Shown here piece after piece: positions 1 to 64,000 of a stretch of DNA of 64,000 bases (position 1 is its first letter; every line of letters starts with the position of its first letter). The position numbers and the translations under genes were made by a program. Under the pieces are notes generated by a model. It made no database searches. It was not told where the DNA came from and worked only from the letters and a program-made list of their open reading frames with translations. Origin of the DNA: Herbaspirillum sp. WKF16 (GTDB lineage Bacteria; Pseudomonadota; Gammaproteobacteria; Burkholderiales; Burkholderiaceae_D); contig NZ_CP118632.1 in the NCBI RefSeq assembly GCF_028993615.1, forward strand, positions 3,720,001 through 3,784,000, given 5' to 3'.

Positions 1-71
1 CTGTGTTCCACGCTTTTGCGCGCGCTGTGCTTTCCCCGCCGGCAAGATCGGCGGTAAAGCTTGTACAAATG

Positions 72-104
72 AAAAGGGCCGGTCTGCGCGACCGGCCCTT
101 TTTT
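72..104 (-). terminator. Rho-independent terminator
   Basis: A perfect 12-bp stem (AAAAGGGCCGGT with ACCGGCCCTTTT, 7-base loop) is flanked by T runs on both sides. It lies 20 bases past the stop of the permease gene on the minus strand, and could also stop a plus-strand transcript coming from outside the window. Confidence 0.85.
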
Positions 105-124
105 CATTCCGCCAACAGCTGCGC

Positions 125-1420
125 TCAGCCGCGACGCCTGAGCAGCGCGTGCAGGATGATGGCGCCGAAGGTGGCGGTGCCGATGCCGCCCAGCGCGAAG
201 CCGCCCAGCTTGAGGGTGAAGTCGCCGGCGCCCAGCACCAGCGTGACGGCGGCCACGATCAGGTTGGTGTTGTTGGAGAAGTCGACCTTGTTCTCGACCC
301 AGATGCGCGCGCCGGAAACCGTGATCAGGCCGAACACCACGATCGACACGCCGCCCAGCACCGCGCCTGGAATGGTCAGGATGGCGGCGCCGAACTTGGG
401 CGAGAAGCCCAGCAGGATGGCGATCGCCGCCGCCACCACGAACACCAGAGTGGAATAGATCTTGGTCACGGCCATCACGCCGATGTTCTCGGCATAGGTG
501 GTCACGCCGGTGCCGCCCACGCTGCCCGAGAGCATGGTGGCCAGGCCGTCGCCGATGAAGGCGCGACCGATGTAGCGGTCCAGGTTCTGGCCGGTCATGG
601 CGGACACCGCCTTGATGTGACCCAGGTTCTCCGCCACCAGGATGATGGCCACCGGCGCCAGCAAGGCCATCGCGCTGCCCTGGAACACCGGCGTGGCGAA
701 GTGCGGCACGCCGAACCAGGCGGCGTTGGCCACGCCCGAGAAGTCGATCGGCTTGCCCAGGCCGGCGCCGTTGGTCAGGATGGCGTAGATGACATAGGCC
801 AGCAGCAGGCCCACCAGGATCAGCAGGCGCTGCAGCATGCCGCGCGTGAACACCGCGACGAAGCCCACACAGAGCACGGTGGCCAGCGCCATCCAGGCGT
901 CGAAATTGTTACCGGTCACGCCCTTGACGGCGATCGGCGCCAGGTTCAGGCCGATCACGGCCACCACAGAACCGGTCACCACCGGCGGCATCAGGCTTTC
1001 GATCCAGCGCGTGCCCACGCCCGAGACGATCAGGCCGATCACGGTGTAAGCCGCGCCGCAGGCGATGATGCCGCCCAGCGCCACGCCCAGGTTGGCGTTG
1101 GCGCCGGAGCCGGCGTAGCCGGTCACGGCGATCACCAGGCCGATGAAGGAGAAGCTGGAGCCGAGATAGCTCGGCACGCGCCCGCCCACCAGCAGGAAAA
1201 ACAGCAGCGTGCCCACGCCCGACATCAGGATCGCCAGGTTGGGATCGAACCCCATGAGCAGCGGCGCCAGCACGGTCGAGCCGAACATGGCCACCACGTG
1301 CTGCACGCCCATGGCCAGCGTCTGCGGCGCGGGCAGGCGCTCGTCGGCGGCGATGACGGCGCCCTGGCCGTCGCTGGTGCTGCTGCGCAGCCGCCATTGG
1401 GGGAAGTAAGAACCCGGCAT
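125..1420 (-). CDS. uraA: Uracil/xanthine-type nucleobase:cation symporter (NCS2, UraA-like)
   Basis: A 431-residue inner-membrane permease of the NCS2 (NAT) family that should import uracil or a related nucleobase with protons. The chain is hydrophobic throughout with about 14 membrane segments. It keeps the family's two acidic substrate-site regions: an AENLGH stretch near residue 245 and a GGTGVTTYAENIG stretch near residue 290, matching the Glu-bearing segments of E. coli UraA. The start at 1420 is chosen because AAAGGGA sits 7 bases upstream and the protein begins where the family does; the open frame runs on upstream to 2893 but overlaps two clear genes there. It is transcribed alone and ends at a strong terminator. 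Substrate (uracil versus xanthine) cannot be settled from sequence alone. Confidence 0.9.
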   Translation of the reverse strand: MPGSYFPQWRLRSSTSDGQGAVIAADERLPAPQTLAMGVQHVVAMFGSTVLAPLLMGFDPNLAILMSGVGTLLFFLLVGGRVPSYLGSSFSFIGLVIAVTGYAGSGANANLGVALGGIIACGAAYTVIGLIVSGVGTRWIESLMPPVVTGSVVAVIGLNLAPIAVKGVTGNNFDAWMALATVLCVGFVAVFTRGMLQRLLILVGLLLAYVIYAILTNGAGLGKPIDFSGVANAAWFGVPHFATPVFQGSAMALLAPVAIILVAENLGHIKAVSAMTGQNLDRYIGRAFIGDGLATMLSGSVGGTGVTTYAENIGVMAVTKIYSTLVFVVAAAIAILLGFSPKFGAAILTIPGAVLGGVSIVVFGLITVSGARIWVENKVDFSNNTNLIVAAVTLVLGAGDFTLKLGGFALGGIGTATFGAIILHALLRRRG

Positions 1421-1726
1421 GGATATCCCTTTCGTTATGTTATGAATTATTGGGTCATTGGATTTGCATGAACGGGGGCTAGTGTATTGAGCGGCAAGCC
1501 AAATAACAATTGGTCTGGCAGCCGCCGCGGCAAAAAATATCAAAAAGATTTTCCGGCGCGCGGGCGATGCCGCCCACCGGTGCAAAAAGCGCCGCCTCGA
1601 CGCCCGCTTGCCCCAAAAAAGACGGCGGCCGGCGATGTGCGCGAGAACTTGCACCATCTCCCTCGCCGGGCATGTTTCTTGCGCCTTGGGAGCGGTTAGA
1701 ATCACGCCGCCGCGTCCGAGAACGAT
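1421..1726. other. Divergent intergenic region
   Basis: This stretch separates the divergent permease and DUF2721 genes and should carry both promoters. It contains an AT-rich patch at 1425-1450 next to the permease start. I see no convincing -35/-10 pair, riboswitch or small gene. Confidence 0.5.
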
Positions 1727-2164
1727 ATGTCCATGATGAACCTCACCACTCCCGCCTTGCTGTTTCCCGCCACCTCGCTGCTGCTGCTGGCCTATACCAA
1801 CCGCTTCCTGGTGCTGGCCCAGCTGATCCGCAACCTGCAGACGCAGGACAGGAACGACGGCCGCGACCGGGTGATCCGCCAGATCCTCAACCTGCGCAAG
1901 CGCATCGTGCTGACCCGCTACATGCAGGCGCTGGGCGTGTCCAGCTTCATCATGTGCGCGGTGTCGATGTTCCTCATCTTCATCGAGCGCGACCACCTGG
2001 CCGAAGCCTTCTTCGGCCTGAGCCTGTTCCTGCTGGTGCTGTCGCTGGTGGTCTCGCTGTGGGAAATCATGATCAGCACGCGCGCCATCGAGATCACGTT
2101 GGAAGACATGGCGCAAAAACTGAGCAGCGCCTCGACCACTGCCCCGCGCCGCGCCGGGGAATGA
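1727..2164 (+). CDS. DUF2721 family membrane protein
   Basis: A 145-residue protein with the typical DUF2721 opening (TPALLFPATSLLLLAYTNRF) as a first membrane segment, a basic middle region and two further membrane helices around residues 68-86 and 90-110. The function of the family is unknown; it is common in proteobacteria as a small inner-membrane protein. ATG at 1727 is used, although the in-frame ATG codons just after it are possible starts. It is a single gene, divergent from the permease. Confidence 0.85.
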   Translation: MSMMNLTTPALLFPATSLLLLAYTNRFLVLAQLIRNLQTQDRNDGRDRVIRQILNLRKRIVLTRYMQALGVSSFIMCAVSMFLIFIERDHLAEAFFGLSLFLLVLSLVVSLWEIMISTRAIEITLEDMAQKLSSASTTAPRRAGE

Positions 2165-2281
2165 ATCCATTTCACCGGCCGCGCGAATTTTCTTGAACGC
2201 GGCGGCCGGGGGAAAATGTGATAATCGTCCGGCCTTGCCCGGCGCGCCCGCGCCGCAAGCCCCTTCGACAATGGAGACCAC

Positions 2282-2584
2282 ATGATCCTGGAACTGGCGG
2301 ACATCCGCATCCAACCCGGCAAGCAAGCCGAATTCGACGAAGCCATCCAGCGCGGCATCGCGCAGACCATCGCCAAGGCCCGCGGCTACCTCGGCCACAA
2401 GGTCCAAAAGGGCGTGGAAGCGCCGGAGCGCTATCTGCTGATGGTCCATTGGGCCACCCTGGAAAACCACACCGTCGACTTCCGCGAGTCGCCCGCCTTC
2501 ACCGAATGGCGCGGCATCGTCGGCCCCTTCTTCGCCGCGCCGCCCAGCGTCGAGCACTTCTCGCTGCTGGCGCAATCGGCCTGA
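2282..2584 (+). CDS. Antibiotic biosynthesis monooxygenase (ABM) fold protein
   Basis: A 100-residue protein of the dimeric alpha+beta barrel ABM superfamily. The family signature is visible as an N-terminal strand followed by PGKQAEFDEA, a central KARGYLGHKV turn and a C-terminal YLLMVHWATLENH strand ending in a FRESPAF-W segment. Members act as small cofactor-free oxygenases or stress proteins; the substrate here is unknown. A GGAGACC ribosome site lies just before ATG 2282. It stands alone between DUF2721 and a lipoprotein gene. Confidence 0.85.
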   Translation: MILELADIRIQPGKQAEFDEAIQRGIAQTIAKARGYLGHKVQKGVEAPERYLLMVHWATLENHTVDFRESPAFTEWRGIVGPFFAAPPSVEHFSLLAQSA

Positions 2585-2771
2585 TCCGGCCCGCCATCCT
2601 GACGCAAGGCCGCCGCCGGCGGCTTGCGGAACGATTGCGCCGGCGCCCGGACTAACGGGCGTGCAAGCCCTGCCCGGCGCTTGCACGAATGACAAGCCGC
2701 CGGCCACGATCGGCCACACCCGCACAGCCACAACAAGAGCGAGCGCCCCGCCGCGCGCCAGGAACATCCGG

Positions 2772-3371
2772 ATGACCAGACAGCCACGCCCGCCAGCCCC
2801 CGCCCCCCATACCATCCGTCGCCGCAGCCGCATCGTGGCCGGCGCCTGCTCCCTGACCGCCGCCGCGGCCCTCGCGCTGGCCGGCTGCGGCAACGCCGGC
2901 AGCGACGAGGAGCGCCAGGCCGAGGTGGTCGGCGCCTTCTATCGGATCCACATCAAGAACAATGCCCCCGGCCTGCCCTCGGCCGAGGAGCTCAGGCAAT
3001 TCCAGCCGCTGGTCAGCCGCGCGCTGTACCAGCTGCTGACGCAGGCCGAGGCGGCCGACGTGCGCTACCACGCCGTAGCCGGCACGCAGGCCCCACCCAT
3101 CGTCGAGGGCGACCTGTTCACTTCGCTGTACGAAGGCGCCACCTCGTTCTCGGTGGTCTCCTGCGACACCGAGGACCTGCGCTCGTCCTGCCAGGTCGCC
3201 TTCAAGTACGGCCGGGACGGCGCCTCCGAAGCCTGGAACGACAAGATCCTGCTGGTGCTTGAAGACAAGCAATGGCGCATCGACGATATCGAATTCATCG
3301 GCAGCGACCAATCCTCGCAGCGCGAATACCTGACCGACACCCTCGCCGACGCCATCCAGGGCGCCGAATAG
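2772..3371 (+). CDS. Predicted lipoprotein, DUF3828-like (copy 1)
   Basis: A 199-residue secreted protein with a long, basic, Pro-rich start followed by a hydrophobic segment and a lipobox ending LALAGC, so it should be lipid-anchored. The mature part resembles DUF3828 proteins and is clearly related to the next gene: both share an early FY pair, a PP-EGD-F-T segment, two spaced Cys, a W-DK pair and a W-ID motif in the same order. Conserved Cys in the mature part could form a disulfide. ATG 2772 is chosen over the upstream 2661 start because it gives a normal signal peptide. Function unknown. Confidence 0.75.
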   Translation: MTRQPRPPAPAPHTIRRRSRIVAGACSLTAAAALALAGCGNAGSDEERQAEVVGAFYRIHIKNNAPGLPSAEELRQFQPLVSRALYQLLTQAEAADVRYHAVAGTQAPPIVEGDLFTSLYEGATSFSVVSCDTEDLRSSCQVAFKYGRDGASEAWNDKILLVLEDKQWRIDDIEFIGSDQSSQREYLTDTLADAIQGAE

Positions 3372-3661
3372 GGCGCAGCGCGGCTTTCCGTTCAGGCAAC
3401 TGTCAGGTTGCAGTGAATTGGCGGCTTTTTGGCGATGTGTTCTCGGCCTGATCGCGGCGCCGACAGGCGTAAGCTTGCCCCAAGGAATGCTTGTCGTTTT
3501 GCCACCGGCGCCAACGCCGGCGATGGTCGCCGCGTATGCGCCGGCGCACGCATCGGGCGAGCATCGAAACGCACCCCACAGCACACGAAAAGCAATACGC
3601 GCCGGCACCCGCCGATGAAGCGTCGGGATCGCGCGGCGGCCGTACAAAGGGAGAACCAACA
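3372..3661 (+). other. Spacer between the two lipoprotein genes
   Basis: About 290 bases with short GC-rich inverted repeats, including GCAAC/GTTGC near 3397-3411. There is no U-tailed terminator and no gene I can support. It probably holds the leader or promoter of the second lipoprotein gene. Confidence 0.4.
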
Positions 3662-4216
3662 GTGAATCGGATCGGCAACACACTCATCATCGCGGCAAGC
3701 CTGCTGCTGTCGGCTTGCGCCAGCAATGAGGAGGGCAAGGCGAAGGACCTGCTCAACGAGTTCTACCAGGCGCACAACGCCGCCCACCCCTCGGGCGCGC
3801 TGACGTTGAAGGAGCTGATCACCTTCCGCCGCTTCCTCTCGGTGCCGCTGTTCGACCTGCTCAAGGATGTCTCGGTGGCCGAAGAAACCCGCGTGGCCCA
3901 GTCGGCCGCCGATCCGCTGCCGCCGCTGTTCGAAGGCGACATCTTCACCGCCAATCCGGCCGGCGCTTCCACCTTCCGCGTGCTCCAGTGCGAGATGCAG
4001 GAACGCGAGAGCACCTGCTCGGTGGAACTGATCTACAGCGACGCCAAGCTCAAGTCGCCCGCCAAGTGGACCGACAAGGTGCAGCTCACGCGCGACGCCC
4101 GCGGCTGGGTGATCGACAACATCAGCTATGCCGGCGGCGCCGCGCCCATGCGCAGCGGCAACCTGCAGGATGCCTTGGGCAAGCTCTTGAAGCGCGACGC
4201 GCCGCCGCTGCAGTAA
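3662..4216 (+). CDS. Predicted lipoprotein, DUF3828-like (copy 2)
   Basis: A 184-residue lipoprotein starting at GTG 3662, preceded by GGGAGA at a good distance. The signal peptide ends in a LLLSAC lipobox. The mature part is a diverged paralogue of the upstream lipoprotein, with the same order of motifs (EFYQAH, PPLFEGDIFT, two Cys, W-DKVQL, GWVIDNISY). The side-by-side copies suggest an old tandem duplication. The role is unknown; a cell-envelope function is inferred only from the lipid anchor. Confidence 0.75.
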   Translation: MNRIGNTLIIAASLLLSACASNEEGKAKDLLNEFYQAHNAAHPSGALTLKELITFRRFLSVPLFDLLKDVSVAEETRVAQSAADPLPPLFEGDIFTANPAGASTFRVLQCEMQERESTCSVELIYSDAKLKSPAKWTDKVQLTRDARGWVIDNISYAGGAAPMRSGNLQDALGKLLKRDAPPLQ

Positions 4217-4316
4217 TTCCCCGCCCGCCGGAAAACCCGTGCCCGATGCCGCCTCGATGCGGCCGGCGGGCGCGGAAGCTCTATAATCGCGCGATCGACT
4301 TTTCACAGACGCCGCG

Positions 4317-5750
4317 ATGTCCACTACTTTCCTCTGGCACGACTACGAAACCTTCGGCGTGGTGCCGCGCCGCGACCGCCCCGCGCAGTTCGCCGCCGTG
4401 CGCACCGATGCCGAACTGAACGAGGTCGGCGAGCCGATCATGATCTACTGCAAGCCGGCGCCGGACTATCTGCCCGACCCGGTCTCCTGCCTGATCACCG
4501 GCATCACCCCGCAGCAGTGCCTGGAGCAGGGCCTGCCGGAACATGAGTTCGCCGCCCGCATCGAGCAGGCGATGGCCGAGCCCGGCACCATCGGCGTGGG
4601 CTACAACACTATCCGCTTCGACGACGAGGTCACGCGCTTCATGTTCTGGCGCAACCTGATCGACCCGTACGCGCGCGAATGGCAGAACGGCTGCGGCCGC
4701 TGGGACCTGCTGGACGTGGTGCGCCTGTGCTACGCGCTGCGCCCCGACGGCATCGTCTGGCCGACCAAGGAAGACGGCAGCGTCAGCTTCAAGCTGGAGC
4801 ACCTGTCCAAGGCCAACGGCCTGGCGCACGAGGCCGCGCACGACGCGCTGTCCGACGTGCGCGCCACCATCGCGCTGGCGCGCCTGATACGCGAAAAGAA
4901 TCCGCGCCTGTTCGACTTCGCCCTGGCCCTGCACAAGAAAGACCGCGCCGCCGCCGAGATCGGCCTGCCGGTCAACAAGCCCTTCCTGCACGTCTCGGGC
5001 ATGTTCCCGGCGGTCAACGGCTGCTTGGCGCTGATGTGGCCGCTGGCGATGCATCCGACCAACAAGAACGAGGTGATCGCCTGGGACCTGTCGGCCGACC
5101 CGGCCGAGCTGGCGACGCTGGACGCCGCCACCGTGCGCCAGCGCATGTTCAGCAAGCGCGAAGACCTGCCCGAGGGCGTCACCCGCCTGCCGGTCAAGAG
5201 CATTCACCTGAACAAGTCGCCGATGGTGGTCGGCAGCCTCAAGACGCTGTCCGCCGCGCGCGCCGCCGAGCTCAAGGTCGATGTCGAAGCCGCGCTGCGC
5301 CACGCCGACATCGCCGCCGCCCTGCCCGACCTGTCCGCGCTGTGGCGCGAGGTGTTCCGTCGCGAACCCGAGGGCCCCGCCGATGTGGACGAGGATCTCT
5401 ACGGCGGCTTCGTCGGCAACGGCGACCGTCGCCAGCTGCAGCAGCTGCGCAGCCTGCCGCCGCAAGCGCTGGCCGGCGCCAGCGTGGCTTTCGACGACGG
5501 CCGGCTCAACGACATCCTGTTCCGCTACCGCGCGCGCAATTTCCCCGACACGCTCAGCCCCGAAGAGACCCAGCACTGGGAAGAACACCGCGCCGCGCGC
5601 CTGTTCGAAGGCGCCGGCAACGCGCGCACCGTGGCCCAGCTGTTCGAGCAGATCGACCGCCTGCAGGAGGAGCACGACGACGAGCGCACCCAGGACATCC
5701 TGGGCGCGCTGTACGACTACGCGGAGATGATTGCGCCGTCCAACATGTGA
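4317..5750 (+). CDS. sbcB: Exodeoxyribonuclease I
   Basis: A 477-residue enzyme, close to E. coli ExoI (475). It degrades single-stranded DNA 3' to 5' and acts in recombination and mismatch repair. The DEDDh exonuclease motifs are visible: WHDYETFG (Asp9, Glu11) at the N-terminus, a GYNTIRFDDE segment near residue 100, and HDALSDVRAT near residue 180 with the catalytic His and Asp. The ExoI-specific SH3-like and C-terminal helical regions follow. The gene is single and begins shortly after the second lipoprotein gene. Confidence 0.95.
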   Translation: MSTTFLWHDYETFGVVPRRDRPAQFAAVRTDAELNEVGEPIMIYCKPAPDYLPDPVSCLITGITPQQCLEQGLPEHEFAARIEQAMAEPGTIGVGYNTIRFDDEVTRFMFWRNLIDPYAREWQNGCGRWDLLDVVRLCYALRPDGIVWPTKEDGSVSFKLEHLSKANGLAHEAAHDALSDVRATIALARLIREKNPRLFDFALALHKKDRAAAEIGLPVNKPFLHVSGMFPAVNGCLALMWPLAMHPTNKNEVIAWDLSADPAELATLDAATVRQRMFSKREDLPEGVTRLPVKSIHLNKSPMVVGSLKTLSAARAAELKVDVEAALRHADIAAALPDLSALWREVFRREPEGPADVDEDLYGGFVGNGDRRQLQQLRSLPPQALAGASVAFDDGRLNDILFRYRARNFPDTLSPEETQHWEEHRAARLFEGAGNARTVAQLFEQIDRLQEEHDDERTQDILGALYDYAEMIAPSNM

Positions 5751-5778
5751 CGGCCGAAGGAGAACTTATCGAGGCGGC

Positions 5779-6279
5779 TCAGGCGCGCTGCGCATGCCAG
5801 CGCGCCACCAGCTCCAGGCACGCGCGCAGGTCGCCGCGCACCAGTTCGCAGGCATGCGCCAGCATCAGGTTGCGCGGCAGGCCGAAGTCTTCGATGAGCA
5901 TGCCGTCGCGGCAATAGCCAGGCTCGGCCTGCGGCACCTGCGCCAGCAGGTCGGCTTCAGGCGTGTTGTAGCACCACACCGGCTTGCCGCGCCCGACCGC
6001 GTAGCCGATCTCGAACACGGTGCCCGAATCCGGCTCATGGCCGCGAAAGTTACGGACATTGGCCACGACGTAATCGGCCGAATCGATCAGCGCCATGTTG
6101 ATCTCGAAGATCGCGCGCGAGACCTCGTCCCGGCTATTCCCTGTCACCTCGTCATCGCCCGGGCACAGCGCCTGCAAACCCAGCTCGGCGCACCATTGCC
6201 GGATGCGCTCCTTGTGCTGCGCGTAGTCGCGCTGGAAGACGTCGGGGCCGGCCATGTAGATGCGGGGTTGCTGGGTCAT
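5779..6279 (-). CDS. Nucleoside 2-deoxyribosyltransferase family protein
   Basis: A 166-residue protein of the nucleoside 2-deoxyribosyltransferase-like fold. The opening PRIYMAGPDVF and the later DSADYVVANVRNFRG-EPDSGTVFEIGYA stretch match the family, including the Asp/Glu pair that holds the deoxyribose and the catalytic Glu in FEIGYA. Such enzymes exchange or hydrolyse deoxynucleoside bases in salvage; the substrate is not clear. It faces sbcB tail to tail with only 28 bases between them. Confidence 0.85.
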   Translation of the reverse strand: MTQQPRIYMAGPDVFQRDYAQHKERIRQWCAELGLQALCPGDDEVTGNSRDEVSRAIFEINMALIDSADYVVANVRNFRGHEPDSGTVFEIGYAVGRGKPVWCYNTPEADLLAQVPQAEPGYCRDGMLIEDFGLPRNLMLAHACELVRGDLRACLELVARWHAQRA

Positions 6280-6413
6280 GCTGGTTTCGTGAGGCGGTGG
6301 ACTGGAAGCGCTCGAGGATACGCGAAATCGCGCCGGTGCGGGCCGGCCCGGGACAGGCTTCGATACGCCGCTGCGCGGCTACTCAGCCCGAACGGGGTGT
6401 GTAGGTACGCGAC

Positions 6414-6531
6414 GAACGTCACTGGATCCCCGCTTTCGCGGGGACGACACGGAAGGAGTAATCAACACCGCCTCATGCTCGAGATCCGCACTACCTGTCG
6501 TTCCTGCGAAAGCGGGAACCCAGCGTCGTTC
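6414..6531. repeat. 118-base REP-pair element, copy A
   Basis: Two 35-base arms in inverted orientation flank a 48-base spacer. The left arm carries the hairpin TCCCCGC-TTTC-GCGGGGA (6427-6444), the right arm TTCCTGC-GAAA-GCGGGAA (6501-6518). A second copy of exactly the same length lies at 38468-38585, and the spacers share GGAGTAA and TCGAG in direct orientation. The right edge overlaps the stop codon of the acyl-CoA dehydrogenase gene. This looks like a BIME-type dispersed palindromic element. Confidence 0.8.
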
Positions 6532-8992
6532 AAGGCAAGCGCCCAAGAATTTCATTACGATCGAAATCCGCAGAGAAGTCATCCACCTGCACCGTCAGAT
6601 CCCCATAGTGCGCGAACTCATCCAGGGCCGCCTTCTCCTGCTCGGAAATGAAACCGCGCTCCAGCGCCAGGGCGTTCCAGCCCTTCATCTCGATCAGGCT
6701 TTGCGGCATGGCAGGCAGGGCGCCATCCTTGACATCCTGTTTCAGGCGATGCTCCAGCTGCTGCACCACCGGTGTCAGCGCGAACGCCCGCTCCCCGCAC
6801 GCCAGCGGGTCGTCGCCGGTGGGCAGGTAGGCATCGGCCACCAGCCGGTCGCGGCTGGGGCCGGGCTTTTGCATGGCCTTCGCCACCAGCGTCCCGAGCG
6901 CATCCGAGGGCTTGCGATAGATCAGCCCCAGCGGAAAGATCGCCAGGCGCAAGCCGAACGCGATCCACGGATTGGGGAAATTGTGCAGCACGTCGACGAT
7001 GGCCTCCTGCGCCCGGTGCAAGGCATCCTGCACCGACCATTCCACATACGGCAGATCCTCCTCCTGCCGGCCCTCGTCCTCGTAGCGCTTCAGCGTCGCC
7101 GAGACCAGGTAGAGCTGCGACAGCACATCGCCCAGCCGCGCCGAGATCCGCTCGCGCAATTTCAGCGTGCCGCCCAGCACGGCCATGCTGACGTCGGTCA
7201 GCAAGGCGAAGGCCGAGGACAGGTGCACCACGGAACGGTAGTAGCGCCGGGTCGGACGCGCCGCGTAGGAGGTAGCCGGCAGCAGGCGGCCGCCACTGAT
7301 GCCGCCGACGAAGGCGCGCGCCTTGTTGGCGGCGACGAAGGACAGGTGCGAGAACAACAGCCGGTCAAACTCCTGCAGCGCGCGCTCGTGGTTGTCGTCG
7401 CCTGCCGCGGCCAGCTCCTGCAGCACATAGGGATGGCAACGGATCGCGCCCTGGCCGAAGATGATCAGGCAGCGCGTCAGGATATTGGCGCCCTCCACCG
7501 TGATGGCGATGGGGATCTGCTGATAAGCGCGCGCCAGGAAATTGCCCGGCCCCATGCAGATGCCCTTGCCGCCGATCACGTCCATGCCGTCGTTGACCAC
7601 CATGCGCCCGCGTTCGGTCACGTGGTACTTGGAGATGGCCGAGATCACCGAAGGCTTCTCGCCGGCGTCCACCGCCAGCGCCGACAGCCGGCGCGTGGCG
7701 TCCATCATGTAGAGATGACCGCCCATGCGCGCCAGCGCTTCCTGCACGCCCTCGAACTTGCCGATCTCGATCTTGAACTGCCGGCGCATGGCGGTATAGG
7801 CGCTGGTGCCGCGCACCGCCAGCTTGGAAAAGCCCACATTGGACGAAGGCAGCGAAATCGCCCGGCCCGCGGCCAGGCATTCCATCAGCATGCGCCAGCC
7901 GCGGCCCACCTGGGCCAGGCCGCCGATCACCCAGTCCATCGGGATAAACACGTCCTGCCCCTGGGTCGGGCCGTTCTGGAACACCGCGTTAAGCGGCCAG
8001 TGGCGCCGGCCGGTGACCACGCCGGGATGGTCAGTGGGGATCAGCGCGCAGGTAATGCCGGGCTCGGCATTGTCGCCCAGCAAGCCATCCGGATCGCGCA
8101 CCCGGAAGGCCAGGCCCAGCACCGTGGCCACCGGCGCCAGCGTGATGTAGCGCTTGCTCCAGCTGACCCGGAAGCCCAGCGTCTCCTGCCCTTCATGCAT
8201 GCCGCGGCAGACCACGCCGACATCGGGGATGGCCGCCGCGTCCGAGCCGGCGTAGGGGCTGGTCAGCGCGAAGCAGGGAATCTCCAGGCCCTGCGCCAGG
8301 CGCGGCAGGTAGTGGCTCTTCTGCGCCTCGGTGCCGTAGTGCAGCAGCAGCTCGGCCGGGCCCAGCGAATTGGGCACCATCACCGAGATCGCCGCCGCCG
8401 AGCTGCGCGAGGCCAGCTTCATGATCACCTGCGAATGCATGTAGGCCGAGAACTGCTTGCCGCCGTACTGGCGCGGGATGATCATGCCGAGGAAGCCGCG
8501 ATCCTTGATGAACTGCCAGGCCTCGGGCTGGATGTCCTGGTCCTTCACGCTGGTGTCCCAGTCGCTCACCATGGCGCACAGCTGCTCCACCTCGTTGTCC
8601 ATGAAGGCCTGCTCTTCCGGCGTCAGGCGCGGCGGCGCCAGGTCGAACAGGCGGCGCCAGTCGGGCTTGCCGGAGAACAGCTCGGCATCCCACCAGACGG
8701 TGCCGGCCTCGATGGCGTCACGCTCGGTGGCAGACATGCGCGGCATGATCTTGCGGAACATGTCCAGCGCCGGGCGGCTGATCAGCGACTGCCGTATCGA
8801 TTTGACGGCCACCAGCAAGGTCGGCGTCAACAACAGGATCGCGAGCAGCACCATCACCGGCAGTTCGACGCCGGCCAGCGGGCCGCCCAGCCAGATCCAC
8901 ACCGCCTCGGCCAGCAGCCAGGTCCAGGCGTTGACCCGCGCCATCATGAGCGCCAGGCAGCCGGCCACGAGAATGACGAGCCATAAGATCAT
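6530..8992 (-). CDS. fadE: Acyl-CoA dehydrogenase, FadE type
   Basis: An 820-residue flavoprotein close in length to E. coli FadE (814), expected to catalyse the first step of fatty acid beta-oxidation at the inner membrane. Two membrane helices lead the protein (residues 1-65), followed by a MSATERDAIEAGTVWWD segment characteristic of FadE, the acyl-CoA dehydrogenase core (ALTSPYAGSDAAA, GGKGICMGPGN, VEGANILTRC) and a FadE-specific C-terminal extension of about 250 residues (DUF1974). The gene is single. Its TGA stop overlaps the edge of the REP-pair element at 6531. Confidence 0.93.
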   Translation of the reverse strand: MILWLVILVAGCLALMMARVNAWTWLLAEAVWIWLGGPLAGVELPVMVLLAILLLTPTLLVAVKSIRQSLISRPALDMFRKIMPRMSATERDAIEAGTVWWDAELFSGKPDWRRLFDLAPPRLTPEEQAFMDNEVEQLCAMVSDWDTSVKDQDIQPEAWQFIKDRGFLGMIIPRQYGGKQFSAYMHSQVIMKLASRSSAAAISVMVPNSLGPAELLLHYGTEAQKSHYLPRLAQGLEIPCFALTSPYAGSDAAAIPDVGVVCRGMHEGQETLGFRVSWSKRYITLAPVATVLGLAFRVRDPDGLLGDNAEPGITCALIPTDHPGVVTGRRHWPLNAVFQNGPTQGQDVFIPMDWVIGGLAQVGRGWRMLMECLAAGRAISLPSSNVGFSKLAVRGTSAYTAMRRQFKIEIGKFEGVQEALARMGGHLYMMDATRRLSALAVDAGEKPSVISAISKYHVTERGRMVVNDGMDVIGGKGICMGPGNFLARAYQQIPIAITVEGANILTRCLIIFGQGAIRCHPYVLQELAAAGDDNHERALQEFDRLLFSHLSFVAANKARAFVGGISGGRLLPATSYAARPTRRYYRSVVHLSSAFALLTDVSMAVLGGTLKLRERISARLGDVLSQLYLVSATLKRYEDEGRQEEDLPYVEWSVQDALHRAQEAIVDVLHNFPNPWIAFGLRLAIFPLGLIYRKPSDALGTLVAKAMQKPGPSRDRLVADAYLPTGDDPLACGERAFALTPVVQQLEHRLKQDVKDGALPAMPQSLIEMKGWNALALERGFISEQEKAALDEFAHYGDLTVQVDDFSADFDRNEILGRLP

Positions 8993-9253
8993 GTGAAGCC
9001 TCCAATTCTGTTTTCTGATTTTTGTTCGACAGGCGGCGGCGCGGGCGCGCCGCGCTTCATCGTCCCACCAAATTGCGGCGGCGGAAAGGATTTCCGGTTT
9101 TACGCTGCAACATACCCCGCCGCCCCGAAGCCCGGCAATCGGACACTCCCCCTACGCCGCCGTCAGACAAAACCGACACGCCAGCGGCGCCCGGCTCCAT
9201 TACAATCGCGCCATGGCGCCCGCGCGGCGCAGGCATTGCGAAGGAAACACATC

Positions 9254-10138
9254 ATGAAATGGGAAGGCAACCGCGAAAGCGACAACGTGGAAGACCGCCG
9301 CGGCGAGGATGGCGGCGGAGGCGGCGGCCTGCCCTTCGGCGGCCGCTCGATCGGGCTGGGGACGGTGGCGGTGGCGCTGGTGGCGTCGTACTTCCTGGGC
9401 GTGAACCCGCTGACCATGTTGGAGCTGCTCTCCGGCGGCGGCCAGGCGCCGGTCCAGCAACAGCAGCATGCCCCGGCCCACAAGCCGCCGCCGCAAGACC
9501 AGATGGCGCGCTTCGTCTCGACCGTGCTGGCCGATACCGAAGACACCTGGGGTCCGATCTTCGCCGCCAACAACGCGCAATACGTGCGGCCCAAGCTGGT
9601 GCTGTTCTCCGGCAGCACGCCCACCGCCTGCGGCACCGGCCAGACCGCCACCGGCCCGTTCTACTGCCCGGGCGACCAGAAGGTCTACATCGACCTCTCC
9701 TTCTATGAGCTGATGAAGCAGCGCTTCAAGGTGTCGGGCAACTTCGCCCAGGCCTACGTGATCGCGCACGAGGTCGGCCACCACGTGCAGCACCTCCTGG
9801 GCATCTCCGACAAGGTCGACCGCGCGCGCCGCAACGCCGGCGAGAAGGAAGCCAACGCACTGTCGGTGCGCCTGGAACTGCAGGCCGACTGCTTCGCCGG
9901 CGTCTGGGCCTTCCACGCCGACCAGGCGCGCCACATCCTGGAACAGGGCGACATCGAGGACGCCCTGAACGCCGCCTCCGCCATCGGCGACGACGCCCTG
10001 CAGCGCCAGGCGCGCGGCACCGTGGTGCCGGACTCCTTCACCCACGGCACCTCGGCCCAGCGCGTGTCGTGGTTCAAGCGCGGCGTCACCGAGGGCCGGG
10101 TGAGCGCCTGCAACACCTTCGCCGCCAAGCAGCTCTGA
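9254..10138 (+). CDS. ypfJ: Neutral zinc metallopeptidase, YpfJ family
   Basis: A 294-residue protein with a Gly-rich cytosolic N-terminus, one membrane anchor near residues 34-55 and a large domain holding the zinc-binding motif HEVGHHVQ, followed by an LELQADCFAGVW segment with the third ligand Glu/Asp. This is the putative neutral zinc metallopeptidase family (PF04228). ATG 9254 is used because AAGGAAA lies 7 bases before it and because YpfJ proteins begin with a MKWEG-like sequence; the frame is open further upstream. The natural substrate is unknown. It probably leads a short operon with the next three genes. Confidence 0.9.
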   Translation: MKWEGNRESDNVEDRRGEDGGGGGGLPFGGRSIGLGTVAVALVASYFLGVNPLTMLELLSGGGQAPVQQQQHAPAHKPPPQDQMARFVSTVLADTEDTWGPIFAANNAQYVRPKLVLFSGSTPTACGTGQTATGPFYCPGDQKVYIDLSFYELMKQRFKVSGNFAQAYVIAHEVGHHVQHLLGISDKVDRARRNAGEKEANALSVRLELQADCFAGVWAFHADQARHILEQGDIEDALNAASAIGDDALQRQARGTVVPDSFTHGTSAQRVSWFKRGVTEGRVSACNTFAAKQL

Positions 10139-10150
10139 TCCGGGAAGAAC

Positions 10151-10435
10151 ATGACCCACGCATTCGAACAGCAACTCTCCTCCATGCGCCAGGCGCTGCG
10201 CGGCCTGCAGGACGGCCATACCGATGTCGCCGCCCTGTGCGCCGCCTGGCGCGAGCGGGGCGACCTCATGGCGGCGCTGCCGCCGCGCTACCTGCAGGTC
10301 GCCGAAGACCTCCTGGGCCGCCTGGAAGCTGGCAGCCTGTTCACCGAAGAAAGCTGTTCGTTCAGCCAGAAAGACCTGACCGACAGCCTCGACACCTGGC
10401 TCGACAAAGCCGGACAAACCCTGGCGCGGCCCTGA
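10151..10435 (+). CDS. Hypothetical 94-residue protein
   Basis: A small acidic helical protein that starts 12 bases after ypfJ and precedes the S4 protein by 24 bases, so it is probably co-transcribed with both. I do not recognise a family. It has no signal peptide and no membrane segment. Confidence 0.65.
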   Translation: MTHAFEQQLSSMRQALRGLQDGHTDVAALCAAWRERGDLMAALPPRYLQVAEDLLGRLEAGSLFTEESCSFSQKDLTDSLDTWLDKAGQTLARP

Positions 10436-10459
10436 ACCGCGCCCCTTGAAAGAAGCAAG

Positions 10460-10678
10460 ATGCAAAAGATCACATTCCCGCTGGACGGCCATCCCCACGT
10501 CGAACTGAACCAGCTCCTGAAACTGTGCGGCCTGTGCGACAGCGGCGGCGCCGGCAAGCAGCTGGTGGCCGAGGGCCTGGTCAAGGTCGACGGCAAGCCG
10601 GAGTCGCGCAAGACCTGCAAGATTGGCGCCGGCCAGAAGGTCGCGCTTGGCGACGTGCTGATCACGGTGACCGGCTGA
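10460..10678 (+). CDS. S4-like RNA-binding protein (YbcJ type)
   Basis: A 72-residue single-domain protein. The S4 fold is visible as LNQLLKLCGLCDSGGAGKQL followed by LVKVDGKPESRKTCKI, the usual turn where S4 proteins contact RNA. Standalone S4 proteins of this kind (YbcJ in E. coli) bind structured RNA; the target is unknown. Its stop TGA shares one base with the ATG of the next gene, which suggests translational coupling. Confidence 0.88.
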   Translation: MQKITFPLDGHPHVELNQLLKLCGLCDSGGAGKQLVAEGLVKVDGKPESRKTCKIGAGQKVALGDVLITVTG

Positions 10679-11295
10679 TGGGCGCGGATCTTCCGGCCGC
10701 CGGCATCCTCGACTTCTGGTTCGGTCCCGGCTGGGAAAGCGCGCCGGCGGCCGAGGTCGCCCAGCGCCAACAGGCGCTGTGGTGGCGCAAGGATCCGGCG
10801 GTCGACGCCGAATGCCGCGCCCGCTTCGAGGCGCTGGCGCAAGACGCCGCCGCCAACAGGCTGGCCGACTGGGCCGACGAGGCGCATGGGGCGCTGGCGC
10901 TGATCCTGCTGCTGGACCAGCTGCCGCGCAACATCCATCGCGGCGCGGCGCAATCCTTCGCCGCCGACCAGCAGGCGCGCCAGCACACCCACCTGGCGCT
11001 GGCCATGGGCCTGGACCAGCAGCTGCCGGCGATCGGCCGCGTGTTCATCTACATGCCCCTGGAGCACTCGGAAGACATCGAGGACCAGGAGTACTCGCTG
11101 CAACTGTTCCGCGCGCTGGCCAAGGAGGCCAAAGGCGCCGACAAGTCGTATTTCGACGGTTACGCCGACTATGCGAAGAAGCACCATGCCGTGATCGAGC
11201 GCTTCGGCCGCTTCCCGCACCGCAACCAGATCCTCGGCCGCGCCTCCAGCGCCGAGGAAGCCGCCTTCCTGCAACAGCCCGGCTCGTCGTTCTGA
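10678..11295 (+). CDS. DUF924 family protein
   Basis: A 205-residue protein matching DUF924, an all-helical TPR-like family. Characteristic segments are ILDFWFGPG at the N-terminus, LDQLPRNIHRG near residue 80, FIYMPLEHSEDIEDQE near residue 125 and RFGRFPHRNQILGR near the C-terminus. The function is unknown. The start codon overlaps the stop of the S4 gene and the transcript ends at the hairpins just downstream. Confidence 0.9.
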   Translation: MGADLPAAGILDFWFGPGWESAPAAEVAQRQQALWWRKDPAVDAECRARFEALAQDAAANRLADWADEAHGALALILLLDQLPRNIHRGAAQSFAADQQARQHTHLALAMGLDQQLPAIGRVFIYMPLEHSEDIEDQEYSLQLFRALAKEAKGADKSYFDGYADYAKKHHAVIERFGRFPHRNQILGRASSAEEAAFLQQPGSSF

Positions 11296-11300
11296 GCAAC

Positions 11301-11330
11301 GCCGGGGCCGTCGGCTTCGACGGCCCCGGC
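11301..11330. other. Perfect 13-bp hairpin
   Basis: GCCGGGGCCGTCG pairs with CGACGGCCCCGGC around a GCTT loop, 6 bases after the DUF924 stop. It lacks a U tail, so it may protect the mRNA 3' end or assist the terminator 27 bases further on. Confidence 0.6.
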
Positions 11331-11357
11331 GAACATCTTCGATACCGCGACGAAATA

Positions 11358-11384
11358 AGCGCCCCGCACGCCGGGGCGCTTTTT
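11358..11384 (+). terminator. Rho-independent terminator
   Basis: A 9-bp stem (AGCGCCCCG with CGGGGCGCT, 5-base loop) is followed by TTTT. It ends the ypfJ-DUF924 transcript. Confidence 0.8.
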
Positions 11385-11436
11385 CTTTGGCCCACACTCG
11401 CCGCTTCCCGAACTTGCGCCGACGGCGCCACGTGCC

Positions 11437-11952
11437 ATGCGCAGCGCCTCCTCCGGATTCACCATGACAGAAGTGCTGGTCGCCCTGCTGCTGGTAGGCG
11501 CCGGCGCGCTGGCGATGGCCATGCTGCAGTTGCAGACCCTGCGCGGCAGCCGCGACGGCGCGCTGCAGGCCAGCGCCGCAGCCATGGCGCAGGAGCTGGC
11601 CGAGCTGCGGACGGCCTATCGCGCGGCCGCGCCCGATGCCGCCGACGCGGGCGACCCTTACCTGTTCGCGCTCAGTCCCTTCTCCCGCTCCGACGCGCGC
11701 GCCGGGCACTGCGCATCCGGATGCGACGCGGCCGGCTTTGCCGCCGCCGCCCTCGCCGAATGGCGCGCCAGGCTGCAGCGCGAACTGCCCGGCGCGCAGG
11801 CGGTGGTCTGCCGCGACGGCAGCGCAGATCCCCGATCCGCCTGGCGCTGCGACGATGCAGCGGACGGGCCGGTGGTGATCAAGCTGAGCTGGCGCGGCAG
11901 CGCGCCGGGCGCCTCGGCCACGCCGCTGATGGCGCTGGCGATCGGCCGCTGA
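11437..11952 (+). CDS. pilV: Type IV minor pilin PilV
   Basis: A 171-residue prepilin-like protein and the first of five overlapping or closely spaced minor pilin genes. A short basic leader ends in Gly, followed by FTMTEVLVALLLVG: the type III prepilin site with Glu5 after cleavage. Short N-terminal leaders plus TEVLVALL are typical of PilV. Minor pilins prime assembly of the type IV pilus at the inner membrane. The ribosome site before ATG 11437 is weak. Its stop overlaps the next start. Confidence 0.82.
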   Translation: MRSASSGFTMTEVLVALLLVGAGALAMAMLQLQTLRGSRDGALQASAAAMAQELAELRTAYRAAAPDAADAGDPYLFALSPFSRSDARAGHCASGCDAAGFAAAALAEWRARLQRELPGAQAVVCRDGSADPRSAWRCDDAADGPVVIKLSWRGSAPGASATPLMALAIGR

Positions 11953-12836
11953 TGCGCCGGCGGCCGCCCTCCCCCGGCGCCGCGCAGGCCGGCCTCTCGC
12001 TGGTCGAGCTGATGGTGTCGCTGGCGCTGGGCCTCCTGGTGGTGCTGGCCGCCAGCGCCCTGCTGCTGCAAGCCCGCGCCGCCTACCTCGACATCGACGA
12101 CGCCGCGCGCGTACGCGAAACCGGCCGCCTGGCGCTGGCCCACCTGGCCGACGCGCTGCGCCAGGCCGGACACTTGCCGCGCGAGGCCGCGCCGACGGCA
12201 GACTGGCCGTCCGGGGCCGTCCTGCTCGGCGACGACGACAGCAGCGATCCCGGCGCGCTCGACGCCGCCGCCGGCAGCCTGCGCGCCTCCGCCGCCCGGG
12301 GACTTCACGGCAGCGACATCCTGATGGTCGGCTACTTTGGCGCGCCATCGTCGTCCGGCGCGGCCATCGCCAACTGCAGCGGCGGCGCCGTGGACGACGC
12401 GCCGCTGCAATCGGATACGCGCAGCTGGAGCATTTACTACATCGCGCCCGGCATCGGCGACGAACCCGAGCTGCGCTGCCGCTATCGCGGCAAGAGCGGC
12501 GCCTGGGCCACGGGCGCCATCGCGCGCGGCGTCGAGGCCATGCAGCTGCGCTACGGCCTCGACAGCGACCTCGACGGCCACGCCGACCGCTGGCTGGACG
12601 CCTCGGCCATCGGCGCGGCCGACTGGCCACGCGTGCGGCTGGCGCGCATCGCCCTGCTGGTGCGCGGCGAGCAGCGGCGTCCCGCACCGGCCGGGATTGC
12701 GCCGCGCAGCTACCGGCTGTTCGACGAGCCCGCCGGCGACCGGGCTTGGACCTACACCGAGCAAGGCGGCGAACAGCGCCTGCGCGCGGTGTTTCGCACC
12801 ACCGTCTTCCTGCGCAATGCCGGCGGTCCGCCATGA
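11952..12836 (+). CDS. pilW: Type IV minor pilin PilW
   Basis: A 294-residue protein with a prepilin leader ending AG, then LSLVELMVSLALGLLVV, the usual PilW N-terminus with Glu5. The long variable domain contains a pair of Cys around GIGDEPELRC, and PilW is normally the largest non-PilY1 minor pilin, as here. The ATG overlaps the pilV stop and the TGA overlaps the pilX ATG, so translation is probably coupled. Confidence 0.85.
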   Translation: MRRRPPSPGAAQAGLSLVELMVSLALGLLVVLAASALLLQARAAYLDIDDAARVRETGRLALAHLADALRQAGHLPREAAPTADWPSGAVLLGDDDSSDPGALDAAAGSLRASAARGLHGSDILMVGYFGAPSSSGAAIANCSGGAVDDAPLQSDTRSWSIYYIAPGIGDEPELRCRYRGKSGAWATGAIARGVEAMQLRYGLDSDLDGHADRWLDASAIGAADWPRVRLARIALLVRGEQRRPAPAGIAPRSYRLFDEPAGDRAWTYTEQGGEQRLRAVFRTTVFLRNAGGPP

Positions 12837-13420
12837 CGCGGCAGCGCGGCGCATCGCTGCTGATCGCCCTGGTCATGCTGTCGGTGATCCTGTTGCTGGG
12901 CGCGGCCGGCGCCGCGCTGCTGGTGCTCGACGAGCGCGCCGCGCGGCACCTTCGCGCGCATGGCCAGGCAAGGCTGAACGCCGAGGCTGCGCTGGAGGAG
13001 GCCTGCGCCGAGATCGCGCTGGGCATGCGCGTGACGGCGAGCGCCTTCCCGTCGGCGCAATGCCGCGCCGATGCGGAGGGCCGCGGCCTGTGCCGGGCCG
13101 GGCGGAGCAAGGCCGATGGGCTGCTGCAGATGTTGTCGGGAGCCGCGGCAGGCGCCGCCGTCTATGGCGAGTTCAGCGGCCGCCGCATCGCCCCGGAGGG
13201 CGTCGCCGCGCCGCGCTACCTGATCGAACGCATCGAACCCACTTCGCCGGCCGGCGACGGCGGGCAGGACGACGACGCGCTCTACCGCATCAGCGCCGCC
13301 GGTTTCGGCCGCGGCGGCGCCACGGCCGGCCTGCAGCAGGTGGTGCGCCGGCAGGCCGACGCCTCCGGCCAGGCGCGCTGCCTGCGCCTGGCCTGGCGCA
13401 CCTTGCCCCTTGAACCGTGA
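12833..13420 (+). CDS. pilX: Type IV pilus assembly protein PilX
   Basis: A 195-residue protein opening RQRGASLLIALVMLSVILLLG, the PilX-type N-terminus that lacks the strict Glu5 pilin motif, followed by a region rich in small residues. It overlaps pilW by 4 bases (ATGA). In other betaproteobacteria pilX is followed by pilY1; here the next gene is a small pilin. Confidence 0.8.
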   Translation: MTRQRGASLLIALVMLSVILLLGAAGAALLVLDERAARHLRAHGQARLNAEAALEEACAEIALGMRVTASAFPSAQCRADAEGRGLCRAGRSKADGLLQMLSGAAAGAAVYGEFSGRRIAPEGVAAPRYLIERIEPTSPAGDGGQDDDALYRISAAGFGRGGATAGLQQVVRRQADASGQARCLRLAWRTLPLEP

Positions 13421-13448
13421 CCCTTGCCCCTGACCGAAAGGATTCCCG

Positions 13449-13883
13449 ATGACGCCACCTCGATTGCCGCGACGCCCGCGCGGTTTCACCCTGCTCGAAC
13501 TCACGGTCACGCTGGCCGTCGCCGGGGTACTGGCCACGCTCGCCTGGGGCGGCTACGGCCATTGCCTGCTCAAGGCCAGGCGCGCCGAGGGCCGCGCGGC
13601 GCTGCTGCAGGCGCTGTTGCAGGAGGAGCGCCAGTTCTCGGCCGACCACATCTATCGCGCCTTCCTGCCGGACAAGCGCGAGTTGCAATTCACCTGGTTC
13701 TCCGGCGACAGCCCGCAGCACAGCGCCTATCAACTCGGCGCACAGGCCTGTCCCGGCGAAGGCCTGGACAGCTGCGTGCGCGTCACCGCCACGCCGGCCG
13801 GCATCCACCGCGACGAGCACTGCGGCGCGCTCTTCGCCGACACCATGGGCCGGCGCGGACCGTCTGCCGACGGTTGCTGGTAA
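13449..13883 (+). CDS. pilE: Type IV minor pilin, PilE-like
   Basis: A 144-residue prepilin with leader MTPPRLPRRPRG cut before FTLLELTVTLAVAGVLA, with Glu5 present. A good AAAGGA site precedes ATG 13449. The mature domain has a Cys pair (QACPGEGLDSC) and ends in ADGCW, like the C-terminal disulfide region of small PilE-type minor pilins. It follows pilX by 28 bases. Confidence 0.8.
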   Translation: MTPPRLPRRPRGFTLLELTVTLAVAGVLATLAWGGYGHCLLKARRAEGRAALLQALLQEERQFSADHIYRAFLPDKRELQFTWFSGDSPQHSAYQLGAQACPGEGLDSCVRVTATPAGIHRDEHCGALFADTMGRRGPSADGCW

Positions 13884-13887
13884 GGCG

Positions 13888-14364
13888 ATGCGCAGCCGCG
13901 GCTTCGGCCTCATCGAACTGATGGCGGCGCTGCTGATCGCCGCCATCCTGCTGGCCGCCGGGGTGCCGGCGCTGCAGTCCTTCGCCGCCGAGCAACAGCT
14001 GGCCGGCGCCGCCAATGCCTTCTTCCACGGCGCCAGCCTGACGCGGGCGGAAGCGCTGCGCCAGGGCAGCGTGGCGCGCATGACGCCGGCCGACGGCCGC
14101 GACTGGGCCAGCGGCTGGAGCATCGAAGCCGGCGGCCGGCCGGTGATGACGCAGCCCCCGCTGCCGCGCGGCGTCGCGGTGAGCCATGGCGGCGGCGGCG
14201 ATGCAATCGCCTACAAACCCGGCGGCCAGCCGCTGGCCAGGGCCACGTGGCATTTCAACGGCGGCGGCAAGGCGCGCCTGGTGGCGATCAATTTCCTCGG
14301 CCGCATCAGGGTCTGCAATCCGCAGGCCGACAGCCGCTGCGGCGCCGAGCAGGAAGCCGACTGA
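13888..14364 (+). CDS. fimT: Type IV minor pilin, FimT/GspH family
   Basis: A 158-residue prepilin with a very short leader (MRSRG) before FGLIELMAALLIAAILLA. The rest follows the GspH/FimT pattern: an AANAFFHGASLTRAEALRQG helix and a C-terminal strand region with two Cys. It starts 4 bases after the previous gene and closes the minor pilin operon. FimT proteins have been linked to DNA binding and uptake in other bacteria; that is not shown here. Confidence 0.82.
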   Translation: MRSRGFGLIELMAALLIAAILLAAGVPALQSFAAEQQLAGAANAFFHGASLTRAEALRQGSVARMTPADGRDWASGWSIEAGGRPVMTQPPLPRGVAVSHGGGGDAIAYKPGGQPLARATWHFNGGGKARLVAINFLGRIRVCNPQADSRCGAEQEAD

Positions 14365-14468
14365 GGCGGCGCCGGCGGGCCCGCAAAGGCGTGTATATTG
14401 ACGGGCATCATTTCGCCCCCATCTTCAGCGGCGGCGAGTTCATCCCCTATGGCATATCCGGCACATCC

Positions 14469-15590
14469 ATGACGCTTCCAGACGACCCGATCTACCAATT
14501 CGACATCGAAAACGACCAGCAGGCCATGGCGCTGGCGCTGATCCAGGCCGGCTTCGGCATGCTCAACACCACGCCCAATCCGCGCGTGGGCTGCGTGATC
14601 GTCAAGGATGGCCGCGTCATCGGCGCCGGCTTCACCCAGCCGCCCGGCGGCAACCACGCCGAGATCCAGGCGCTGGCCGACGCCGCCGCGCGCGGCGCGG
14701 ACGTGCGCGGCGCCACCGTCTACGTCACGCTGGAACCCTGCAGCCATTTCGGCCGCACCCCGCCCTGCGCCGATGCGCTCATCCGCGCCGGCGTGGCGCG
14801 CGTGGTGTCGGCCATCGCCGATCCCAACCCGCTGGTGGCCGGCCAGGGCCTGGCCCGGCTGCAGGCGGCCGGGATCGCCACGACCTGCGGCCTGCTGGAA
14901 GAAGAAGCGGTGGAGATCAACATCGGCTTCCTGCACCGCATGCGCACCGGCAAGCCCTGGGTGCGCATGAAGAGCGCCGCCAGCCTGGACGGCAAGACGG
15001 CCTTGAACAACGGCGCCAGCCAATGGATCACCAGCCAGGCCGCGCGCGACGACGGCCACATCTGGCGCGCCCGCGCCTGCGCCATCATGGCCGGCATCGG
15101 CACCATCGCCAAGGACGACGCCCAGCTCACCGTGCGCGCCATCGACACGCCGCGCCAGCCGCGCCGCATCGTGGTCGACAGCAAGCTGGTGGTGGCGCCC
15201 GAGGCGCGCGTGATCCAGGGCGGCGGCACCTGGGTGTTTACCGCCTGCGAGGACAAGGAGAAGACCGCCGCGCTGCAGGCGCAAGGCGCCGAGGTCATCG
15301 TGCTGGCCAACGCCGCGGGCAAGGTCGATTTACCGGCGCTGGTGGCCGAACTGGGCCGCCGCCAGATCAACGAACTGCACGTGGAAGCCGGCTCGCGCCT
15401 CAACGGCTCGCTGGTTCGCGAAGGCTGCGTCGATGAGCTCATGCTCTACCTGGCGCCCAGCCTGCTGGGCGAGGGCCGCGGCATGTTCGACCTGCCGCCG
15501 CTGGAGGCGCTGTCGGGCAAGACCGAACTGCGCTTCCACGAGGTCAAGCAGATCGGCCCGGATTTGCGTATCCTTGCACGCTTCAATTGA
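14469..15590 (+). CDS. ribD: Riboflavin biosynthesis deaminase/reductase RibD
   Basis: A 373-residue two-domain enzyme. The N-terminal deaminase keeps the zinc site (NHAEIQAL with the catalytic Glu, then EPCSHFGRTPPC), and the C-terminal reductase contains MKSAASLDGKTA and ELHVEAGSRLNGS. It makes 5-amino-6-ribitylamino-uracil phosphate on the riboflavin pathway. ATG 14469 is chosen because the protein then begins just before the deaminase core; the ribosome site is weak. The riboflavin synthase gene follows. I saw no FMN riboswitch in the short gap before it. Confidence 0.93.
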   Translation: MTLPDDPIYQFDIENDQQAMALALIQAGFGMLNTTPNPRVGCVIVKDGRVIGAGFTQPPGGNHAEIQALADAAARGADVRGATVYVTLEPCSHFGRTPPCADALIRAGVARVVSAIADPNPLVAGQGLARLQAAGIATTCGLLEEEAVEINIGFLHRMRTGKPWVRMKSAASLDGKTALNNGASQWITSQAARDDGHIWRARACAIMAGIGTIAKDDAQLTVRAIDTPRQPRRIVVDSKLVVAPEARVIQGGGTWVFTACEDKEKTAALQAQGAEVIVLANAAGKVDLPALVAELGRRQINELHVEAGSRLNGSLVREGCVDELMLYLAPSLLGEGRGMFDLPPLEALSGKTELRFHEVKQIGPDLRILARFN

Positions 15591-15618
15591 CAGGCTTTTT
15601 CAGCTTCAGGACCCGATT

Positions 15619-16236
15619 ATGTTCACAGGTATCGTCGCCGCCGTCGGCAAGATCACAACCGTACAAGCACTGGCCGCCGGCCCCGACGCCGGGGTGCGCC
15701 TCACCATCGACGCCGGCGCGCTGCCCATGGCCGACGTCGGCCTGGGCGACTCGATCGCCCTGAACGGCGCCTGCATGACCGTTGTGGAGAAGACCGCCGA
15801 CGGCTTCACCGTCGATGTCTCGCGCGAAAGCCTGCGGCTCACCGCCGGCCTGGACGCGCCCGGCGAAGTGAACCTGGAAAAGGCCCTGACCCTGGCCGAA
15901 CGCCTGGGCGGCCACCTGGTCTCCGGGCACGTCGACGGCCTGGGCCGCGTGCACTCGTTCGAGCCTGTGGGCGAATCGCGCGAACTGATCGTCGACGCGC
16001 CCAAGGCGCTGGGCAAGTACCTGGCCTACAAGGGCTCGATCGTGGTCAACGGCGTGTCGCTGACGGTCAATCGGGTCGAGGACCTGGCCGACGCCTGCCG
16101 CTTCTCGATCAACCTGATCCCGCATACCGTCGAGGTGACCACCCTCAAGCACCTTCAGGCGGGCAGCAAGGTGAACCTGGAAATCGACCTCATTGCGCGG
16201 TATGTGGAGCGCATGCTGAGCAGCGCGTCCAGCTGA
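15619..16236 (+). CDS. ribE: Riboflavin synthase, alpha chain
   Basis: A 205-residue riboflavin synthase of the trimeric alpha type. The start MFTGIVAAVG and the two repeated lumazine-binding barrels are visible, the first with SIALNGACMTV and the second with GSIVVNGVSLTVN, along with the HLVSGHVDGLG segment between them. It dismutates two lumazines to riboflavin. It lies 28 bases after ribD and is probably co-transcribed. Confidence 0.95.
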   Translation: MFTGIVAAVGKITTVQALAAGPDAGVRLTIDAGALPMADVGLGDSIALNGACMTVVEKTADGFTVDVSRESLRLTAGLDAPGEVNLEKALTLAERLGGHLVSGHVDGLGRVHSFEPVGESRELIVDAPKALGKYLAYKGSIVVNGVSLTVNRVEDLADACRFSINLIPHTVEVTTLKHLQAGSKVNLEIDLIARYVERMLSSASS

Positions 16237-16670
16237 ACCCGGGGTTTTCCCGCCACCCGAGCGGCCGCCCGGCCGCCCGGAGCCGCCGTCTCCGCCATCT
16301 TGCCGCCCGGCATCAGTGGGCGCATTGCCACGCCGGACGCAAATTCAGCTAGGTGAATTGGCCGATCATAGGTATAGTTATCCGCCTTACCGGCTGAGTA
16401 AGTTGAAAGTTTGGTTCTCTCTCACTGTATTGTCGCTGCGGCAATACCTGTCTGACCCCAGTCCATCCCCTTTCATTCGGTCGTCCGCTCTCGGCCGTCC
16501 CTACTTGCTCCGCGCAAGCATTGTGAATTAACCGTCCCGCCATGGCGCGCTTGTGTCCGGATCGCCAGAGATCCGACCATCACCGCTGCCGCCCCGCATG
16601 CGCAAGGCATCGGTGGCATGCCCGGCCCGTGGCGAGGCTTTTTAACCTGTTGCTTTTTAAAGGAGCTCGA
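16237..16670 (+). other. Long non-coding stretch before infA2
   Basis: A 434-base gap with no gene I can support. It holds a GTATTG/CAATAC hairpin (16427-16447), an AATTCA/TGAATT inverted repeat (16342-16359), a TATAGT -10-like hexamer at 16373, and an AT-rich end leading to the AAAGGAG ribosome site of infA2. The length suggests a structured leader for infA2, but this is inference. Confidence 0.45.
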
Positions 16671-16937
16671 ATGGCTAAGGAAGAACTGATTGAAATGCAA
16701 GGCCAGGTAACGGAAGTCCTGCCCGACTCCCGCTTCCGCGTCGACCTGGAAAACGGCCACTCCCTGATCGCCTATACCGCAGGGCGCATGAAGAAGAACT
16801 TCATCAAGATCCTGGCCGGCGACAAAGTGACCCTGGAACTCTCCCCGTACGACCTCAACAAGGGTCGCATCATCTACCGCCACATCGAAAACCGCGGCGG
16901 CACCGGCGCTCCCCGCACCCAGTTCCGTCGGCGCTAA
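16671..16937 (+). CDS. infA: Translation initiation factor IF-1, second-copy (InfA2) type
   Basis: An 88-residue IF-1 with the S1/OB fold: [20 protein letters not shown] at the start, an [10 protein letters not shown] strand, and [21 protein letters not shown] near residue 60. The basic tail ending in FRRR makes it longer than the canonical 72-residue IF-1 and matches the second copy found in Burkholderiales away from the ribosomal operon. A strong AAAGGAG site precedes ATG 16671. It faces cspA across a structured non-coding region. Confidence 0.93.
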
Positions 16938-17013
16938 GCCTTCGGCCGGCCGCATCCCGGCAATGCCGGGAGCCGCCGACGGCATGTCCGCCCGGGCACA
17001 GCCCCCAGAACGC

Positions 17014-17037
17014 AAAAAGCCCACCAAAAGGTGGGCT
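17014..17037 (-). terminator. Rho-independent terminator reading on the minus strand
   Basis: AGCCCACC pairs with GGTGGGCT around an AAAA loop (8 bp). On the minus strand it is followed by five U, on the plus strand only by GTTCATT, so it fits a transcript coming leftward from the hairpin array or cspA better than one from infA2. Confidence 0.75.
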
Positions 17038-17067
17038 GTTCATTGATTAATTCTGAATTCTCCGCAA

Positions 17068-17087
17068 CCCATGCTATCTGCATGGTG
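17068..17087. repeat. Array hairpin 1
   Basis: CCCATGC, loop TATCT, GCATGG, bulged T, G. Seven pairs in total. Confidence 0.7.
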
Positions 17088-17103
17088 CCGCAGCGTTGAA
17101 CGA

Positions 17104-17123
17104 CCCGTCCTATCCGGGCGGTG
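17104..17123. repeat. Array hairpin 2
   Basis: CCCGTCC, loop TATCC, GGGCGG, bulged T, G. Seven pairs including one T-G pair. Confidence 0.65.
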
Positions 17124-17224
17124 CCATTCCAATACAGTCGCTCGCCGATTCCGGCTGCCCTTGCGGGCCGCATGCCGGATAACGAAGCTTAATAAACTAT
17201 TTGCTTGGCCGGCTTCCCGCAGCG

Positions 17225-17253
17225 CATGCCCGCGCTATCTGCGCGTTGGCATG
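17225..17253. repeat. Array hairpin 3
   Basis: CATGCCCGCGC, loop TATCT, GCGCG, bulged TT, GGCATG. Eleven pairs, the strongest of the four. Confidence 0.7.
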
Positions 17254-17296
17254 TGACGGTGAAGCGGGCCGGCGTCGCCATCGCGCCGACTCGATT

Positions 17297-17326
17297 GCCA
17301 GCCCCTGCTATCTGCAAGGTGCCGGC
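17297..17326. repeat. Array hairpin 4
   Basis: GCCAGCCCCTGC, loop TATCT, GCAAGG, bulged T, GCCGGC. Ten pairs with two mismatches. Confidence 0.6.
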
Positions 17327-17419
17327 CACAGATATCCGTAAATCGGAGCGGTGGAAACGCCGGGCCTGGCTGCCTGCCGCGTATGGACGGCGGGCAAGCT
17401 CAGGCTTGAAAGATGATGC

Positions 17420-17632
17420 TTAAGCGATCGGCTTGATGTTGGTCGCTTTTTCGCCCTTGGGGCCGACGCCGCGCTCGAACGACACGCGCTGGTTCTCGGA
17501 CAGGCTCTTGAAACCGGTGGACTGGATGTCCTGGAAGTGGGCGAACAGATCAGCGCCGCCGGCATCGGGGGTGATGAAACCGAAACCCTTTGCATCGTTG
17601 AACCACTTCACCACGCCAGTTTGGGTGCTCAT
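17420..17632 (-). CDS. Cold-shock protein, CspA family
   Basis: A 70-residue single cold-shock domain protein. Both nucleic acid-binding motifs are present: KGFGFI (RNP1) and DLFAHF (an RNP2 variant with Ala-His-Phe), after the [11 protein letters not shown] start. It binds single-stranded RNA and acts as an RNA chaperone. AAAGGAA precedes the ATG. A long upstream stretch could form a cold-responsive leader. Downstream on the same strand lies the four-hairpin array and a terminator, so the array may be part of its 3' untranslated region. Confidence 0.95.
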
Positions 17633-17961
17633 AATATTTCCTTTGATTGAATAGGGGCGTCATGCCCGAAAGGCACTTGAGACCAAGATAAAACCGAAGG
17701 AAAAAAGACAGAACGACCGGAGGGAGAACAACAGTCAGGCGGAATTGGAACCAACAAGAATACGGCTTGATGCAAGTACAACGAACACTATACCCGATCT
17801 TGGACGAATGCGCAAAGAAATGTGGTTTTCATGCACAAGCCCCCGTAACCGGCGTCCTCCCTGCGCATATTCATATGCAAAACCATTCCTTCGCCGCCCG
17901 CCCCGTCCGCGCTAGCGTCTTCCTGCCGCATCCCTTCAAACAGACGACAAGCGAGACGACC
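17633..17961. other. Divergent leader region of cspA and metY
   Basis: This 329-base gap lies between the divergent cspA and metY genes. The half next to cspA has a TGCC/GGCA hairpin and poly-pyrimidine stretches on the minus strand, consistent with a long cold-shock leader. I see no SAM riboswitch or clear operator for metY. Confidence 0.45.
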
Positions 17962-19251
17962 ATGGCAGACCAAGCAGACTGGAAATTCGAAACCCTCTCT
18001 CTCCACGCCGGCTACGACCCCGACCCGACCACGCGCGCGGTGGCCGTGCCGATCTACCAGACCGTGGCCTTCGCCTTCGACGATACGCAGCACGGCGCCG
18101 ACCTGTTCGACCTCAAGGTGCAGGGCAACATCTATTCGCGGATCATGAACCCGACCCAGGACGTGCTGGAGAAACGCCTGGCCGCACTGGAGGGCGGCAT
18201 CGCCGCGCTGGCGGTGGCCTCCGGGCAGGCCGCGGTGACCTACGCGATCCAAACCATCGCCGAGGCCGGCGACAATATCGTCTCGGCCTCCACGCTGTAC
18301 GGCGGCACCTACAACCTGTTCGCCCACACGCTGCCGCAGTTCGGCATCGAGACGCGCTTCGCCGATCCGCGCCAGCCAGCCTCCTTCGAACCGTTGTTCG
18401 ATGCGCGCAGCAAGGCGGTCTTCATCGAGTCGATCGGCAACCCGCTGGGCAACGTCACCGACATCGCCGCCATCGCCGGGATCGCGCATCGCCACGGCGT
18501 GCCGCTGATCGTCGACAACACGGTGGCCACGCCCTACCTGCTGCGCCCCTTCGAGCACGGCGCCGACATCGTCGTGCACTCGCTCACCAAGTACCTCGGC
18601 GGCCACGGCACCACGCTGGGCGGCGCCATCGTCGACTCCGGGAAATTCCCCTGGGCCAAGCACAAGGAGCGCTTCAAGCGCCTGAACGAACCGGACGTCA
18701 GCTACCACGGCGTGGTCTACACCGAGGCGCTGGGCGAAGCCGCCTACATCGGCCGCGCGCGCGTGGTGCCCTTGCGTAATACCGGCGCCGCGCTGTCGCC
18801 GTTCAACAGCTTCCAGATCCTGCAGGGGATTGAGACGCTGGCGCTGCGGCTGGACCGCATCACCGCCAACGCGCTGGCGGTGGCGCAATACCTCAAGCGC
18901 CATTCCAAGGTGAACTGGGTCAACTATGCCGGCCTGGAAGACCACCCCGACCATGCGCTGGCCCGCAAGTACTTCAACGGCCGCGCCTCGGGCGTGCTGA
19001 CCTTCGGCGTGGGCGATGGACGCGAGGGCGGCGCGCGCTTCCAGGATGCCTTGCGACTGTTCACGCGCCTGGTCAACATCGGCGACGCCAAGTCGCTGGC
19101 CACGCACCCGGCCTCGACCACGCACCGCCAGCTCTCCCCCGCCGAACTGGCCAAGGCCGGCGTGACAGAAGATACGGTGCGCCTGTCGATCGGCATCGAG
19201 CACATCGACGACCTGATCGCCGATCTCGACCAGGCGCTGCAATCGGTGTAA
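17962..19251 (+). CDS. metY: O-acetylhomoserine (thiol)-lyase MetY
   Basis: A 429-residue PLP enzyme that makes homocysteine (or methionine) from O-acetylhomoserine and sulfide (or methanethiol). Family features are [10 protein letters not shown] at the start, the [10 protein letters not shown] stretch, [13 protein letters not shown], and the PLP lysine in [16 protein letters not shown]; the C-terminus carries [13 protein letters not shown] 17962 is used, since upstream in-frame codons lack similarity. It is single, in a window that also contains two organosulfur uptake sets. Confidence 0.93.
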
Positions 19252-19456
19252 TACCTCCCGGCTCCGGTGCGCGCGCGTTGCGACAATATGTCGCACGACG
19301 CGCCGCACCCGGCACTGCATAATTTCCCGCTGGCAAGACCGTCACCGGCAGCACTTTTCGCCCGGTGTGCCTCAAGTATCCCGCCACGCATCGCGCATCG
19401 TCCGATGCCCCGCCCACGGTTGCCATTTCACATCACAACAACGACGGGGAATTCCA

Positions 19457-21577
19457 ATGAAGTTCAATCGCTGCGCCCTTGCAGTGGCGCTGGCCTGCGC
19501 CGCGCATACCCAAGCTCAAGCCCAAACGAAAGCCGCGCCCGACGGGCCGCTCCCGGCCATCACCGTGAGCGGCGACAAGCCGGCGCAAGCCGTCCGGAGC
19601 GGCGCCGACAGCGCCCTGCTGCCCGTGACGGAACCAGGCTATGCCGCCGCTGCGGCCGGCGGGGTCTCGGCGCTGCCGGTCTTGAACGGCTTCGCCGCCG
19701 ACCGCCTCAAGATCAGGCTCGACGGCATGGAAATCACCGCCGCCTGCGGCAACCAGATGAACGCCCCCATGTCCTACATGCCGCCATCCCAGGTCGGGAC
19801 AGTGCGCGTGATCGCCGGCATCACGCCGGTCAGCGCGGGCGGGGACAGCATAGGCGGCAGCATCGAACTCAATTCGCCGGCGCCGCAATACGCGGACGGC
19901 CCGGGCTGGACGCTGGTCAAGGGCGGTTTCTCGACGTCTGCGCGCAGCGTCAACGCCGAGGTATCGGCATCGGTCAACGCCACCGTCGCCACCGACAGCT
20001 TGTCGGTCGGCTACACCGCCAGCCGCACGCGCGCCGAGAGCTACGTGAGCGGCAACGGGCAGAAGGTGCTGGCCAGCCAGTTCGAAAGCGATAACCACGC
20101 GCTCACCGTGGCCGCGCGCGGCGATGACCGCCAATTGGTACTGAAGGTCGGCCAGCAATACATTCCCTTCCAGGGTTTCCCCAACCAGTACATGGACATG
20201 ACCGGCAACCGCGCCACCTTCGCCAATCTCGGCTACGACCGCCGCTTCGACTGGGGCAAGCTCCACGCCAAACTCTACTGGCAGCATACCGAACATGCGA
20301 TGGGCTTCTTCACCGCCGAGCGCACCGGCACCATGCCGATGAACACCCGCGGCCGCGACATGGGCTACACGGCCCGGGCCGACATCGACCTCGGCCGGGA
20401 CGGCGGCGACACCCTGCGCATCGGCAACGAGTTCCACAGCTTCCGCCTCAACGACGACTGGCCCGCTGTGCCCGGCTCGATGATGATGGGCCCCAACCCA
20501 TACGTGAACATCAGCGATGGCAGGCGCGACCGCTTTGCGCTGTTCGCCGAATGGGAACGCAAGCTCGATCCACGCTGGAGCACGCTGGTGGGCATCCGCG
20601 ACGAGCTGGTGAAGACCGACTCGGGCAAGGTCCAGGCCTACGGCGCCGGCATGATGAACGCCGCCGACGCCGCGGCGGCAGCCGTCTTCAACAGCCGCAG
20701 CCATGCCAGGAGCGACAACAACATCGACCTCAGCGCGCTGGTGCGCCTGGAGCGGGACGCAGGCACGACCTTCGAATGGGGCTACGCCCGCAAGACGCGC
20801 TCGCCCAACCTCTACGAGCGCTACACCTGGGGCCGCGGCACCATGGCCATGACCATGACCAACTGGTTCGGCGACGGCAACGGCTACGTCGGCAACATCG
20901 ACCTCAAGCCCGAAGTGGCCAATACCTTGAGCGCCACCGCCGACTGGCACAGCGAAGACCACGAGGGCGACGAACGCCGCTGGCACGTCAAGGCCACGCC
21001 TTACTTCAGCTACGTACAGAACTACATCGACGCCGACGTGATCGGCCGCTTCAGGCCGTATGGCGTGGCGAGCGCCTCGGGCAACCTGCTGCGCTTTGCC
21101 AACCACGATGCGCGCCTGTACGGCCTCAACCTCTCGTGGAAGATACCGCTGCACAGGGGCGCCGCGCTGGGCGATCTCTCCTTCACCGGCAAGGCCGGCA
21201 TCACACGCGGCGCGCGCGTGGCCGGCGGCAACCTGTACCACATGATGCCGTTTAACCTCCTGGCCGCGCTGGAACAGCGCAGCGGCCACTGGAGCAACCG
21301 CGCCGAGCTGAATTACATCGCGCGCAAGACCCTGGTGGATGTGCAACGCCTGGAACCGGTCACCGCCAGCTACACCCTGGTCAACCTGAAAAGCACCTAC
21401 CAGGCGACCAAGGCGGTCTCGCTGTCGGCCGGCATGAGCAACCTGTTCAACCGCAACTACGCGGACGCGCTGGGCGGCGTCTACCTGTCGGGCCTGGCCA
21501 ATGCGAGATCGGGAACGCTGCGGGCCTTGCCGGGATATGGGCGATCGCTGGACGTGGGGGCAAACGTCAGCTTCTGA
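19457..21577 (+). CDS. TonB-dependent receptor, copper-receptor (OprC/NosA) type
   Basis: A 706-residue outer-membrane beta-barrel receptor with a signal peptide ending AQAQ, a TonB-box-like ITVSG near residue 35, a plug domain and a long barrel ending in aromatic NVSF. The plug segment DGMEITAACGNQMNAPMSY and the later MAMTMTNWFGDGNGYVGN loop are typical of the TonB-dependent copper receptor family, whose Met and Cys residues are thought to bind copper. Metal or copper-chelate uptake is therefore the best guess, but the ligand is unproven. It is single and ends at a strong bidirectional terminator. Confidence 0.85.
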   Translation: MKFNRCALAVALACAAHTQAQAQTKAAPDGPLPAITVSGDKPAQAVRSGADSALLPVTEPGYAAAAAGGVSALPVLNGFAADRLKIRLDGMEITAACGNQMNAPMSYMPPSQVGTVRVIAGITPVSAGGDSIGGSIELNSPAPQYADGPGWTLVKGGFSTSARSVNAEVSASVNATVATDSLSVGYTASRTRAESYVSGNGQKVLASQFESDNHALTVAARGDDRQLVLKVGQQYIPFQGFPNQYMDMTGNRATFANLGYDRRFDWGKLHAKLYWQHTEHAMGFFTAERTGTMPMNTRGRDMGYTARADIDLGRDGGDTLRIGNEFHSFRLNDDWPAVPGSMMMGPNPYVNISDGRRDRFALFAEWERKLDPRWSTLVGIRDELVKTDSGKVQAYGAGMMNAADAAAAAVFNSRSHARSDNNIDLSALVRLERDAGTTFEWGYARKTRSPNLYERYTWGRGTMAMTMTNWFGDGNGYVGNIDLKPEVANTLSATADWHSEDHEGDERRWHVKATPYFSYVQNYIDADVIGRFRPYGVASASGNLLRFANHDARLYGLNLSWKIPLHRGAALGDLSFTGKAGITRGARVAGGNLYHMMPFNLLAALEQRSGHWSNRAELNYIARKTLVDVQRLEPVTASYTLVNLKSTYQATKAVSLSAGMSNLFNRNYADALGGVYLSGLANARSGTLRALPGYGRSLDVGANVSF

Positions 21578-21600
21578 ACGGGCCTACATGACGCGCATGC

Positions 21601-21632
21601 AAAAAAGGCAGGGAGCGCTCCCTGCCTTTTTT
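21601..21632. terminator. Bidirectional Rho-independent terminator
   Basis: A nearly perfect 16-bp palindrome (AAAAAAGGCAGGGAGC with its complement), T-rich on both outer ends, between the convergent receptor and ssu genes. Confidence 0.9.
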
Positions 21633-21676
21633 CCTTCAGCGTCGAAGCGGACTTCAACGCTCGCGCGCCGCCGCCG

Positions 21677-22768
21677 TCAGGCCGCCTTCTTCGCCAGGCG
21701 CTGCGCCACCAGCTCGCGCGTGCGCGGGATCAGTTCGCGGCCGTAGTCGGTCGCGTCCTCCAGCGGATCGAAGCCGCGGATGAGGAAGGTCGTCACGCCC
21801 AGGTCGTAGTAGTCCAGCAGCGCTTCGGCCACCTGATCGGGCGTGCCCACCAGCGCGGTGGAGTTGTAGCGCGCGCCGGTCTCCTTGGCGATCGCGGTCC
21901 ACAGGCGCTTGTCCACGCGCGCGCCGCGCTCGGCCGCGGCCAGCAGGCGGCGCGCGCCCTCGCTTTGCTGCGGCCCGGTGTAGGCCGGATGCAGCCTGGC
22001 GTTGCCGGCGCGCAGGCGGCGGGTCTCCTCCAGGATGCGCTCGGCGCGCTCCCAGGCCTTGTCCTCGGTCTCGGCCAGGATCGGGCGGAAGGACACCGAG
22101 AAGCCGATCTCGCGGCCGTTGCGCGCGGCCTCGGCGCGCACGCGGCCGGTCAGGTCGCGCACCTGATCGAGCGACTCTCCCCACAGCGCGTAGATGTCGG
22201 CATGGCGGCCGGCCACCGGAATGGCCGCGTCCGACGCGCCGCCGAAGAAGATCGGGATGTGCGGCTTCTGCGCCGGCTTGACCTCGGAGAAGGCCTGCTC
22301 GAAGCGGTAGTGCGCGCCCTCATGGTCGAACGGTTTGTCAGAGCTCCAGACGCGGCGCAGGATCTCCAGGTATTCGTCGGTGCGCGCATAGCGCCGGTCG
22401 TGATCGAGGTAGTCGCCGTCGCGGCGCTGCTCGAGGTCCGAACCGCCCGAGATGATGTGCACGCCCAGGCGGCCGCCGCTGAAATGATCCAGCGTGGCCA
22501 GCTGGCGCGCCGCCAGCGTGGGCGAGACGAAGCCGGGCCGGTGCGCCAGCATCAGCTTGATGCGGCTGGTGGCGGCCGCCACCTGGGCGATGGTCAGGAT
22601 CGCATCCGGGCCGTTGGAGTGGTAGGGCACCAGCACGCGGTCGAAGCCGGCTTCCTCGTGCGCGCGGGCGAAGCGCAGCAGGTAGTCGGTGTCGATCGCC
22701 GGGCCGGTCGGCGCATGGATCTCCGAGTTCTTGTTGGTGGTGACCATGCCGATGAAGTTGACGCTCAT
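21677..22768 (-). CDS. ssuD: LLM-class flavin monooxygenase, SsuD-like
   Basis: A 363-residue FMNH2-dependent monooxygenase of the bacterial luciferase family, expected to cleave alkanesulfonates to aldehyde and sulfite. Family landmarks are AHEEAGFDRVLVPYHSN, LMLAHRPGFVSPTLAARQLATLD, the FSGGRLGVHIISGG segment and HIPIFFGGASDAAIPVAG. It is slightly shorter than E. coli SsuD (380). It is the last gene of the sulfonate operon, 9 bases after the binding-protein gene, which supports this role; the exact substrate may differ from the E. coli enzyme. Confidence 0.85.
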   Translation of the reverse strand: MSVNFIGMVTTNKNSEIHAPTGPAIDTDYLLRFARAHEEAGFDRVLVPYHSNGPDAILTIAQVAAATSRIKLMLAHRPGFVSPTLAARQLATLDHFSGGRLGVHIISGGSDLEQRRDGDYLDHDRRYARTDEYLEILRRVWSSDKPFDHEGAHYRFEQAFSEVKPAQKPHIPIFFGGASDAAIPVAGRHADIYALWGESLDQVRDLTGRVRAEAARNGREIGFSVSFRPILAETEDKAWERAERILEETRRLRAGNARLHPAYTGPQQSEGARRLLAAAERGARVDKRLWTAIAKETGARYNSTALVGTPDQVAEALLDYYDLGVTTFLIRGFDPLEDATDYGRELIPRTRELVAQRLAKKAA

Positions 22769-22777
22769 GCTGTTCTC

Positions 22778-23788
22778 CTAGACGTTGACGATGTAGTCGG
22801 TGACCTTCACTTTCTGCGGCAGGATCTTGCGCGCCGACAGCCAGTCCGCCGCGCCCTGGAAGGTGGCGATGAACTTGGCGTCGTCGGCGCCGTGGAACTC
22901 CCAGCGGCGCGCCAGCCTGATCAGCGAATCGCGCACGGCGTCGGAATAGCCGGCGTCCTTCTGCACCAGGAGCTCGGCCTCCTTGGGATTGCTGGTAATC
23001 CACTCCCCTTCGGTGCGGTAGGCGGCGTTCACGGCGCGCACGATGTCGCCGTTCTCCTCGGCGAACTTGCGGTGGGTGACGTAGGAGTTGAAGTCGATCA
23101 GGAACTCCAGGTCGCGCCCTTCGAAGAACACGTCGTGCGCCTTGTATTCCACGCGGGCGATATCCACGCCCGGACTCCACATCGACCAGGCGTCGACCTT
23201 GCCCTGGGCGAAGGCCGGGCCGGCGTCGGGCGGGTTGAGGTAGACGAACTTGACCTTGTCGCGCGCGATGCCGTGCTTCTCCAGCGCCGCCACCAGCAGG
23301 AACTCGCCCAGGCCGGAACGGTTCACCGCCACCGTCTTGCCGACCAGGTCGCCGACCTTGTCGATGCCGGAACCGTCCTTGGCGATGATGGCGGTGCTGC
23401 GCGGCTCCACCACCGCGAACTGGGTGAACACCAGCGGCGAGCCGGCGATCATGGCCGCCAGCGCCGGCGTGGTGCTGCCGCCGAAACCGAAGTCGGCGCT
23501 GCCGCCTGTCACCGCCTGCAGGGACGGCGCGTGGTTCGGGAACGGCCCGATCCACTGCACCTTGATGCCGTCCTTGGCCAGCGTCTTCTCGAACTCGCCG
23601 CGGGTGCGCGCGATGCCGGGCAGGCCGCCCTTGCCCCAGGCCAGCCGCACGGTGTCGGTATTGCGCGATTTCCCGGGCGCGGCCCAGGCGGAAGAAGCAA
23701 GTCCGCCCGCGCCCAGGGCGGCGCCGGCTAAGGCGGCCTGGAGCAAATGGCGTCGATGGGGATTGGCTGGCTGGTCGTGTTCGCTCAT
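22778..23788 (-). CDS. ssuA: Aliphatic sulfonate ABC transporter, substrate-binding protein
   Basis: A 336-residue periplasmic binding protein of the SsuA/NitT-TauT type. The signal region has a twin arginine (RRHLLQAALAG), so Tat export is possible. The mature part has RLAWGKGG, the GSADFGFGGSTTPALAAM segment and VGKTVAVNRSG, as expected for sulfonate-binding proteins. It sits between the ATPase and monooxygenase genes in the order C-B-A-D. Confidence 0.87.
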   Translation of the reverse strand: MSEHDQPANPHRRHLLQAALAGAALGAGGLASSAWAAPGKSRNTDTVRLAWGKGGLPGIARTRGEFEKTLAKDGIKVQWIGPFPNHAPSLQAVTGGSADFGFGGSTTPALAAMIAGSPLVFTQFAVVEPRSTAIIAKDGSGIDKVGDLVGKTVAVNRSGLGEFLLVAALEKHGIARDKVKFVYLNPPDAGPAFAQGKVDAWSMWSPGVDIARVEYKAHDVFFEGRDLEFLIDFNSYVTHRKFAEENGDIVRAVNAAYRTEGEWITSNPKEAELLVQKDAGYSDAVRDSLIRLARRWEFHGADDAKFIATFQGAADWLSARKILPQKVKVTDYIVNV

Positions 23789-23846
23789 GAGAGTGTAATG
23801 AAGGTGAAGAAGAACGCCGCCGGCAGCGCCGGCGGCACGCGGGAAC

Positions 23847-24596
23847 TCAGGCCTGCGCCGCCACGCCCAGCTCGGCCAGCAGCCGCTCGCGCAGCTCCTG
23901 CGCGGCCGGGTGTGCGCGGTTGTGCGCGGCCTCGGGGGCGACCGTGTAGTCGCGCGCGATGGCGCCGTCGCGCATGACCAGGATGCGATCGGCCAGCACG
24001 ATGGCCTCGTCCACGTCGTGCGTCACCAGCAGCACGCCGGGACGGTGGCGCTCCAGCAGCTGGCGCACCAGCGCGTGCATGCGGATGCGGGTCAGCGCGT
24101 CGAGCGCGGCGAAGGGTTCGTCCAGCAGCAGCAGGCGCGGCTCGCGCACCAGCGCGCGCGCCAGCGCCACGCGCTGGGCCTGGCCGCCGGAGAGGTTGCG
24201 CGGCCAGTCGTCGATGCGGCTGCCCAGCCCGACCTCTTCCAGCGCCGCCTTGGCCAGCGGCCGGCCGCTCTTGTCGTCGAGGCCGAGCGAGACGTTGCGC
24301 CACAGCGGATCCCAGGGAATCAGGCGATGCTCCTGGAACACCACCGCCGGCTGCGAGGCGCCGTCGATGCGGCCGCCGTCGATGGCGTCCAGCCCGGCCA
24401 GGGCGCGCAGCAGCGTGGTCTTGCCGCAGCCGCTCTCGCCCAGCAGCGCCACGAACTCGCCGCGCGCGATGCGCAGGTTCAGGCCCCTGATGACGTTGCG
24501 GCTGCCATAGCGGCGCTGCAGGTTGCTGACGATGACGGCCGGCTCGTCGACGCCGGCCGGGTGCATGGTATGGGTGATGGCAGCGGCGGCGGACAT
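23847..24596 (-). CDS. ssuB: Aliphatic sulfonate ABC transporter, ATPase
   Basis: A 249-residue ABC ATPase. Walker A is [10 protein letters not shown], the Q-loop is [10 protein letters not shown], the signature is [16 protein letters not shown] and Walker B is [12 protein letters not shown], followed by the H-loop THDVDEA. The start at 24596 shares a base with the stop of the permease gene (TGATG), which decides the start and suggests coupled translation. It energises sulfonate uptake. Confidence 0.9.
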
Positions 24597-25447
24597 CAGC
24601 GCGCCCTCCCCGCGTAGTTCGGATGCCAGGCCAGCAGCCTGCGCTCCAGCAAGCGGGCGATGCCGTCGGAGACCACGCCGATGCCGGCGTAGATGACGAT
24701 GGTCAGCACGATCACATCGGTCTGCAGGAATTCGCGCGCATCCATCGCCAGCGAGCCGATGCCGACGTTGGCGGCGATGGTCTCCGCGATCACCAGCGCC
24801 AGCCACGCTACCGCCAGCGCATAGCGCACGCCGGCCAGGATCGAGGGCAAGGCGCCGGGCAGCACGATGCGGCGGATCAGCGTCCAGTTCGACAAACCGG
24901 TCACGCGGCCCAGCTCGATCAGCTTGGGATCGACCTGGCGTATGCCCAGCACGGTATTGATATAGATCGGGAACATCACTCCCAGCGACACCAGGAACAC
25001 CTTGCCGCCCTCGCCCACGCCGAACCACACGATCACCAGCGGCAGCGCCGCCAGGAAGGGCACCGCGCGCACCATCTGCACACTGCGGTCGAACAGCGCC
25101 TCGGCCAGGCGCGAGAAGCCCACCAGCGTGCCCAGCGCGAAGCCGATGCTGCCGCCGATGGCAAAGCCTGCCGAAGCGCGCAGCAGGCTCGCGCCGAGGT
25201 CCGACAGCAACCGGCCCTGGCCGATCAGGTTCCAGGCGGTGCCGACCACCTTGCTCGGCGCGGGCAACACCTGCGGCGACAGCGCGCCGGCGCGGGCGAA
25301 GGCCTCCCAGGCCAGCAGCAGCGCCAGCGGCGCGATCCAGGAAATGAGGAATAGCGAGCGCGCGCCGATCGGCCCGTGCGGTCGCGCGGGAACCGAGGCC
25401 GGCGGCGCCGATGCCGGCAGGGGAAGACTGTTGGCCGCTTCGGACAT
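24596..25447 (-). CDS. ssuC: Aliphatic sulfonate ABC transporter, permease
   Basis: A 283-residue inner-membrane permease with six predicted helices and the EAA-type loop (ELGRVTGLSNWTLIRRIVLP). A Pro-rich N-terminal extension precedes the first helix. ATG 25447 has a GAAGGAA site just upstream; a GTG 15 bases earlier is an alternative. It is the first gene of the ssuC-B-A-D operon. Expression under sulfate limitation is known for the family but no CysB/Cbl site can be called with confidence here. Confidence 0.9.
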   Translation of the reverse strand: MSEAANSLPLPASAPPASVPARPHGPIGARSLFLISWIAPLALLLAWEAFARAGALSPQVLPAPSKVVGTAWNLIGQGRLLSDLGASLLRASAGFAIGGSIGFALGTLVGFSRLAEALFDRSVQMVRAVPFLAALPLVIVWFGVGEGGKVFLVSLGVMFPIYINTVLGIRQVDPKLIELGRVTGLSNWTLIRRIVLPGALPSILAGVRYALAVAWLALVIAETIAANVGIGSLAMDAREFLQTDVIVLTIVIYAGIGVVSDGIARLLERRLLAWHPNYAGRAR

Positions 25448-25542
25448 ACGGATTTCCTTCACAGGGTGAGAAGGAAAATCCTAATCAGCTTTGCGCCGGG
25501 CGATAAGGAATGATTTTGAACTTGGATATCCGGTAAACACAT

Positions 25543-25570
25543 TTGCGCACTCCGTGACCGGAGTGCGCAA
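25543..25570 (-). terminator. Terminator-like hairpin after the porin gene
   Basis: A perfect 12-bp stem (TTGCGCACTCCG with CGGAGTGCGCAA, loop TGAC) 6 bases past the porin stop. The following U tail is weak. Confidence 0.6.
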
Positions 25571-25575
25571 CCGGA

Positions 25576-26697
25576 TCAGAAGGTATGGCGAATGCCGAAT
25601 TGCACGCCGGTCTCGCTGGCGCCGGCATCCGGGCTCAGCGCCTGGCTGGCGGTGAAGCTGGCGCCGGTCATCTTGTAGGCCGCCGTGTTCTGGTTGACCA
25701 GGCGCGAGGCCACCGCGTACAGGCGGGTGCGCTTGGACAGGTCATAGTTCACGATCAGGCTGAACTGCCTGGCGTTGTTGTTGTAGCTCGAGCTGTCCTT
25801 CACATAGCCACCGCCGGCGCCGATGGTGGTGCTGGCATTGATACGGTAGTCGGCCGAGAGGCTATAGGTGTTGTGATAGTTGCCGATAGCGGTAGTCAGC
25901 AAGTTGCCGGTCGGATCGTACTTGCCGGCTGGGTTGACGAACACGTTTCCGGTGGTGGCGGAGACCACTTCATTGGTGCGGAAGAACGCCAGGTAGATCT
26001 TGCCGCTGCCATAGTCCACATTGCCGCCCAGCATGAACTGCTTGACGCTGTTGGTATTGGTGCCGTTCTTGGCGTTCAGGTAGGCGCTGCCCACGTACAC
26101 CGGCCCCTGCTGTGTCTGGGCGCCGATCTGGTAGACCGAGTTGGACGCCACGCTGCCGGCGCGCTCGCCCACCGAGTAATGCAACTCCAGGTTGGAGTTG
26201 GCGAACTTGGGCGAGATATAGCTGATGTCGTTGTCGACCCGCGCCAGCCAGTTGGCGAAGTTGTTATAGGCCGAGCCGTAGGTGGCAGCGCCGAAGGCGT
26301 CCATGTTGCCGGCATAGAGGAACATGGGCGTGTTCTGGCGACCCACGCGCACCTCGCCGAAGCCGCCGCCCAGCCCCACCCACGACTGACGGTCGAACAG
26401 GCGATAGTTGTTCTGCTGGCCGCCGGTGCTGGGATCGAAACCGTTCTCCAGGTTGAAGGTGGCGCGGTAGCCGCCGCCCAGATCCTCGCTGCCCTTGAAG
26501 CCGAGCCGGCTGGTCATTTCGCCGTTGTTTCCCATGGCCCAAAGCGAGGTGTTCTTGCCTCCCACGGTACTCTTCTGGTACGCCGTATAAACATCCAGCA
26601 CGCCGTAGATGGTGACCGAACTCTGGGCGTACGCCGCCGGCGCCGCCGCCAGCAACAGCGCCACGGGCAACAGTTTTGTTTTGTTAGTGAAATGCAT
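25576..26697 (-). CDS. Outer-membrane porin, Gram-negative porin family
   Basis: A 373-residue porin of the type common in Burkholderiales. The signal peptide ends AAYAQ, and the mature protein begins SSVTIYGVLDVYTAY, followed by the usual SRLGFKGSEDLGGGYRATF and GEVRVGRQN segments (the latter in the constriction-loop region). It ends GVQFGIRHTF with the terminal Phe needed for barrel assembly. It should form a trimeric channel for small hydrophilic solutes. It is single, between the ssu operon and a small membrane protein gene. Confidence 0.93.
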   Translation of the reverse strand: MHFTNKTKLLPVALLLAAAPAAYAQSSVTIYGVLDVYTAYQKSTVGGKNTSLWAMGNNGEMTSRLGFKGSEDLGGGYRATFNLENGFDPSTGGQQNNYRLFDRQSWVGLGGGFGEVRVGRQNTPMFLYAGNMDAFGAATYGSAYNNFANWLARVDNDISYISPKFANSNLELHYSVGERAGSVASNSVYQIGAQTQQGPVYVGSAYLNAKNGTNTNSVKQFMLGGNVDYGSGKIYLAFFRTNEVVSATTGNVFVNPAGKYDPTGNLLTTAIGNYHNTYSLSADYRINASTTIGAGGGYVKDSSSYNNNARQFSLIVNYDLSKRTRLYAVASRLVNQNTAAYKMTGASFTASQALSPDAGASETGVQFGIRHTF

Positions 26698-26889
26698 CTG
26701 AGCTCCTCCTCAAGGTATATCGATGTTGTGATGTCGCGGGTTGAAACCTTGCCGGCGCGACGGCATCCCGCTGTTTGCGCGCTCTGGAATCGGACGCCAT
26801 GAAAATCCTGGTAAAGCCGTCTCCCACCGCCGGGCGCGCGGCGCCTGGCGGGTCGGGTTGCTGCTACAGGAATCAGGCGTTCAGGCGAA

Positions 26890-27423
26890 TCAGGTCCGGG
26901 CCTGGCTTTCGAAGTGCTTCTTGACGATCAGCGCCAGCGGCACGGTGAAGAAGATGTGCGACATGAAGCCGCCGATGATCACGGCGGGATCGTAGTAGTT
27001 GGGATGGTTGTCGGAGGCGATCATGATCGCCACGTGCATCAGGATCCACGCCACCACTGCATAGAACAAGGCGACGAATGTGGCCTCATAGCCCTTGCGG
27101 CGGAAGTGCGGCCAGATCGCCGCGAACAGGACGCCCCACACGATCGTGAAGAAGAAATGAATGCCGGTGCCGACGAAGTAGGCAATGATGCCCAGCGACT
27201 CCTGGACGTCCTTGCCGAACACCAGGCCGGTGGCGTTGCGTGGAATGCCGGCCAGCGGCATCATGTGCTGGGCGCCGACCCACACGAGCGCTTCATAGAT
27301 CCAGATGATGATGCCACCGGTCAGGCCGCCGATGATGCCGGCCTTGATCAGCGCCGAACGGTCGGTCCAGCCTGCTGTTGATGATGCCGCGTCCAGGGCG
27401 GCTGTGTGTTGCGTGGATTGCAT
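26890..27423 (-). CDS. Hypothetical four-helix inner-membrane protein
   Basis: A 177-residue protein with four membrane segments (about residues 25-50, 78-105, 113-137 and 147-170) and a short hydrophilic N-terminus. Several His residues lie at or near helix ends (QHMM, GIHFFF, LMHVAIM, MSHIFF), which might bind a metal or haem, but I do not recognise the family. AAAGGAAAGAGG precedes the ATG. It lies between the porin gene and the gallate cluster and appears to be transcribed alone. Confidence 0.7.
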   Translation of the reverse strand: MQSTQHTAALDAASSTAGWTDRSALIKAGIIGGLTGGIIIWIYEALVWVGAQHMMPLAGIPRNATGLVFGKDVQESLGIIAYFVGTGIHFFFTIVWGVLFAAIWPHFRRKGYEATFVALFYAVVAWILMHVAIMIASDNHPNYYDPAVIIGGFMSHIFFTVPLALIVKKHFESQART

Positions 27424-27606
27424 GGTGTCTTCCTCTTTCCTTTAAGTTGGCGATTGGATGGACGGCTTGACCGTCCCATTTTTCTTCTGCTGCTTGTTGT
27501 TGCTTTTCTTTGTCTTTATTTGCTTGCCGCGACACGCTGTTTTCGTTGCCGGCGTCGCCGTCGCCCCTCCTTTTATCGCGCCGCTCCCGGCTTCAGTCGA
27601 CGTATT

Positions 27607-28302
27607 TCAGTCGATATACTTCAGTCCCGCCACCTCCAGCGGCCCGCGCATGTTGTACATATCCAGGCCCAGCACGCCGGCGGCCAGCTTCTCGCGCTTC
27701 TCGCCTTCCAGGTCCTCACGCTTCTGCGCAGCCTGGGCCACGCGCGCTGCATCGTCGGCCGCCACCACCACCACGCCGTCGTCATCGGCCACGATGGCGT
27801 CGCCCGGGTTGACCAGCGCGCCGGCGCAGATCACCGGGATGTTGACCGAACCCAGTGTGGCCTTGATCGTGCCCTTGGCGCTGATCGCTTTGCTCCATAC
27901 CGGAAAACCCATCTCCTTCAATATCTTCACGTCGCGCACGCCGGCATCGATGATCAGCGCCCTCGCGCCTCGCGCCATGAAGCTGGTCGCCAGCAGGTCG
28001 CCGAAGTAGCCGTCGGTGCAGTCAGCGGTCACTGCCGCCACCACGATGTCGCCGGATTGGATCTGTTCGGCTGCGACGTGCAGCATCCAGTTGTCGCCGG
28101 GATGCAGCAGCACGGTCACGGCGGTACCGGCGATGGCGGCGCCCGGATAAATCGGGCGCATATAGGGTTTCAGCAAACCGGTGCGGCCCTGTGCCTCATG
28201 CACTGTGGCCGCGCCGAACTTTCCGAGGTGTGCCACCACGCCGGCGTCGGCGCGTTCGATGGTGCGCTTGACCACGCCCAGCTGGTTCATCGGTGTGCTC
28301 AT
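27607..28302 (-). CDS. galC: 4-carboxy-4-hydroxy-2-oxoadipate aldolase (LigK/GalC type)
   Basis: A 231-residue aldolase of the RraA-like fold that splits 4-carboxy-4-hydroxy-2-oxoadipate into pyruvate and oxaloacetate, the last step of gallate degradation. Typical segments are [26 protein letters not shown], and the metal/pyruvate site in [22 protein letters not shown], then [15 protein letters not shown]. The start at 28302 overlaps the stop of the hydratase gene by 4 bases, which fixes it. It ends the galD-ligJ-galC operon. Confidence 0.92.
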
Positions 28303-29342
28303 GCTTGCAATCCTTTCGCTGTCAGGGCGGCGTCCAGGCGCGGGTACACCCGGCGCGCGTTGCCCTCGTAGATCTGGTGGCGCTCTTGCGCGGTCAGGTC
28401 GGCCGCGTCGATGTAGCGCTTGGTGTCGTCGTAGTAATGCCCGGTCTCGGGATCGATGCCGCGCACCGCGCCGATCATCTCGGAGGCGAACAGCACGTTC
28501 TCCACCGGGATCACCCGCGTGAGCAGGTCGATGCCCGGCTGGTGGTAGACGCAGGTGTCGAAGAAGATGTTGTTCAACAGGTGATCCTTGAGCAGCGGCT
28601 TCTTCATCTCCTGCGCCAGGCCGCGGAAGCGGCCCCAGTGGTAAGGCACCGCGCCGCCGCCGTGCGGAATCAGGAACTTCAGCGTCGGGAAGTCCTTGAA
28701 CAGGTCGGAGGTGAGGCACTGCATGAAGGCCGTGGTGTCGGCGTTCAGGTAGTGCGCGCCCGTGGTGTGGAAGCAGGCGTTGCAACTGGTGCTCACGTGG
28801 ATCATGGCCGGCACCTCCAGCTCCACCATCTTCTCGTAGAGCGGATACCAGGACTTGTCTGACAGCGGCGGCGAAGTCCAGTGGCCGCCGGACGGATCCG
28901 GGTTCAGGTTGACGCCCACGAAACCGTACTCCTTCACGCATTTCTCCAGCTCCGCCAGCGAGCTGCGGATGTCCGCCCCCGGCGACTGCGGCAGCATGGC
29001 CGCGCCGATGAAGTGATCCGGGAACAATTGCGCCACGCGATGGCACAGCTCGTTGCAGATTGCCGCCCAGGTCTGGCTGGTGTTGAGGTCGCCGATATGG
29101 TGCGCCATGAACGACGCGCGCGGCGAGAAGATGGTCAGGTCGGCGCCGCGTTGCTTCATCAGGCGCAGCTGGTTGGTCTCGATGGAATCGCGCAGCTCGT
29201 CGTCGCTGATGCGCAGCTCGGCGACCTTCGGCCCCAGCTCCGGCGTGTTCAGGTTGGCGACCTGCCGGTTGCGCCAGTCCTCCAGCGCCTTGGGCGCGGT
29301 GGTGTAGTGGCCGTGGCAATCGATGATCATTGGTTCTCTCAT
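28299..29342 (-). CDS. ligJ: 4-oxalomesaconate hydratase (LigJ type, amidohydrolase fold)
   Basis: A 347-residue amidohydrolase-superfamily hydratase that adds water to 4-oxalomesaconate to give 4-carboxy-4-hydroxy-2-oxoadipate. The metal-binding IIDCHGHY motif opens the protein, HVST follows near residue 178, and [14 protein letters not shown] near residue 224 is characteristic of LigJ. This is the LigJ lineage, not the unrelated GalB hydratase of Pseudomonas putida. It overlaps galD upstream and galC downstream by 4 bases each, so the three genes should be translated together. Confidence 0.92.
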
Positions 29343-30496
29343 TCGCAGTTCTCCTGGTTCTCGTTGTTCCGGTTCAGGATGGCGGCCGGGATCAGCGCTT
29401 CGCCGCGCATGATGGGCCGTGCCGTGCGCAGCAGCGCGGCGCGCACGATCTCTTGCCGGCCATGCGGATCCAACTCCAGCTCGACGCTGAATTCGCCGCT
29501 GGGATGCTCCACCGACACGGTGCGCCTCACCCCGGCGCCCGCTTGCGCCAGCCCTTGCGCCACGGTACCTTCGAGCACGCAGGCGGTGGCCACCGTGACG
29601 GCCGCCAGCACGCCAATGGCTTCATGGCAGACGTGCGGGATGAAGCAGCGAGTCGCGATGGCGCCTCCAGCCGAGGGCGCCGACAGCAGGCACATCTTGG
29701 GATAGTTCTTCGTCGCCACATCGCCCAGGCCCATCAATGGGCCGGCGGCCAGGCGCAGCGCTTCCAGCGTATTCTTGAGCGCCGCGTTGCCGTTGAGCTC
29801 GGCCACGCTCTCGTGGCCGTCCACGCCGACGTCGGCCGCCCGCAGCAGCACCATGGGCATGCCGTTGTCGATCATCGTGACGTCCAGTTCATGTACGGCG
29901 CCGCCGGCGCTCGAGAAGCCGAGGCGGTCGCGCGCGCGGCCGGTCGGGAGCATGGCCGGACATACAGAACCGGCGGTATCGATAAAACTGATCTTCACCG
30001 GAGCCGCACTGCCCGGAACACCATCGATGCGTGTATCGCCGGCGTAGCGGATGCGGCCACCCGGCGTCTGCACGGTAACGTCGCACTGCATGCCGGTGTT
30101 GAGGGTCAGGATGCGGGCCGTGGTCACGCCATCACTTGGCGTCACCAGGGCGCGCTCGATGGCGAAGGGCAGCACCGCCGCCAACATGTTGCCGCAGTTG
30201 GGAGTAGTGTCGACCAGGTCCGACTCCGGCTGCAGCTGGGCAAACAGGAACTCGAGATCCACCCCCGGCACACTGCTGCGGCCGACGATGGCGGCCTTGC
30301 TGGTCAAGGGATGGGCGCCGCCCAGGCCGTCGATCTGGCGACGATCTGGAGACCCCATGACGGCCAGCAATGCCCGGTCGCGCAGCTCGCTGGCGGCCGG
30401 CAGGTCGCCTGCCAGAAAGAATGGCCCGCGCGAAGTACCACCCCGCATCAGGGTGCAGGGAATCGAGATCAGGTCCTGACTGGATGGCTTGGGCAC
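29339..30496 (-). CDS. galD: 4-oxalomesaconate tautomerase (GalD, PrpF family)
   Basis: A 385-residue PrpF-family isomerase that converts the keto form of oxalomesaconate to its enol. The family start [17 protein letters not shown], the [20 protein letters not shown] stretch and the [14 protein letters not shown] segment (with the catalytic Cys region) are all present. GTG 30496 is preferred because AAAGG lies 8 bases upstream and it fits the family start; a second GTG at 30547 is possible but has no good ribosome site. First gene of the operon, divergent from the regulator gene. Confidence 0.9.
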
Positions 30497-30625
30497 GCTC
30501 TTTACCTTTGCAAATAAGTGCGCCGAGTATGCGCGAGCGGTCGCCACGCTTGGTTGCGTTGTATCCTTTCCTCTGTTCTAATTTTCTAATCGAGTTCAGA
30601 CAGCGCCGCCCGGAGACCCACGAAC

Positions 30626-31831
30626 ATGTCCCTGCTCAACTTGCGCCACCTGCACGTCTTCAATGTGGTCGCCACCACCGGCGGCGTGCGCCGTTCTTCC
30701 GATACGCTGTTGCGCGCTTCATCTGCGGTGGCGCGCTCTGTCGCCGCGCTGGAGCACAGCCTGGACATCCAACTGTTCGAACGCAAGGGACGCGGCATGC
30801 TGTTGACCGGCGCCGGCGAGGCGGTGAAGCTGCGCGTGGACCGCATCGAGGCCGAACTGCGCGAAGTGCGCGACGATGCGCTGCGCCTGCGCGAGCGCAC
30901 CGGCAGTCAGGTCGCCAGCCTCGATGCACTGTTCAATGAACGGCGCCTGCAGGCGGCCACGCTGCTGGCGGAGACGCATCACATGCCCAGCGTCGCGCGG
31001 CTGATGGAAGTCTCGCCGTCGGCAGTCAGCCAGGCCATCTCCATGCTGGAAGGCATCCTGGGCCAACCTCTGTTCTTCCGCACCGCGCACGGCATGCTGC
31101 CGACCGACGCTGGCCGACGCTGGAGCGAGCGCTTCGGGCGCGCGCTGGCCGAACTGCGCCACATTCCCGAAGACATCGCCGCGCTGGCCGGCATCGTGCA
31201 GGGCACGGTGACCGTCGGCGCCCTGCCTTTGGCGCGCTCGCAACTGCTGCCCACGGCGCTGGCGCGCGTGCTGGAAAAACACCCTCGGCTGCAGATCCGT
31301 TCGCTGGAAAGTCCTTATGAAGAACTGGCCGCCGGGTTGATGAGCGGACGCATCGACTTCATCGTCGGCGCCCTGCGCGCCTTCTCTAGTGATACCTTCT
31401 CCATGCGCCCACTGGTGGCCGACAGTGCGGCATTGCTCGCACGCACCGGGCATCCGCTGTCGCGACGCAAGAAGCTGTCGTTGGACGATCTCGACGGCTA
31501 CCCTTGGGTGCTGTCCCGCGCCGGTACCCCGCTGCGCGATTCGATCGAGCAGTTCTTCCTCGACAACGGACGGCAGGTGCCGCGCGCGGCCGTGGAGACC
31601 GGCGACCTGGCGCTGCTGCGCGGGCTGCTGCTTTCCAGCGACATGTTGACCGTGATCTCGGCGCACCAGTTGCACCACGAGATCGCCACCGGTCAACTGA
31701 CCGCCCTGCCATTCGCGATGCACGGCATGCAACGGCAGATCGGCATCATGCAAAGGAAGGGCGCCCACCTGTCCCCCGGCGCGCAGGCGCTGCAACAGGA
31801 GATCGAGGCCACCGTAGCCTCCTGGCGCTGA
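30626..31831 (+). CDS. galR: LysR-family regulator with two HTH domains, probable gallate regulator
   Basis: A 401-residue LysR-type protein, about 100 residues longer than usual. The extra length is a second winged-helix domain: the first is at about residues 5-65 (LRHLHVFNVVATTGG, SSAVARSVAALEHSL), the second at about 98-165 (RLQAATLLAETHHMPSVARL, SPSAVSQAISMLEGILGQPL). The substrate-binding domain follows from VQGTVTVGALPLA near residue 190. It is placed between the divergent galD operon and galT-galA, so control of gallate degradation is the natural inference. The inducer would be gallate or a ring-cleavage product. Confidence 0.88.
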   Translation: MSLLNLRHLHVFNVVATTGGVRRSSDTLLRASSAVARSVAALEHSLDIQLFERKGRGMLLTGAGEAVKLRVDRIEAELREVRDDALRLRERTGSQVASLDALFNERRLQAATLLAETHHMPSVARLMEVSPSAVSQAISMLEGILGQPLFFRTAHGMLPTDAGRRWSERFGRALAELRHIPEDIAALAGIVQGTVTVGALPLARSQLLPTALARVLEKHPRLQIRSLESPYEELAAGLMSGRIDFIVGALRAFSSDTFSMRPLVADSAALLARTGHPLSRRKKLSLDDLDGYPWVLSRAGTPLRDSIEQFFLDNGRQVPRAAVETGDLALLRGLLLSSDMLTVISAHQLHHEIATGQLTALPFAMHGMQRQIGIMQRKGAHLSPGAQALQQEIEATVASWR

Positions 31832-31878
31832 CGGGCGCCGCAGCCGGGAAACGCGGCTGGATAAATCCATCTCAATAA

Positions 31879-31966
31879 GCAAATGGCAACGCTCACCCAG
31901 CCGAAAGCAATACTCGGCCGGATGCGCGGACTTACACTTCTTCCATTGTCGAAGCAAGCCATTTGC
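31879..31966. promoter_or_regulatory. Inverted repeat in the galT promoter region
   Basis: GCAAATGGC at 31879-31887 and its exact complement GCCATTTGC at 31958-31966, 70 bases apart, lie between galR and galT. The core GCAAAT also occurs in the galR-galD gap at 30510-30515. These could be half-sites for the double-HTH regulator. Confidence 0.4.
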
Positions 31967-32016
31967 ACATCGGCAAGCGTTTTTCAAGCCGCGGGCAGAC
32001 AAGCGGCGCACTCCCA

Positions 32017-32022
32017 TATAAA
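32017..32022 (+). promoter_or_regulatory. Candidate -10 element of galT
   Basis: TATAAA 23 bases before galT. No good -35 is visible 17 bases upstream, which would fit an activator-dependent promoter. Confidence 0.3.
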
Positions 32023-32044
32023 TTCATATCTACACGGAGACTTA

Positions 32045-33373
32045 ATGAATACAGCACAATCGCTGGACGTGCGGGCGCATATCAACGGACGCAAGATGTC
32101 CGGCTACCAATGGCTGCTGCTTGTCCTCTGCTTCCTGATCGTGGCCACCGACGGCATGGACGTGGCCATCATGGGCTTCCTCGCGCCCGGCATCACCAAG
32201 GAGTGGGACATTTCCCGCGCCGCCTTCGGCGTGGTGATGAGCGCCGCCCCCATCGGCCTGGCCATCGGCGCACTGCTGGTCGGACCGCTGTCGGATCGCT
32301 ATGGTCGCAAGAAATTGTTGATGACAGCCGTCACCTGGTTCGGCGTGTTCAGCCTGGCATCGGCGGCGGCTCACGACGTGGTGACGTTGTCGGCGCTGCG
32401 CTTCTTGACCGGCCTGGGCCTGGGCGCGGCCATGCCCAACGCCACCACCCTGCTTTCCGAATACGTGCCGGAACGCTCGCGCAGCACGCTGCTGGCGATC
32501 ATGTTTACCGGTTTCAACCTGGGCTCGGGCCTGGTCGGCTTCATGGCCGCGGCGTTGCTGCCGGATCACGGCTGGCGCACGGTGCTGGTGGCCGGCGGCG
32601 CGATCCCGCTGCTGTGCCTGCCGTTCTACCTCTGGCTGGTGCCGGAATCGGCACGTTTCATGGTGGTAAAGAACCAGCCGTCGGACCGCATCGCCCGTAC
32701 CCTGTCGCGCGTGTGCGGGGGCGAGTTCGCCCCCGGACAAACATTCAGCGTAAGTGAGCCGCAGGTCAAGGGATCGCAGCCTGGCAAGGTGTTGCTCTCG
32801 GATGGCTATCGCAAGACCACGCTGTCGCTGTGGGGCACCTACTTCATGGGCCTGCTGGTGATCTACCTGCTGTCGGGCTGGCTGCCGACCCTCATCAAGG
32901 ATGCCGGTCTGCCGATCGAGAAAGCCGCCAGCATTACCGCGCTGTTCCAGCTGGGCGGCACCGTCGGCGCGCTGGTGGTAGGCTACCTGATGGACCGCTG
33001 GTCGCCCAGCCGCGCCATCGCTGCGGCCTATGTCAGCGGCGCGGTTTTCATCCTGCTGCTGGCTTCGGGCAGCGTGCAGTCCGGCATGTTCGCGGCTTAT
33101 GTATTGCTGGCGGGTTTTTGCATGAGCGGCGCCCAGACAGGCCTGAACGCCTTCGCGCCGTCGTGCTACCCAACTGCGGTGCGCGCCACCGGCGTGTCAT
33201 GGATGCAGGGCGTGGGCCGCTTCGGCAGTATCCTGGGTTCCTTCGCTGGCGGCGTGCTCTTGTCGCTGGGCTGGAGCTTCGGTTCGGTGATCGCCATCCT
33301 GGCGGTTCCGGCCACGCTGGCGGCCCTGATCATCGCTTTCATTCAACTGGGCCAGCGCCAGGCAGCCGCGTAA
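32045..33373 (+). CDS. galT: MFS transporter, aromatic acid:H+ symporter (probable gallate transporter)
   Basis: A 442-residue MFS carrier with 12 membrane segments. The AAHS-family signature DGMDVAIMGFLAPGI in helix 1 and the MFS motif DRYGRKK between helices 2 and 3 are visible, along with the PESARF segment before the central loop. Such carriers import aromatic acids with protons. The position directly upstream of galA argues for gallate or a related hydroxybenzoate. ACGGAGA precedes ATG 32045. Confidence 0.9.
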   Translation: MNTAQSLDVRAHINGRKMSGYQWLLLVLCFLIVATDGMDVAIMGFLAPGITKEWDISRAAFGVVMSAAPIGLAIGALLVGPLSDRYGRKKLLMTAVTWFGVFSLASAAAHDVVTLSALRFLTGLGLGAAMPNATTLLSEYVPERSRSTLLAIMFTGFNLGSGLVGFMAAALLPDHGWRTVLVAGGAIPLLCLPFYLWLVPESARFMVVKNQPSDRIARTLSRVCGGEFAPGQTFSVSEPQVKGSQPGKVLLSDGYRKTTLSLWGTYFMGLLVIYLLSGWLPTLIKDAGLPIEKAASITALFQLGGTVGALVVGYLMDRWSPSRAIAAAYVSGAVFILLLASGSVQSGMFAAYVLLAGFCMSGAQTGLNAFAPSCYPTAVRATGVSWMQGVGRFGSILGSFAGGVLLSLGWSFGSVIAILAVPATLAALIIAFIQLGQRQAAA

Positions 33374-33413
33374 GGCGCGGCCAAGGCTTTACTGGAAATA
33401 GGAAACACTCCTC

Positions 33414-34730
33414 ATGGCAAACATCGTCGGCGCAATCGCTACGTCGCATACCCCCACCATCGGCTTCGCACTGGATGCCGGCAAACAGCATGACCAGGTC
33501 TGGTCGCCAATTTTCAAGGCCTACGCGCCGGTACAGAAATGGCTCAAGGAGAAGAAGCCCGACGTCATGCTGGTGATCTACAACGACCATGTGACTTCCT
33601 TCTTCTTCGACCACTACTCGGCCTTCTCTCTGGGCGTAGGCAGCGAGTACAAGGTCGCGGACGAAGGCGGCGGCGCGCGCAGGCTGCCGCCGGTGGGTGG
33701 ACACGCAGCGCTGTCGCGCCATATCGGCAACTCGCTGATGGCCGATGAGTTCGACATGTCCTTCTTCCAGGAGAAGCCCCTGGATCACGGCTGCTTCTCG
33801 CCGCTGTCGATGCTGTGGGAACACGAGGACGGCTGGCCGGGCAAGATCATTCCGCTGCAGGTGGGCGTGCTGCAGTTTCCCATCCCCACGGCGCGGCGCT
33901 GCTACCGCCTTGGCCAGGCCCTGCGCCGCGCCATCGAGAGCTACCCGCAAGAGCTGGACGTGGTGCTGGTGGCCACCGGCGGCCTGTCGCACCAGGTCCA
34001 CGGTGAGCGCGCCGGTTTCAACAACACGCCCTGGGATCACCGTTTCCTCGACCTGCTGGAGAACGATCCCGAGGCGCTGACCGGCCTCACCCACGCCGAG
34101 CTGGCCACGCTGGGCGGCCTGGAAAGCGCCGAGGTGATTATGTGGCTGGTGATGCGGGGCGCCATGCCGGCCGGTATCGACTGCTTGCACCGCGAGTATT
34201 ACCTGCCGTCGATGACGGGCATCGCAGTGGCCGTCTACGAACCCGCCGGGAAGGAAAGCGCAAGCGACGCCGCCATGCGGCAACGCCGCGCCGACCAGCA
34301 TCGCGCGCACGTGGCGCACCAGCTGGAGGGTATCGAACAGTTGGCCGGCACTTACCCGTTTACCCTGCAAACCAGCAACGAACGCTACCGCATCAACCGC
34401 TATCTCTATCAATTGATCCAACCCGCCTTCCGTGAGCGCTTCCTGGCCGATGCCGAGGCCACCTATGAAGACGCCGGATTGACCGGAGAAGAACGCGGCA
34501 TGATCACCCACCGCGACTGGCAGGCCATGATCCGCTACGGCGTGATTTTTTTCTTGCTCGAAAAACTTGGCGCCGTGGTCGGCGTATCCAACCTGCACAT
34601 CTACGCCGCCATGCGCGGCCAGTCGCTGGCCGACTTCCAGCAAACGCGCAACGCGCCGGGCGCGCTGTATTCGGTCGCCGGCTCCGCTGCAACCAGCCAG
34701 GCGGGCTGGGACAAGGGCGGCACAACGTGA
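33414..34730 (+). CDS. galA: Gallate dioxygenase
   Basis: A 438-residue ring-cleavage dioxygenase in which a LigB-type catalytic domain (residues 1-280) is fused to a C-terminal LigA-type domain, as in GalA and DesB. The iron ligands are visible as His12 (ATSHTP), His59 (YNDH) and a Glu near residue 240 (ESAEVIMW); the catalytic His193 lies in GGLSHQVHGERAG. The product is oxalomesaconate, which the galD-ligJ-galC products then convert to central metabolites. It starts 40 bases after galT and ends at a strong terminator. Confidence 0.93.
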   Translation: MANIVGAIATSHTPTIGFALDAGKQHDQVWSPIFKAYAPVQKWLKEKKPDVMLVIYNDHVTSFFFDHYSAFSLGVGSEYKVADEGGGARRLPPVGGHAALSRHIGNSLMADEFDMSFFQEKPLDHGCFSPLSMLWEHEDGWPGKIIPLQVGVLQFPIPTARRCYRLGQALRRAIESYPQELDVVLVATGGLSHQVHGERAGFNNTPWDHRFLDLLENDPEALTGLTHAELATLGGLESAEVIMWLVMRGAMPAGIDCLHREYYLPSMTGIAVAVYEPAGKESASDAAMRQRRADQHRAHVAHQLEGIEQLAGTYPFTLQTSNERYRINRYLYQLIQPAFRERFLADAEATYEDAGLTGEERGMITHRDWQAMIRYGVIFFLLEKLGAVVGVSNLHIYAAMRGQSLADFQQTRNAPGALYSVAGSAATSQAGWDKGGTT

Positions 34731-34781
34731 CACAGTGAGCAGCTCTTGCCGCCCAGATCGGACCGGGCCGGCGGAGATTGG

Positions 34782-34811
34782 CCGGGGATGGTGACATCCC
34801 CGGTTTTTTTT
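34782..34811 (+). terminator. Rho-independent terminator after galA
   Basis: A perfect 9-bp stem (CCGGGGATG with CATCCCCGG, GTGA loop) followed by eight T. Confidence 0.92.
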
Positions 34812-34926
34812 GGCCGATGCGACCGCATCGTCAACTTTTCCGCGACACTCCATTGCGCCGCAAGGGCTTTATCGCCGGCGCGGGCGAACCTACACTGGGC
34901 AGCTCCCCCCTTATCCCCTTCATGCC

Positions 34927-35556
34927 ATGTCCGCCACGCACAGCGCCTCCATCGTCATCCGGCAACCCGCCCATCCGCAGCGCCTGGTGCTGCTGATGCA
35001 CGGCGTGGGTTCGGTTCCGCAATCCATGCAAGGCGTGGGCGCCTGGTTCGCGCGGCGCGACGCGCAGGCGATGGTGGTGAGCGTAGCCTCGCCGCAGCCG
35101 TCCGACGTGTCGGCGGCCGGCCTGCAATGGTTTTCGGTGCGCGGGGTGACGGAAGACAATCGCCGGCAGCGCGTGGATGCGGCCATGCCGTTGTTCCTGC
35201 AGACGGTGGCGCACTGGCGCGAGCAGGCGGGCGTGGACGCTGCGCGCACGCTGGTCGCGGGATTCTCGCAGGGAGCGATCATGGCGCTGGAGGCCGCGAA
35301 ATCGGATCAGGCGCCGGCGGCGACGATAGTCGCCATCGCAGGCCGCTACGCCGAACTGCCCACGGCCAAACCCGGCGCGGCAATTCATCTGCTGCATGGG
35401 GATGCCGACGGCGTGATGCCGATGGCGCTGGCCCATGCCGCCTTCGAACGGCTGCAAGCACTCGGCGCCCAAGCGACGCTGGATGTAGCGCCGGGCGTGG
35501 GCCACCAGCCCGACCCACGGATGTTCGCCCTGCTGGAGCCGCGCCTGCGCGCCTGA
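34927..35556 (+). CDS. ypfH: Alpha/beta hydrolase, YpfH-type esterase
   Basis: A 209-residue serine esterase of the phospholipase/carboxylesterase family. The nucleophile motif is GFSQGAIMAL, the acidic residue lies in LLHGDADGVMP and the His in GVGHQPD near the C-terminus; LMHGVGS forms the oxyanion loop. ATG 34927 gives the normal family length. The substrate is unknown. It faces the DUF4105 gene with 9 bases between stops. Confidence 0.88.
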   Translation: MSATHSASIVIRQPAHPQRLVLLMHGVGSVPQSMQGVGAWFARRDAQAMVVSVASPQPSDVSAAGLQWFSVRGVTEDNRRQRVDAAMPLFLQTVAHWREQAGVDAARTLVAGFSQGAIMALEAAKSDQAPAATIVAIAGRYAELPTAKPGAAIHLLHGDADGVMPMALAHAAFERLQALGAQATLDVAPGVGHQPDPRMFALLEPRLRA

Positions 35557-35565
35557 GGCGGCGCG

Positions 35566-36582
35566 TCAGCGCAGCTCGTCGTCGCTGACGCCGGGTACGC
35601 CCTTGCGGATGGCCTTGGCGTAGTCCTCATCGGGGCCGGTCGCCAGCGCCCGTTGCGTGATGCGGCCGGCGCGCTTCAGGGTCGCGAAGTCAACGCCCTG
35701 CACCAGACCGCCATGATCGTAGGCGTAGTCGGCGAAATAGCCTGAGAGCAGCAGCCGGTAATCCAGCGGCAGCGTCGGCGACAGCCGCCGCGCCAGCTCG
35801 AAGACGATGGTGGTGCAGTTGCTGGTGAGCGTGTTGTAGAACTTCGGCTCGGCATGCACCTGCGCGGCGCGTTCCAGGTAACCGAGGAAGACCTTGCGCA
35901 GTTGCTCGGGGCGCAAGCGCAGGCGATACAGGTAGACGTCCTCGCCGCGCGCATTGGTGCGGGTGCGCACGATGTCGCTCTCGTCGGCGGCCACGATGAC
36001 CGTCTCGAAACGGCGGAAGAAACCGCCCAGTGCGGAAAAACTCTCTCCCTGCTCCCGGCGGATCTCCAGCGAGAACACCAGGCGCCGGCCGTCGGCGAAG
36101 CCGAAGGACACCAGCGTGTGCGCAATCGCCGGCCCCATCCAGTAAGACAGCATCAGGTCGGCCGACACCAGCTGGCCGAGGTCGTAGCGGCGCGCCTCCC
36201 AGCGCGCGTCGTAGTCGGTCTCGCTGCGCCAGGTGAAGTTGCGCACGTTGTCCAGCAGCACTTCGTCGCCCTGCACGCGCGACGCCAGCATGCGCGCCAC
36301 GTCGTCGGCCCAGACGCGCTCATGCGTGGGACGGATGGTGTGCCACCAGGAAAACAGCAGCGCCGCGCACAGCGCGAATACCGCCGGCGTCCAGCGCCAG
36401 CCGCCCCATCCGGCCAGCATGGCCAGCGACGCCAACGCCGGGAGGCACCACGCGGCAATGACGGCGCCGCGCATCCAGGCCGGGCCCGGCAGCTGGAACC
36501 AGAGCGCGAACGCGCCCCATACGCCCAGGCCTGCGATCGCACAGCCCAGCGCAAACATGATCAGAGAAACAAGAAAGCCCAT
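35566..36582 (-). CDS. DUF4105 family membrane protein
   Basis: A 338-residue protein with three membrane helices in the first 85 residues and a DUF4105 domain afterwards. Typical segments are VRNFTWRSETDYDARWEARRYDL near residue 115, SYWMGPAIAHTLVSFGF near 147, and FYNTLTSNCTTIVFEL near 255, where the Asn-Cys pair suggests a possible catalytic Cys as in papain-like folds. Function unknown. The start at 36582 follows the first helix pattern; the upstream frame lacks similarity. Confidence 0.85.
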   Translation of the reverse strand: MGFLVSLIMFALGCAIAGLGVWGAFALWFQLPGPAWMRGAVIAAWCLPALASLAMLAGWGGWRWTPAVFALCAALLFSWWHTIRPTHERVWADDVARMLASRVQGDEVLLDNVRNFTWRSETDYDARWEARRYDLGQLVSADLMLSYWMGPAIAHTLVSFGFADGRRLVFSLEIRREQGESFSALGGFFRRFETVIVAADESDIVRTRTNARGEDVYLYRLRLRPEQLRKVFLGYLERAAQVHAEPKFYNTLTSNCTTIVFELARRLSPTLPLDYRLLLSGYFADYAYDHGGLVQGVDFATLKRAGRITQRALATGPDEDYAKAIRKGVPGVSDDELR

Positions 36583-36730
36583 CGTCAAGAATATGATTTG
36601 TTTGGCTTCCCCTCGGAGCCCTCGCGCATTGTAGCCGCCCCGGCGCATATGTTTATGCGGATAAATTCGTGGCTGCCGCATCGGGCGCGGCACAGAATCT
36701 GCCGATCGCCATCCCGAGGAAACATGCGCC

Positions 36731-37075
36731 ATGAGTCGCGACCTGCTGCTGTTGCTTGAACACGGTTTCACCGATCCCGCCCATCCCGGCGAACGCTTCA
36801 TCTGCCCCGACGGCGCGCCCATCGAGGGCCTGCTGGCCGGCGATCCGGAGCTCGCCCGCCGCCTCGACATCCGGCGCCTGCCCTTCCCGCGTCCGCGCGC
36901 GCACGTGGTGGCGGCGCTGGGCGAACAGCACCAGGGCCTGCCGGTGCTGATCCTGGGCGACCAGCAAGCGGCGCCGGAGGATGCGCAATCGGCCAACGGC
37001 CGGCGCTTCGTCACCGACACCCGCCGCATCCTCGAGCTGCTGGCGCAGCGCCACGGTTTCCCGCGCGTGCACTGA
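36731..37075 (+). CDS. DUF3088 family protein
   Basis: A 114-residue protein of DUF3088, opening RDLLLLLEHGFTDPAHPGERFICPDG and resembling a thioredoxin/glutaredoxin-like fold with Cys in FICPDG. In other bacteria DUF3088 genes often sit beside flavin monooxygenases, as here: the next gene begins 11 bases downstream. Function unknown. Confidence 0.8.
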   Translation: MSRDLLLLLEHGFTDPAHPGERFICPDGAPIEGLLAGDPELARRLDIRRLPFPRPRAHVVAALGEQHQGLPVLILGDQQAAPEDAQSANGRRFVTDTRRILELLAQRHGFPRVH

Positions 37076-37086
37076 GCAGGCGCGCC

Positions 37087-38436
37087 ATGAGCCAGAATCC
37101 CGCCCCGCGCCAGCTGCACCTGAACGTCAACATCCTGCATTCGGGCTTCATCCCCTCGGCCTGGCGCCTGCCGGATGCCGACCCACTGGCCTTCGTCGAC
37201 GCCGGCCACTACGCGAAGGTGGCGCGCATTGCGGAGGCCGCCAAGTTCGACGCGGTATTCCTGGCCGACAACGCTGCCATCATCGAGCAGATCGACTTCC
37301 GCCCGATCACGGCGCTGGAGCCGACCGTGCTGCTGGCCACCGTGGCCGCGGCCACCACCCACATCGGCATCATCGGCACCGCCTCCACCAGCTACAACGA
37401 GCCCTATAACATCGCGCGCCGTTTCGCCACGCTGGATCACGTCAGCGGCGGGCGCGCCGGCTGGAACATCGTCACTACCGCGGATCCCGGCTCGGCCCGC
37501 AACTTCGGCCTCGACGGCACGCCCGACCATGGCAACCGCTATGCGCGCGCCGATGAATTCACCCAGGTCGTCAAGGCCTTGTGGAACAGCTGGGAAGACG
37601 ACGCCGTGATCGGCGACAAGAGCACCGGCCGCTTCATCGACGAAACCAAGGTGCGCCCGATCGCGCACCGCGGCGCCCACTTCAGCGTGCAAGGCCCCTT
37701 GAACCTGCCGCGCACGCCGCAGGGCCAGCCGGTGCTGGTGCAGGCCGGCGGCTCGGGCGACGGCCGCGAGCTGGCGGCGCGCCACGCGGAGGCGGTGTTC
37801 TCCGCCGCGCACACGATAGAAGAATCGCTGGCCTACAGCCGCGCCATCAACGAGCGCGCCGCGGCGCTGGGCCGTGGCCCGCACGCGGTGAAGATCCTGC
37901 CGGGCCTAGCCACCATCATCGGCGCCACCGAGGCCGAAGCGCTGCGCCGGCGCGACGAGCTGGTCGACATGATCCCCTGGAGCTACAGCCTCAAGCGCCT
38001 GGCCGGCACGCTCGGCATCCCGGTCGAGCGCCTGCACCTGGACCAGCCGCTGCCGCCCGACCTGGCCTTGCCCAACGGCGGCAACGGCAACCACACCTTC
38101 TTCCACGCCACGCTCTCGCTGGCGCGCGGCCGCGAGCACACGGTGCGCGACCTCATCCGCGCGCTGTGCGGCGGCGGCGGCCACCGCGTGCTGGTGGGCA
38201 CGCCCGAACAGGTCGCCGACGAGATCGAGCGCTGGTTCAAGGCCGGCGCGGCCGACGGCTTCAACCTGATGCCCGATGCACTGCCCGGCGGCCTGCAGGA
38301 TTTCGCCGATGGCGTGGTGCCCATCCTGCAGCGACGCGGGCTGTTCCGGCGCGAGTATGCGGGGCGCACCCTGCGCGACCATTTTGGCTTGGCGCGGCCG
38401 CTCAATCTTCCGGATTCTGGGGTGCGGGCGGCTTGA
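37087..38436 (+). CDS. LLM-class flavin monooxygenase, NtaA/SnaA/DszA type
   Basis: A 449-residue FMN-dependent monooxygenase of the nitrilotriacetate/dibenzothiophene sulfone subgroup. Family features: LNVNILHSGFIPSAWR at the start, FDAVFLADN, LEPTVLLATVAAATTHIGI, the TASTSYNEPYNIARRFATLD run and HVSGGRAGWNIVTT. Paired with DUF3088 and close to MetQ-like and SfnB-like genes, it most likely takes part in using an organosulfur compound, but the substrate cannot be named. Confidence 0.87.
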   Translation: MSQNPAPRQLHLNVNILHSGFIPSAWRLPDADPLAFVDAGHYAKVARIAEAAKFDAVFLADNAAIIEQIDFRPITALEPTVLLATVAAATTHIGIIGTASTSYNEPYNIARRFATLDHVSGGRAGWNIVTTADPGSARNFGLDGTPDHGNRYARADEFTQVVKALWNSWEDDAVIGDKSTGRFIDETKVRPIAHRGAHFSVQGPLNLPRTPQGQPVLVQAGGSGDGRELAARHAEAVFSAAHTIEESLAYSRAINERAAALGRGPHAVKILPGLATIIGATEAEALRRRDELVDMIPWSYSLKRLAGTLGIPVERLHLDQPLPPDLALPNGGNGNHTFFHATLSLARGREHTVRDLIRALCGGGGHRVLVGTPEQVADEIERWFKAGAADGFNLMPDALPGGLQDFADGVVPILQRRGLFRREYAGRTLRDHFGLARPLNLPDSGVRAA

Positions 38437-38467
38437 GGCCTTTGCCGATTTTTCTTTTCTGGATCAC

Positions 38468-38585
38468 GAACGACGCTGGGTCCCGGCCTTCGCCGGGACG
38501 ACAGGTAGGGAGTAAATCGAACCCTCAAATGTTCGAGCCTTCCCCTTCCCTGTCGTCCTGACGAAAGTCAGGACCCAGTGACGTT
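38468..38585. repeat. 118-base REP-pair element, copy B
   Basis: The second copy of the element seen at 6414-6531. Its hairpins are TCCCGGC-CTTC-GCCGGGA (left) and TCCTGAC-GAAA-GTCAGGA (right), with stem changes compensated on both sides. It sits between convergent genes, 31 bases after one stop and 27 bases before the other. Confidence 0.8.
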
Positions 38586-38612
38586 TACCGCGCCGTGTTC
38601 AACGCCTCGCCG

Positions 38613-39431
38613 TCAATTTCCCTTCGCCGTCTTGAAGTAATCCGGCAAGGCAAACCCATCATAGAAACGCTCCCCGCGAATGGCCTTCTGGAAATTCTGC
38701 GAACGATAGGCGTCCACCAGGTCGCGCGCATAGGTGTCCGCCTGGCGCGTCTTCTTTACCGCCAGCACGTTGATGTAGGGCGGCTTCATGTCTTCCAGGA
38801 TGAAGGCTTCGGAAAGCTTGAGCTTGGCGAAGATGGCGAAGTTGCCCTGGATCGCCGCGAAGTCGGCATCGTCCAGCGCTCGCGGGCCCTGGGCATTCTC
38901 CAGCAGCACCAGCTTCAAGCCGACCTTGTTCTCGATCACATCCAGCTCGGTCACGTCCACCGGCTTGTTCTCGCGGATCCTGATCCAGCCCAGGCGCTGC
39001 AGGATCCAGAGCGCGCGCTGCAGGTTGACCGGGTCGTTGGGCACGGCCACGGTGAAGCCCTTCTTCAGGTTCTTCAGGTCCTTGTGCTTCTTCGAATACA
39101 AACCCATGGGCGGCGTCGGCACCTGCACGATGCCGACCAGGTCGGTCTTGTTGCGCTCGTTATAGGAATCGAGGAAGACCGTGTGCTGCATCACGTTGGC
39201 GTCGATGTCGCCCTTGAAGACGGCGCTGTTGGCCTCCAGCCCGGTGGAGAATTCATAGAGCCGGATCTTGTAGCCCTTTTTCTCCAGCTCGGGCTGCACG
39301 CCCAGCTTGAACTCGTCGATGTATGGCCCGGGCACGAAGCCCACCTTGAGCTCGCGCTCGAGCGGCGCGGCCTGGGCGCAGTGGACGGCGGCAACGGAGA
39401 ACAACAGCGTGGAGAAGAGTCGCTTGAACAT
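38613..39431 (-). CDS. MetQ/NlpA-family ABC substrate-binding protein
   Basis: A 272-residue periplasmic binding protein of the MetQ/NlpA family, seen in LKVGFVPGPYIDEFK, DANVMQHTVFLDSYN, FTVAVPNDPVNLQRALWILQ and the LIDVNxx-like core replaced by LDVIENKVGLKLV. The signal peptide ends HCAQAA; the Cys is preceded by His, so it is not a proper lipobox and signal peptidase I cleavage after AQA is more likely. No MetN or MetI gene lies nearby. With the NtaA- and SfnB-type neighbours, it may bind an organosulfur compound instead of methionine. Confidence 0.85.
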   Translation of the reverse strand: MFKRLFSTLLFSVAAVHCAQAAPLERELKVGFVPGPYIDEFKLGVQPELEKKGYKIRLYEFSTGLEANSAVFKGDIDANVMQHTVFLDSYNERNKTDLVGIVQVPTPPMGLYSKKHKDLKNLKKGFTVAVPNDPVNLQRALWILQRLGWIRIRENKPVDVTELDVIENKVGLKLVLLENAQGPRALDDADFAAIQGNFAIFAKLKLSEAFILEDMKPPYINVLAVKKTRQADTYARDLVDAYRSQNFQKAIRGERFYDGFALPDYFKTAKGN

Positions 39432-39547
39432 CGGGAGGGTCGCTTTCTGTCAGGTCGTGGAAGAACTGCAGAGAGTGTATTGACCCGTCCCCTTCAGCAG
39501 AACGAAGTTATCCGCATGTCGATATCCGGCCAGCGATGACCGGCCAT

Positions 39548-40753
39548 TTACGCGTAGCTGCCGCCGAAGCGCTCGTTGTGGGGCTCGCCGTTGAGGTGGA
39601 AGTTGCCCACCGAGGCTTCGCGCTGGATCGCCGGATTGTGCGAGGCCAGCGTGCGCGCGTTGCGCCAGTGGCGATCGAGCCGGCGGGTTTCGCTGGTGGC
39701 CGAAGCGCCGCCGACTTCGAACAGCAGCGTGGTGGCTTCCAGCACCTGGCCGATGACGACCTGCTGCGCCTGGAAGGTGTGGATGTCCAGGGCATCGTAA
39801 TCTGCGGTGGCGACGGTGCCGGCGGCGCGCGCGGCGTTGAGCGCATCCTGTTCGCGCGCAATCGACAAGGTCAGTTGTTCGGCCGACCAGGCCAGGCTGG
39901 CCAGGCGCCCCACCACGCGATGCACCAGCGGGTTCTCGCGCGGGCTGGAGTTGCCCGGCACGCCGAAGGTGCGGGTGCGCGGCTGCGTGAAGGCGATGGC
40001 GTCGCGCAGCGCGGCGCGCGCGATGCCCGACAGGGTCGCCAGGTGGAAGGTCTGGTAGAAGGACGTGATGATGCTGTTGCGGCGCGGCTGCGACACATGA
40101 TAGCGGTCCAGCACCTGTTCCGGCGGCACCAGCACGTTGTGGAAGCGCGTGGTGCCGCTGCCGGTCAGGCGCTGGCCGAAGCCGTCCCAGTCGTCGACGC
40201 GTTCGACGCCCTCGGCGTCGGCGCGCACCAGCACGTTGAAGTCGGACTGGCTGTCGTGCGCGCGCACCAGCACCCAGTCGGCGTAGAGGGTGCCGGTCGA
40301 GTAATACTTTTCGCCGTTCAGGCGCAGGTGGCCGGCGGCGTCCTTCTCCAGCAGCGCCGAATTGCCGGTGGCGGCGTTTCGCTCGGAGGTAGAGGCGCCG
40401 AAAGTCTTGCCGCTGCCGATCACTTCCAGCCAGCGGCGGGTATCGGCGTCATCCTTGCGTTCGCGCAGCAGCTCGGTGAAGCCGGCGTTCACGCGCAGGA
40501 TCTGCGGCAGGTTGGACTCTGCCTCGCCCAGGCGGACCAGCAGGTAGAAGAAATCTTCCAGGCTGACGCCGGCGCCGCCCTGCGCCACCGGCACGCGCAG
40601 CCGGGAGAAGCCGGCTTCCTTGAGCTGGCGCACTTCCTCGTACGGCAGGCGGCGCGCGTTCTCGCGCTCCACGGCGCCCTCGCCGATGCGGGCGAACAGG
40701 TCGGCGAAACGTTGGTGCAGCGCCTCGGCGGAGGCGTGGGAAGAGATGCTCAT
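39548..40753 (-). CDS. Acyl-CoA dehydrogenase-like flavoprotein, SfnB/DszC type
   Basis: A 401-residue acyl-CoA dehydrogenase-fold protein of the SfnB/DszC group, whose members are often flavin-dependent monooxygenases acting on organosulfur compounds. Features: LKEAGFSRLRVPVAQGGAGVS near residue 45, FGASTSERNAATGN, the LNGEKYYSTGTLYADWVLV strand and GTTRFHNVLVPPEQVL. The C-terminus ends VGNFHLNGEPHNERFGGSY. It is co-directional with the MetQ-like gene 117 bases downstream, so the two may form an operon. Confidence 0.85.
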   Translation of the reverse strand: MSISSHASAEALHQRFADLFARIGEGAVERENARRLPYEEVRQLKEAGFSRLRVPVAQGGAGVSLEDFFYLLVRLGEAESNLPQILRVNAGFTELLRERKDDADTRRWLEVIGSGKTFGASTSERNAATGNSALLEKDAAGHLRLNGEKYYSTGTLYADWVLVRAHDSQSDFNVLVRADAEGVERVDDWDGFGQRLTGSGTTRFHNVLVPPEQVLDRYHVSQPRRNSIITSFYQTFHLATLSGIARAALRDAIAFTQPRTRTFGVPGNSSPRENPLVHRVVGRLASLAWSAEQLTLSIAREQDALNAARAAGTVATADYDALDIHTFQAQQVVIGQVLEATTLLFEVGGASATSETRRLDRHWRNARTLASHNPAIQREASVGNFHLNGEPHNERFGGSYA

Positions 40754-40848
40754 GATGTCCTTTGCGGGGAGTGACGTGCAGAGGATTATCTGGCAGCAGG
40801 CCGCTGTTGCTGAAGGAAGGAAATCGGATATGGATATGCGCCCGGGGT

Positions 40849-41751
40849 TCAGGCCGCGGCGATGGCGCCCACCTGCAGCGCGGCGCTCTTGCGGATGGCG
40901 GCCACCATGTTCTTTACCGCCGGCGAACGCTCGAAGCGGCGGAACACGGCCGCCACCTCGGAGCCGATGACCGCGCCGGCCAGCGACCGGTACACCACGT
41001 TGGGCAGGTCCACCACCCCGGTCAGCACGCCGGGCACCACCGCCACGCCGGCGCCTACCGACACCTCGGCCAGCACCGCCAGCAGGCTGCCTGGACGGCT
41101 CTCGCTGCGCGGCGCGAAACCGCCGCGGCGATACACCTCGCGCGCGCCCAGCTCCTGTTCAGGCAGGATGAAGGCCTCGCCGGCCAGCGCGCGCGCCTTG
41201 ACCGCGCCGGTCTCGCCGGCCAGCCGGTGATCGGCCGGCAGGGCCAGGCAGAAGCGGTCGCGCAGCAGTACATGGCTCTGCAGCGAAGGCGCCAGCGCGA
41301 TCGGCATGCGCACGAAGGCGATGTCGATGCGTCCTTCTTCCAGCGCATCGGAGAGCCGATCCATCGGCCATTCGCGCGCCTGCACCTCGGCTTGCGGCCA
41401 GTGGCTGCGGAAGGCGCTGATCTGCTGCTGCAGGATGCCGCCGAACACCGCCGAGCCGACGTAGCCGATCTCCACCCGTCCCAGCTCGCCGCGCCCGGCG
41501 CGGCGGCCGACGTTAAGCGCCTGCTCGAACTGCGCCAGCACCGCGCGCGCCTCCAGCGCGAAGGCCTCGCCGGCCGAGGTCAGCGCCACCGTGCGCTTGG
41601 TGCGCACGAACAGCTGCGCCTGCAGCTTGCGCTCGATCTCCTGGATCTGCACCGACAGGGTGGGCGGGGCGATGCCCAGCAACTCGGCCGCGCGGGCGAA
41701 GTGCAACTGCTCGGCGACAGTCAGGAAGTAGCGCAGGTGTCTCAATTCCAT
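40849..41751 (-). CDS. LysR-family transcriptional regulator
   Basis: A 300-residue regulator of normal LysR layout: HTH at residues 1-60 (LRHLRYFLTVAEQLHFARAA, PPTLSVQIQEIERKL) and a periplasmic-binding-like effector domain from VEIGYVGSAVFGG. The N-terminus resembles the aromatic-acid (CatR/BenM-like) subgroup. It is divergent from the GlcG-family gene and lies just downstream of the SfnB-type gene; either may be its target. Confidence 0.9.
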   Translation of the reverse strand: MELRHLRYFLTVAEQLHFARAAELLGIAPPTLSVQIQEIERKLQAQLFVRTKRTVALTSAGEAFALEARAVLAQFEQALNVGRRAGRGELGRVEIGYVGSAVFGGILQQQISAFRSHWPQAEVQAREWPMDRLSDALEEGRIDIAFVRMPIALAPSLQSHVLLRDRFCLALPADHRLAGETGAVKARALAGEAFILPEQELGAREVYRRGGFAPRSESRPGSLLAVLAEVSVGAGVAVVPGVLTGVVDLPNVVYRSLAGAVIGSEVAAVFRRFERSPAVKNMVAAIRKSAALQVGAIAAA

Positions 41752-41877
41752 GGAAATCCCCGGTCGGCCTTCAATTAGTTAATAACTAATTAAATTCAAA
41801 AATACATATATTGAAGCGAATTATATCCACTGTTCCAATGAAGGCTTCCCGCAACCCGGTCTTTCAAGGAGCCGAAC

Positions 41878-42357
41878 ATGTTCAAGCCATCCCTTTCCCT
41901 CGTCCTGGGTTCCGCCCTGCTGTGCGCCGCCCAACTGGCCGGCGCCGCCAACCTGCCGACGCAACCGGTGCTCACCCTGGCCGCCGCCCAGCAGGTGATC
42001 CAGGCCGCGCAGGCCAAGGCCCAGTCCGAGAACTGGCCCTGCGTGATTTCCGTGGTGGATGCCGCGGGCCTGCCGCTGGCGCTGGTGCGCATGGACAACG
42101 CGGCGGTGCCGGCCGGCGTCGAGATCGCGCCCGGCAAGGCGCGCACGGCGGCGCTGTTCCGCCGCCCCAGCGGCGCGCTGGAAGATGCGGTCAACGGCAA
42201 CCGCCCGGCGGCCGCCACCGCGCGCGGCTTTGTGCTGATGCGCGGCGGCCTGCCGCTGGTGGCCGACGGCCAGATCGTGGGCGCCATCGGCGTCTCGGCC
42301 GACACGCCGCAGCATGATGAAGAGATTGCCCGCGCCGGCGTGGCCGCGCTGAAGTAA
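41878..42357 (+). CDS. Secreted GlcG/HbpS-family protein
   Basis: A 159-residue protein with a signal peptide (cut near AGAAN) and a GlcG/HbpS domain: LTLAAAQQVIQAAQAKA, VISVVDAAGLPLALVRMD and DGQIVGAIGVSADTPQHDEEIA. Related proteins bind haem or small ligands, and many are of unknown function. It is divergent from the LysR gene and followed after 33 bases by an MFS exporter gene, which may be in the same operon. Confidence 0.85.
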   Translation: MFKPSLSLVLGSALLCAAQLAGAANLPTQPVLTLAAAQQVIQAAQAKAQSENWPCVISVVDAAGLPLALVRMDNAAVPAGVEIAPGKARTAALFRRPSGALEDAVNGNRPAAATARGFVLMRGGLPLVADGQIVGAIGVSADTPQHDEEIARAGVAALK

Positions 42358-42390
42358 GCCGCGCATCATTCGGGACGAAGAGGAGACGCC

Positions 42391-43953
42391 GTGCGCCAAC
42401 TGTTTTCCACCGCCGCCGGGCGGGTGCTGCTGACCGGCTCGCTGGGCTGCGCCATGACGGTGCTGGACACCAATGTGGTGGGCATCATCCTGCCCACCGT
42501 CGCGCGCGAGCTGGGCGCCTCCTTCGCCGACATCGAATGGGTGGTGAGCACCTATGTGCTGTGCTTCGCCGCCCTGCTGCTGCCGGCCGGCTCGGTGGCC
42601 GACCGCTACGGCCGCAAGCGCGTCTTCCTGTGCGGTATCGGGCTGTTCGCCCTGGCCTCGCTGGCCTGCGCCTGGGCGCCCAGCGCGCAGGCGCTGTATG
42701 CTGCGCGCGCGGCGCAAGGCGTGGGAGCGGCCTTCTTGCTGGCGCCGGCGCTGGCGGTGATCGGCCACGCCTTCCACGACGAGGCCGAGCGCGCCCACGC
42801 CTGGGCGGTGTGGGGCGGCATCATGGGGCTGACCATGGTGCTGTCGCCGTTGATCGGCGGCGCCATCAATGCGGCGCTGGGCTGGCGCTGGGCTTTCGCG
42901 GTCAACCTGCCGGTCTGCCTGCTGCTGGCCGCGGCCGTGCTGCGCCATATCCCGGAATCGAAGAATCCCGCCCCGCGTCCGCTGGACGCGCCGGGCATCC
43001 TGTCTTTCTCCAGCGCCGTCTTCATGCTGACCTGGGCCCTGATCACCGGACCCGAGCAAGGCTGGAGCAGCGTTGTTTGCGTCGCCCGCGCTGTGGGCGG
43101 CGCGCTTTTATTCGCGTTGTTCATCGCCATCGAGCGCCGCCGCGCGCATCCGATGCTGGAGCTCTCGCTATTCGGTTCGGCCGGGTTCGTGGCGGCGGTG
43201 GCGGCGATGTTCGCCTACGCCGCCTCGGCCCAGGTGATGGCCTCGCTGCTGCCGCAGTTCCTGCAGAACGCGCGCGGCCTCTCCGCCGCCCAGGCGGGGC
43301 TGGCAATGCTGCCCTTCGCATTGGCCATGTTGCTGCTGCCGCAGCTGGGCCGGCGCCTGGGCGCGCACCTGCGCTCGCCGCACATCCTGGCGCTGGGCCT
43401 GTGCGTCACCGCGCTGGGCAACCTGCTGATGATCTGGGCCGCGCGCTCCGGCGACGGCTGGCTGACCGCGCTGGGCATGGCGGTGCTGGGCAGCGGCGGC
43501 GGCCTGCTCAATGGAGAGACGCAAAAGGCGATCATGGGCAATGTCCCGCGCGAGCGCGCCGGTATGGCCTCGGGAATCAGCACCACTTCGCGCTTCACCG
43601 GGGTGCTGGCGGGCTTCGCCGGACTGGGCGCGGTGTTGGCTGAAGGCGCGCGCGGCGCCATGCTCGATGCGTTGTCGCCGCTGGCCGGCCGCGCGCTGGC
43701 CGGCGAGTTCGCCGCGCGCGCCATGGCCGGGGATTTCGACGATGCCGCCCAGCTCTATGGCGCGCAAGGCGCCGGCGCGGTGACGCTGGCGCGCCGCGCC
43801 TACGGGCTGGGTTTCTCGCATGTCTTCCTGGCGGCGGCGCTGCTGGCGCTGGCGGCGGCCGCCGTGGTGGCCTGGTCGCTCAGGCGCTCGTCCCGCCCAG
43901 CGCCAACGTCGCCAGCCGCGGCAGAACCGCTTCGGCAGACGCCGCGACCTTGA
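42391..43953 (+). CDS. MFS drug exporter, DHA2 (14-helix) family
   Basis: A 520-residue transporter of the EmrB/QacA (DHA2) family with 14 predicted helices. Signatures: LDTNVVGIILPTVARELGAS in helix 1, DRYGRKRVF in loop 2-3 and the LAPALAVIGHAF motif region in helix 5. It begins at GTG 42391, after GAGGAG. The last 74 bases overlap the convergent sirtuin gene, and the tail beyond residue 490 is Pro/Ala-rich and poorly conserved. The exported compound is unknown. Confidence 0.87.
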   Translation: MRQLFSTAAGRVLLTGSLGCAMTVLDTNVVGIILPTVARELGASFADIEWVVSTYVLCFAALLLPAGSVADRYGRKRVFLCGIGLFALASLACAWAPSAQALYAARAAQGVGAAFLLAPALAVIGHAFHDEAERAHAWAVWGGIMGLTMVLSPLIGGAINAALGWRWAFAVNLPVCLLLAAAVLRHIPESKNPAPRPLDAPGILSFSSAVFMLTWALITGPEQGWSSVVCVARAVGGALLFALFIAIERRRAHPMLELSLFGSAGFVAAVAAMFAYAASAQVMASLLPQFLQNARGLSAAQAGLAMLPFALAMLLLPQLGRRLGAHLRSPHILALGLCVTALGNLLMIWAARSGDGWLTALGMAVLGSGGGLLNGETQKAIMGNVPRERAGMASGISTTSRFTGVLAGFAGLGAVLAEGARGAMLDALSPLAGRALAGEFAARAMAGDFDDAAQLYGAQGAGAVTLARRAYGLGFSHVFLAAALLALAAAAVVAWSLRRSSRPAPTSPAAAEPLRQTPRP

Positions 43954-44758
43954 AGGCCAGCAACGGGTCGGCGCGGGTCAGCCCGCGATTGATCCCCGCC
44001 ACCGGCTTGCCGGCCTCGGCCGCCATGCGCGCGAAGCGAAAACCGGACAGCACCATCAGCGAACTGCCCACCACCAGCATGGCGTCACAGTCTCTCACGG
44101 CGCGCTCGGCTTCGGCGCTGCGCGCCACCGGCACGCCGTCGCCGAAGAACACCACGTCGGGCTGGAGCATGCCGCCGCAACGGGCGCAGGAAGGCACGTG
44201 GAAGTCGGCGTCGGCATCGGGTTCGAGCTGGACGTCGCCATCCGGCAGCATGGCCGCCTCGACCTCGGCCAGCGCCGGATTGAATTGTTCGAGCTGGTTC
44301 TGTATCTGCGCGCGCTCGTAAGCCGTGCCGCAGGACAGGCAGCGCACCGCGTGGATGCTGCCATGCAGTTCGATCACGTCGCACGCGCCGGCCTCTTGGT
44401 GCAGGCCGTCGACGTTTTGCGTGAGGACGGTGGCCACGCGGCCGGCCGACTGCAGTTGCGCGATGGCGCGATGGGCGGCATTGGGCCTGGCCTGCGCCAG
44501 GCGCGGCCAGCCCAGCATGCTGCGCGCCCAATAGCGCTTGCGCGCCGCCTCGGAAGAACGGAACTCGTCGCCCTGGATCGGCAGCCGGCCACGCCGCACG
44601 CCGTCGGCGTCGCGATAGTCGGGAATGCCGGAGGCGGTGCTGATGCCGGCGCCGGTCAGCACCAGCACCTTCCTGTGAGTCAGCAGCAGCTGCGCGAGCG
44701 CGGCCAGTTCGTCGGGAGACGCATCGGCTGGCGCGCCGGCTGGCGGGATATGGTTCAT
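43880..44758 (-). CDS. NAD-dependent protein deacylase, Sir2 family
   Basis: A 292-residue sirtuin. The NAD site GAGISTASGIPDYR is near residue 37, the catalytic segment TQNVDGLHQEAG and ELHGS follow, and four zinc Cys appear as CLSC and CARC. The C-terminal VVGSSLMV and GINRG complete the NAD pocket. It removes acyl groups from lysine. Length and the insert between the Cys pairs resemble the class II type. The 3' end overlaps the MFS exporter gene on the other strand. Confidence 0.92.
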   Translation of the reverse strand: MNHIPPAGAPADASPDELAALAQLLLTHRKVLVLTGAGISTASGIPDYRDADGVRRGRLPIQGDEFRSSEAARKRYWARSMLGWPRLAQARPNAAHRAIAQLQSAGRVATVLTQNVDGLHQEAGACDVIELHGSIHAVRCLSCGTAYERAQIQNQLEQFNPALAEVEAAMLPDGDVQLEPDADADFHVPSCARCGGMLQPDVVFFGDGVPVARSAEAERAVRDCDAMLVVGSSLMVLSGFRFARMAAEAGKPVAGINRGLTRADPLLAFKVAASAEAVLPRLATLALGGTSA

Positions 44759-44835
44759 GAAAGCCGTACCTGTAAAAGCAACAGCGTGCAGCGTAAGCGA
44801 TTTCGGCCGCGGCTGCCGGGCGCGGCCCGTTGGCT

Positions 44836-46935
44836 TCAGGCGCTGCGCTGCGCGCCGGAGGGTGAGGCGATCACGTCCTGCTCGGCCAGGCTGGCCAGCG
44901 TGGCGGGACGGCCGAACAGGAAGCCCTGCCCTTCATGGCAGCCCTCCTGCTGCAGGATGGCGCGCTGCTCCTCGGTCTCCACGCCTTCGGCCAGCACCGA
45001 CACGTTCAGGCTGTGGCCCAGCGCCAGGATGGCGCGCACGAAGGCCTTGGCCTGCAGGCTGGTTTCCAGTTCGCTGATGAAGCTGCGATCGAGCTTGATC
45101 TTGTCGAAGGGGAAGGAGCGCAGCGTCTCCAGCGACGAATAGCCGCTGCCGAAATCGTCCATGGCGATGGTCACGCCCATGCCCTTGAGCTGCTGCAGCA
45201 GGTGCAGCGCGCGGTCGCGGTCGGCGATGATGGCGGTCTCGGTGACCTCCAGCTCCAGCCGCGACGCCGGCAGGCCGGTGGCGGCCAGCACTGAGCGCAC
45301 CTTGTCCACCAGCGCGGCGTTGGACAACTGCACCGCCGACAGGTTGACGGCGATGCGCGGCTGCAGGTTCCACTGCGCCGCCTCGCGACAGGCATGCTCG
45401 AGCACCCAGTCGCCGATGGCGCCGATGGCGCCGCACTCTTCGGCGATCGGAATGAACACCGCCGGCGAGACCAGGCCGTGCACCGGATGCTGCCAGCGCA
45501 ACAGGACTTCGTAGCCGGTGGTCTCTTCGCCGTGGACCGCGCGCTGAACCTGGTAGTTGAGGAAGAACTGGCCCTGCTCCAGCGCGATCCAGATGTCGCG
45601 CGCCATGGCGCGCCGCGCGCGCGAGGCCTCGTCCATGCCGGCTTCATAGAAGCAGATCTTCTCCCCCAGGCTCTTCTTGGCGCGGTACATCGCCAGGTCG
45701 GCATTGTTGAGCAACTGGGCGCGGCCCTCGGCGTCGCCGGGATACATCGCCACGCCCAGGCTGGCGCCCGGCGCCATGTCGGTTTGCGCCAGGCGCAGCA
45801 CGGTGGTGAGCGCGCGGTACAGGCGCGTGATGAAATCGGCCAGCGCGCGCTCTTGGCGGAACACCTTGAAGGCCACGAACTCGTCGCCGCCCAGGCGCGC
45901 CACCAGCTCGCCCTCGCCGGACAGCGCCTTCATGCGCCGGGACAGTTCGCACAGCACCTGGTCGCCCACGGCATGGCCGAAGGCGTCGTTGATTTCCTTG
46001 AAGCGGTCGAGGTCGATACTGATGACGGCGATTTCCTGCTCGTCGGTCTTCAGCGCGCCCATGGCCTCGTCCAGCCGCTCCAGGAACTGCGAGCGGTTGG
46101 GCAAGCCCGTCATGGCGTCGTGACGGGCCAGGTAGATGATCTTTTCGCGGCTCTCCAGCTGCTCGGTGCGGTCGCGGGTGATCTTGGCGAAGCCCAGCAG
46201 CTCGCCGTTGTCGCGGTAGATGGGATCGATCACCACATGCGCCCAGAAGCGCGAGCCGTCCTTGCGGAACCGCCAGCCCTCGTCCTCGAACTTGCCTTCG
46301 CGCAGCGCGATGTCGAGGTTCTTGTGCGGCAGGCCGGCGGCGCGGTCGTCTTCACCGTAGAACAATGAGAAATGACGGCCGACCACCTCGCTGTCGAGAT
46401 AGCCCTTGGCGCGCTGGGCGCCGGCGTTCCAGTTGGCGACCGTGCCGTCCGGATTGAGCATGTAGATCGCGTAGTCGGTGATCCCCTCCACCAGCAGGCG
46501 GAAGCGGTTCTCGGTGTCGTGCAGCGCGTCGCGCATGCGACGTTGCTCGGTACAGTCGCGGGTGATCTTGGCGAAGCCCAGCAGCTCGCCGTTGTCGCGG
46601 TAGATGGGATCGATCACCACATGCGCCCAGAAGCGGCTGCCGTCCTTGCGGATGCGCCAGCCTTCGGCTTCGAAGCGGCCTTCGCGCCGGGCGATCTCCA
46701 GCCCGCGCTGCGGCAGCCCGGCGGCGCGCTCGTCGGGCGCGTAGAAGGTCGAGAAGTGGCGGCCGACGATGTCGCCGGCGGCATAGCCCTTGAAGCGCTC
46801 GGCGCCGGCGTTCCAGTTGGCCACCACGCCGTCGGGGCGCAGCAGGTAGATGGCGTAGTCGGTCACGCCCTGTACCAGCAGCCGGTAGGCGGTTTCTGAT
46901 GAGTATTCGGTCAAGTCGTCTTGCTGCTGCGCCAT
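44836..46935 (-). CDS. PAS-PAS-GGDEF-EAL signalling protein
   Basis: A 699-residue cytosolic c-di-GMP protein. Two PAS domains (about residues 15-125 and 140-255) are followed by GGDEF (about 265-430, with intact RLGGDEF) and EAL (about 440-690). The EAL signature reads EVL (YEVLLRW), but NLSA, EVTET and DDFGSGYSSL are kept, so phosphodiesterase activity remains possible. The PAS repeats share a 27-residue stretch from GSRFWAHVVIDPIY to FAKITRD that is identical. ATG 46935 is preceded by GGGGGAT; the longer frame upstream adds an unlikely basic leader. Confidence 0.9.
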   Translation of the reverse strand: MAQQQDDLTEYSSETAYRLLVQGVTDYAIYLLRPDGVVANWNAGAERFKGYAAGDIVGRHFSTFYAPDERAAGLPQRGLEIARREGRFEAEGWRIRKDGSRFWAHVVIDPIYRDNGELLGFAKITRDCTEQRRMRDALHDTENRFRLLVEGITDYAIYMLNPDGTVANWNAGAQRAKGYLDSEVVGRHFSLFYGEDDRAAGLPHKNLDIALREGKFEDEGWRFRKDGSRFWAHVVIDPIYRDNGELLGFAKITRDRTEQLESREKIIYLARHDAMTGLPNRSQFLERLDEAMGALKTDEQEIAVISIDLDRFKEINDAFGHAVGDQVLCELSRRMKALSGEGELVARLGGDEFVAFKVFRQERALADFITRLYRALTTVLRLAQTDMAPGASLGVAMYPGDAEGRAQLLNNADLAMYRAKKSLGEKICFYEAGMDEASRARRAMARDIWIALEQGQFFLNYQVQRAVHGEETTGYEVLLRWQHPVHGLVSPAVFIPIAEECGAIGAIGDWVLEHACREAAQWNLQPRIAVNLSAVQLSNAALVDKVRSVLAATGLPASRLELEVTETAIIADRDRALHLLQQLKGMGVTIAMDDFGSGYSSLETLRSFPFDKIKLDRSFISELETSLQAKAFVRAILALGHSLNVSVLAEGVETEEQRAILQQEGCHEGQGFLFGRPATLASLAEQDVIASPSGAQRSA
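46172..46251. repeat. Internal direct repeat, PAS 2 copy
   Basis: Eighty bases identical to 46556-46635, offset 384 bases (128 codons), inside the PAS-GGDEF-EAL gene. Confidence 0.85.
46556..46635. repeat. Internal direct repeat, PAS 1 copy
   Basis: The partner of 46172-46251. Flanking parts of the two PAS domains have diverged, so the identity looks recent or maintained by gene conversion. Confidence 0.85.
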
Positions 46936-47385
46936 TGCGCGGATCCCCCGGTCGCGGCCGGCCTGTCTCGAAGAACAACCTTGTGGTGGAGTGCCAGTCC
47001 TGGCAGGTAGGCGGGATGCCGCCTGCGGACTCTTGTAGCCTGATATGACGAGTATTTTAACCGCCCGGCTGCGGACGCCGAGCCAGGTCAATCCTTAAAA
47101 TTTCGACACATATCAATTAAACAACAGAAAACTTTCTGCAGTCTTACCATCGCCCGGGAAGTGCCCTCCGGCGCATCCATTCCCGCCCCCTGCGACAGCC
47201 TCGCCGCCATGCAACAAGCACCCGCCGCGCCGGCCAAACATGGGCCGTTTGCGGCGCAAGGCACGGGAAAACGGCGCGGCGGCGGGCAAAAGTTGTACCT
47301 GCGCACGGGCTTTCCAGTTTATTAATATAATTTCGCTGCAACTTTTAATAACAATCCTTCCGCCAAAAGTTCGAGGAGCAAAAAA
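46936..47385. other. Divergent intergenic region
   Basis: A 450-base gap between the c-di-GMP protein gene and the DUF3311 gene. It has AT-rich patches at 47090-47130 and 47310-47355 and should hold both promoters. I see no small gene or structured RNA in it. Confidence 0.5.
47326..47331 (+). promoter_or_regulatory. Candidate -10 element for the symporter genes
   Basis: A perfect TATAAT 54 bases before the DUF3311 start. No good -35 is visible at the usual spacing. Confidence 0.4.
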
Positions 47386-47565
47386 ATGCGGCTACTACTC
47401 CTATTGCCGTTCATAGGCTTGCTGTGGGTTCCGTTCTACAACGACGAACTGCCCAGCCTGTTCGGTTTTCCTTTCTTCTACTGGTACCAGTTCGCCTGGG
47501 TGCCGCTGACCTCCCTGATCATCTGGATCGTCTACCGCGACGGCCTGAAGAAAGGAGTCGAGTAA
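47386..47565 (+). CDS. Small DUF3311 membrane protein, symporter partner
   Basis: A 59-residue protein with two membrane helices (residues 2-18 and 33-50) and the DUF3311-type PFYN and FPFFYWYQ segments. GAGGAG precedes ATG 47386. Its TAA is directly followed by the ATG of the sodium:solute symporter, the standard arrangement for this pair in many proteobacteria, where the small protein probably supports the carrier. It is easily missed because of its length. Confidence 0.85.
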   Translation: MRLLLLLPFIGLLWVPFYNDELPSLFGFPFFYWYQFAWVPLTSLIIWIVYRDGLKKGVE

Positions 47566-49059
47566 ATGGAGACCAACAACATCCACTGGTCGGCCCTCTG
47601 GGTCTTCATCTTCTTCTTCGCGCTGGTCACCATCATGGGCTTCTGGGCCTCCAAATGGATGGCCGGCCCCAAGAACAAGGGCGCCCACCTCGATGAATGG
47701 GGCCTGGGCGGCCGCAACTTCGGCACCTGGATCACCTGGTTCCTGGTCGGCGGCGACTTCTACACCGCCTATACCGTCATCGCGGTGCCGGCGCTGGTCT
47801 ATGCGGTCGGCGCCTATGGCTTCTTCGCCCTGCCCTACACCATCCTGGTCTACCCGATCGTGTTCGTGATCATGCCCAAGCTGTGGCATGCCGCGCACAA
47901 GGCCGGCCACGTGACCGCCGCCGACGTCGTCTGGGGCCGCTACAAGTCGCGTCCGCTGGAGTTCGCCATCGCGCTGACCGGCGTGGTCGCGACCATGCCC
48001 TACATCGCCCTGCAGCTGATCGGCATGGAAGTGGTGATCAAGGCGCTGGGCCTGACCGGCGAACTGCCGTTGCTGGCCGCCTTCGTGATCCTGGCCTTGT
48101 ACACCTACTCGGCCGGCCTGCGCGCTCCCGCGCTGATCGCCTTCGTCAAGGACATCATGATCTACATCGTGGTGCTGGTGGCGGTGATCGTGGTGCCGGC
48201 CAAGCTGGGCGGCTACGGCGCGGTGTTCAGCTCGGCGCGCGATGCCTTTGCCCTGAAGGGCGGCGCCACCGGCCTGACCCTGAAGCCGACGCAGTTCCTG
48301 CCGTTCGCGACCCTGGCGCTGGGCTCGGCCATGGCGGCCTTCATGTACCCGCACACCCTGACCGGCATCTTCGCCGCCAAGGATGCCAACACGATCCGCA
48401 AGAACGCCGTGTTCCTGCCGGCCTATACCGTGCTGCTGGGCCTGATCGCGCTCTTGGGCTACATGGCCTATGCCGCGGGCATCAAGGTGCAGACCAACAA
48501 CGACGTGGTGCCGGCGCTGTTCAACGGCCTGTTCCCGGGCTGGTTCGCAGGCTTCGCCTTCGCCGCGATCGCCATCGGCGCGCTGGTGCCGGCGGCGGTG
48601 ATGTCGATCGGCGCCTCCAACCTGTTCACCCGCAACTTCTGGAAGCCTTACATCAACCCCGGCATCAATGCCGAAGGTGAAGCCAAGGTCGCCAAGATCG
48701 TCTCGCTGGTGGTCAAGTTCGGCGCGCTGGTGTTCATCCTGTTCCTGCCGACCAAGTTCGCGCTGGACCTGCAGCTCCTGGGCGGCGTGTGGATCCTGCA
48801 GACCTTCCCGGCGCTGGTGTTCGGCCTGTTCGTCGGCTGGTTCGGCGCGCGCGCCCTGCTGTGCGGCTGGGCGGTGGGCATCGTCGGCGGCAGCTGGATG
48901 GCCTTCGCCGACGGCATCAAGCCGGTGCACACCTTCGTGGTGGGCGGCGACTCCTACACCATGTACACCGGCCTGATCGCGCTGGCCATGAACATCGTGG
49001 TGGCGGTCATTGCCAACCTGGCGCTGGGCAAAGGCTCGCAGCCTGCGCTGAAGTCGTAA
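47566..49059 (+). CDS. Sodium:solute symporter (SSS family), monocarboxylate type
   Basis: A 497-residue carrier with 13 predicted helices. It has the SSS hallmarks: GGRNFGTWITWFLVGGDFYTAYT near residue 50, PYIALQLIGMEVVIKALG near 150, and the GSAMAAFMYPHTLTGIFAAKD stretch near 260. The closest known group is the MctP-type monocarboxylate (lactate, pyruvate, acetate) permeases that pair with a DUF3311 protein; the substrate is inferred. It is followed by a bidirectional terminator. Confidence 0.9.
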   Translation: METNNIHWSALWVFIFFFALVTIMGFWASKWMAGPKNKGAHLDEWGLGGRNFGTWITWFLVGGDFYTAYTVIAVPALVYAVGAYGFFALPYTILVYPIVFVIMPKLWHAAHKAGHVTAADVVWGRYKSRPLEFAIALTGVVATMPYIALQLIGMEVVIKALGLTGELPLLAAFVILALYTYSAGLRAPALIAFVKDIMIYIVVLVAVIVVPAKLGGYGAVFSSARDAFALKGGATGLTLKPTQFLPFATLALGSAMAAFMYPHTLTGIFAAKDANTIRKNAVFLPAYTVLLGLIALLGYMAYAAGIKVQTNNDVVPALFNGLFPGWFAGFAFAAIAIGALVPAAVMSIGASNLFTRNFWKPYINPGINAEGEAKVAKIVSLVVKFGALVFILFLPTKFALDLQLLGGVWILQTFPALVFGLFVGWFGARALLCGWAVGIVGGSWMAFADGIKPVHTFVVGGDSYTMYTGLIALAMNIVVAVIANLALGKGSQPALKS

Positions 49060-49143
49060 CGGGCAATCCGGTTTCCTCGCGCGGCGTTATCCGAAAGTTG
49101 CAACGCACGCGCGGCCGATACCGGAACACCTGCGGTAAAAATG

Positions 49144-49176
49144 AAAAGAGGCGGACACATGTCCGCCTCTTTTTTT
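49144..49176. terminator. Bidirectional Rho-independent terminator
   Basis: AAAGAGGCGGAC pairs with GTCCGCCTCTTT around ACAT, with seven further or paired T on the plus side and TTTT on the minus side. It separates the convergent symporter and ABC permease genes. Confidence 0.9.
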
Positions 49177-49195
49177 ACGTCCGCAGCGTGTGCGA

Positions 49196-50047
49196 TCAGA
49201 GCTTTTCCGTCTCGCCGCTCTTGGGCTGCCACTTCATCAGGCGCTTCTCGATCAGGGCCACGGCCAGGTCCAGCACCAGTGCGAACACCGTCAGCACGAC
49301 GATGCCGGCGAACACGGTGTTGATGTCGAAGGTGCCTTCAGCCTGCAGGATCAGGTAGCCGACGCCGCGCGCCGACCCCAGGTACTCGCCCACCACCGCG
49401 CCGACGAAGGCCAGGCCGATCGAGGTGTGCAGGCTGGAGAACACCCACGAGGTGGCCGAGGGCAGGTAGACCGTGCGCAGCAACTGGCGCGCGTTGGCGC
49501 CCAGCATGCGGGCGTTGGCCAGCACCACCGGGCTGACTTCCTTGACGCCCTGGTAGACGTTGAAGAACACGATGAAGAACACCAGCGTGACCGCCAGCGC
49601 CACCTTGGACCAGATGCCCAGGCCGAACCACATGGCGAAGATCGGCGCCAGGATCACGCGCGGCATCGAGTTGGCTGCCTTCACATAGGGATCGAGGATG
49701 GCCGAGGCGGTCGGCGAGAGCGCCAGCCACAGGCCCACGCCCAGGCCGGAAGCTGTGCCGATGACGAAGGCCAGCACGGTCTCGGTGAGCGTGACCAGCA
49801 GGTGCGAATAGATCTCCGCCGGGAAGTTGAGCGTGAAGAAGGTGGTGTCGCCAAAGCCGACTTCCAGCGAGCCGCTGCCGACGGTGAACCATTCCCAGAC
49901 GCGCTGCGCCACCTTCAGCGGCTCGCCGAAGAAGAACGCGGTCTGCGGGTTGCGCGTGGCGATGTGCCACACGGCGAGCACCACCAGCAGCACCAGCAGC
50001 TGCCAGAAGCGGATGTTCTTGTGATTGGGTTTCAGTAATTTCCACAT
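49196..50047 (-). CDS. ABC transporter permease, NitT/TauT (SsuC-like) family
   Basis: A 283-residue inner-membrane permease with six helices and the EAA loop (NARMLGANARQLLRTVYLP). It is the last gene of an ABC operon encoded in the order CoA-transferase, binding protein, ATPase, permease. The family handles nitrate, taurine, sulfonates, pyrimidine precursors and aromatic acids, so the substrate cannot be named from this gene. Confidence 0.88.
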   Translation of the reverse strand: MWKLLKPNHKNIRFWQLLVLLVVLAVWHIATRNPQTAFFFGEPLKVAQRVWEWFTVGSGSLEVGFGDTTFFTLNFPAEIYSHLLVTLTETVLAFVIGTASGLGVGLWLALSPTASAILDPYVKAANSMPRVILAPIFAMWFGLGIWSKVALAVTLVFFIVFFNVYQGVKEVSPVVLANARMLGANARQLLRTVYLPSATSWVFSSLHTSIGLAFVGAVVGEYLGSARGVGYLILQAEGTFDINTVFAGIVVLTVFALVLDLAVALIEKRLMKWQPKSGETEKL

Positions 50048-50070
50048 GTTGCCGACTCTCTCGCCTCTGG

Positions 50071-50880
50071 TTACGCTGCGCGCTTTTGTTGTTGGTAGCC
50101 CTTGAGCACTTCATCGCGCAGGACGTCCCAGATCTGCTGGTGCAGTTCCACGAAGCGCGGGTGCATACGGATCTCGGCGACGTCGCGCGGGCGCGGCAGG
50201 TCGATCTTGAACTCACCGATCGGATGGGTGCCGGGACCGGCGGCCAGCACGATCACGCGGTCGGACATGGCGATCGCCTCGTCCAGGTCGTGGGTGATGA
50301 ACAGCACGGCCTTCTTCTTGGCGTTCCACAGGTCCAGCACTTCGTTTTCCATCAGCTGGCGGGTCTGGATGTCGAGCGCCGAGAACGGCTCGTCCATCAG
50401 GATGATGTCCGGATCCAGGATCAGTGTCTGCGCCAGCGCCACGCGCTTGCGCATGCCGCCCGAGAGCTGGTGCGGATAGCGGTCGCCGAAGCCCTGCAGG
50501 CCGACGCGCGCCAGCCATTGCTCGCCCAGCTCGGCGGCTTCCTTCTCATCGTGGCCGCGGTATTGCAGGCCGGCGATGACGTTTTGCAGCGCGCTGCGCC
50601 AGGGCATCAGCGCCTCGGCCTGGAACATGTAGCCGGCGCGCTTGTTGACGGCGGTCAGCGGCTCGCCGAACACCTCGACGCGGCCCGAGGACGGTTGCAG
50701 CAGGCCGGCGCCGACGTTGAGCAGCGTGGACTTGCCGCAACCGGTGGGACCGACCACGGATACGAATTCGCCGGGCGCGATCGCCAGGGTGGTGTTGGCG
50801 ACCGCGGTGTAGCGCTGCGATCGGTCATCCTTCGATACGAAGGTGCAGGTGATGTCGTCGAAGAGGAGTGCTGGAGTCAT
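50071..50880 (-). CDS. ABC transporter ATPase, NitT/TauT family
   Basis: A 269-residue ABC ATPase with Walker A GPTGCGKSTL, Q-loop MFQAEALMPW, signature QLSGGMRKRVALAQTL, Walker B IILMDEPFSALD and H-loop THDLDEAI. ATG 50880 is used, but ATG 50919 (13 codons earlier) is also in frame and neither has a clear ribosome site. It lies between the binding protein and permease genes; a strong hairpin sits in the gap before it. Confidence 0.88.
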   Translation of the reverse strand: MTPALLFDDITCTFVSKDDRSQRYTAVANTTLAIAPGEFVSVVGPTGCGKSTLLNVGAGLLQPSSGRVEVFGEPLTAVNKRAGYMFQAEALMPWRSALQNVIAGLQYRGHDEKEAAELGEQWLARVGLQGFGDRYPHQLSGGMRKRVALAQTLILDPDIILMDEPFSALDIQTRQLMENEVLDLWNAKKKAVLFITHDLDEAIAMSDRVIVLAAGPGTHPIGEFKIDLPRPRDVAEIRMHPRFVELHQQIWDVLRDEVLKGYQQQKRAA

Positions 50881-50993
50881 GACTGTCTGGGCCGATGGCG
50901 CGCCCGGTTGTTGTTGCATGGGAGGTGCGTGGTGCCGCCTGGGTGATGCGGGTGCTGCGGCAATGCGGGTATTTCTTGTCGCCGCTTCAGATG

Positions 50994-51021
50994 CACAAAT
51001 GCCCGTCGCCGGGCATTTGTG
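50994..51021 (-). other. Intra-operon hairpin
   Basis: A perfect 12-bp stem (CACAAATGCCCG with CGGGCATTTGTG, TCGC loop) between the binding-protein stop and the ATPase start. There is no U tail on the minus strand, so it is more likely an mRNA stabiliser or processing site that lets the binding protein be made in excess. Confidence 0.6.
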
Positions 51022-51056
51022 TTTCATTCGCGTCGCGCGGGAATGCGGCTGCGTCC

Positions 51057-52094
51057 TTACTTGTACTTGGCGTTGGCCTTCTGCGCGAACGAGTTGGTGA
51101 AGGTCTTGGACAGGTCCACCGGCTTGTCGGCCACCGAAGCATCGAAGGCCTTGAGCGTGCGCAGCGCGGTGTCCGGGCCGCCCGGCGGGAAGTAGCCGTC
51201 CGGCGACATCGCCTGGCGCACCTTCATGAAGGCGTCGATGTACAGCGAACGGTCGCCCAGCAGGTAGCTTTCCGGCACGGCCTTGATGATGTCGCCGGGA
51301 CCGGCCTTCTGGATCCACTTCAGCGCGCGCACCATGGCGTTGGTCAGCGCCTGGGTGGTGTTCGGATACTTCTGCACGAAGGCCGCCGGCGCGTACAGCG
51401 TGGCCGCCGGCATCGGGCCGCCGAAGACGTCGTTGGTGTCCTTCAGGGTGCGGGTGTCGGCGATGGTCTTGATCTCGTTGTGCTGTTCCAGCATCGAGAT
51501 CACCGGGTCGAGGTTGGCGATGGCGTCGATCTGGCCGGAACGGATCGCGGAGATCGCGCCGGCGGCGGCGCCCACGCCGATGAAGGAAACGTCGGTCGGC
51601 TTCAGGCCGGCCTTGGCCAGCACGTAGCTGGCCATGATGCTGGTCGACGAACCGGGCGCGGTGACGCCGATCTTCTTGCCCTTCAGGTCGGCGATGCTCT
51701 TGTAGTTGGGCATGGTCTTGTTGTTGGCGGCCAGCACGATCTGCGGCGCGCGGCCCTGCAGCACGAAGGCCGTGATGGGCTGGTTCTTCACCTGCATCAG
51801 GATGGTGTGCTCATAGGCGCCCGAGACCACGTCGGCGCTGCCGCCCACCATGGCCTGCAGCGCCTTGGCGCCGCCGGCGAAGTCGGAGATCTCGACCTGC
51901 AGGCCTTCATCCTTGAAGTAGCCGAGCTGCTCGGCGATGGTCAGGGGCAGGTAGTAGAACAGGTTCTTGCCGCCCACGGCGATGGAGACCTTGGATTTCT
52001 CCAGGGCCTGCGCGCCTGCGCTGCCGTTGAACGAAAAATAACCGGCCAGGAACAGGCCGCCGGCGATTGCCAACTGCTTCCAGCTGAATTTCAT
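51057..52094 (-). CDS. ABC transporter substrate-binding protein, NitT/TauT family
   Basis: A 345-residue periplasmic binding protein with a signal peptide (residues 1-28, cut after GAGAQA). Domain features are LFYYLPLTIAEQLGYFKDEGL, the AMVGGSADVVSGAYEHT segment and LKGKKIGVTAPGSSTSIM. GGAGGAGA precedes the ATG at 52094. It follows the CoA-transferase gene by 101 bases and is probably in the same transcript. The ligand may be an organic acid that the transferase then activates; this is inference. Confidence 0.88.
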   Translation of the reverse strand: MKFSWKQLAIAGGLFLAGYFSFNGSAGAQALEKSKVSIAVGGKNLFYYLPLTIAEQLGYFKDEGLQVEISDFAGGAKALQAMVGGSADVVSGAYEHTILMQVKNQPITAFVLQGRAPQIVLAANNKTMPNYKSIADLKGKKIGVTAPGSSTSIMASYVLAKAGLKPTDVSFIGVGAAAGAISAIRSGQIDAIANLDPVISMLEQHNEIKTIADTRTLKDTNDVFGGPMPAATLYAPAAFVQKYPNTTQALTNAMVRALKWIQKAGPGDIIKAVPESYLLGDRSLYIDAFMKVRQAMSPDGYFPPGGPDTALRTLKAFDASVADKPVDLSKTFTNSFAQKANAKYK

Positions 52095-52195
52095 TATGTC
52101 TCCTCCGTGAGTCGTGGATGGGTGCAACGTCTTGCGGCTTCATCAGGCGCGAAGAAGCGCGACCCTCGTCGACGCCTCCCCGGTATCACCTGTTC

Positions 52196-53443
52196 TCAGA
52201 CCACGCCTTCTTCGCGCAGCCGTTTAATTTGGGCTTCATCATACCCCAGCGAACCGAGTATTTCATCGCTGTGGGCGCCCAGCTCGGGGCCCAGCCACTT
52301 GGTCTGGCCGGGCGTCTCGGACATCTTGGGCGTGATGGCCGGCAGCTTGACCGGGGTGCCGTCGGCGAAATGATGCTGTTCGAACATGTCGCGCGCCAGG
52401 AATTGCGCGTCCGTCATCATGTCCTTGACCGAGTAGATCTTGCCTACCGGCACGTCGGCCGCCTGCAGCGTGGCCAGCGCGGTCTCGATGGTCTGGGTCT
52501 CGCACCATTGCTGGATGGCGGCGTCGATCTCGCCGGTGCGCGGCACGCGGCCGTCGTTGCGCGCCAGGCCCGGATCATTGGCCAGGTCGTCGCGGCCGAT
52601 GGCGACCATCAGGCGCTTGAAGATGGCGTCGCCGTTGCCGGCGATGACGATGTTCTTGCCGTCGCCGGCGGTGTAGGTGTTGGAGGGTACGATGCCGGGC
52701 AACGCGCCGCCGGTGCGCTCGCGCACCACGCCGGCCTGGTCGAACTCGGGCACCATCGATTCCATCAGGTTGAACACCGCCTCGTACAGCGCCACGTCTA
52801 CCATCTGGCCCTGCCCCGCCACGCGCTCCTCGTCGTCCTTGCCGTTCCAGCGGCCGCCGGTGGCGTCGCGATGGCGCAGCGCCATCATGGCGCCGATCAC
52901 GCCGTGCAGCGCTGCCACCGAATCACCGATGGAAATGCCGATGCGCACCGGCGGGCGATCGGGATGGCCGGACACGTAGCGGATGCCGCCCATCGATTCG
53001 CCGATGGCGCCGAAGCCCGGCAGGTCGCGCAGCGGGCCGGTCTGGCCATAGCCCGAGAGCCGCACCATGATGGTGGCCGGATTGAGTTTCTTCAGGTCCT
53101 CGTAGCCGAGCTTCCATTTCTCCAGCACGCCGGGCCGGTAGTTCTCGATGATGACGTCGGCTTCCAGCGCCAGCTTCCTGGCGATCTCCTGGGCCCGCTC
53201 GTCCTTCATGTTCAGGGTGATGCTTTTCTTGTTGCGCGCCTGCACCGACCACCACAGCGAGGTGCCGTCCTTGAGCACGCGCCACTGGCGCAGCGGATCG
53301 CCGTTGCCGGGCGCTTCGACCTTGATGACGTCGGCGCCGAATTCGGCCAGCATGCGCGAACAGAACGGGCCTGCGATCAGCGTGCCCAGTTCGAGCACCT
53401 TGATGCCGGCCAGCGGGCCGGGCTTGGATGCGGTTGTCGTCAT
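52196..53443 (-). CDS. CaiB/BaiF (class III) CoA-transferase
   Basis: A 415-residue family III CoA-transferase that moves CoA between carboxylic acids. The N-terminus GIKVLELGTLIAGPFCSRMLAEFGADVIKVE and the LNMKDERAQ region are typical; the catalytic Asp lies in GISIGDSVAAL near residue 170. A short polar insert (GGRWNGKDDEERVAG) follows near residue 193. The acids used cannot be read from the sequence. As first gene ahead of an ABC uptake system, it may activate the imported acid. Confidence 0.88.
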   Translation of the reverse strand: MTTTASKPGPLAGIKVLELGTLIAGPFCSRMLAEFGADVIKVEAPGNGDPLRQWRVLKDGTSLWWSVQARNKKSITLNMKDERAQEIARKLALEADVIIENYRPGVLEKWKLGYEDLKKLNPATIMVRLSGYGQTGPLRDLPGFGAIGESMGGIRYVSGHPDRPPVRIGISIGDSVAALHGVIGAMMALRHRDATGGRWNGKDDEERVAGQGQMVDVALYEAVFNLMESMVPEFDQAGVVRERTGGALPGIVPSNTYTAGDGKNIVIAGNGDAIFKRLMVAIGRDDLANDPGLARNDGRVPRTGEIDAAIQQWCETQTIETALATLQAADVPVGKIYSVKDMMTDAQFLARDMFEQHHFADGTPVKLPAITPKMSETPGQTKWLGPELGAHSDEILGSLGYDEAQIKRLREEGVV

Positions 53444-53758
53444 TTGCGTGCACCGGCCTCATGGACGCGGCGGTCCACTGCGGTGCTTCTCCTGTTGCCG
53501 ATGATTGGTTCTTGTCGCTGCTGCCGGACTGCATCGCGGGGTAACGCTGTGCGCCGGCGCATCGCGCCCGGTAAGCGCTGCTGCACTGCCACATGCATGA
53601 CGTCGATCATGCATGCGCGAAAAGCCGACATTTTATTGCAGCAAGCTCAGGATGTCGCGCTAATTGATGGAATAAAACAAAATCGGCGCAATTTCCTGCT
53701 GCCCGATCGGCAAGACGCCGCAGAAAGTACGCCGGCAAGCCGGCGCGGGAAGTTTTTC
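53444..53758. other. Intergenic region upstream of the CoA-transferase gene
   Basis: A 315-base gap after recR. It contains the inverted repeat at 53592-53615 and AT-rich patches at 53630-53690 that may be the promoter for the CoA-transferase operon. No gene is seen. Confidence 0.5.
53592..53615. promoter_or_regulatory. Operator-like inverted repeat
   Basis: CATGCATGA and TCATGCATG form a perfect 9-bp inverted repeat with a 6-base spacer, 149 bases before the CoA-transferase start. It could be a repressor site for a GntR- or TetR-type protein encoded elsewhere. Confidence 0.45.
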
Positions 53759-54355
53759 TCAGGTGGTGCGACGGTCCAGCATGGCGCGCGCGATGGTGCC
53801 GGCGTCCACGTATTCCAGCTCGCCGCCCACGGGCACGCCGCGCGCCAGCCGGCTGACCTTGAGGCCGCGGGTCTTGAGGGTCTCGCTGATGTAGTGGGCG
53901 GTGGCCTCGCCTTCGTTGGTGAAGTTGGTGGCCAGCACCACTTCGGCCACCACGCCGTCGGTGGCGCGGGTGATCAGCTTTTCGAGATGGATGTCGCGCG
54001 GGCCGATGCCGTCCAGCGGCGAGAGGCGTCCCATCAGCACGAAGTACAGTCCCTTGTAGGTCAGGGTCTGCTCGATCATGATCTGGTCGGCGGGATTCTC
54101 GACCACGCACAGCAGCGTGTGGTCGCGCTGCTCGTCCTGGCAGGTCTCGCAGATGACCTGCTCGGTGAAGGTGTTGCACAGCGCGCAGTGGCGGATCGTC
54201 TCCAGCGCGCGGGCGAGCGACTTGCTCAGCTCGCCGGCGGCGTCGCGGTCGTGCTGCATCAGGTGGTAGGCCATGCGCTGCGCGGTCTTGGGGCCGATGC
54301 CGGGAAGCCGGCGCAGCGAATCGGTCAGGAGCGTGAGACTGGAGGGAGTTTTCAA
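53759..54355 (-). CDS. recR: Recombination protein RecR
   Basis: A 198-residue DNA-repair protein that loads RecA with RecF and RecO. The helix-hairpin-helix [13 protein letters not shown], the four zinc Cys (CALCNTF and CETC) and a Toprim domain ([21 protein letters not shown]) are all present. The start is TTG at 54355: only this codon gives the family start and the normal 198 residues. It overlaps the yciI stop by 4 bases (TTGA), implying coupled translation at the end of the dnaX-ybaB-yciI-recR run. Confidence 0.92.
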
Positions 54356-54654
54356 TTGCGGTCTACGGAATAGCGGAAGGCTTCGAGCGCCTCGGCCGTC
54401 ATCGAGGGGACAAATTCGGTGATCTCGTATTCGGCCACGCCGGCGATGTAGAACGGGTCCGACTCGACGATCGCTTCCATTTCGGCGCGATCGCTGCAGT
54501 CGGCGAGGATGATGCCGCCGGTGCGGGGGACCTTGCGGCCCGACATCAGGAACACGCCATCCGCGTACTGCTGATTGAGGAATTTCTTGTGCGCGGTCAG
54601 CAAGGAATCGATTTCGCTCGCCGGCTTGGTGTACGTGATCGAGATGACGAACAT
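54352..54654 (-). CDS. yciI: YciI family protein
   Basis: A 100-residue protein of the ferredoxin-like YciI/YCII fold. Typical residues are [11 protein letters not shown] at the start, [20 protein letters not shown] with the conserved His, and [16 protein letters not shown] near the end. The function of the family is uncertain. It is inserted between ybaB and recR, which are adjacent in most genomes. Confidence 0.88.
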
Positions 54655-54727
54655 GTTGCCTCCACAAAGCTGTGCTTCATTCCATCGGACTTGGCTTCCC
54701 CCGCCGGCGCCCCTGATGCCGGAGCGA

Positions 54728-55054
54728 TCAGAACGGCATCTTGAAACCCGGAGGCATGGGCATGCCGGCGGTGATGCCGGACATCTTTTCCTGCGAGGTG
54801 GCTTCGGCCTTGCGCACGGCGTCGTTGAAGGCGGCGGCCACCAGGTCTTCCAGCATGTCCTTGTCGTCGGCCAGCAGCGACGGGTCGATCGAGACGCGCT
54901 TGACGTCGTTCTTGCAGGTCATCACGACCTTGACCAGGCCGGCGCCGGACTGGCCTTCGACCTCGATTTGCGCCAGTTGCTCCTGCGCCTTCTTCATGTT
55001 GTCCTGCATGGCCTGGGCTTGCTTCATCAGACCTGCGAGTTGACCCTTCATCAT
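54728..55054 (-). CDS. ybaB: YbaB/EbfC nucleoid-associated protein
   Basis: A 108-residue DNA-binding protein that forms dimers. The helix [19 protein letters not shown], the central GLVKVVMTC strand and [15 protein letters not shown] are family features, and the C-terminus is Met/Pro-rich as usual. It lies 79 bases after dnaX in the classic dnaX-ybaB-recR neighbourhood. Confidence 0.95.
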
Positions 55055-55133
55055 GGCATTGCTCCTTGTTTCAATTCATCGGATTTTATCTCGTTTGGCG
55101 CGCGGCCCGGAAAACCGGGGAAGCTGCGCCGCC

Positions 55134-57203
55134 TCACATGGGATGGATCGATCCCGGCACGATGGTGGCGTTGAACTCGCGCATCATCGACAGCACGAAG
55201 GGATCGTTCTGCATCTGCTGCTCGGCCTTGCGCTGGCGCTCGGCGCGGTCGGCCTCGGCCACCGCGTTGGCGGTGTCGGCCACGGCGCCGATCTCGGTCT
55301 CCACCCGCACTTCCTTGCCGAAGCGTTCGGACAGCGCGGCGATCAGCTTTTCCACGCTGCCCGAGGAGCGCAGGGTCTCCAGCGGGATGCGCAAATGGAA
55401 ACAGACGTTGCCGCCGGCCAGTCCTTCGCAGCGCACCAGTTCGCTCTGGAAGGCCATCTGGTGCGCCACGCCGCGCAGGGCGAGGCTGGCGGCCAGCGTC
55501 GGCCAGTGACCGTCCCAGCCCAGTTCGCTTGCGATGCGCGCGGTTTCCTGCTTCTGCGCCGGGGTCGCCGGCGGACGCTGCGGCGCGGATGGGCGCTGCG
55601 CGACCGGCGCCGCTTCTAGTTCGGGTGGCGGGGAATATTCAGTTTTTTTTTGAGCGTCGAAGCCGGCCGGCGTCGCGTCTTCTTCCCACGGCGGGATGGA
55701 GTCGAACGGCGGCGGCTCCGGCATGTCGGGCACATCGGACGGCATTGCCGATGGTGCAGGCGCAGCCGCGACAGGCGCGGGCGCCGGGACGGCCGCGGGA
55801 GCGGCGACAGGCGCCGGGCGCGCAGCCGGTGCTGGCGCCTTGCCGCCCTTGAGGGAGGCGCGCACCGCCATCATCGCGGCTTCGCGCGCCGATGCGGCCG
55901 GGTTGGCCGCCGGCGCTGGGGCAGCAGACGCGACCTGGGGCGCAGGCGCTTGCTGGACCGGCGCCGGACGGCTGACCGGCGCGCTCGTCACGGCCGCCTG
56001 CGGGGCCATCAGCGGGGCTGCCTGGCGCGGCGCGGCGGATGCAGGTGCGGGACGGGCGGCAGGCGCGCCGCCGGCGGCGGGCGCAGGCGCGGCGGAGCTG
56101 GCGCTGACCGGGCGGAAGGCCAGCATGCGCAAGAGCGTCATGCTGAAGCCGGCGTATTCGTCGGGCGCCAGGCCCAGCTCGTTACGGCCGTGCACCACGA
56201 TCTGGTAGAACAGCTGCACGTGCTCAAGGCTGAATTGCGAAGCCAGGCGCAGCACGTCCTCGCGATTGGGCAGGTCGTCGGCCAGCGCGGCCGGCACGCT
56301 CTGCGCCAGGGCCACCTGGTGCAGCAAGGTGCCCAGGTCCTGCAGCGCGGCGTTGTACGAGAGGCTGCGTGTGGCCATGTCGTCGGCCACACCCAACAGC
56401 GCGGCGCCGTCCTGCGCGGCCAGCGCGTCGAGGATGCGGATCAGGTAGGACTGGTCGAGGGCGCCCAGCATGCCCTGCACCGCTTCCAGCGATACGCGGC
56501 CGGCGGCGTAGGCGATCGCCTGGTCGGTCAGCGAGAGGGCGTCGCGCATGGAGCCGGAGGCGCCCTGCGCAAGCAGGCGCAGGGCCTGCGGATCGAATTC
56601 GATGTTTTCCTGGTTCAGGATGTTGTCGAGGTGGCCGATGATGTGGCCCGGCGGCATCTGCTTGAGGTTGAACTGCAGGCAGCGCGACAGCACTGTCACC
56701 GGAATCTTCTGCGGATCGGTGGTGGCCAGGATGAACTTGATGTGCTCGGGCGGCTCTTCCAGCGTCTTCAGCATGGCGTTGAAGGCGTGGTTGGTCAGCA
56801 TGTGCACTTCGTCGATCATGTAGACCTTGAAGCGGGCATTGGACGGCGCGTAGATCGCCTGCTCCAGCAGCTGCGCCATTTCGTCCACGCCGCGGTTGGA
56901 GGCGGCGTCCATCTCGATGTAGTCGACGAAGCGGCCGGCGTCGATCGCCGTGCAGGCCTCGCATACGCCGCACGGCGCGGCGGTGATGCCGCCGTTGCCG
57001 TCGGGGCCGACGCAGTTCAGCGACTTGGCCAGGATGCGCGAGAGCGTGGTCTTGCCCACGCCGCGGGTGCCGGTAAAGAGGTAAGCGTGGTGCAGCCGCT
57101 GTTGCTCGAGCGCGTGCGTCAGCGCGCGCACGACGTGCTCCTGGCCGACCAGGGTGTCGAAGCTGCGGGGACGGTACTTGCGGGCGAGGACTTGATAAGA
57201 CAT
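55134..57203 (-). CDS. dnaX: DNA polymerase III subunits tau (and probably gamma)
   Basis: A 689-residue clamp-loader subunit. Walker A is GTRGVGKT (residues 45-52), the zinc module uses Cys64, 78, 81 and 84, the AAA+ Walker B region is IDEVHML and sensor SRC is in VLSRCLQFN. An Ala/Pro-rich linker (residues about 370-510) leads to the tau-specific C-terminal domain that binds the polymerase. A run of nine A at codons 518-521 lies at the end of the linker; a -1 shift there stops at once and would give a 521-residue gamma-like product. It heads the dnaX-ybaB-yciI-recR run. Confidence 0.95.
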   Translation of the reverse strand: MSYQVLARKYRPRSFDTLVGQEHVVRALTHALEQQRLHHAYLFTGTRGVGKTTLSRILAKSLNCVGPDGNGGITAAPCGVCEACTAIDAGRFVDYIEMDAASNRGVDEMAQLLEQAIYAPSNARFKVYMIDEVHMLTNHAFNAMLKTLEEPPEHIKFILATTDPQKIPVTVLSRCLQFNLKQMPPGHIIGHLDNILNQENIEFDPQALRLLAQGASGSMRDALSLTDQAIAYAAGRVSLEAVQGMLGALDQSYLIRILDALAAQDGAALLGVADDMATRSLSYNAALQDLGTLLHQVALAQSVPAALADDLPNREDVLRLASQFSLEHVQLFYQIVVHGRNELGLAPDEYAGFSMTLLRMLAFRPVSASSAAPAPAAGGAPAARPAPASAAPRQAAPLMAPQAAVTSAPVSRPAPVQQAPAPQVASAAPAPAANPAASAREAAMMAVRASLKGGKAPAPAARPAPVAAPAAVPAPAPVAAAPAPSAMPSDVPDMPEPPPFDSIPPWEEDATPAGFDAQKKTEYSPPPELEAAPVAQRPSAPQRPPATPAQKQETARIASELGWDGHWPTLAASLALRGVAHQMAFQSELVRCEGLAGGNVCFHLRIPLETLRSSGSVEKLIAALSERFGKEVRVETEIGAVADTANAVAEADRAERQRKAEQQMQNDPFVLSMMREFNATIVPGSIHPM
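55639..55652 (-). promoter_or_regulatory. dnaX: Candidate -1 frameshift or slippage site in dnaX
   Basis: On the coding strand CAA AAA AAA ACT GAA: nine A, where a -1 slip gives AAC TGA, so one extra residue and a stop. The layout parallels the E. coli dnaX site (A AAA AAG AGT GAA). No Shine-Dalgarno-like stimulator is obvious at 10 bases upstream. Confidence 0.65.
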
Positions 57204-57339
57204 GACGGTGGCTGCGGTCGGCTTTTTGGCTCAGGGGGGCATTTTAAGCTATTTCGCCGCCGTCATCGCCTTTGGCGTGGCCGCGCCTCGGCGGGAGCGC
57301 GGCGCGCTCGTGCAGGCAACGGGAAGGATGGCCCGGCAA

Positions 57340-58314
57340 TCAGCCGGCAGAGGCGCGGCGCTCGCTCTTTTGCTTGTACATCAGCGCGTCTGCGTTCTGC
57401 ATGAGGTCGCCGATGCTGTCGTGCACCGCCGGATCGAACTCGACCGCGCCGACGCTGTAGCGCAGGTCGTATTCACGCGCACCGTGCTGGTTCAGCTGCT
57501 GCACGGCGCGCTCGAAATGCTTGAGTACGGGCTCGGCTTCGGTAATCGAGGTGTTGGTCAGGAAGACGGCGAACTCGTCGCCGCCCAGGCGGCCGATGAC
57601 GTCGGACTCGCGGAAGTTGCCGGCCAGCAGCGAGGAGAAATTCATCAGCGCGGTGTCGCCCTCGGCATGGCCGAAGCGGTCGTTGATCTGCTTGAACATG
57701 TCGAGATCGAAGTACAGCAGGCAGGCCGGGCGCGAGACCCGCTTGCACAGCCCCAGCGCATGCTGGGCCAGCGCCTCGAAGCCGCGCCGGTTGGACAGCT
57801 TGGTCAGGTCGTCGATGGTGGCCAGGCGCACGGCGGTGAGCTCCTGCTCGACCATGGCGGCGAGGTCCTTGAGCAGCGCGCGGTCGTCGGCGTCGAAGTT
57901 GCGGACCTTCATGTCCACCAGGCACAGCGTGCCGAGGTTGTAGCCGCTCTCGCTCTTGATCGGGCAGCCGGCGTAGAAACGGATATGGGGTTCGCCGGTG
58001 ACCTGCGGATTACCGGAGAAGCGCTCGTCCTGGGTGGCATCGGTGACGACGGTGATGTCGTCCCTGAGGATGGCGTGCGAGCAGAAGGAGACCTCGCGCG
58101 TGGTCTCGGTGGCGTCACCCAGGCCGACGCAGGATTTGAACCACTGGCGGTTGACGTCGATCAGCGTCACCACTGCGATGGGCACGTCGAACAGGCGGCG
58201 CGCCAGCCGCGTCAGGCGGTCGAAGCGCTCTTCCGGGGGCGTGTCCAGGATGTGCAGCGAATGCAGGGCCTCGATGCGGGCTTCTTCATTGGCTGGGAGC
58301 TCGGCGATTTTCAT
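57340..58314 (-). CDS. GAF-GGDEF diguanylate cyclase
   Basis: A 324-residue c-di-GMP synthase. A GAF domain (about residues 20-155: FDVPIAVVTLIDVNRQWFKS, CSHAI, FYAGCPI) is followed by GGDEF (about 165-318) with intact RLGGDEF. An RxxD inhibitory site (RESD) lies five residues upstream of GGDEF, so product inhibition is likely. There is no membrane segment. The GAF ligand is unknown. It appears to be transcribed alone upstream of dnaX. Confidence 0.92.
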   Translation of the reverse strand: MKIAELPANEEARIEALHSLHILDTPPEERFDRLTRLARRLFDVPIAVVTLIDVNRQWFKSCVGLGDATETTREVSFCSHAILRDDITVVTDATQDERFSGNPQVTGEPHIRFYAGCPIKSESGYNLGTLCLVDMKVRNFDADDRALLKDLAAMVEQELTAVRLATIDDLTKLSNRRGFEALAQHALGLCKRVSRPACLLYFDLDMFKQINDRFGHAEGDTALMNFSSLLAGNFRESDVIGRLGGDEFAVFLTNTSITEAEPVLKHFERAVQQLNQHGAREYDLRYSVGAVEFDPAVHDSIGDLMQNADALMYKQKSERRASAG

Positions 58315-58647
58315 GATTCATCTGCAATGGGTGAACGGGAAATGCGCATGCCCTGATGCGATCCGGCAGCCCTCCGACCGATCCCGCCGCTTTCCGCCGC
58401 GCAAGGCCGTTTCCGGCCCGCGCCTTGGCCACATGGGCGCAGACGCGTCCGTCGCTGGGCAGACAAGCTGCATTCTGAGGCAGTCGCCGGTCTATGGCTC
58501 GGCCAACTGTAACCGCATTTTTTTGGAGAAACAAGGGTTTGCTTATCGATTTGTCAGCATCCCGCGCGGCGCGTTGCGCCCCGGGGGCGCCGCCGGTAGC
58601 GCAACGGCGGCAACCCGGGATCCGGGCCGCCGTCGTGCGCCCGCGGT
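58315..58647. other. Intergenic region between the cyclase and ComEA-like genes
   Basis: A 333-base gap holding a GCGCCCC/GGGGCGC palindrome (58576-58590) downstream of the ComEA-like gene and an AT-rich patch at 58517-58550 that may be promoter for the cyclase gene. No gene is seen. Confidence 0.45.
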
Positions 58648-59019
58648 TTACTTCTTGATGGCGTCGGGCAGTCCGGCGCCCTGCTCCCGGATCACGGCCG
58701 CCGCCTTGTTGCCCTTGCCCACAGCCTTGGCGACCTGGGCGGTGCCGGCCTTGGGCTGGCCATTGACGGTGAGGCCGTTGGCCGACAGCTTCAGCGCGCT
58801 CTTTTCCTTGATGCCCTTGACGCGGTTCTGCAGGTCGTCCCAGTCCTTGAAGCTGCCGCCCTTCTGGCGCGCCTCCAGGATGCGCTTGGACATCGACGGG
58901 CCGATGCCGCGCACGCCGTCGAGGGCGGCCTGGTCGGCCTTGTTGACGTCGACCTCGGCGAAGGCCATGCCGGCGGCCATGACAAAGGTGACGATGAACA
59001 GGAGGAATTTCTTCAACAT
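58648..59019 (-). CDS. Secreted helix-hairpin-helix protein, ComEA-like
   Basis: A 123-residue protein with a signal peptide (MLKKFLLFIVTFVMAAGMAFA) and a helix-hairpin-helix DNA-binding domain: VDVNKADQAALDGVRGIGP, then RILEARQKGGSFKDWDDL, as in ComEA. The Lys-rich tail could add DNA contacts. AAAGGA precedes the ATG at 59019. Free periplasmic ComEA-like proteins bind DNA during uptake in transformable bacteria; whether this organism is transformable is unknown. Confidence 0.88.
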   Translation of the reverse strand: MLKKFLLFIVTFVMAAGMAFAEVDVNKADQAALDGVRGIGPSMSKRILEARQKGGSFKDWDDLQNRVKGIKEKSALKLSANGLTVNGQPKAGTAQVAKAVGKGNKAAAVIREQGAGLPDAIKK

Positions 59020-59054
59020 GCTGGATCCTTTCGGGAATGATGATCGGAAAGACA

Positions 59055-59087
59055 AAAGGCAGCGCACCGCAAGGTGACGCTGCCTTT
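59055..59087 (-). terminator. Rho-independent terminator after the heptose kinase gene
   Basis: A 14-bp stem with one bulged base (AAAGGCAGCGCACC with GGTG-A-CGCTGCCTTT, GCAA loop), followed on the minus strand by TTGTCTTT. Confidence 0.8.
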
Positions 59088-59169
59088 GCTCAACGAAGCC
59101 GTCCGTTGGATGTTGACAGAAATTCAACGAGAAATTGACCGCATATTCACACTGCGGCCGGCCTTTACC

Positions 59170-60099
59170 TCAGCCCTCCAGCAGCTCCTCGCGGGTGACG
59201 GTGGCCGTGCCCAGTTTGCCCACCACGATGCCGCCGGCGCGGTTGGCCATGGTGACCGCGTCCACCAGCGGCGCCCCGGCGCCCAGCATGACGGCCAGCG
59301 TGGCGATGACGGTGTCGCCGGCGCCGGAGACGTCGAACACCTCACGGGCCATGGTCGGGAAATGCCGCACGTCGCCGTCGCGGTACAGGCTCATGCCCTC
59401 TTCCGAGCGGGTCAGCAGCAGCGCTTCCAGGTTCAGCTGCGCGCGCAGGTTCTGCGCACGCGCGGTGAGGTCTTCCTCGCCCTTCCACTGGCCGACGATG
59501 CGCACCATCTCCGACTTGTTGGGCGTGAGCACCGAGGCCCCGGCGTAGCGCGAGAAATCGTCGCCCTTGGGATCGACCAGGATGCGCTTGCCCAGCTTGC
59601 GCGCCGCCGCGATCATCTCGGCCACGTTGACCAGGCTGCCCTTGGCGTAGTCGGAGAAGACGATGACGTCATAGTCGGCCACCAGCGAGTTGAACTGCGT
59701 GAGCTTGTCGCGCAGGACGTCGTCGGTGGGCGACTCCTCGAAGTCGATGCGCACCAGCTGCTGCTGGCGCCCGATCACGCGCAGCTTGACGATGGTGGAG
59801 ATGGTGGCGTCGCGGTTCAGGTGGCTGGCGATGCCCATCTCGCCCAGCATGCTCTCCACCACGCTGGCCGGTTCGTCGTCGCCGGTCACGCCCAGCAGCG
59901 CGGTCCTGGCGCCCAGGCTGGCGGTATTGCGCGCGACGTTGGCGGCGCCGCCCAGGCGCTCCTCGCGGCGTTCGACGCGCACCACCGGCACCGGCGCCTC
60001 GGGCGAAATGCGGTTGACTTCACCGAACCAGTAACGGTCCAGCATGACGTCGCCCACGATGAGGATGCGGGCGGAATCCCAGGCTGCGGCGATATCCAT
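59170..60099 (-). CDS. rfaE1: D-glycero-beta-D-manno-heptose-7-phosphate kinase
   Basis: A 309-residue PfkB-family kinase corresponding to the first domain of HldE (HldA/RfaE1), making the bisphosphate precursor of LPS heptose. Landmarks: ILIVGDVMLDRYWFGEVNRISPEAP near the start, RLGGAANVARNTASLGA, and the anion-hole motif DVSGAGDTVIATLA with the catalytic Asp. The nucleotidyltransferase domain is absent, so that activity must be encoded elsewhere. It is downstream of ugd by 13 bases. Confidence 0.93.
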   Translation of the reverse strand: MDIAAAWDSARILIVGDVMLDRYWFGEVNRISPEAPVPVVRVERREERLGGAANVARNTASLGARTALLGVTGDDEPASVVESMLGEMGIASHLNRDATISTIVKLRVIGRQQQLVRIDFEESPTDDVLRDKLTQFNSLVADYDVIVFSDYAKGSLVNVAEMIAAARKLGKRILVDPKGDDFSRYAGASVLTPNKSEMVRIVGQWKGEEDLTARAQNLRAQLNLEALLLTRSEEGMSLYRDGDVRHFPTMAREVFDVSGAGDTVIATLAVMLGAGAPLVDAVTMANRAGGIVVGKLGTATVTREELLEG

Positions 60100-60112
60100 G
60101 ACGGTCTCCGGA

Positions 60113-61489
60113 TCAGGCCTGGCCGGCCAGCGAACGGCCGATGCCGTAGTATTCGATGCCGCTGTCGGCCATCACCTGCGGCTCGAACAGGTTGCGGCCG
60201 TCGAAGATCACCGGGTTCTTCAGCGCCGCCTTGACGCGCTCGAAGTCCGGGCTGCGGAAGGCCTTCCATTCGGTGACGATGGTCAGGGCGTCGGCGCCCT
60301 GCAGGGCGTCCATCGGGCTCTCGGCGAAGCGGATGCGCGCCAGCAGTCCGGCCTCGCCGGCGAAGTCCAGCTTGAGCACGCGCGCGCCCTCCTTCATCGC
60401 CACCGGGTCGTACACCGCGACGGTGGCGCCGCGGCGCACCAGCTCGCCGACCAGCACGCGCGAAGAGGCTTCGCGCATGTCGTCGGTGTTGGGCTTGAAC
60501 GCCAGGCCCCAGATCGCGAAGTGCTTGCCGGCCAGGTCTTCGCCGAAACGGGCGACGACCTTCTTGCCCAGCACGTGCTTCTGCAGGTTGTTGACGTTTT
60601 CCACCGCCTGCAGGATCAGCAATTCCTGGCCGTAGTCGCGCGCGGTGCGTTCCAGCGCCTGCACGTCCTTGGGGAAGCAGGAGCCGCCGTAGCCGCAGCC
60701 GGCGTACAGGAAGCTGTGGCCGATGCGCGGATCGGAACCGATGCCGTGGCGCACCGCCTCGATGTCGGCGCCGACCTTGTCGGCCAGGTTGGCCAGCTCG
60801 TTCATGAACGAAATGCGCGTGGCCAGCATGGCGTTGGCCGCGTACTTGGTGAATTCGGCGGAGCGCACATCCATCCAGTAGGTGCGCTCGTGGTTGCGGT
60901 TGAAGGGCGCGTACAGCTTCTTCATCAGCGCCTGGGCGCGCAGGCCGTCGGCGGTCTGGTCGTGGCCGATGACGATGCGGTCGGGGCGCATGAAGTCCTC
61001 CACCGCGGCGCCTTCCTTGAGGAACTCCGGATTGGAGACCACCGAGAATGCGGCGCCGGCCTGGCCGCGCAGGCCCAGCTCGTCGGCGATGGCGGCGCGC
61101 ACCTTGTCGGCGGTGCCGACCGGCACGGTGGATTTGTCCACCACCACCTTGAAACCGCTCATGTGGCGGCCGATGTTGCGCGCGGCGGCCAGCACGTATT
61201 GCAGGTCGGCCGAGCCGTCCTCGTCGGGCGGGGTGCCGACGGCGATGAACTGGATATCGCCGTGCGCCACGCTGGCGGCGACGTCGGTGGAAAATTGCAG
61301 GCGGCCGGCGGCGCGGTTGCGCGCCACGACGTCTTCCAGGCCCGGCTCATGGATGGGAATGCCGCCGTTGTTGAGGATGTCGACCTTGGACTGGTCGACG
61401 TCCAGGCAAAACACGTCGTTGCCCAATTCGGCCAGGCAGGCGCCGGTCACAAGGCCCACATAGCCGGTGCCGATAATGGTGATTTTCAT
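60113..61489 (-). CDS. ugd: UDP-glucose 6-dehydrogenase
   Basis: A 458-residue enzyme that oxidises UDP-glucose to UDP-glucuronate with NAD. The Rossmann motif is [20 protein letters not shown], the catalytic Cys near residue 260 lies in [14 protein letters not shown], and [20 protein letters not shown] marks the C-terminal domain. UDP-glucuronate feeds exopolysaccharide and lipid A or LPS sugar synthesis. It sits between lapB and the heptose kinase gene, in an envelope-building run. Confidence 0.95.
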
Positions 61490-61528
61490 GGCGGATCCAG
61501 ATTCTTTTTCAATGGAGGCGGCAAGGCC

Positions 61529-62704
61529 TCAATTCATGACATTCAATTCTTCGGTGCGGCGCGGCGGATAGGTTTCCCAATGGCTGCAGCCCGGGCATTG
61601 CCAATAGAACTGGCGCGCCTTGAACCCGCAATGGCTGCACTGGTAGCGCGCCAGCTTCTGCGTGTAGCCGTGCACCAGGGTCTTGACCACCGACAGTTCC
61701 GGCCGCACGTTCTGCGGCGCCGTCATCATGCGCGCCTCCAGGAACTTGTCCAGGCCCAGCAGCGTCGGTGTGCGGCGCAGCTCTTCGCTGACCAGGTTGT
61801 TGGCGGCCTCGACGCCTTCGGCGTCCAGCACGGCCTTGAAGGCCACTTCCAGCAGGTCGATCGAAGGCGCCTCGGCGAGATAGGCGCGCAGCAGGTTGAT
61901 GCCTTCCTGCGGCCGCGCCACGGCCAGGTAGCCGTCCATCAGGCGCTGCGCCACCAGCGCCGTGTGCGGCACGCTCTGGTGCTCGACCCGGCGCCAGGTT
62001 TCCAGCGCGCCTTCGATGTCGCCCTTGGCGCGCAGCGCGTCGCCCATCAGCATGGTGGCGCGCACGCTCTTGCGGTCGGCGCCCAGCGCCTTGTCGAGCA
62101 GGGCGATGGCGGCGTCGGCGTTGGTGCGCACCAGCTCGTCGGCGGCCAGCTCGCAGTAGAACTGCGCGATCTCGCGCTGGCGGCCGCCGGCGCCGGTGGC
62201 CTGCAGGATCTCGGCGGCCGAGATGGCCCGCGTCCACTCCTTCTCGCGCTGGTAGATTTCCAGCAGCGCGCGTCCTGCCTGGGCGCTGTATTGCGTGTCG
62301 ATCAGCTTGTTGAAGGTTTCCTCGGCGCGGTCCAGCAGGCCGGCCTTCAGGTAATCCTGGCCCAGCTCGTAGAGCGCGTGGCCGTGATGCTCGGCCGGCA
62401 GGTCGGGACGCGCCAGCAGGTTCTGGTGCACACGGATGGCGCGCTCGGTCTCGCCGCGGCGGCGGAACAGGTTGCCCAGCGCGAAATGCAGCTCCACCGT
62501 TTCGGGGTCGAGCTTGACGATTTCGATGAAGGCGTCGATGGCCTTGTCGGGCTGCTCGTTGAGCAGGAAATTAAGGCCCTTGAAGTAGCCGCGCGGCAAG
62601 GTGCGCGACTCCGACAGGAGCTGGTTGATGTCAACCCGCGCGGCAATCCAGCCCAGTCCGAAGAAGACGGGAATGCCGAGCAACCACCAGAATTCAAATT
62701 CCAT
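61529..62704 (-). CDS. lapB: Lipopolysaccharide assembly protein LapB
   Basis: A 391-residue inner-membrane-anchored protein: an N-terminal helix (FEFWWLLGIPVFFGLGWIAAR), about nine TPR repeats and a C-terminal rubredoxin-type metal site with Cys pairs in YQCSHCG and CPGCSHW. LapB controls LPS synthesis by directing LpxC to FtsH in E. coli. It follows lapA by 15 bases, as is usual, and precedes ugd. Confidence 0.94.
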   Translation of the reverse strand: MEFEFWWLLGIPVFFGLGWIAARVDINQLLSESRTLPRGYFKGLNFLLNEQPDKAIDAFIEIVKLDPETVELHFALGNLFRRRGETERAIRVHQNLLARPDLPAEHHGHALYELGQDYLKAGLLDRAEETFNKLIDTQYSAQAGRALLEIYQREKEWTRAISAAEILQATGAGGRQREIAQFYCELAADELVRTNADAAIALLDKALGADRKSVRATMLMGDALRAKGDIEGALETWRRVEHQSVPHTALVAQRLMDGYLAVARPQEGINLLRAYLAEAPSIDLLEVAFKAVLDAEGVEAANNLVSEELRRTPTLLGLDKFLEARMMTAPQNVRPELSVVKTLVHGYTQKLARYQCSHCGFKARQFYWQCPGCSHWETYPPRRTEELNVMN

Positions 62705-62719
62705 AAACGAGAGGGAAAA

Positions 62720-63046
62720 TTAGAGAATGTGCTGCGCCGTGATCACGCTGTCCGGCAGCGGCGGCTGGGCCTGGACCTGGGCGATCTCCTCCTGCTGCTT
62801 CTGGATCTGCGCCAGCGCCTTCTTGTAGCGCGCGGCTTCGCGGCGATGGCGGAACACCATCGGCGTCATCGCCAGCACGCCCAGCACGGCGCCGACCACG
62901 AAGAAGGCCAGCAGGACCAGCACCAGCGGATCGGTGCGCTCATAGCCGAGGAAGAGGTGCATGGTCACTTCCTGGGTATTGCGCAGCGCGAAGAAAAAGA
63001 AAAGGACGAACAGGATGGCCGCAATCAATCTCGACACTATTTTCAT
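62720..63046 (-). CDS. lapA: LapA (DUF1049) inner-membrane protein
   Basis: A 108-residue protein with two membrane helices (residues 5-22 and 42-63), the NTQEVTMHLFLGY segment between them and a coiled-coil tail (RREAARYKKALAQIQKQQEEI). It is the LapB partner. GAAAGGA precedes the ATG at 63046; upstream in-frame codons are not conserved. Confidence 0.92.
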   Translation of the reverse strand: MKIVSRLIAAILFVLFFFFALRNTQEVTMHLFLGYERTDPLVLVLLAFFVVGAVLGVLAMTPMVFRHRREAARYKKALAQIQKQQEEIAQVQAQPPLPDSVITAQHIL

Positions 63047-63246
63047 GGCGTAGTCCTTTCGTAGGGTTAGCAGCCGACAGCAGCGCTGCCGGAACGGCGA
63101 ATGCGAAACTGTGGAATTGTACGTGAAAAAAACCGGGGCAAAGAAGGCCGCGAGGGCCGCCGCCGGGAATTTACAGCTCGCCGGGCTCTGCGGGACGCGC
63201 TTCCTTCGCACATTTTCCGCGCCATCGCCACCGCGTAAAAGACAAA

Positions 63247-63273
63247 GGGCGGACATGCATCGCATGTCCGCCC
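63247..63273 (-). terminator. Rho-independent terminator after ihfB
   Basis: A perfect 12-bp stem (GGGCGGACATGC with GCATGTCCGCCC, ATC loop), followed on the minus strand by TTTGTCTTTT. It separates rpsA-ihfB from lapA-lapB. Confidence 0.85.
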
Positions 63274-63302
63274 CTCGAGATGCTCAGGCATCGCCGATCG
63301 CT

Positions 63303-63608
63303 TCAGTCTTCCCTGATGGGTTGCCCCACCATGGCGTCCACCCGCTCGCGCAATTCCTTGCCCGGCTTGAAGTGAGGCACCCGTTTTTCAGGAACCATCA
63401 CCTTGTCGCCGGACTTGGGATTGCGGCCGATGCGCGGCGGGCGCCGATTCAGCGCAAAGCTGCCAAAACCGCGGATCTCGATGCGCTGGCCGGTCGCAAG
63501 CGCGTCGACCATGGCATCGAGGATGGTTTTGACCGCGTAATCCGCATCCTTAGCAACCAGCTGCGGATAACGCTCAGCCAAGCGGGCAATCAGCTCCGAC
63601 TTTGTCAT
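63303..63608 (-). CDS. ihfB: Integration host factor, beta subunit
   Basis: A 101-residue HU/IHF-fold DNA-bending protein. It begins [17 protein letters not shown], has the [21 protein letters not shown] arm with the Pro that intercalates in DNA, and ends in a short acidic tail. With IhfA it bends DNA at specific sites. It is directly downstream of rpsA, the common gammaproteobacterial and betaproteobacterial order. Confidence 0.97.
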
Positions 63609-63621
63609 CGTGGACCGAAGA

Positions 63622-64000
63622 TCAGTTCTTGTTGTCGAACTTGGCCTTCAACAGTGCGCCCAGGCTGGTGGTGCCGGATGCAGCGTTGGAGTCGGCCGAC
63701 ATCTTCTGCATGGCTTCCTGGGTCTCGGCGTTGTCCTTTGCCTTGATCGACAGCTGGATGCTGCGAGCCTTGCGGTCGATGTTGATCACCAGAGCTTCGA
63801 CGGAGTCGCCGACCTTCAGGTGGGTACCGGCATCTTCCACGCGGTCGCGGGAGATTTCGGATGCACGCAGGTAGCCTTCGACTTCTTCGCTCAGGGCGAT
63901 CACGGCGCCCTTCGGCTCCACCGACTTGACGGTGCCGGTCACGATCGCGCCCTTGTCGTTCAGGGCGGCGAAGTTGTTGAACGGGTCGCCTTCCAGTTGC
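63622..64000 (-). CDS. rpsA: 30S ribosomal protein S1 (C-terminal part, gene runs off the window)
   Basis: The last 125 residues of S1; the gene continues beyond 64000. An S1 repeat is visible ([50 protein letters not shown]), followed by a flexible tail ending [14 protein letters not shown]1 brings mRNA to the ribosome. It heads the rpsA-ihfB operon. Confidence 0.95.

Follow-up and report, generated by a model that had tools for sequence, protein, structure and literature searches.

A tandem hairpin module in the 3′ region of a Herbaspirillum cspA-type gene: probably an undescribed modular RNA family with putative protein-binding sites

We analysed a 64,000-nucleotide stretch of DNA from Herbaspirillum sp. 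WKF16 (hereafter the window), which is part of a 4.99 Mb single-contig genome. In this window, a cspA-type cold-shock gene and an infA-type gene face each other across a gap of 482 bases, and the minus strand of the gap, which is the csp strand, displays four hairpins followed by a terminator. The features are given below in the direction of csp transcription, with the scores of the hairpin modules taken from R2, a covariance model built from 75 copies of the module.

17633..17800, minus strand: csp promoter and leader region, of which a homologue is kept in relatives with the array but without a csp frame
17420..17632, minus strand: cspA-type cold-shock gene, 70 aa (open reading frame; Pfam CSD, E 1.5e-26), with the array in its 3′ region
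17380..17388, minus strand: motif GTCCATACG, shortly 3′ of the csp stop, found by eye in intergenic sequences
17295..17328, minus strand: module 4, first in the transcript, with a lower stem, a bulged A, a 6-pair upper stem and the loop AGATA (R2, 42.3 bits)
17225..17254, minus strand: module 3, with an AA bulge, a 5-pair upper stem and the loop AGATA, in an atypical register (R2, 25.2 bits)
17189..17205, minus strand: AU-rich element AGCAAATAGTTTATTAA, upstream of the last two hairpins, recurring in other csp loci
17098..17129, minus strand: module 2, with a bulged A, an upper stem containing one C.A mismatch and the loop GGATA (R2, 37.5 bits)
17062..17093, minus strand: module 1, the last, with a bulged A, a 6-pair upper stem and the loop AGATA (R2, 45.7 bits)
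17014..17037, minus strand: intrinsic terminator after the array, an 8-pair stem (17018-17037) and then TTTT
16671..16937, plus strand: infA-type gene (IF-1, 88 aa; Pfam eIF-1a, E 2.2e-24), convergent with cspA and outside the RNA

The csp promoter is a putative one, recognised by eye from a TATAGT hexamer, and the promoter scan lists none on the minus strand. The GTCCATACG motif takes the form (T)TCCATACG in relatives, where it is present in many csp loci (by eye). The terminator, which an earlier note on this DNA had described at the same position, was recovered by a scan for which 1.5 terminator-like sites are expected by chance in the same stretch, and it recurs in relatives.

The same note had placed four hairpins with a common loop in the gap, and all four are present where it put them, with minus-strand loops at 17309-17313, 17236-17240, 17111-17115 and 17075-17079. 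Three of these loops read AGATA and the one at 17111-17115 reads GGATA. Read on the minus strand, the unpaired T or TT noted on the plus strand becomes a bulged A in the 5′ arm of the stem, or AA for the copy at 17225. The stems pair as described in general, except that a single C.A mismatch interrupts the upper stem of the copy at 17104, while the copy at 17225 is a hairpin but has to be redrawn with a 5-pair upper stem and a two-base bulge. Within a 410-base context, the upper-stem pairs have probabilities of 0.8-1.0, the exceptions being the mismatch in copy 2 and position six in copy 3. On the minus strand, folding of the csp 3′ region is better than that of its shuffled versions (z -7.4), and the same is true, although less markedly, of an overlapping stretch on the plus strand (z -5.0).

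Scanning for the complete module, comprising a GAT loop, an upper stem, a 5′ bulge and a lower stem, returned four hits on the minus strand of the gap and none on its plus strand, while the same scan of the other 63518 bases of the window returned one on the plus strand and three on the minus strand. When the gap was dinucleotide-shuffled 2000 times, 1996 versions held no module, four held one, and none held two. Looser patterns are at chance level, with the nine-base pattern GCRGATAGC being uninformative (98 genome matches vs 89 for the reversed control) and a one-mismatch pattern giving 5 matches against 5.17 expected, so that only the full module exceeds chance.

Some of the uniformity among the collected rows is built in, as the first scan required the A bulge and the GAT loop and the named pattern used later fixed AGATA. 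With the bulge base and the loop letters left open, a free scan of 19 csp 3′ regions found 26 hairpins that have a five-base loop and a one-base 5′ bulge; 24 of these have a GAT loop, and the bulge is A in all 24, from which we conclude that the A bulge and GAT loop are real features rather than products of the search. The loops in the 75 copies used for R2 are AGATA (68), AGATG (3), GGATA (2), GGATG (1) and CGATA (1). At six csp loci, the counterpart of module 3 is without a simple A bulge.

Searching at the DNA level produced matches in 38 of 41 genomes, and we inspected the intergenic regions of 20 related loci (L031-L050) out of the many listed. A csp frame is present in 19 of the 20, and the comparison of the infA-csp gap that the earlier note had suggested finds at least one module within 900 bases downstream of it in 19/19. 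The module scan of these 19 csp loci yielded 34 hits, compared with none on the reverse strand and an average of 0.1 for the whole set after base shuffling; one of the 34, which lies in the window's gap outside the array, is probably spurious. A coding explanation was rejected by eye, as gap length and sequence vary freely among the relatives.

Two covariance models, R1 from 27 copies and R2 from 75 copies, were built and searched, as also suggested, with E-values that are rough and with stricter filters for searches over more than 40 genomes. R2 detected the module in 34/34 genomes of the genus, and in 103 of 195 genomes and 18 of 44 genera of the family. Among 399 genomes drawn from the order, R1 detected it in seven, all seven in the same family, and among 369 genomes drawn from the class R2 detected it in two, the window's own genome and one marginal match (E 6.8e-4). 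The module recurs across one bacterial family and is almost absent from the other genomes sampled. The own genome has five modules at two loci (R2, E < 0.05), and a scattered repeat of the REP/BIME type was rejected on this count, as many copies per genome would be expected of it.

A further scan used a named pattern, for which 80 of 120 stretches are listed; the csp and infA neighbour counts and the 85-copy pairing and strand counts given below all use these 80. Of the matches listed, 75 come from Herbaspirillum, Massilia, Duganella, Rugamonas, Pseudoduganella, Undibacterium, Noviherbaspirillum, Herminiimonas and Janthinobacterium, or from assemblies labelled Oxalobacteraceae, Burkholderiaceae or Betaproteobacteria. 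The remaining five are unrelated records, about chance level by our own estimate, and one of them, a Streptomyces contig, scores 33.4 bits with R1.

The covariation that the earlier note had seen among the stems is borne out in larger sets of copies. In two sets of copies that had been selected for pairing, changes on both sides occur in 9 of 12 pairs (27 copies from the genus) and in 12 of 14 pairs (75 diverse copies), and the covariation score was matched in 0/500 shuffles for each set; simply counting double-changed pairs is less informative, as this number was reached in 6/500 and 14/500 shuffles, respectively. The smaller set was taken from the 34 scan hits, leaving out the window's AA-bulge copy, the probably spurious gap hit and five identical or near-identical rows, and the larger set was picked by eye from 104 rows after removing rows at least 86% identical. 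A fairer test is provided by 85 distinct copies among the matches listed (80 of 120 stretches), where the pattern constrains neither the five outer nor the two middle pairs. Here, the outer pairs are formed in 342 of 425 cases (maximum 266 in 1000 re-pairings) and the middle pairs in 108 of 170 (maximum 91 in 1000 re-pairings), with statistics that ignore the kinship of the rows. The five unrelated records among the matches listed form 11/25 outer and 3/10 middle pairs. Covariation therefore also holds in copies picked regardless of the tested pairs, and chance palindromes are ruled out by the gap shuffles together with this pairing. We regard it as nearly certain that the RNA family is real.

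The types of mispair in these copies bear on which strand is functional. In the outer pairs of the 85 copies among the matches listed, A.C is depleted (18 vs 39-68 in re-pairings), whereas G.U is not (74 vs 68-104), which points to the module acting as an RNA of the csp-sense strand. This count supersedes a first strand count (G.U 125, A.C 38), for which the rows were preselected for pairing on that strand. A point against comes from one position in the middle of the upper stem, where C.A occurs in 48/85 copies (among the matches listed) and would read G.U on the opposite strand. Many extended copies have TT opposite CT at the level of this C.A. Pairing midway along the upper stem thus often departs from the canonical, which argues against a simple perfect helix and may be a recognition feature. 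A repeat acting at the DNA level, such as a palindrome of the REP or attC kind mobilised by a transposase or integrase, would suit the extended copies, which are long imperfect palindromes, and the tandem arrays; against it stand the outer-pair counts, the mere five copies in the own genome, and the finding that csp lies solely on the same strand among the matches listed, and we judge it most improbable.

The module is present on several types of carrier, each with 1 to 5 copies. Among the 80 loci of the matches listed, 29 have a csp gene of the same strand at most 700 bases upstream and 0 have one on the opposite strand, infA lies at most 450 bases downstream in 9, neither gene is found in 32, five are cut by the edge of the locus, and five are the unrelated records. 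The link to cold shock proposed by the earlier note thus stands for the 29 of the 80 listed with csp upstream, but not for the others, which lie before infA or thrS, after tRNA-Gly, or alone.

Predicted stand-alone RNAs, about 235-290 nt long, occur in Massilia, Duganella, Rugamonas and their kin, and comprise a TACACT-type -10 element, mostly with a TTGTGC-like -35 element (by eye), a core conserved among them, one or two modules and a terminator. The set comprises 28 of 30 references (two shorter ones being left out), and at 5/35 loci no start or end was found. Of ten loci inspected, five are downstream of a BrkB-type gene, a call made with Pfam Virul_fac_BrkB on one gene and by eye on the remaining ones, and others are upstream of infA. 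RNAalifold gave a patchy consensus for the 28 RNAs, with both-side changes in 12/41 pairs. Several small carriers (L288, L289, L290, L294 and L247) begin with a hairpin that has a U/C-rich loop (e.g. TTGCTCCTCCC in L294), and by eye these leader loops resemble an anti-Shine-Dalgarno stretch.

One alternative is a base-pairing small RNA, in which the AGAUA loops or the U/C-rich leader loops would be seeds for target messages and the hairpins would merely present them. The upstream hairpin with its anti-Shine-Dalgarno-like loop in L289, L294 and, less clearly, L288 (by eye) speaks for this explanation. However, a five-base loop makes a weak seed, base pairing would need neither the conserved bulge nor the closing pairs, and no U/C-rich leader loop was identified in the window's array; we consider base pairing unlikely.

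Extended single hairpins occur in Herbaspirillum, including one in the own genome (L064, 3332712-3332745). This is the fifth own-genome module; it is intergenic and, by eye, has a promoter-like TTGGCG..TAAAGT in front of it. In seven relatives, an extended hairpin lies 100-190 nt before a serine-acetyltransferase-like frame, so called from Pfam SATase_N at 20.9 bits on one frame, just below the cut-off of 21. Arrays of extended hairpins, with 2-4 modules by the strict pattern, are found upstream of a thrS-type gene in seven genomes (L281-L287), and L256 has a five-module array before a thrS-type gene, the first 83 residues of which match the TGS domain. Similar arrays of five and at least four modules are present in L249 and L250, respectively, with other genes behind them. 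Behind the array in L256:1-1501 and L281-L287, thrS shows another promoter-like site, its second, together with a short frame in which Thr codons abound (by eye), and in L256 this frame is followed by a terminator-like hairpin, having the look of a leader-peptide attenuator (by eye). In another genus, arrays of 3-4 modules lie behind a tRNA-Gly/Cys/Gly operon and before a terminator (L315-L317), and L318 and L322 of the same genus have single copies.

Some carriers have just one module, partly as a terminator-like long hairpin, and in L247, L288, L290, L292, L295 and L296 the long hairpin leads into a stretch of T. This position, and the frequent proximity of modules to terminators, would be expected of an mRNA stability or 3′-end element, in which the hairpins block 3′ exonucleases or guide RNase processing, with a ribonuclease or nothing as partner. 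A fixed A bulge and GAT loop, as found in 24/26 hairpins of the free scan, would not be needed in a general stabiliser, though, and the arrays of L281-L287 precede thrS, while the stand-alone RNAs have no message in need of protection. We therefore hold a stability element to be rather unlikely.

Two loci, L075 and L304, lack a csp frame but have the leader and the array. In G010, no csp frame was found in the stretch, and the leader motif is 143 bases from the 3′ motif, compared with 385; BLAST matches end in the leader and resume in the 3′ region, and infA lies on the far side, as in the window. G085, from another genus, has a stretch that shares 78.5% identity with a csp leader over 121 positions and continues into a five-module array, again with no csp frame. 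With the frame missing and the leader and array present, the RNA has been kept where the coding part is gone, and the array RNA seems to matter apart from CspA. That the array outlives the csp frame in two relatives also counts against a strict link to cold shock. Autoregulation of csp in cis, where CspA or temperature would act on the 3′ hairpins and tune csp expression, is consistent with csp being the commonest neighbour tallied (29 of 80 among the matches listed), but L075 and L304 keep the array without a csp frame and the module is also carried by RNAs without csp, making this quite improbable.

We compared the array with known RNA families. The earlier note had supposed that it might belong to a known tandem small RNA family, but with Rfam 15 nothing reached the gathering score in the window or in 20 related loci, and nothing reached it on the module in 10 related loci, so membership is unsupported and was rejected. 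The best of the below-threshold matches is a Trp leader over the terminator (26.4 of 41 bits). Three matches to RF02278, the Betaproteobacteria toxic small RNA, adjoin the module and none falls on it (L292:1232-1299, L295:1218-1285 and L296:1233-1300, each following a single AGATA hairpin of the same strand after about 330-370 bases). RF02278 thus occurs in the same bacteria and in a neighbouring position, but it has no match in the window, differs in sequence and structure, and is a neighbour only.

CsrA is the usual client of such hairpin arrays, and CsrB, CsrC, RsmY and RsmZ are sponges that titrate it through a GGA motif. Judged from sequence, the array shares with these RNAs several putative hairpin recognition units per RNA and an intrinsic terminator, but differs in having an AGAUA loop rather than the GGA motif, a bulged A, and a csp messenger as carrier. 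The loop starts with GGA in only 3/75 copies, and 23/26 free-scan loops start otherwise. CsrA was detected in 0/34 genomes of the genus by a search that was positive in E. coli, B. subtilis and T. maritima among 14 controls, and a CsrA sponge was rejected on both counts. A ProQ/FinO-domain protein was detected in 4/34 genomes of the genus and not in the window's genome (control positive in E. coli), and ProQ was rejected as a general partner, having no match in 30/34. The sponge or protein-binding array put forward by the earlier note therefore fits the anatomy, but its textbook client was not detected in this genus. In RNA-phage coat-protein operators and iron-responsive elements, a single base bulges from the 5′ arm some pairs beneath a short loop of conserved sequence. 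The bulge-loop layout of the module is similar, whereas loop, spacing and organisms differ, and the likeness is a structural analogy only.

In Herbaspirillum seropedicae, the cspA 5′ UTR has been described as a thermoregulator (RF01766; PMC7011215), and a report on small RNAs of the same species also includes the cspA 5′ UTR (PMC6337395). Like RF01766, the array is on the transcript of a cold-shock gene; unlike it, the array follows csp on the 3′ side, has no Rfam match at the gathering score and also occurs where csp is absent. The passages of these two papers that were consulted do not mention the module. The Burkholderiales-1 motif is a candidate RNA of the same order, entered in a table without an Rfam accession (PMC2864571). 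A word search of text from PMC11109978 found no Burkholder-, Janthinobacterium, Herminiimonas, cold shock, csp or tandem, and no description of the module was found in the open-access literature searched.

The module, the array, their conservation and covariation, the other carriers and the retention after loss of the csp frame can all be read from the sequences themselves, and together with the csp-terminator position and the promoter-like starts of the stand-alone relatives they lend good support to a repeated-module RNA on the leftward strand, as the earlier note had proposed. It is probably an undescribed modular RNA family with putative protein-binding sites. Variable unit number, a fixed bulge and loop, several carriers and persistence without csp are best read as binding sites for a partner, and we give a probability of about 0.5 to the array being a set of sites for a trans-acting partner, most likely a protein, with the RNA acting as a sponge or recruiting scaffold. 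The csp transcript would then be a messenger whose 3′ part has an additional, non-coding function and consists of four copies of a family-specific hairpin module ended by the intrinsic terminator. The array would be transcribed together with csp, and a smaller RNA might be released near the AU-rich element. Each module would be a recognition unit, such that the several copies in one RNA could each engage a molecule of a common partner, most likely a protein, which would be titrated or recruited in the manner of the CsrB/RsmZ sponges without the RNA being a member of that group; any response to cold is likewise conjectural. With five modules at two loci in the own genome, there is no sign of a set of messages sharing the hairpin, contrary to what a classical titration circuit would suggest.

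More tentatively, the Oxalobacteraceae may possess an undescribed post-transcriptional system in which one module is read by one putative RNA-binding protein, through single sites and 2-5-fold arrays located at the 3′ ends of csp, on small RNAs that stand alone, in front of thrS and in a tRNA-Gly operon trailer, and which stands in a genus where CsrA (0/34) and mostly ProQ (4/34) are missing. If the module is a binding site, it offers a ready bait for a new RNA-binding protein in a genus without detected CsrA and with ProQ rare. The csp case, if true, would be a messenger doubling as a regulatory array that is retained after the coding part is lost. The module also supplies a well-delimited RNA, open to experimental testing, in a plant-associated bacterial genus.

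The AU-rich element AGCAAATAGTTTATTAA between modules 3 and 2 is a possible candidate site for Hfq or RNase E. In the csp 3′ region of one relative (L042, genome G024), this element is interrupted by a palindromic insertion of ~269 bases that resembles a small mobile element.
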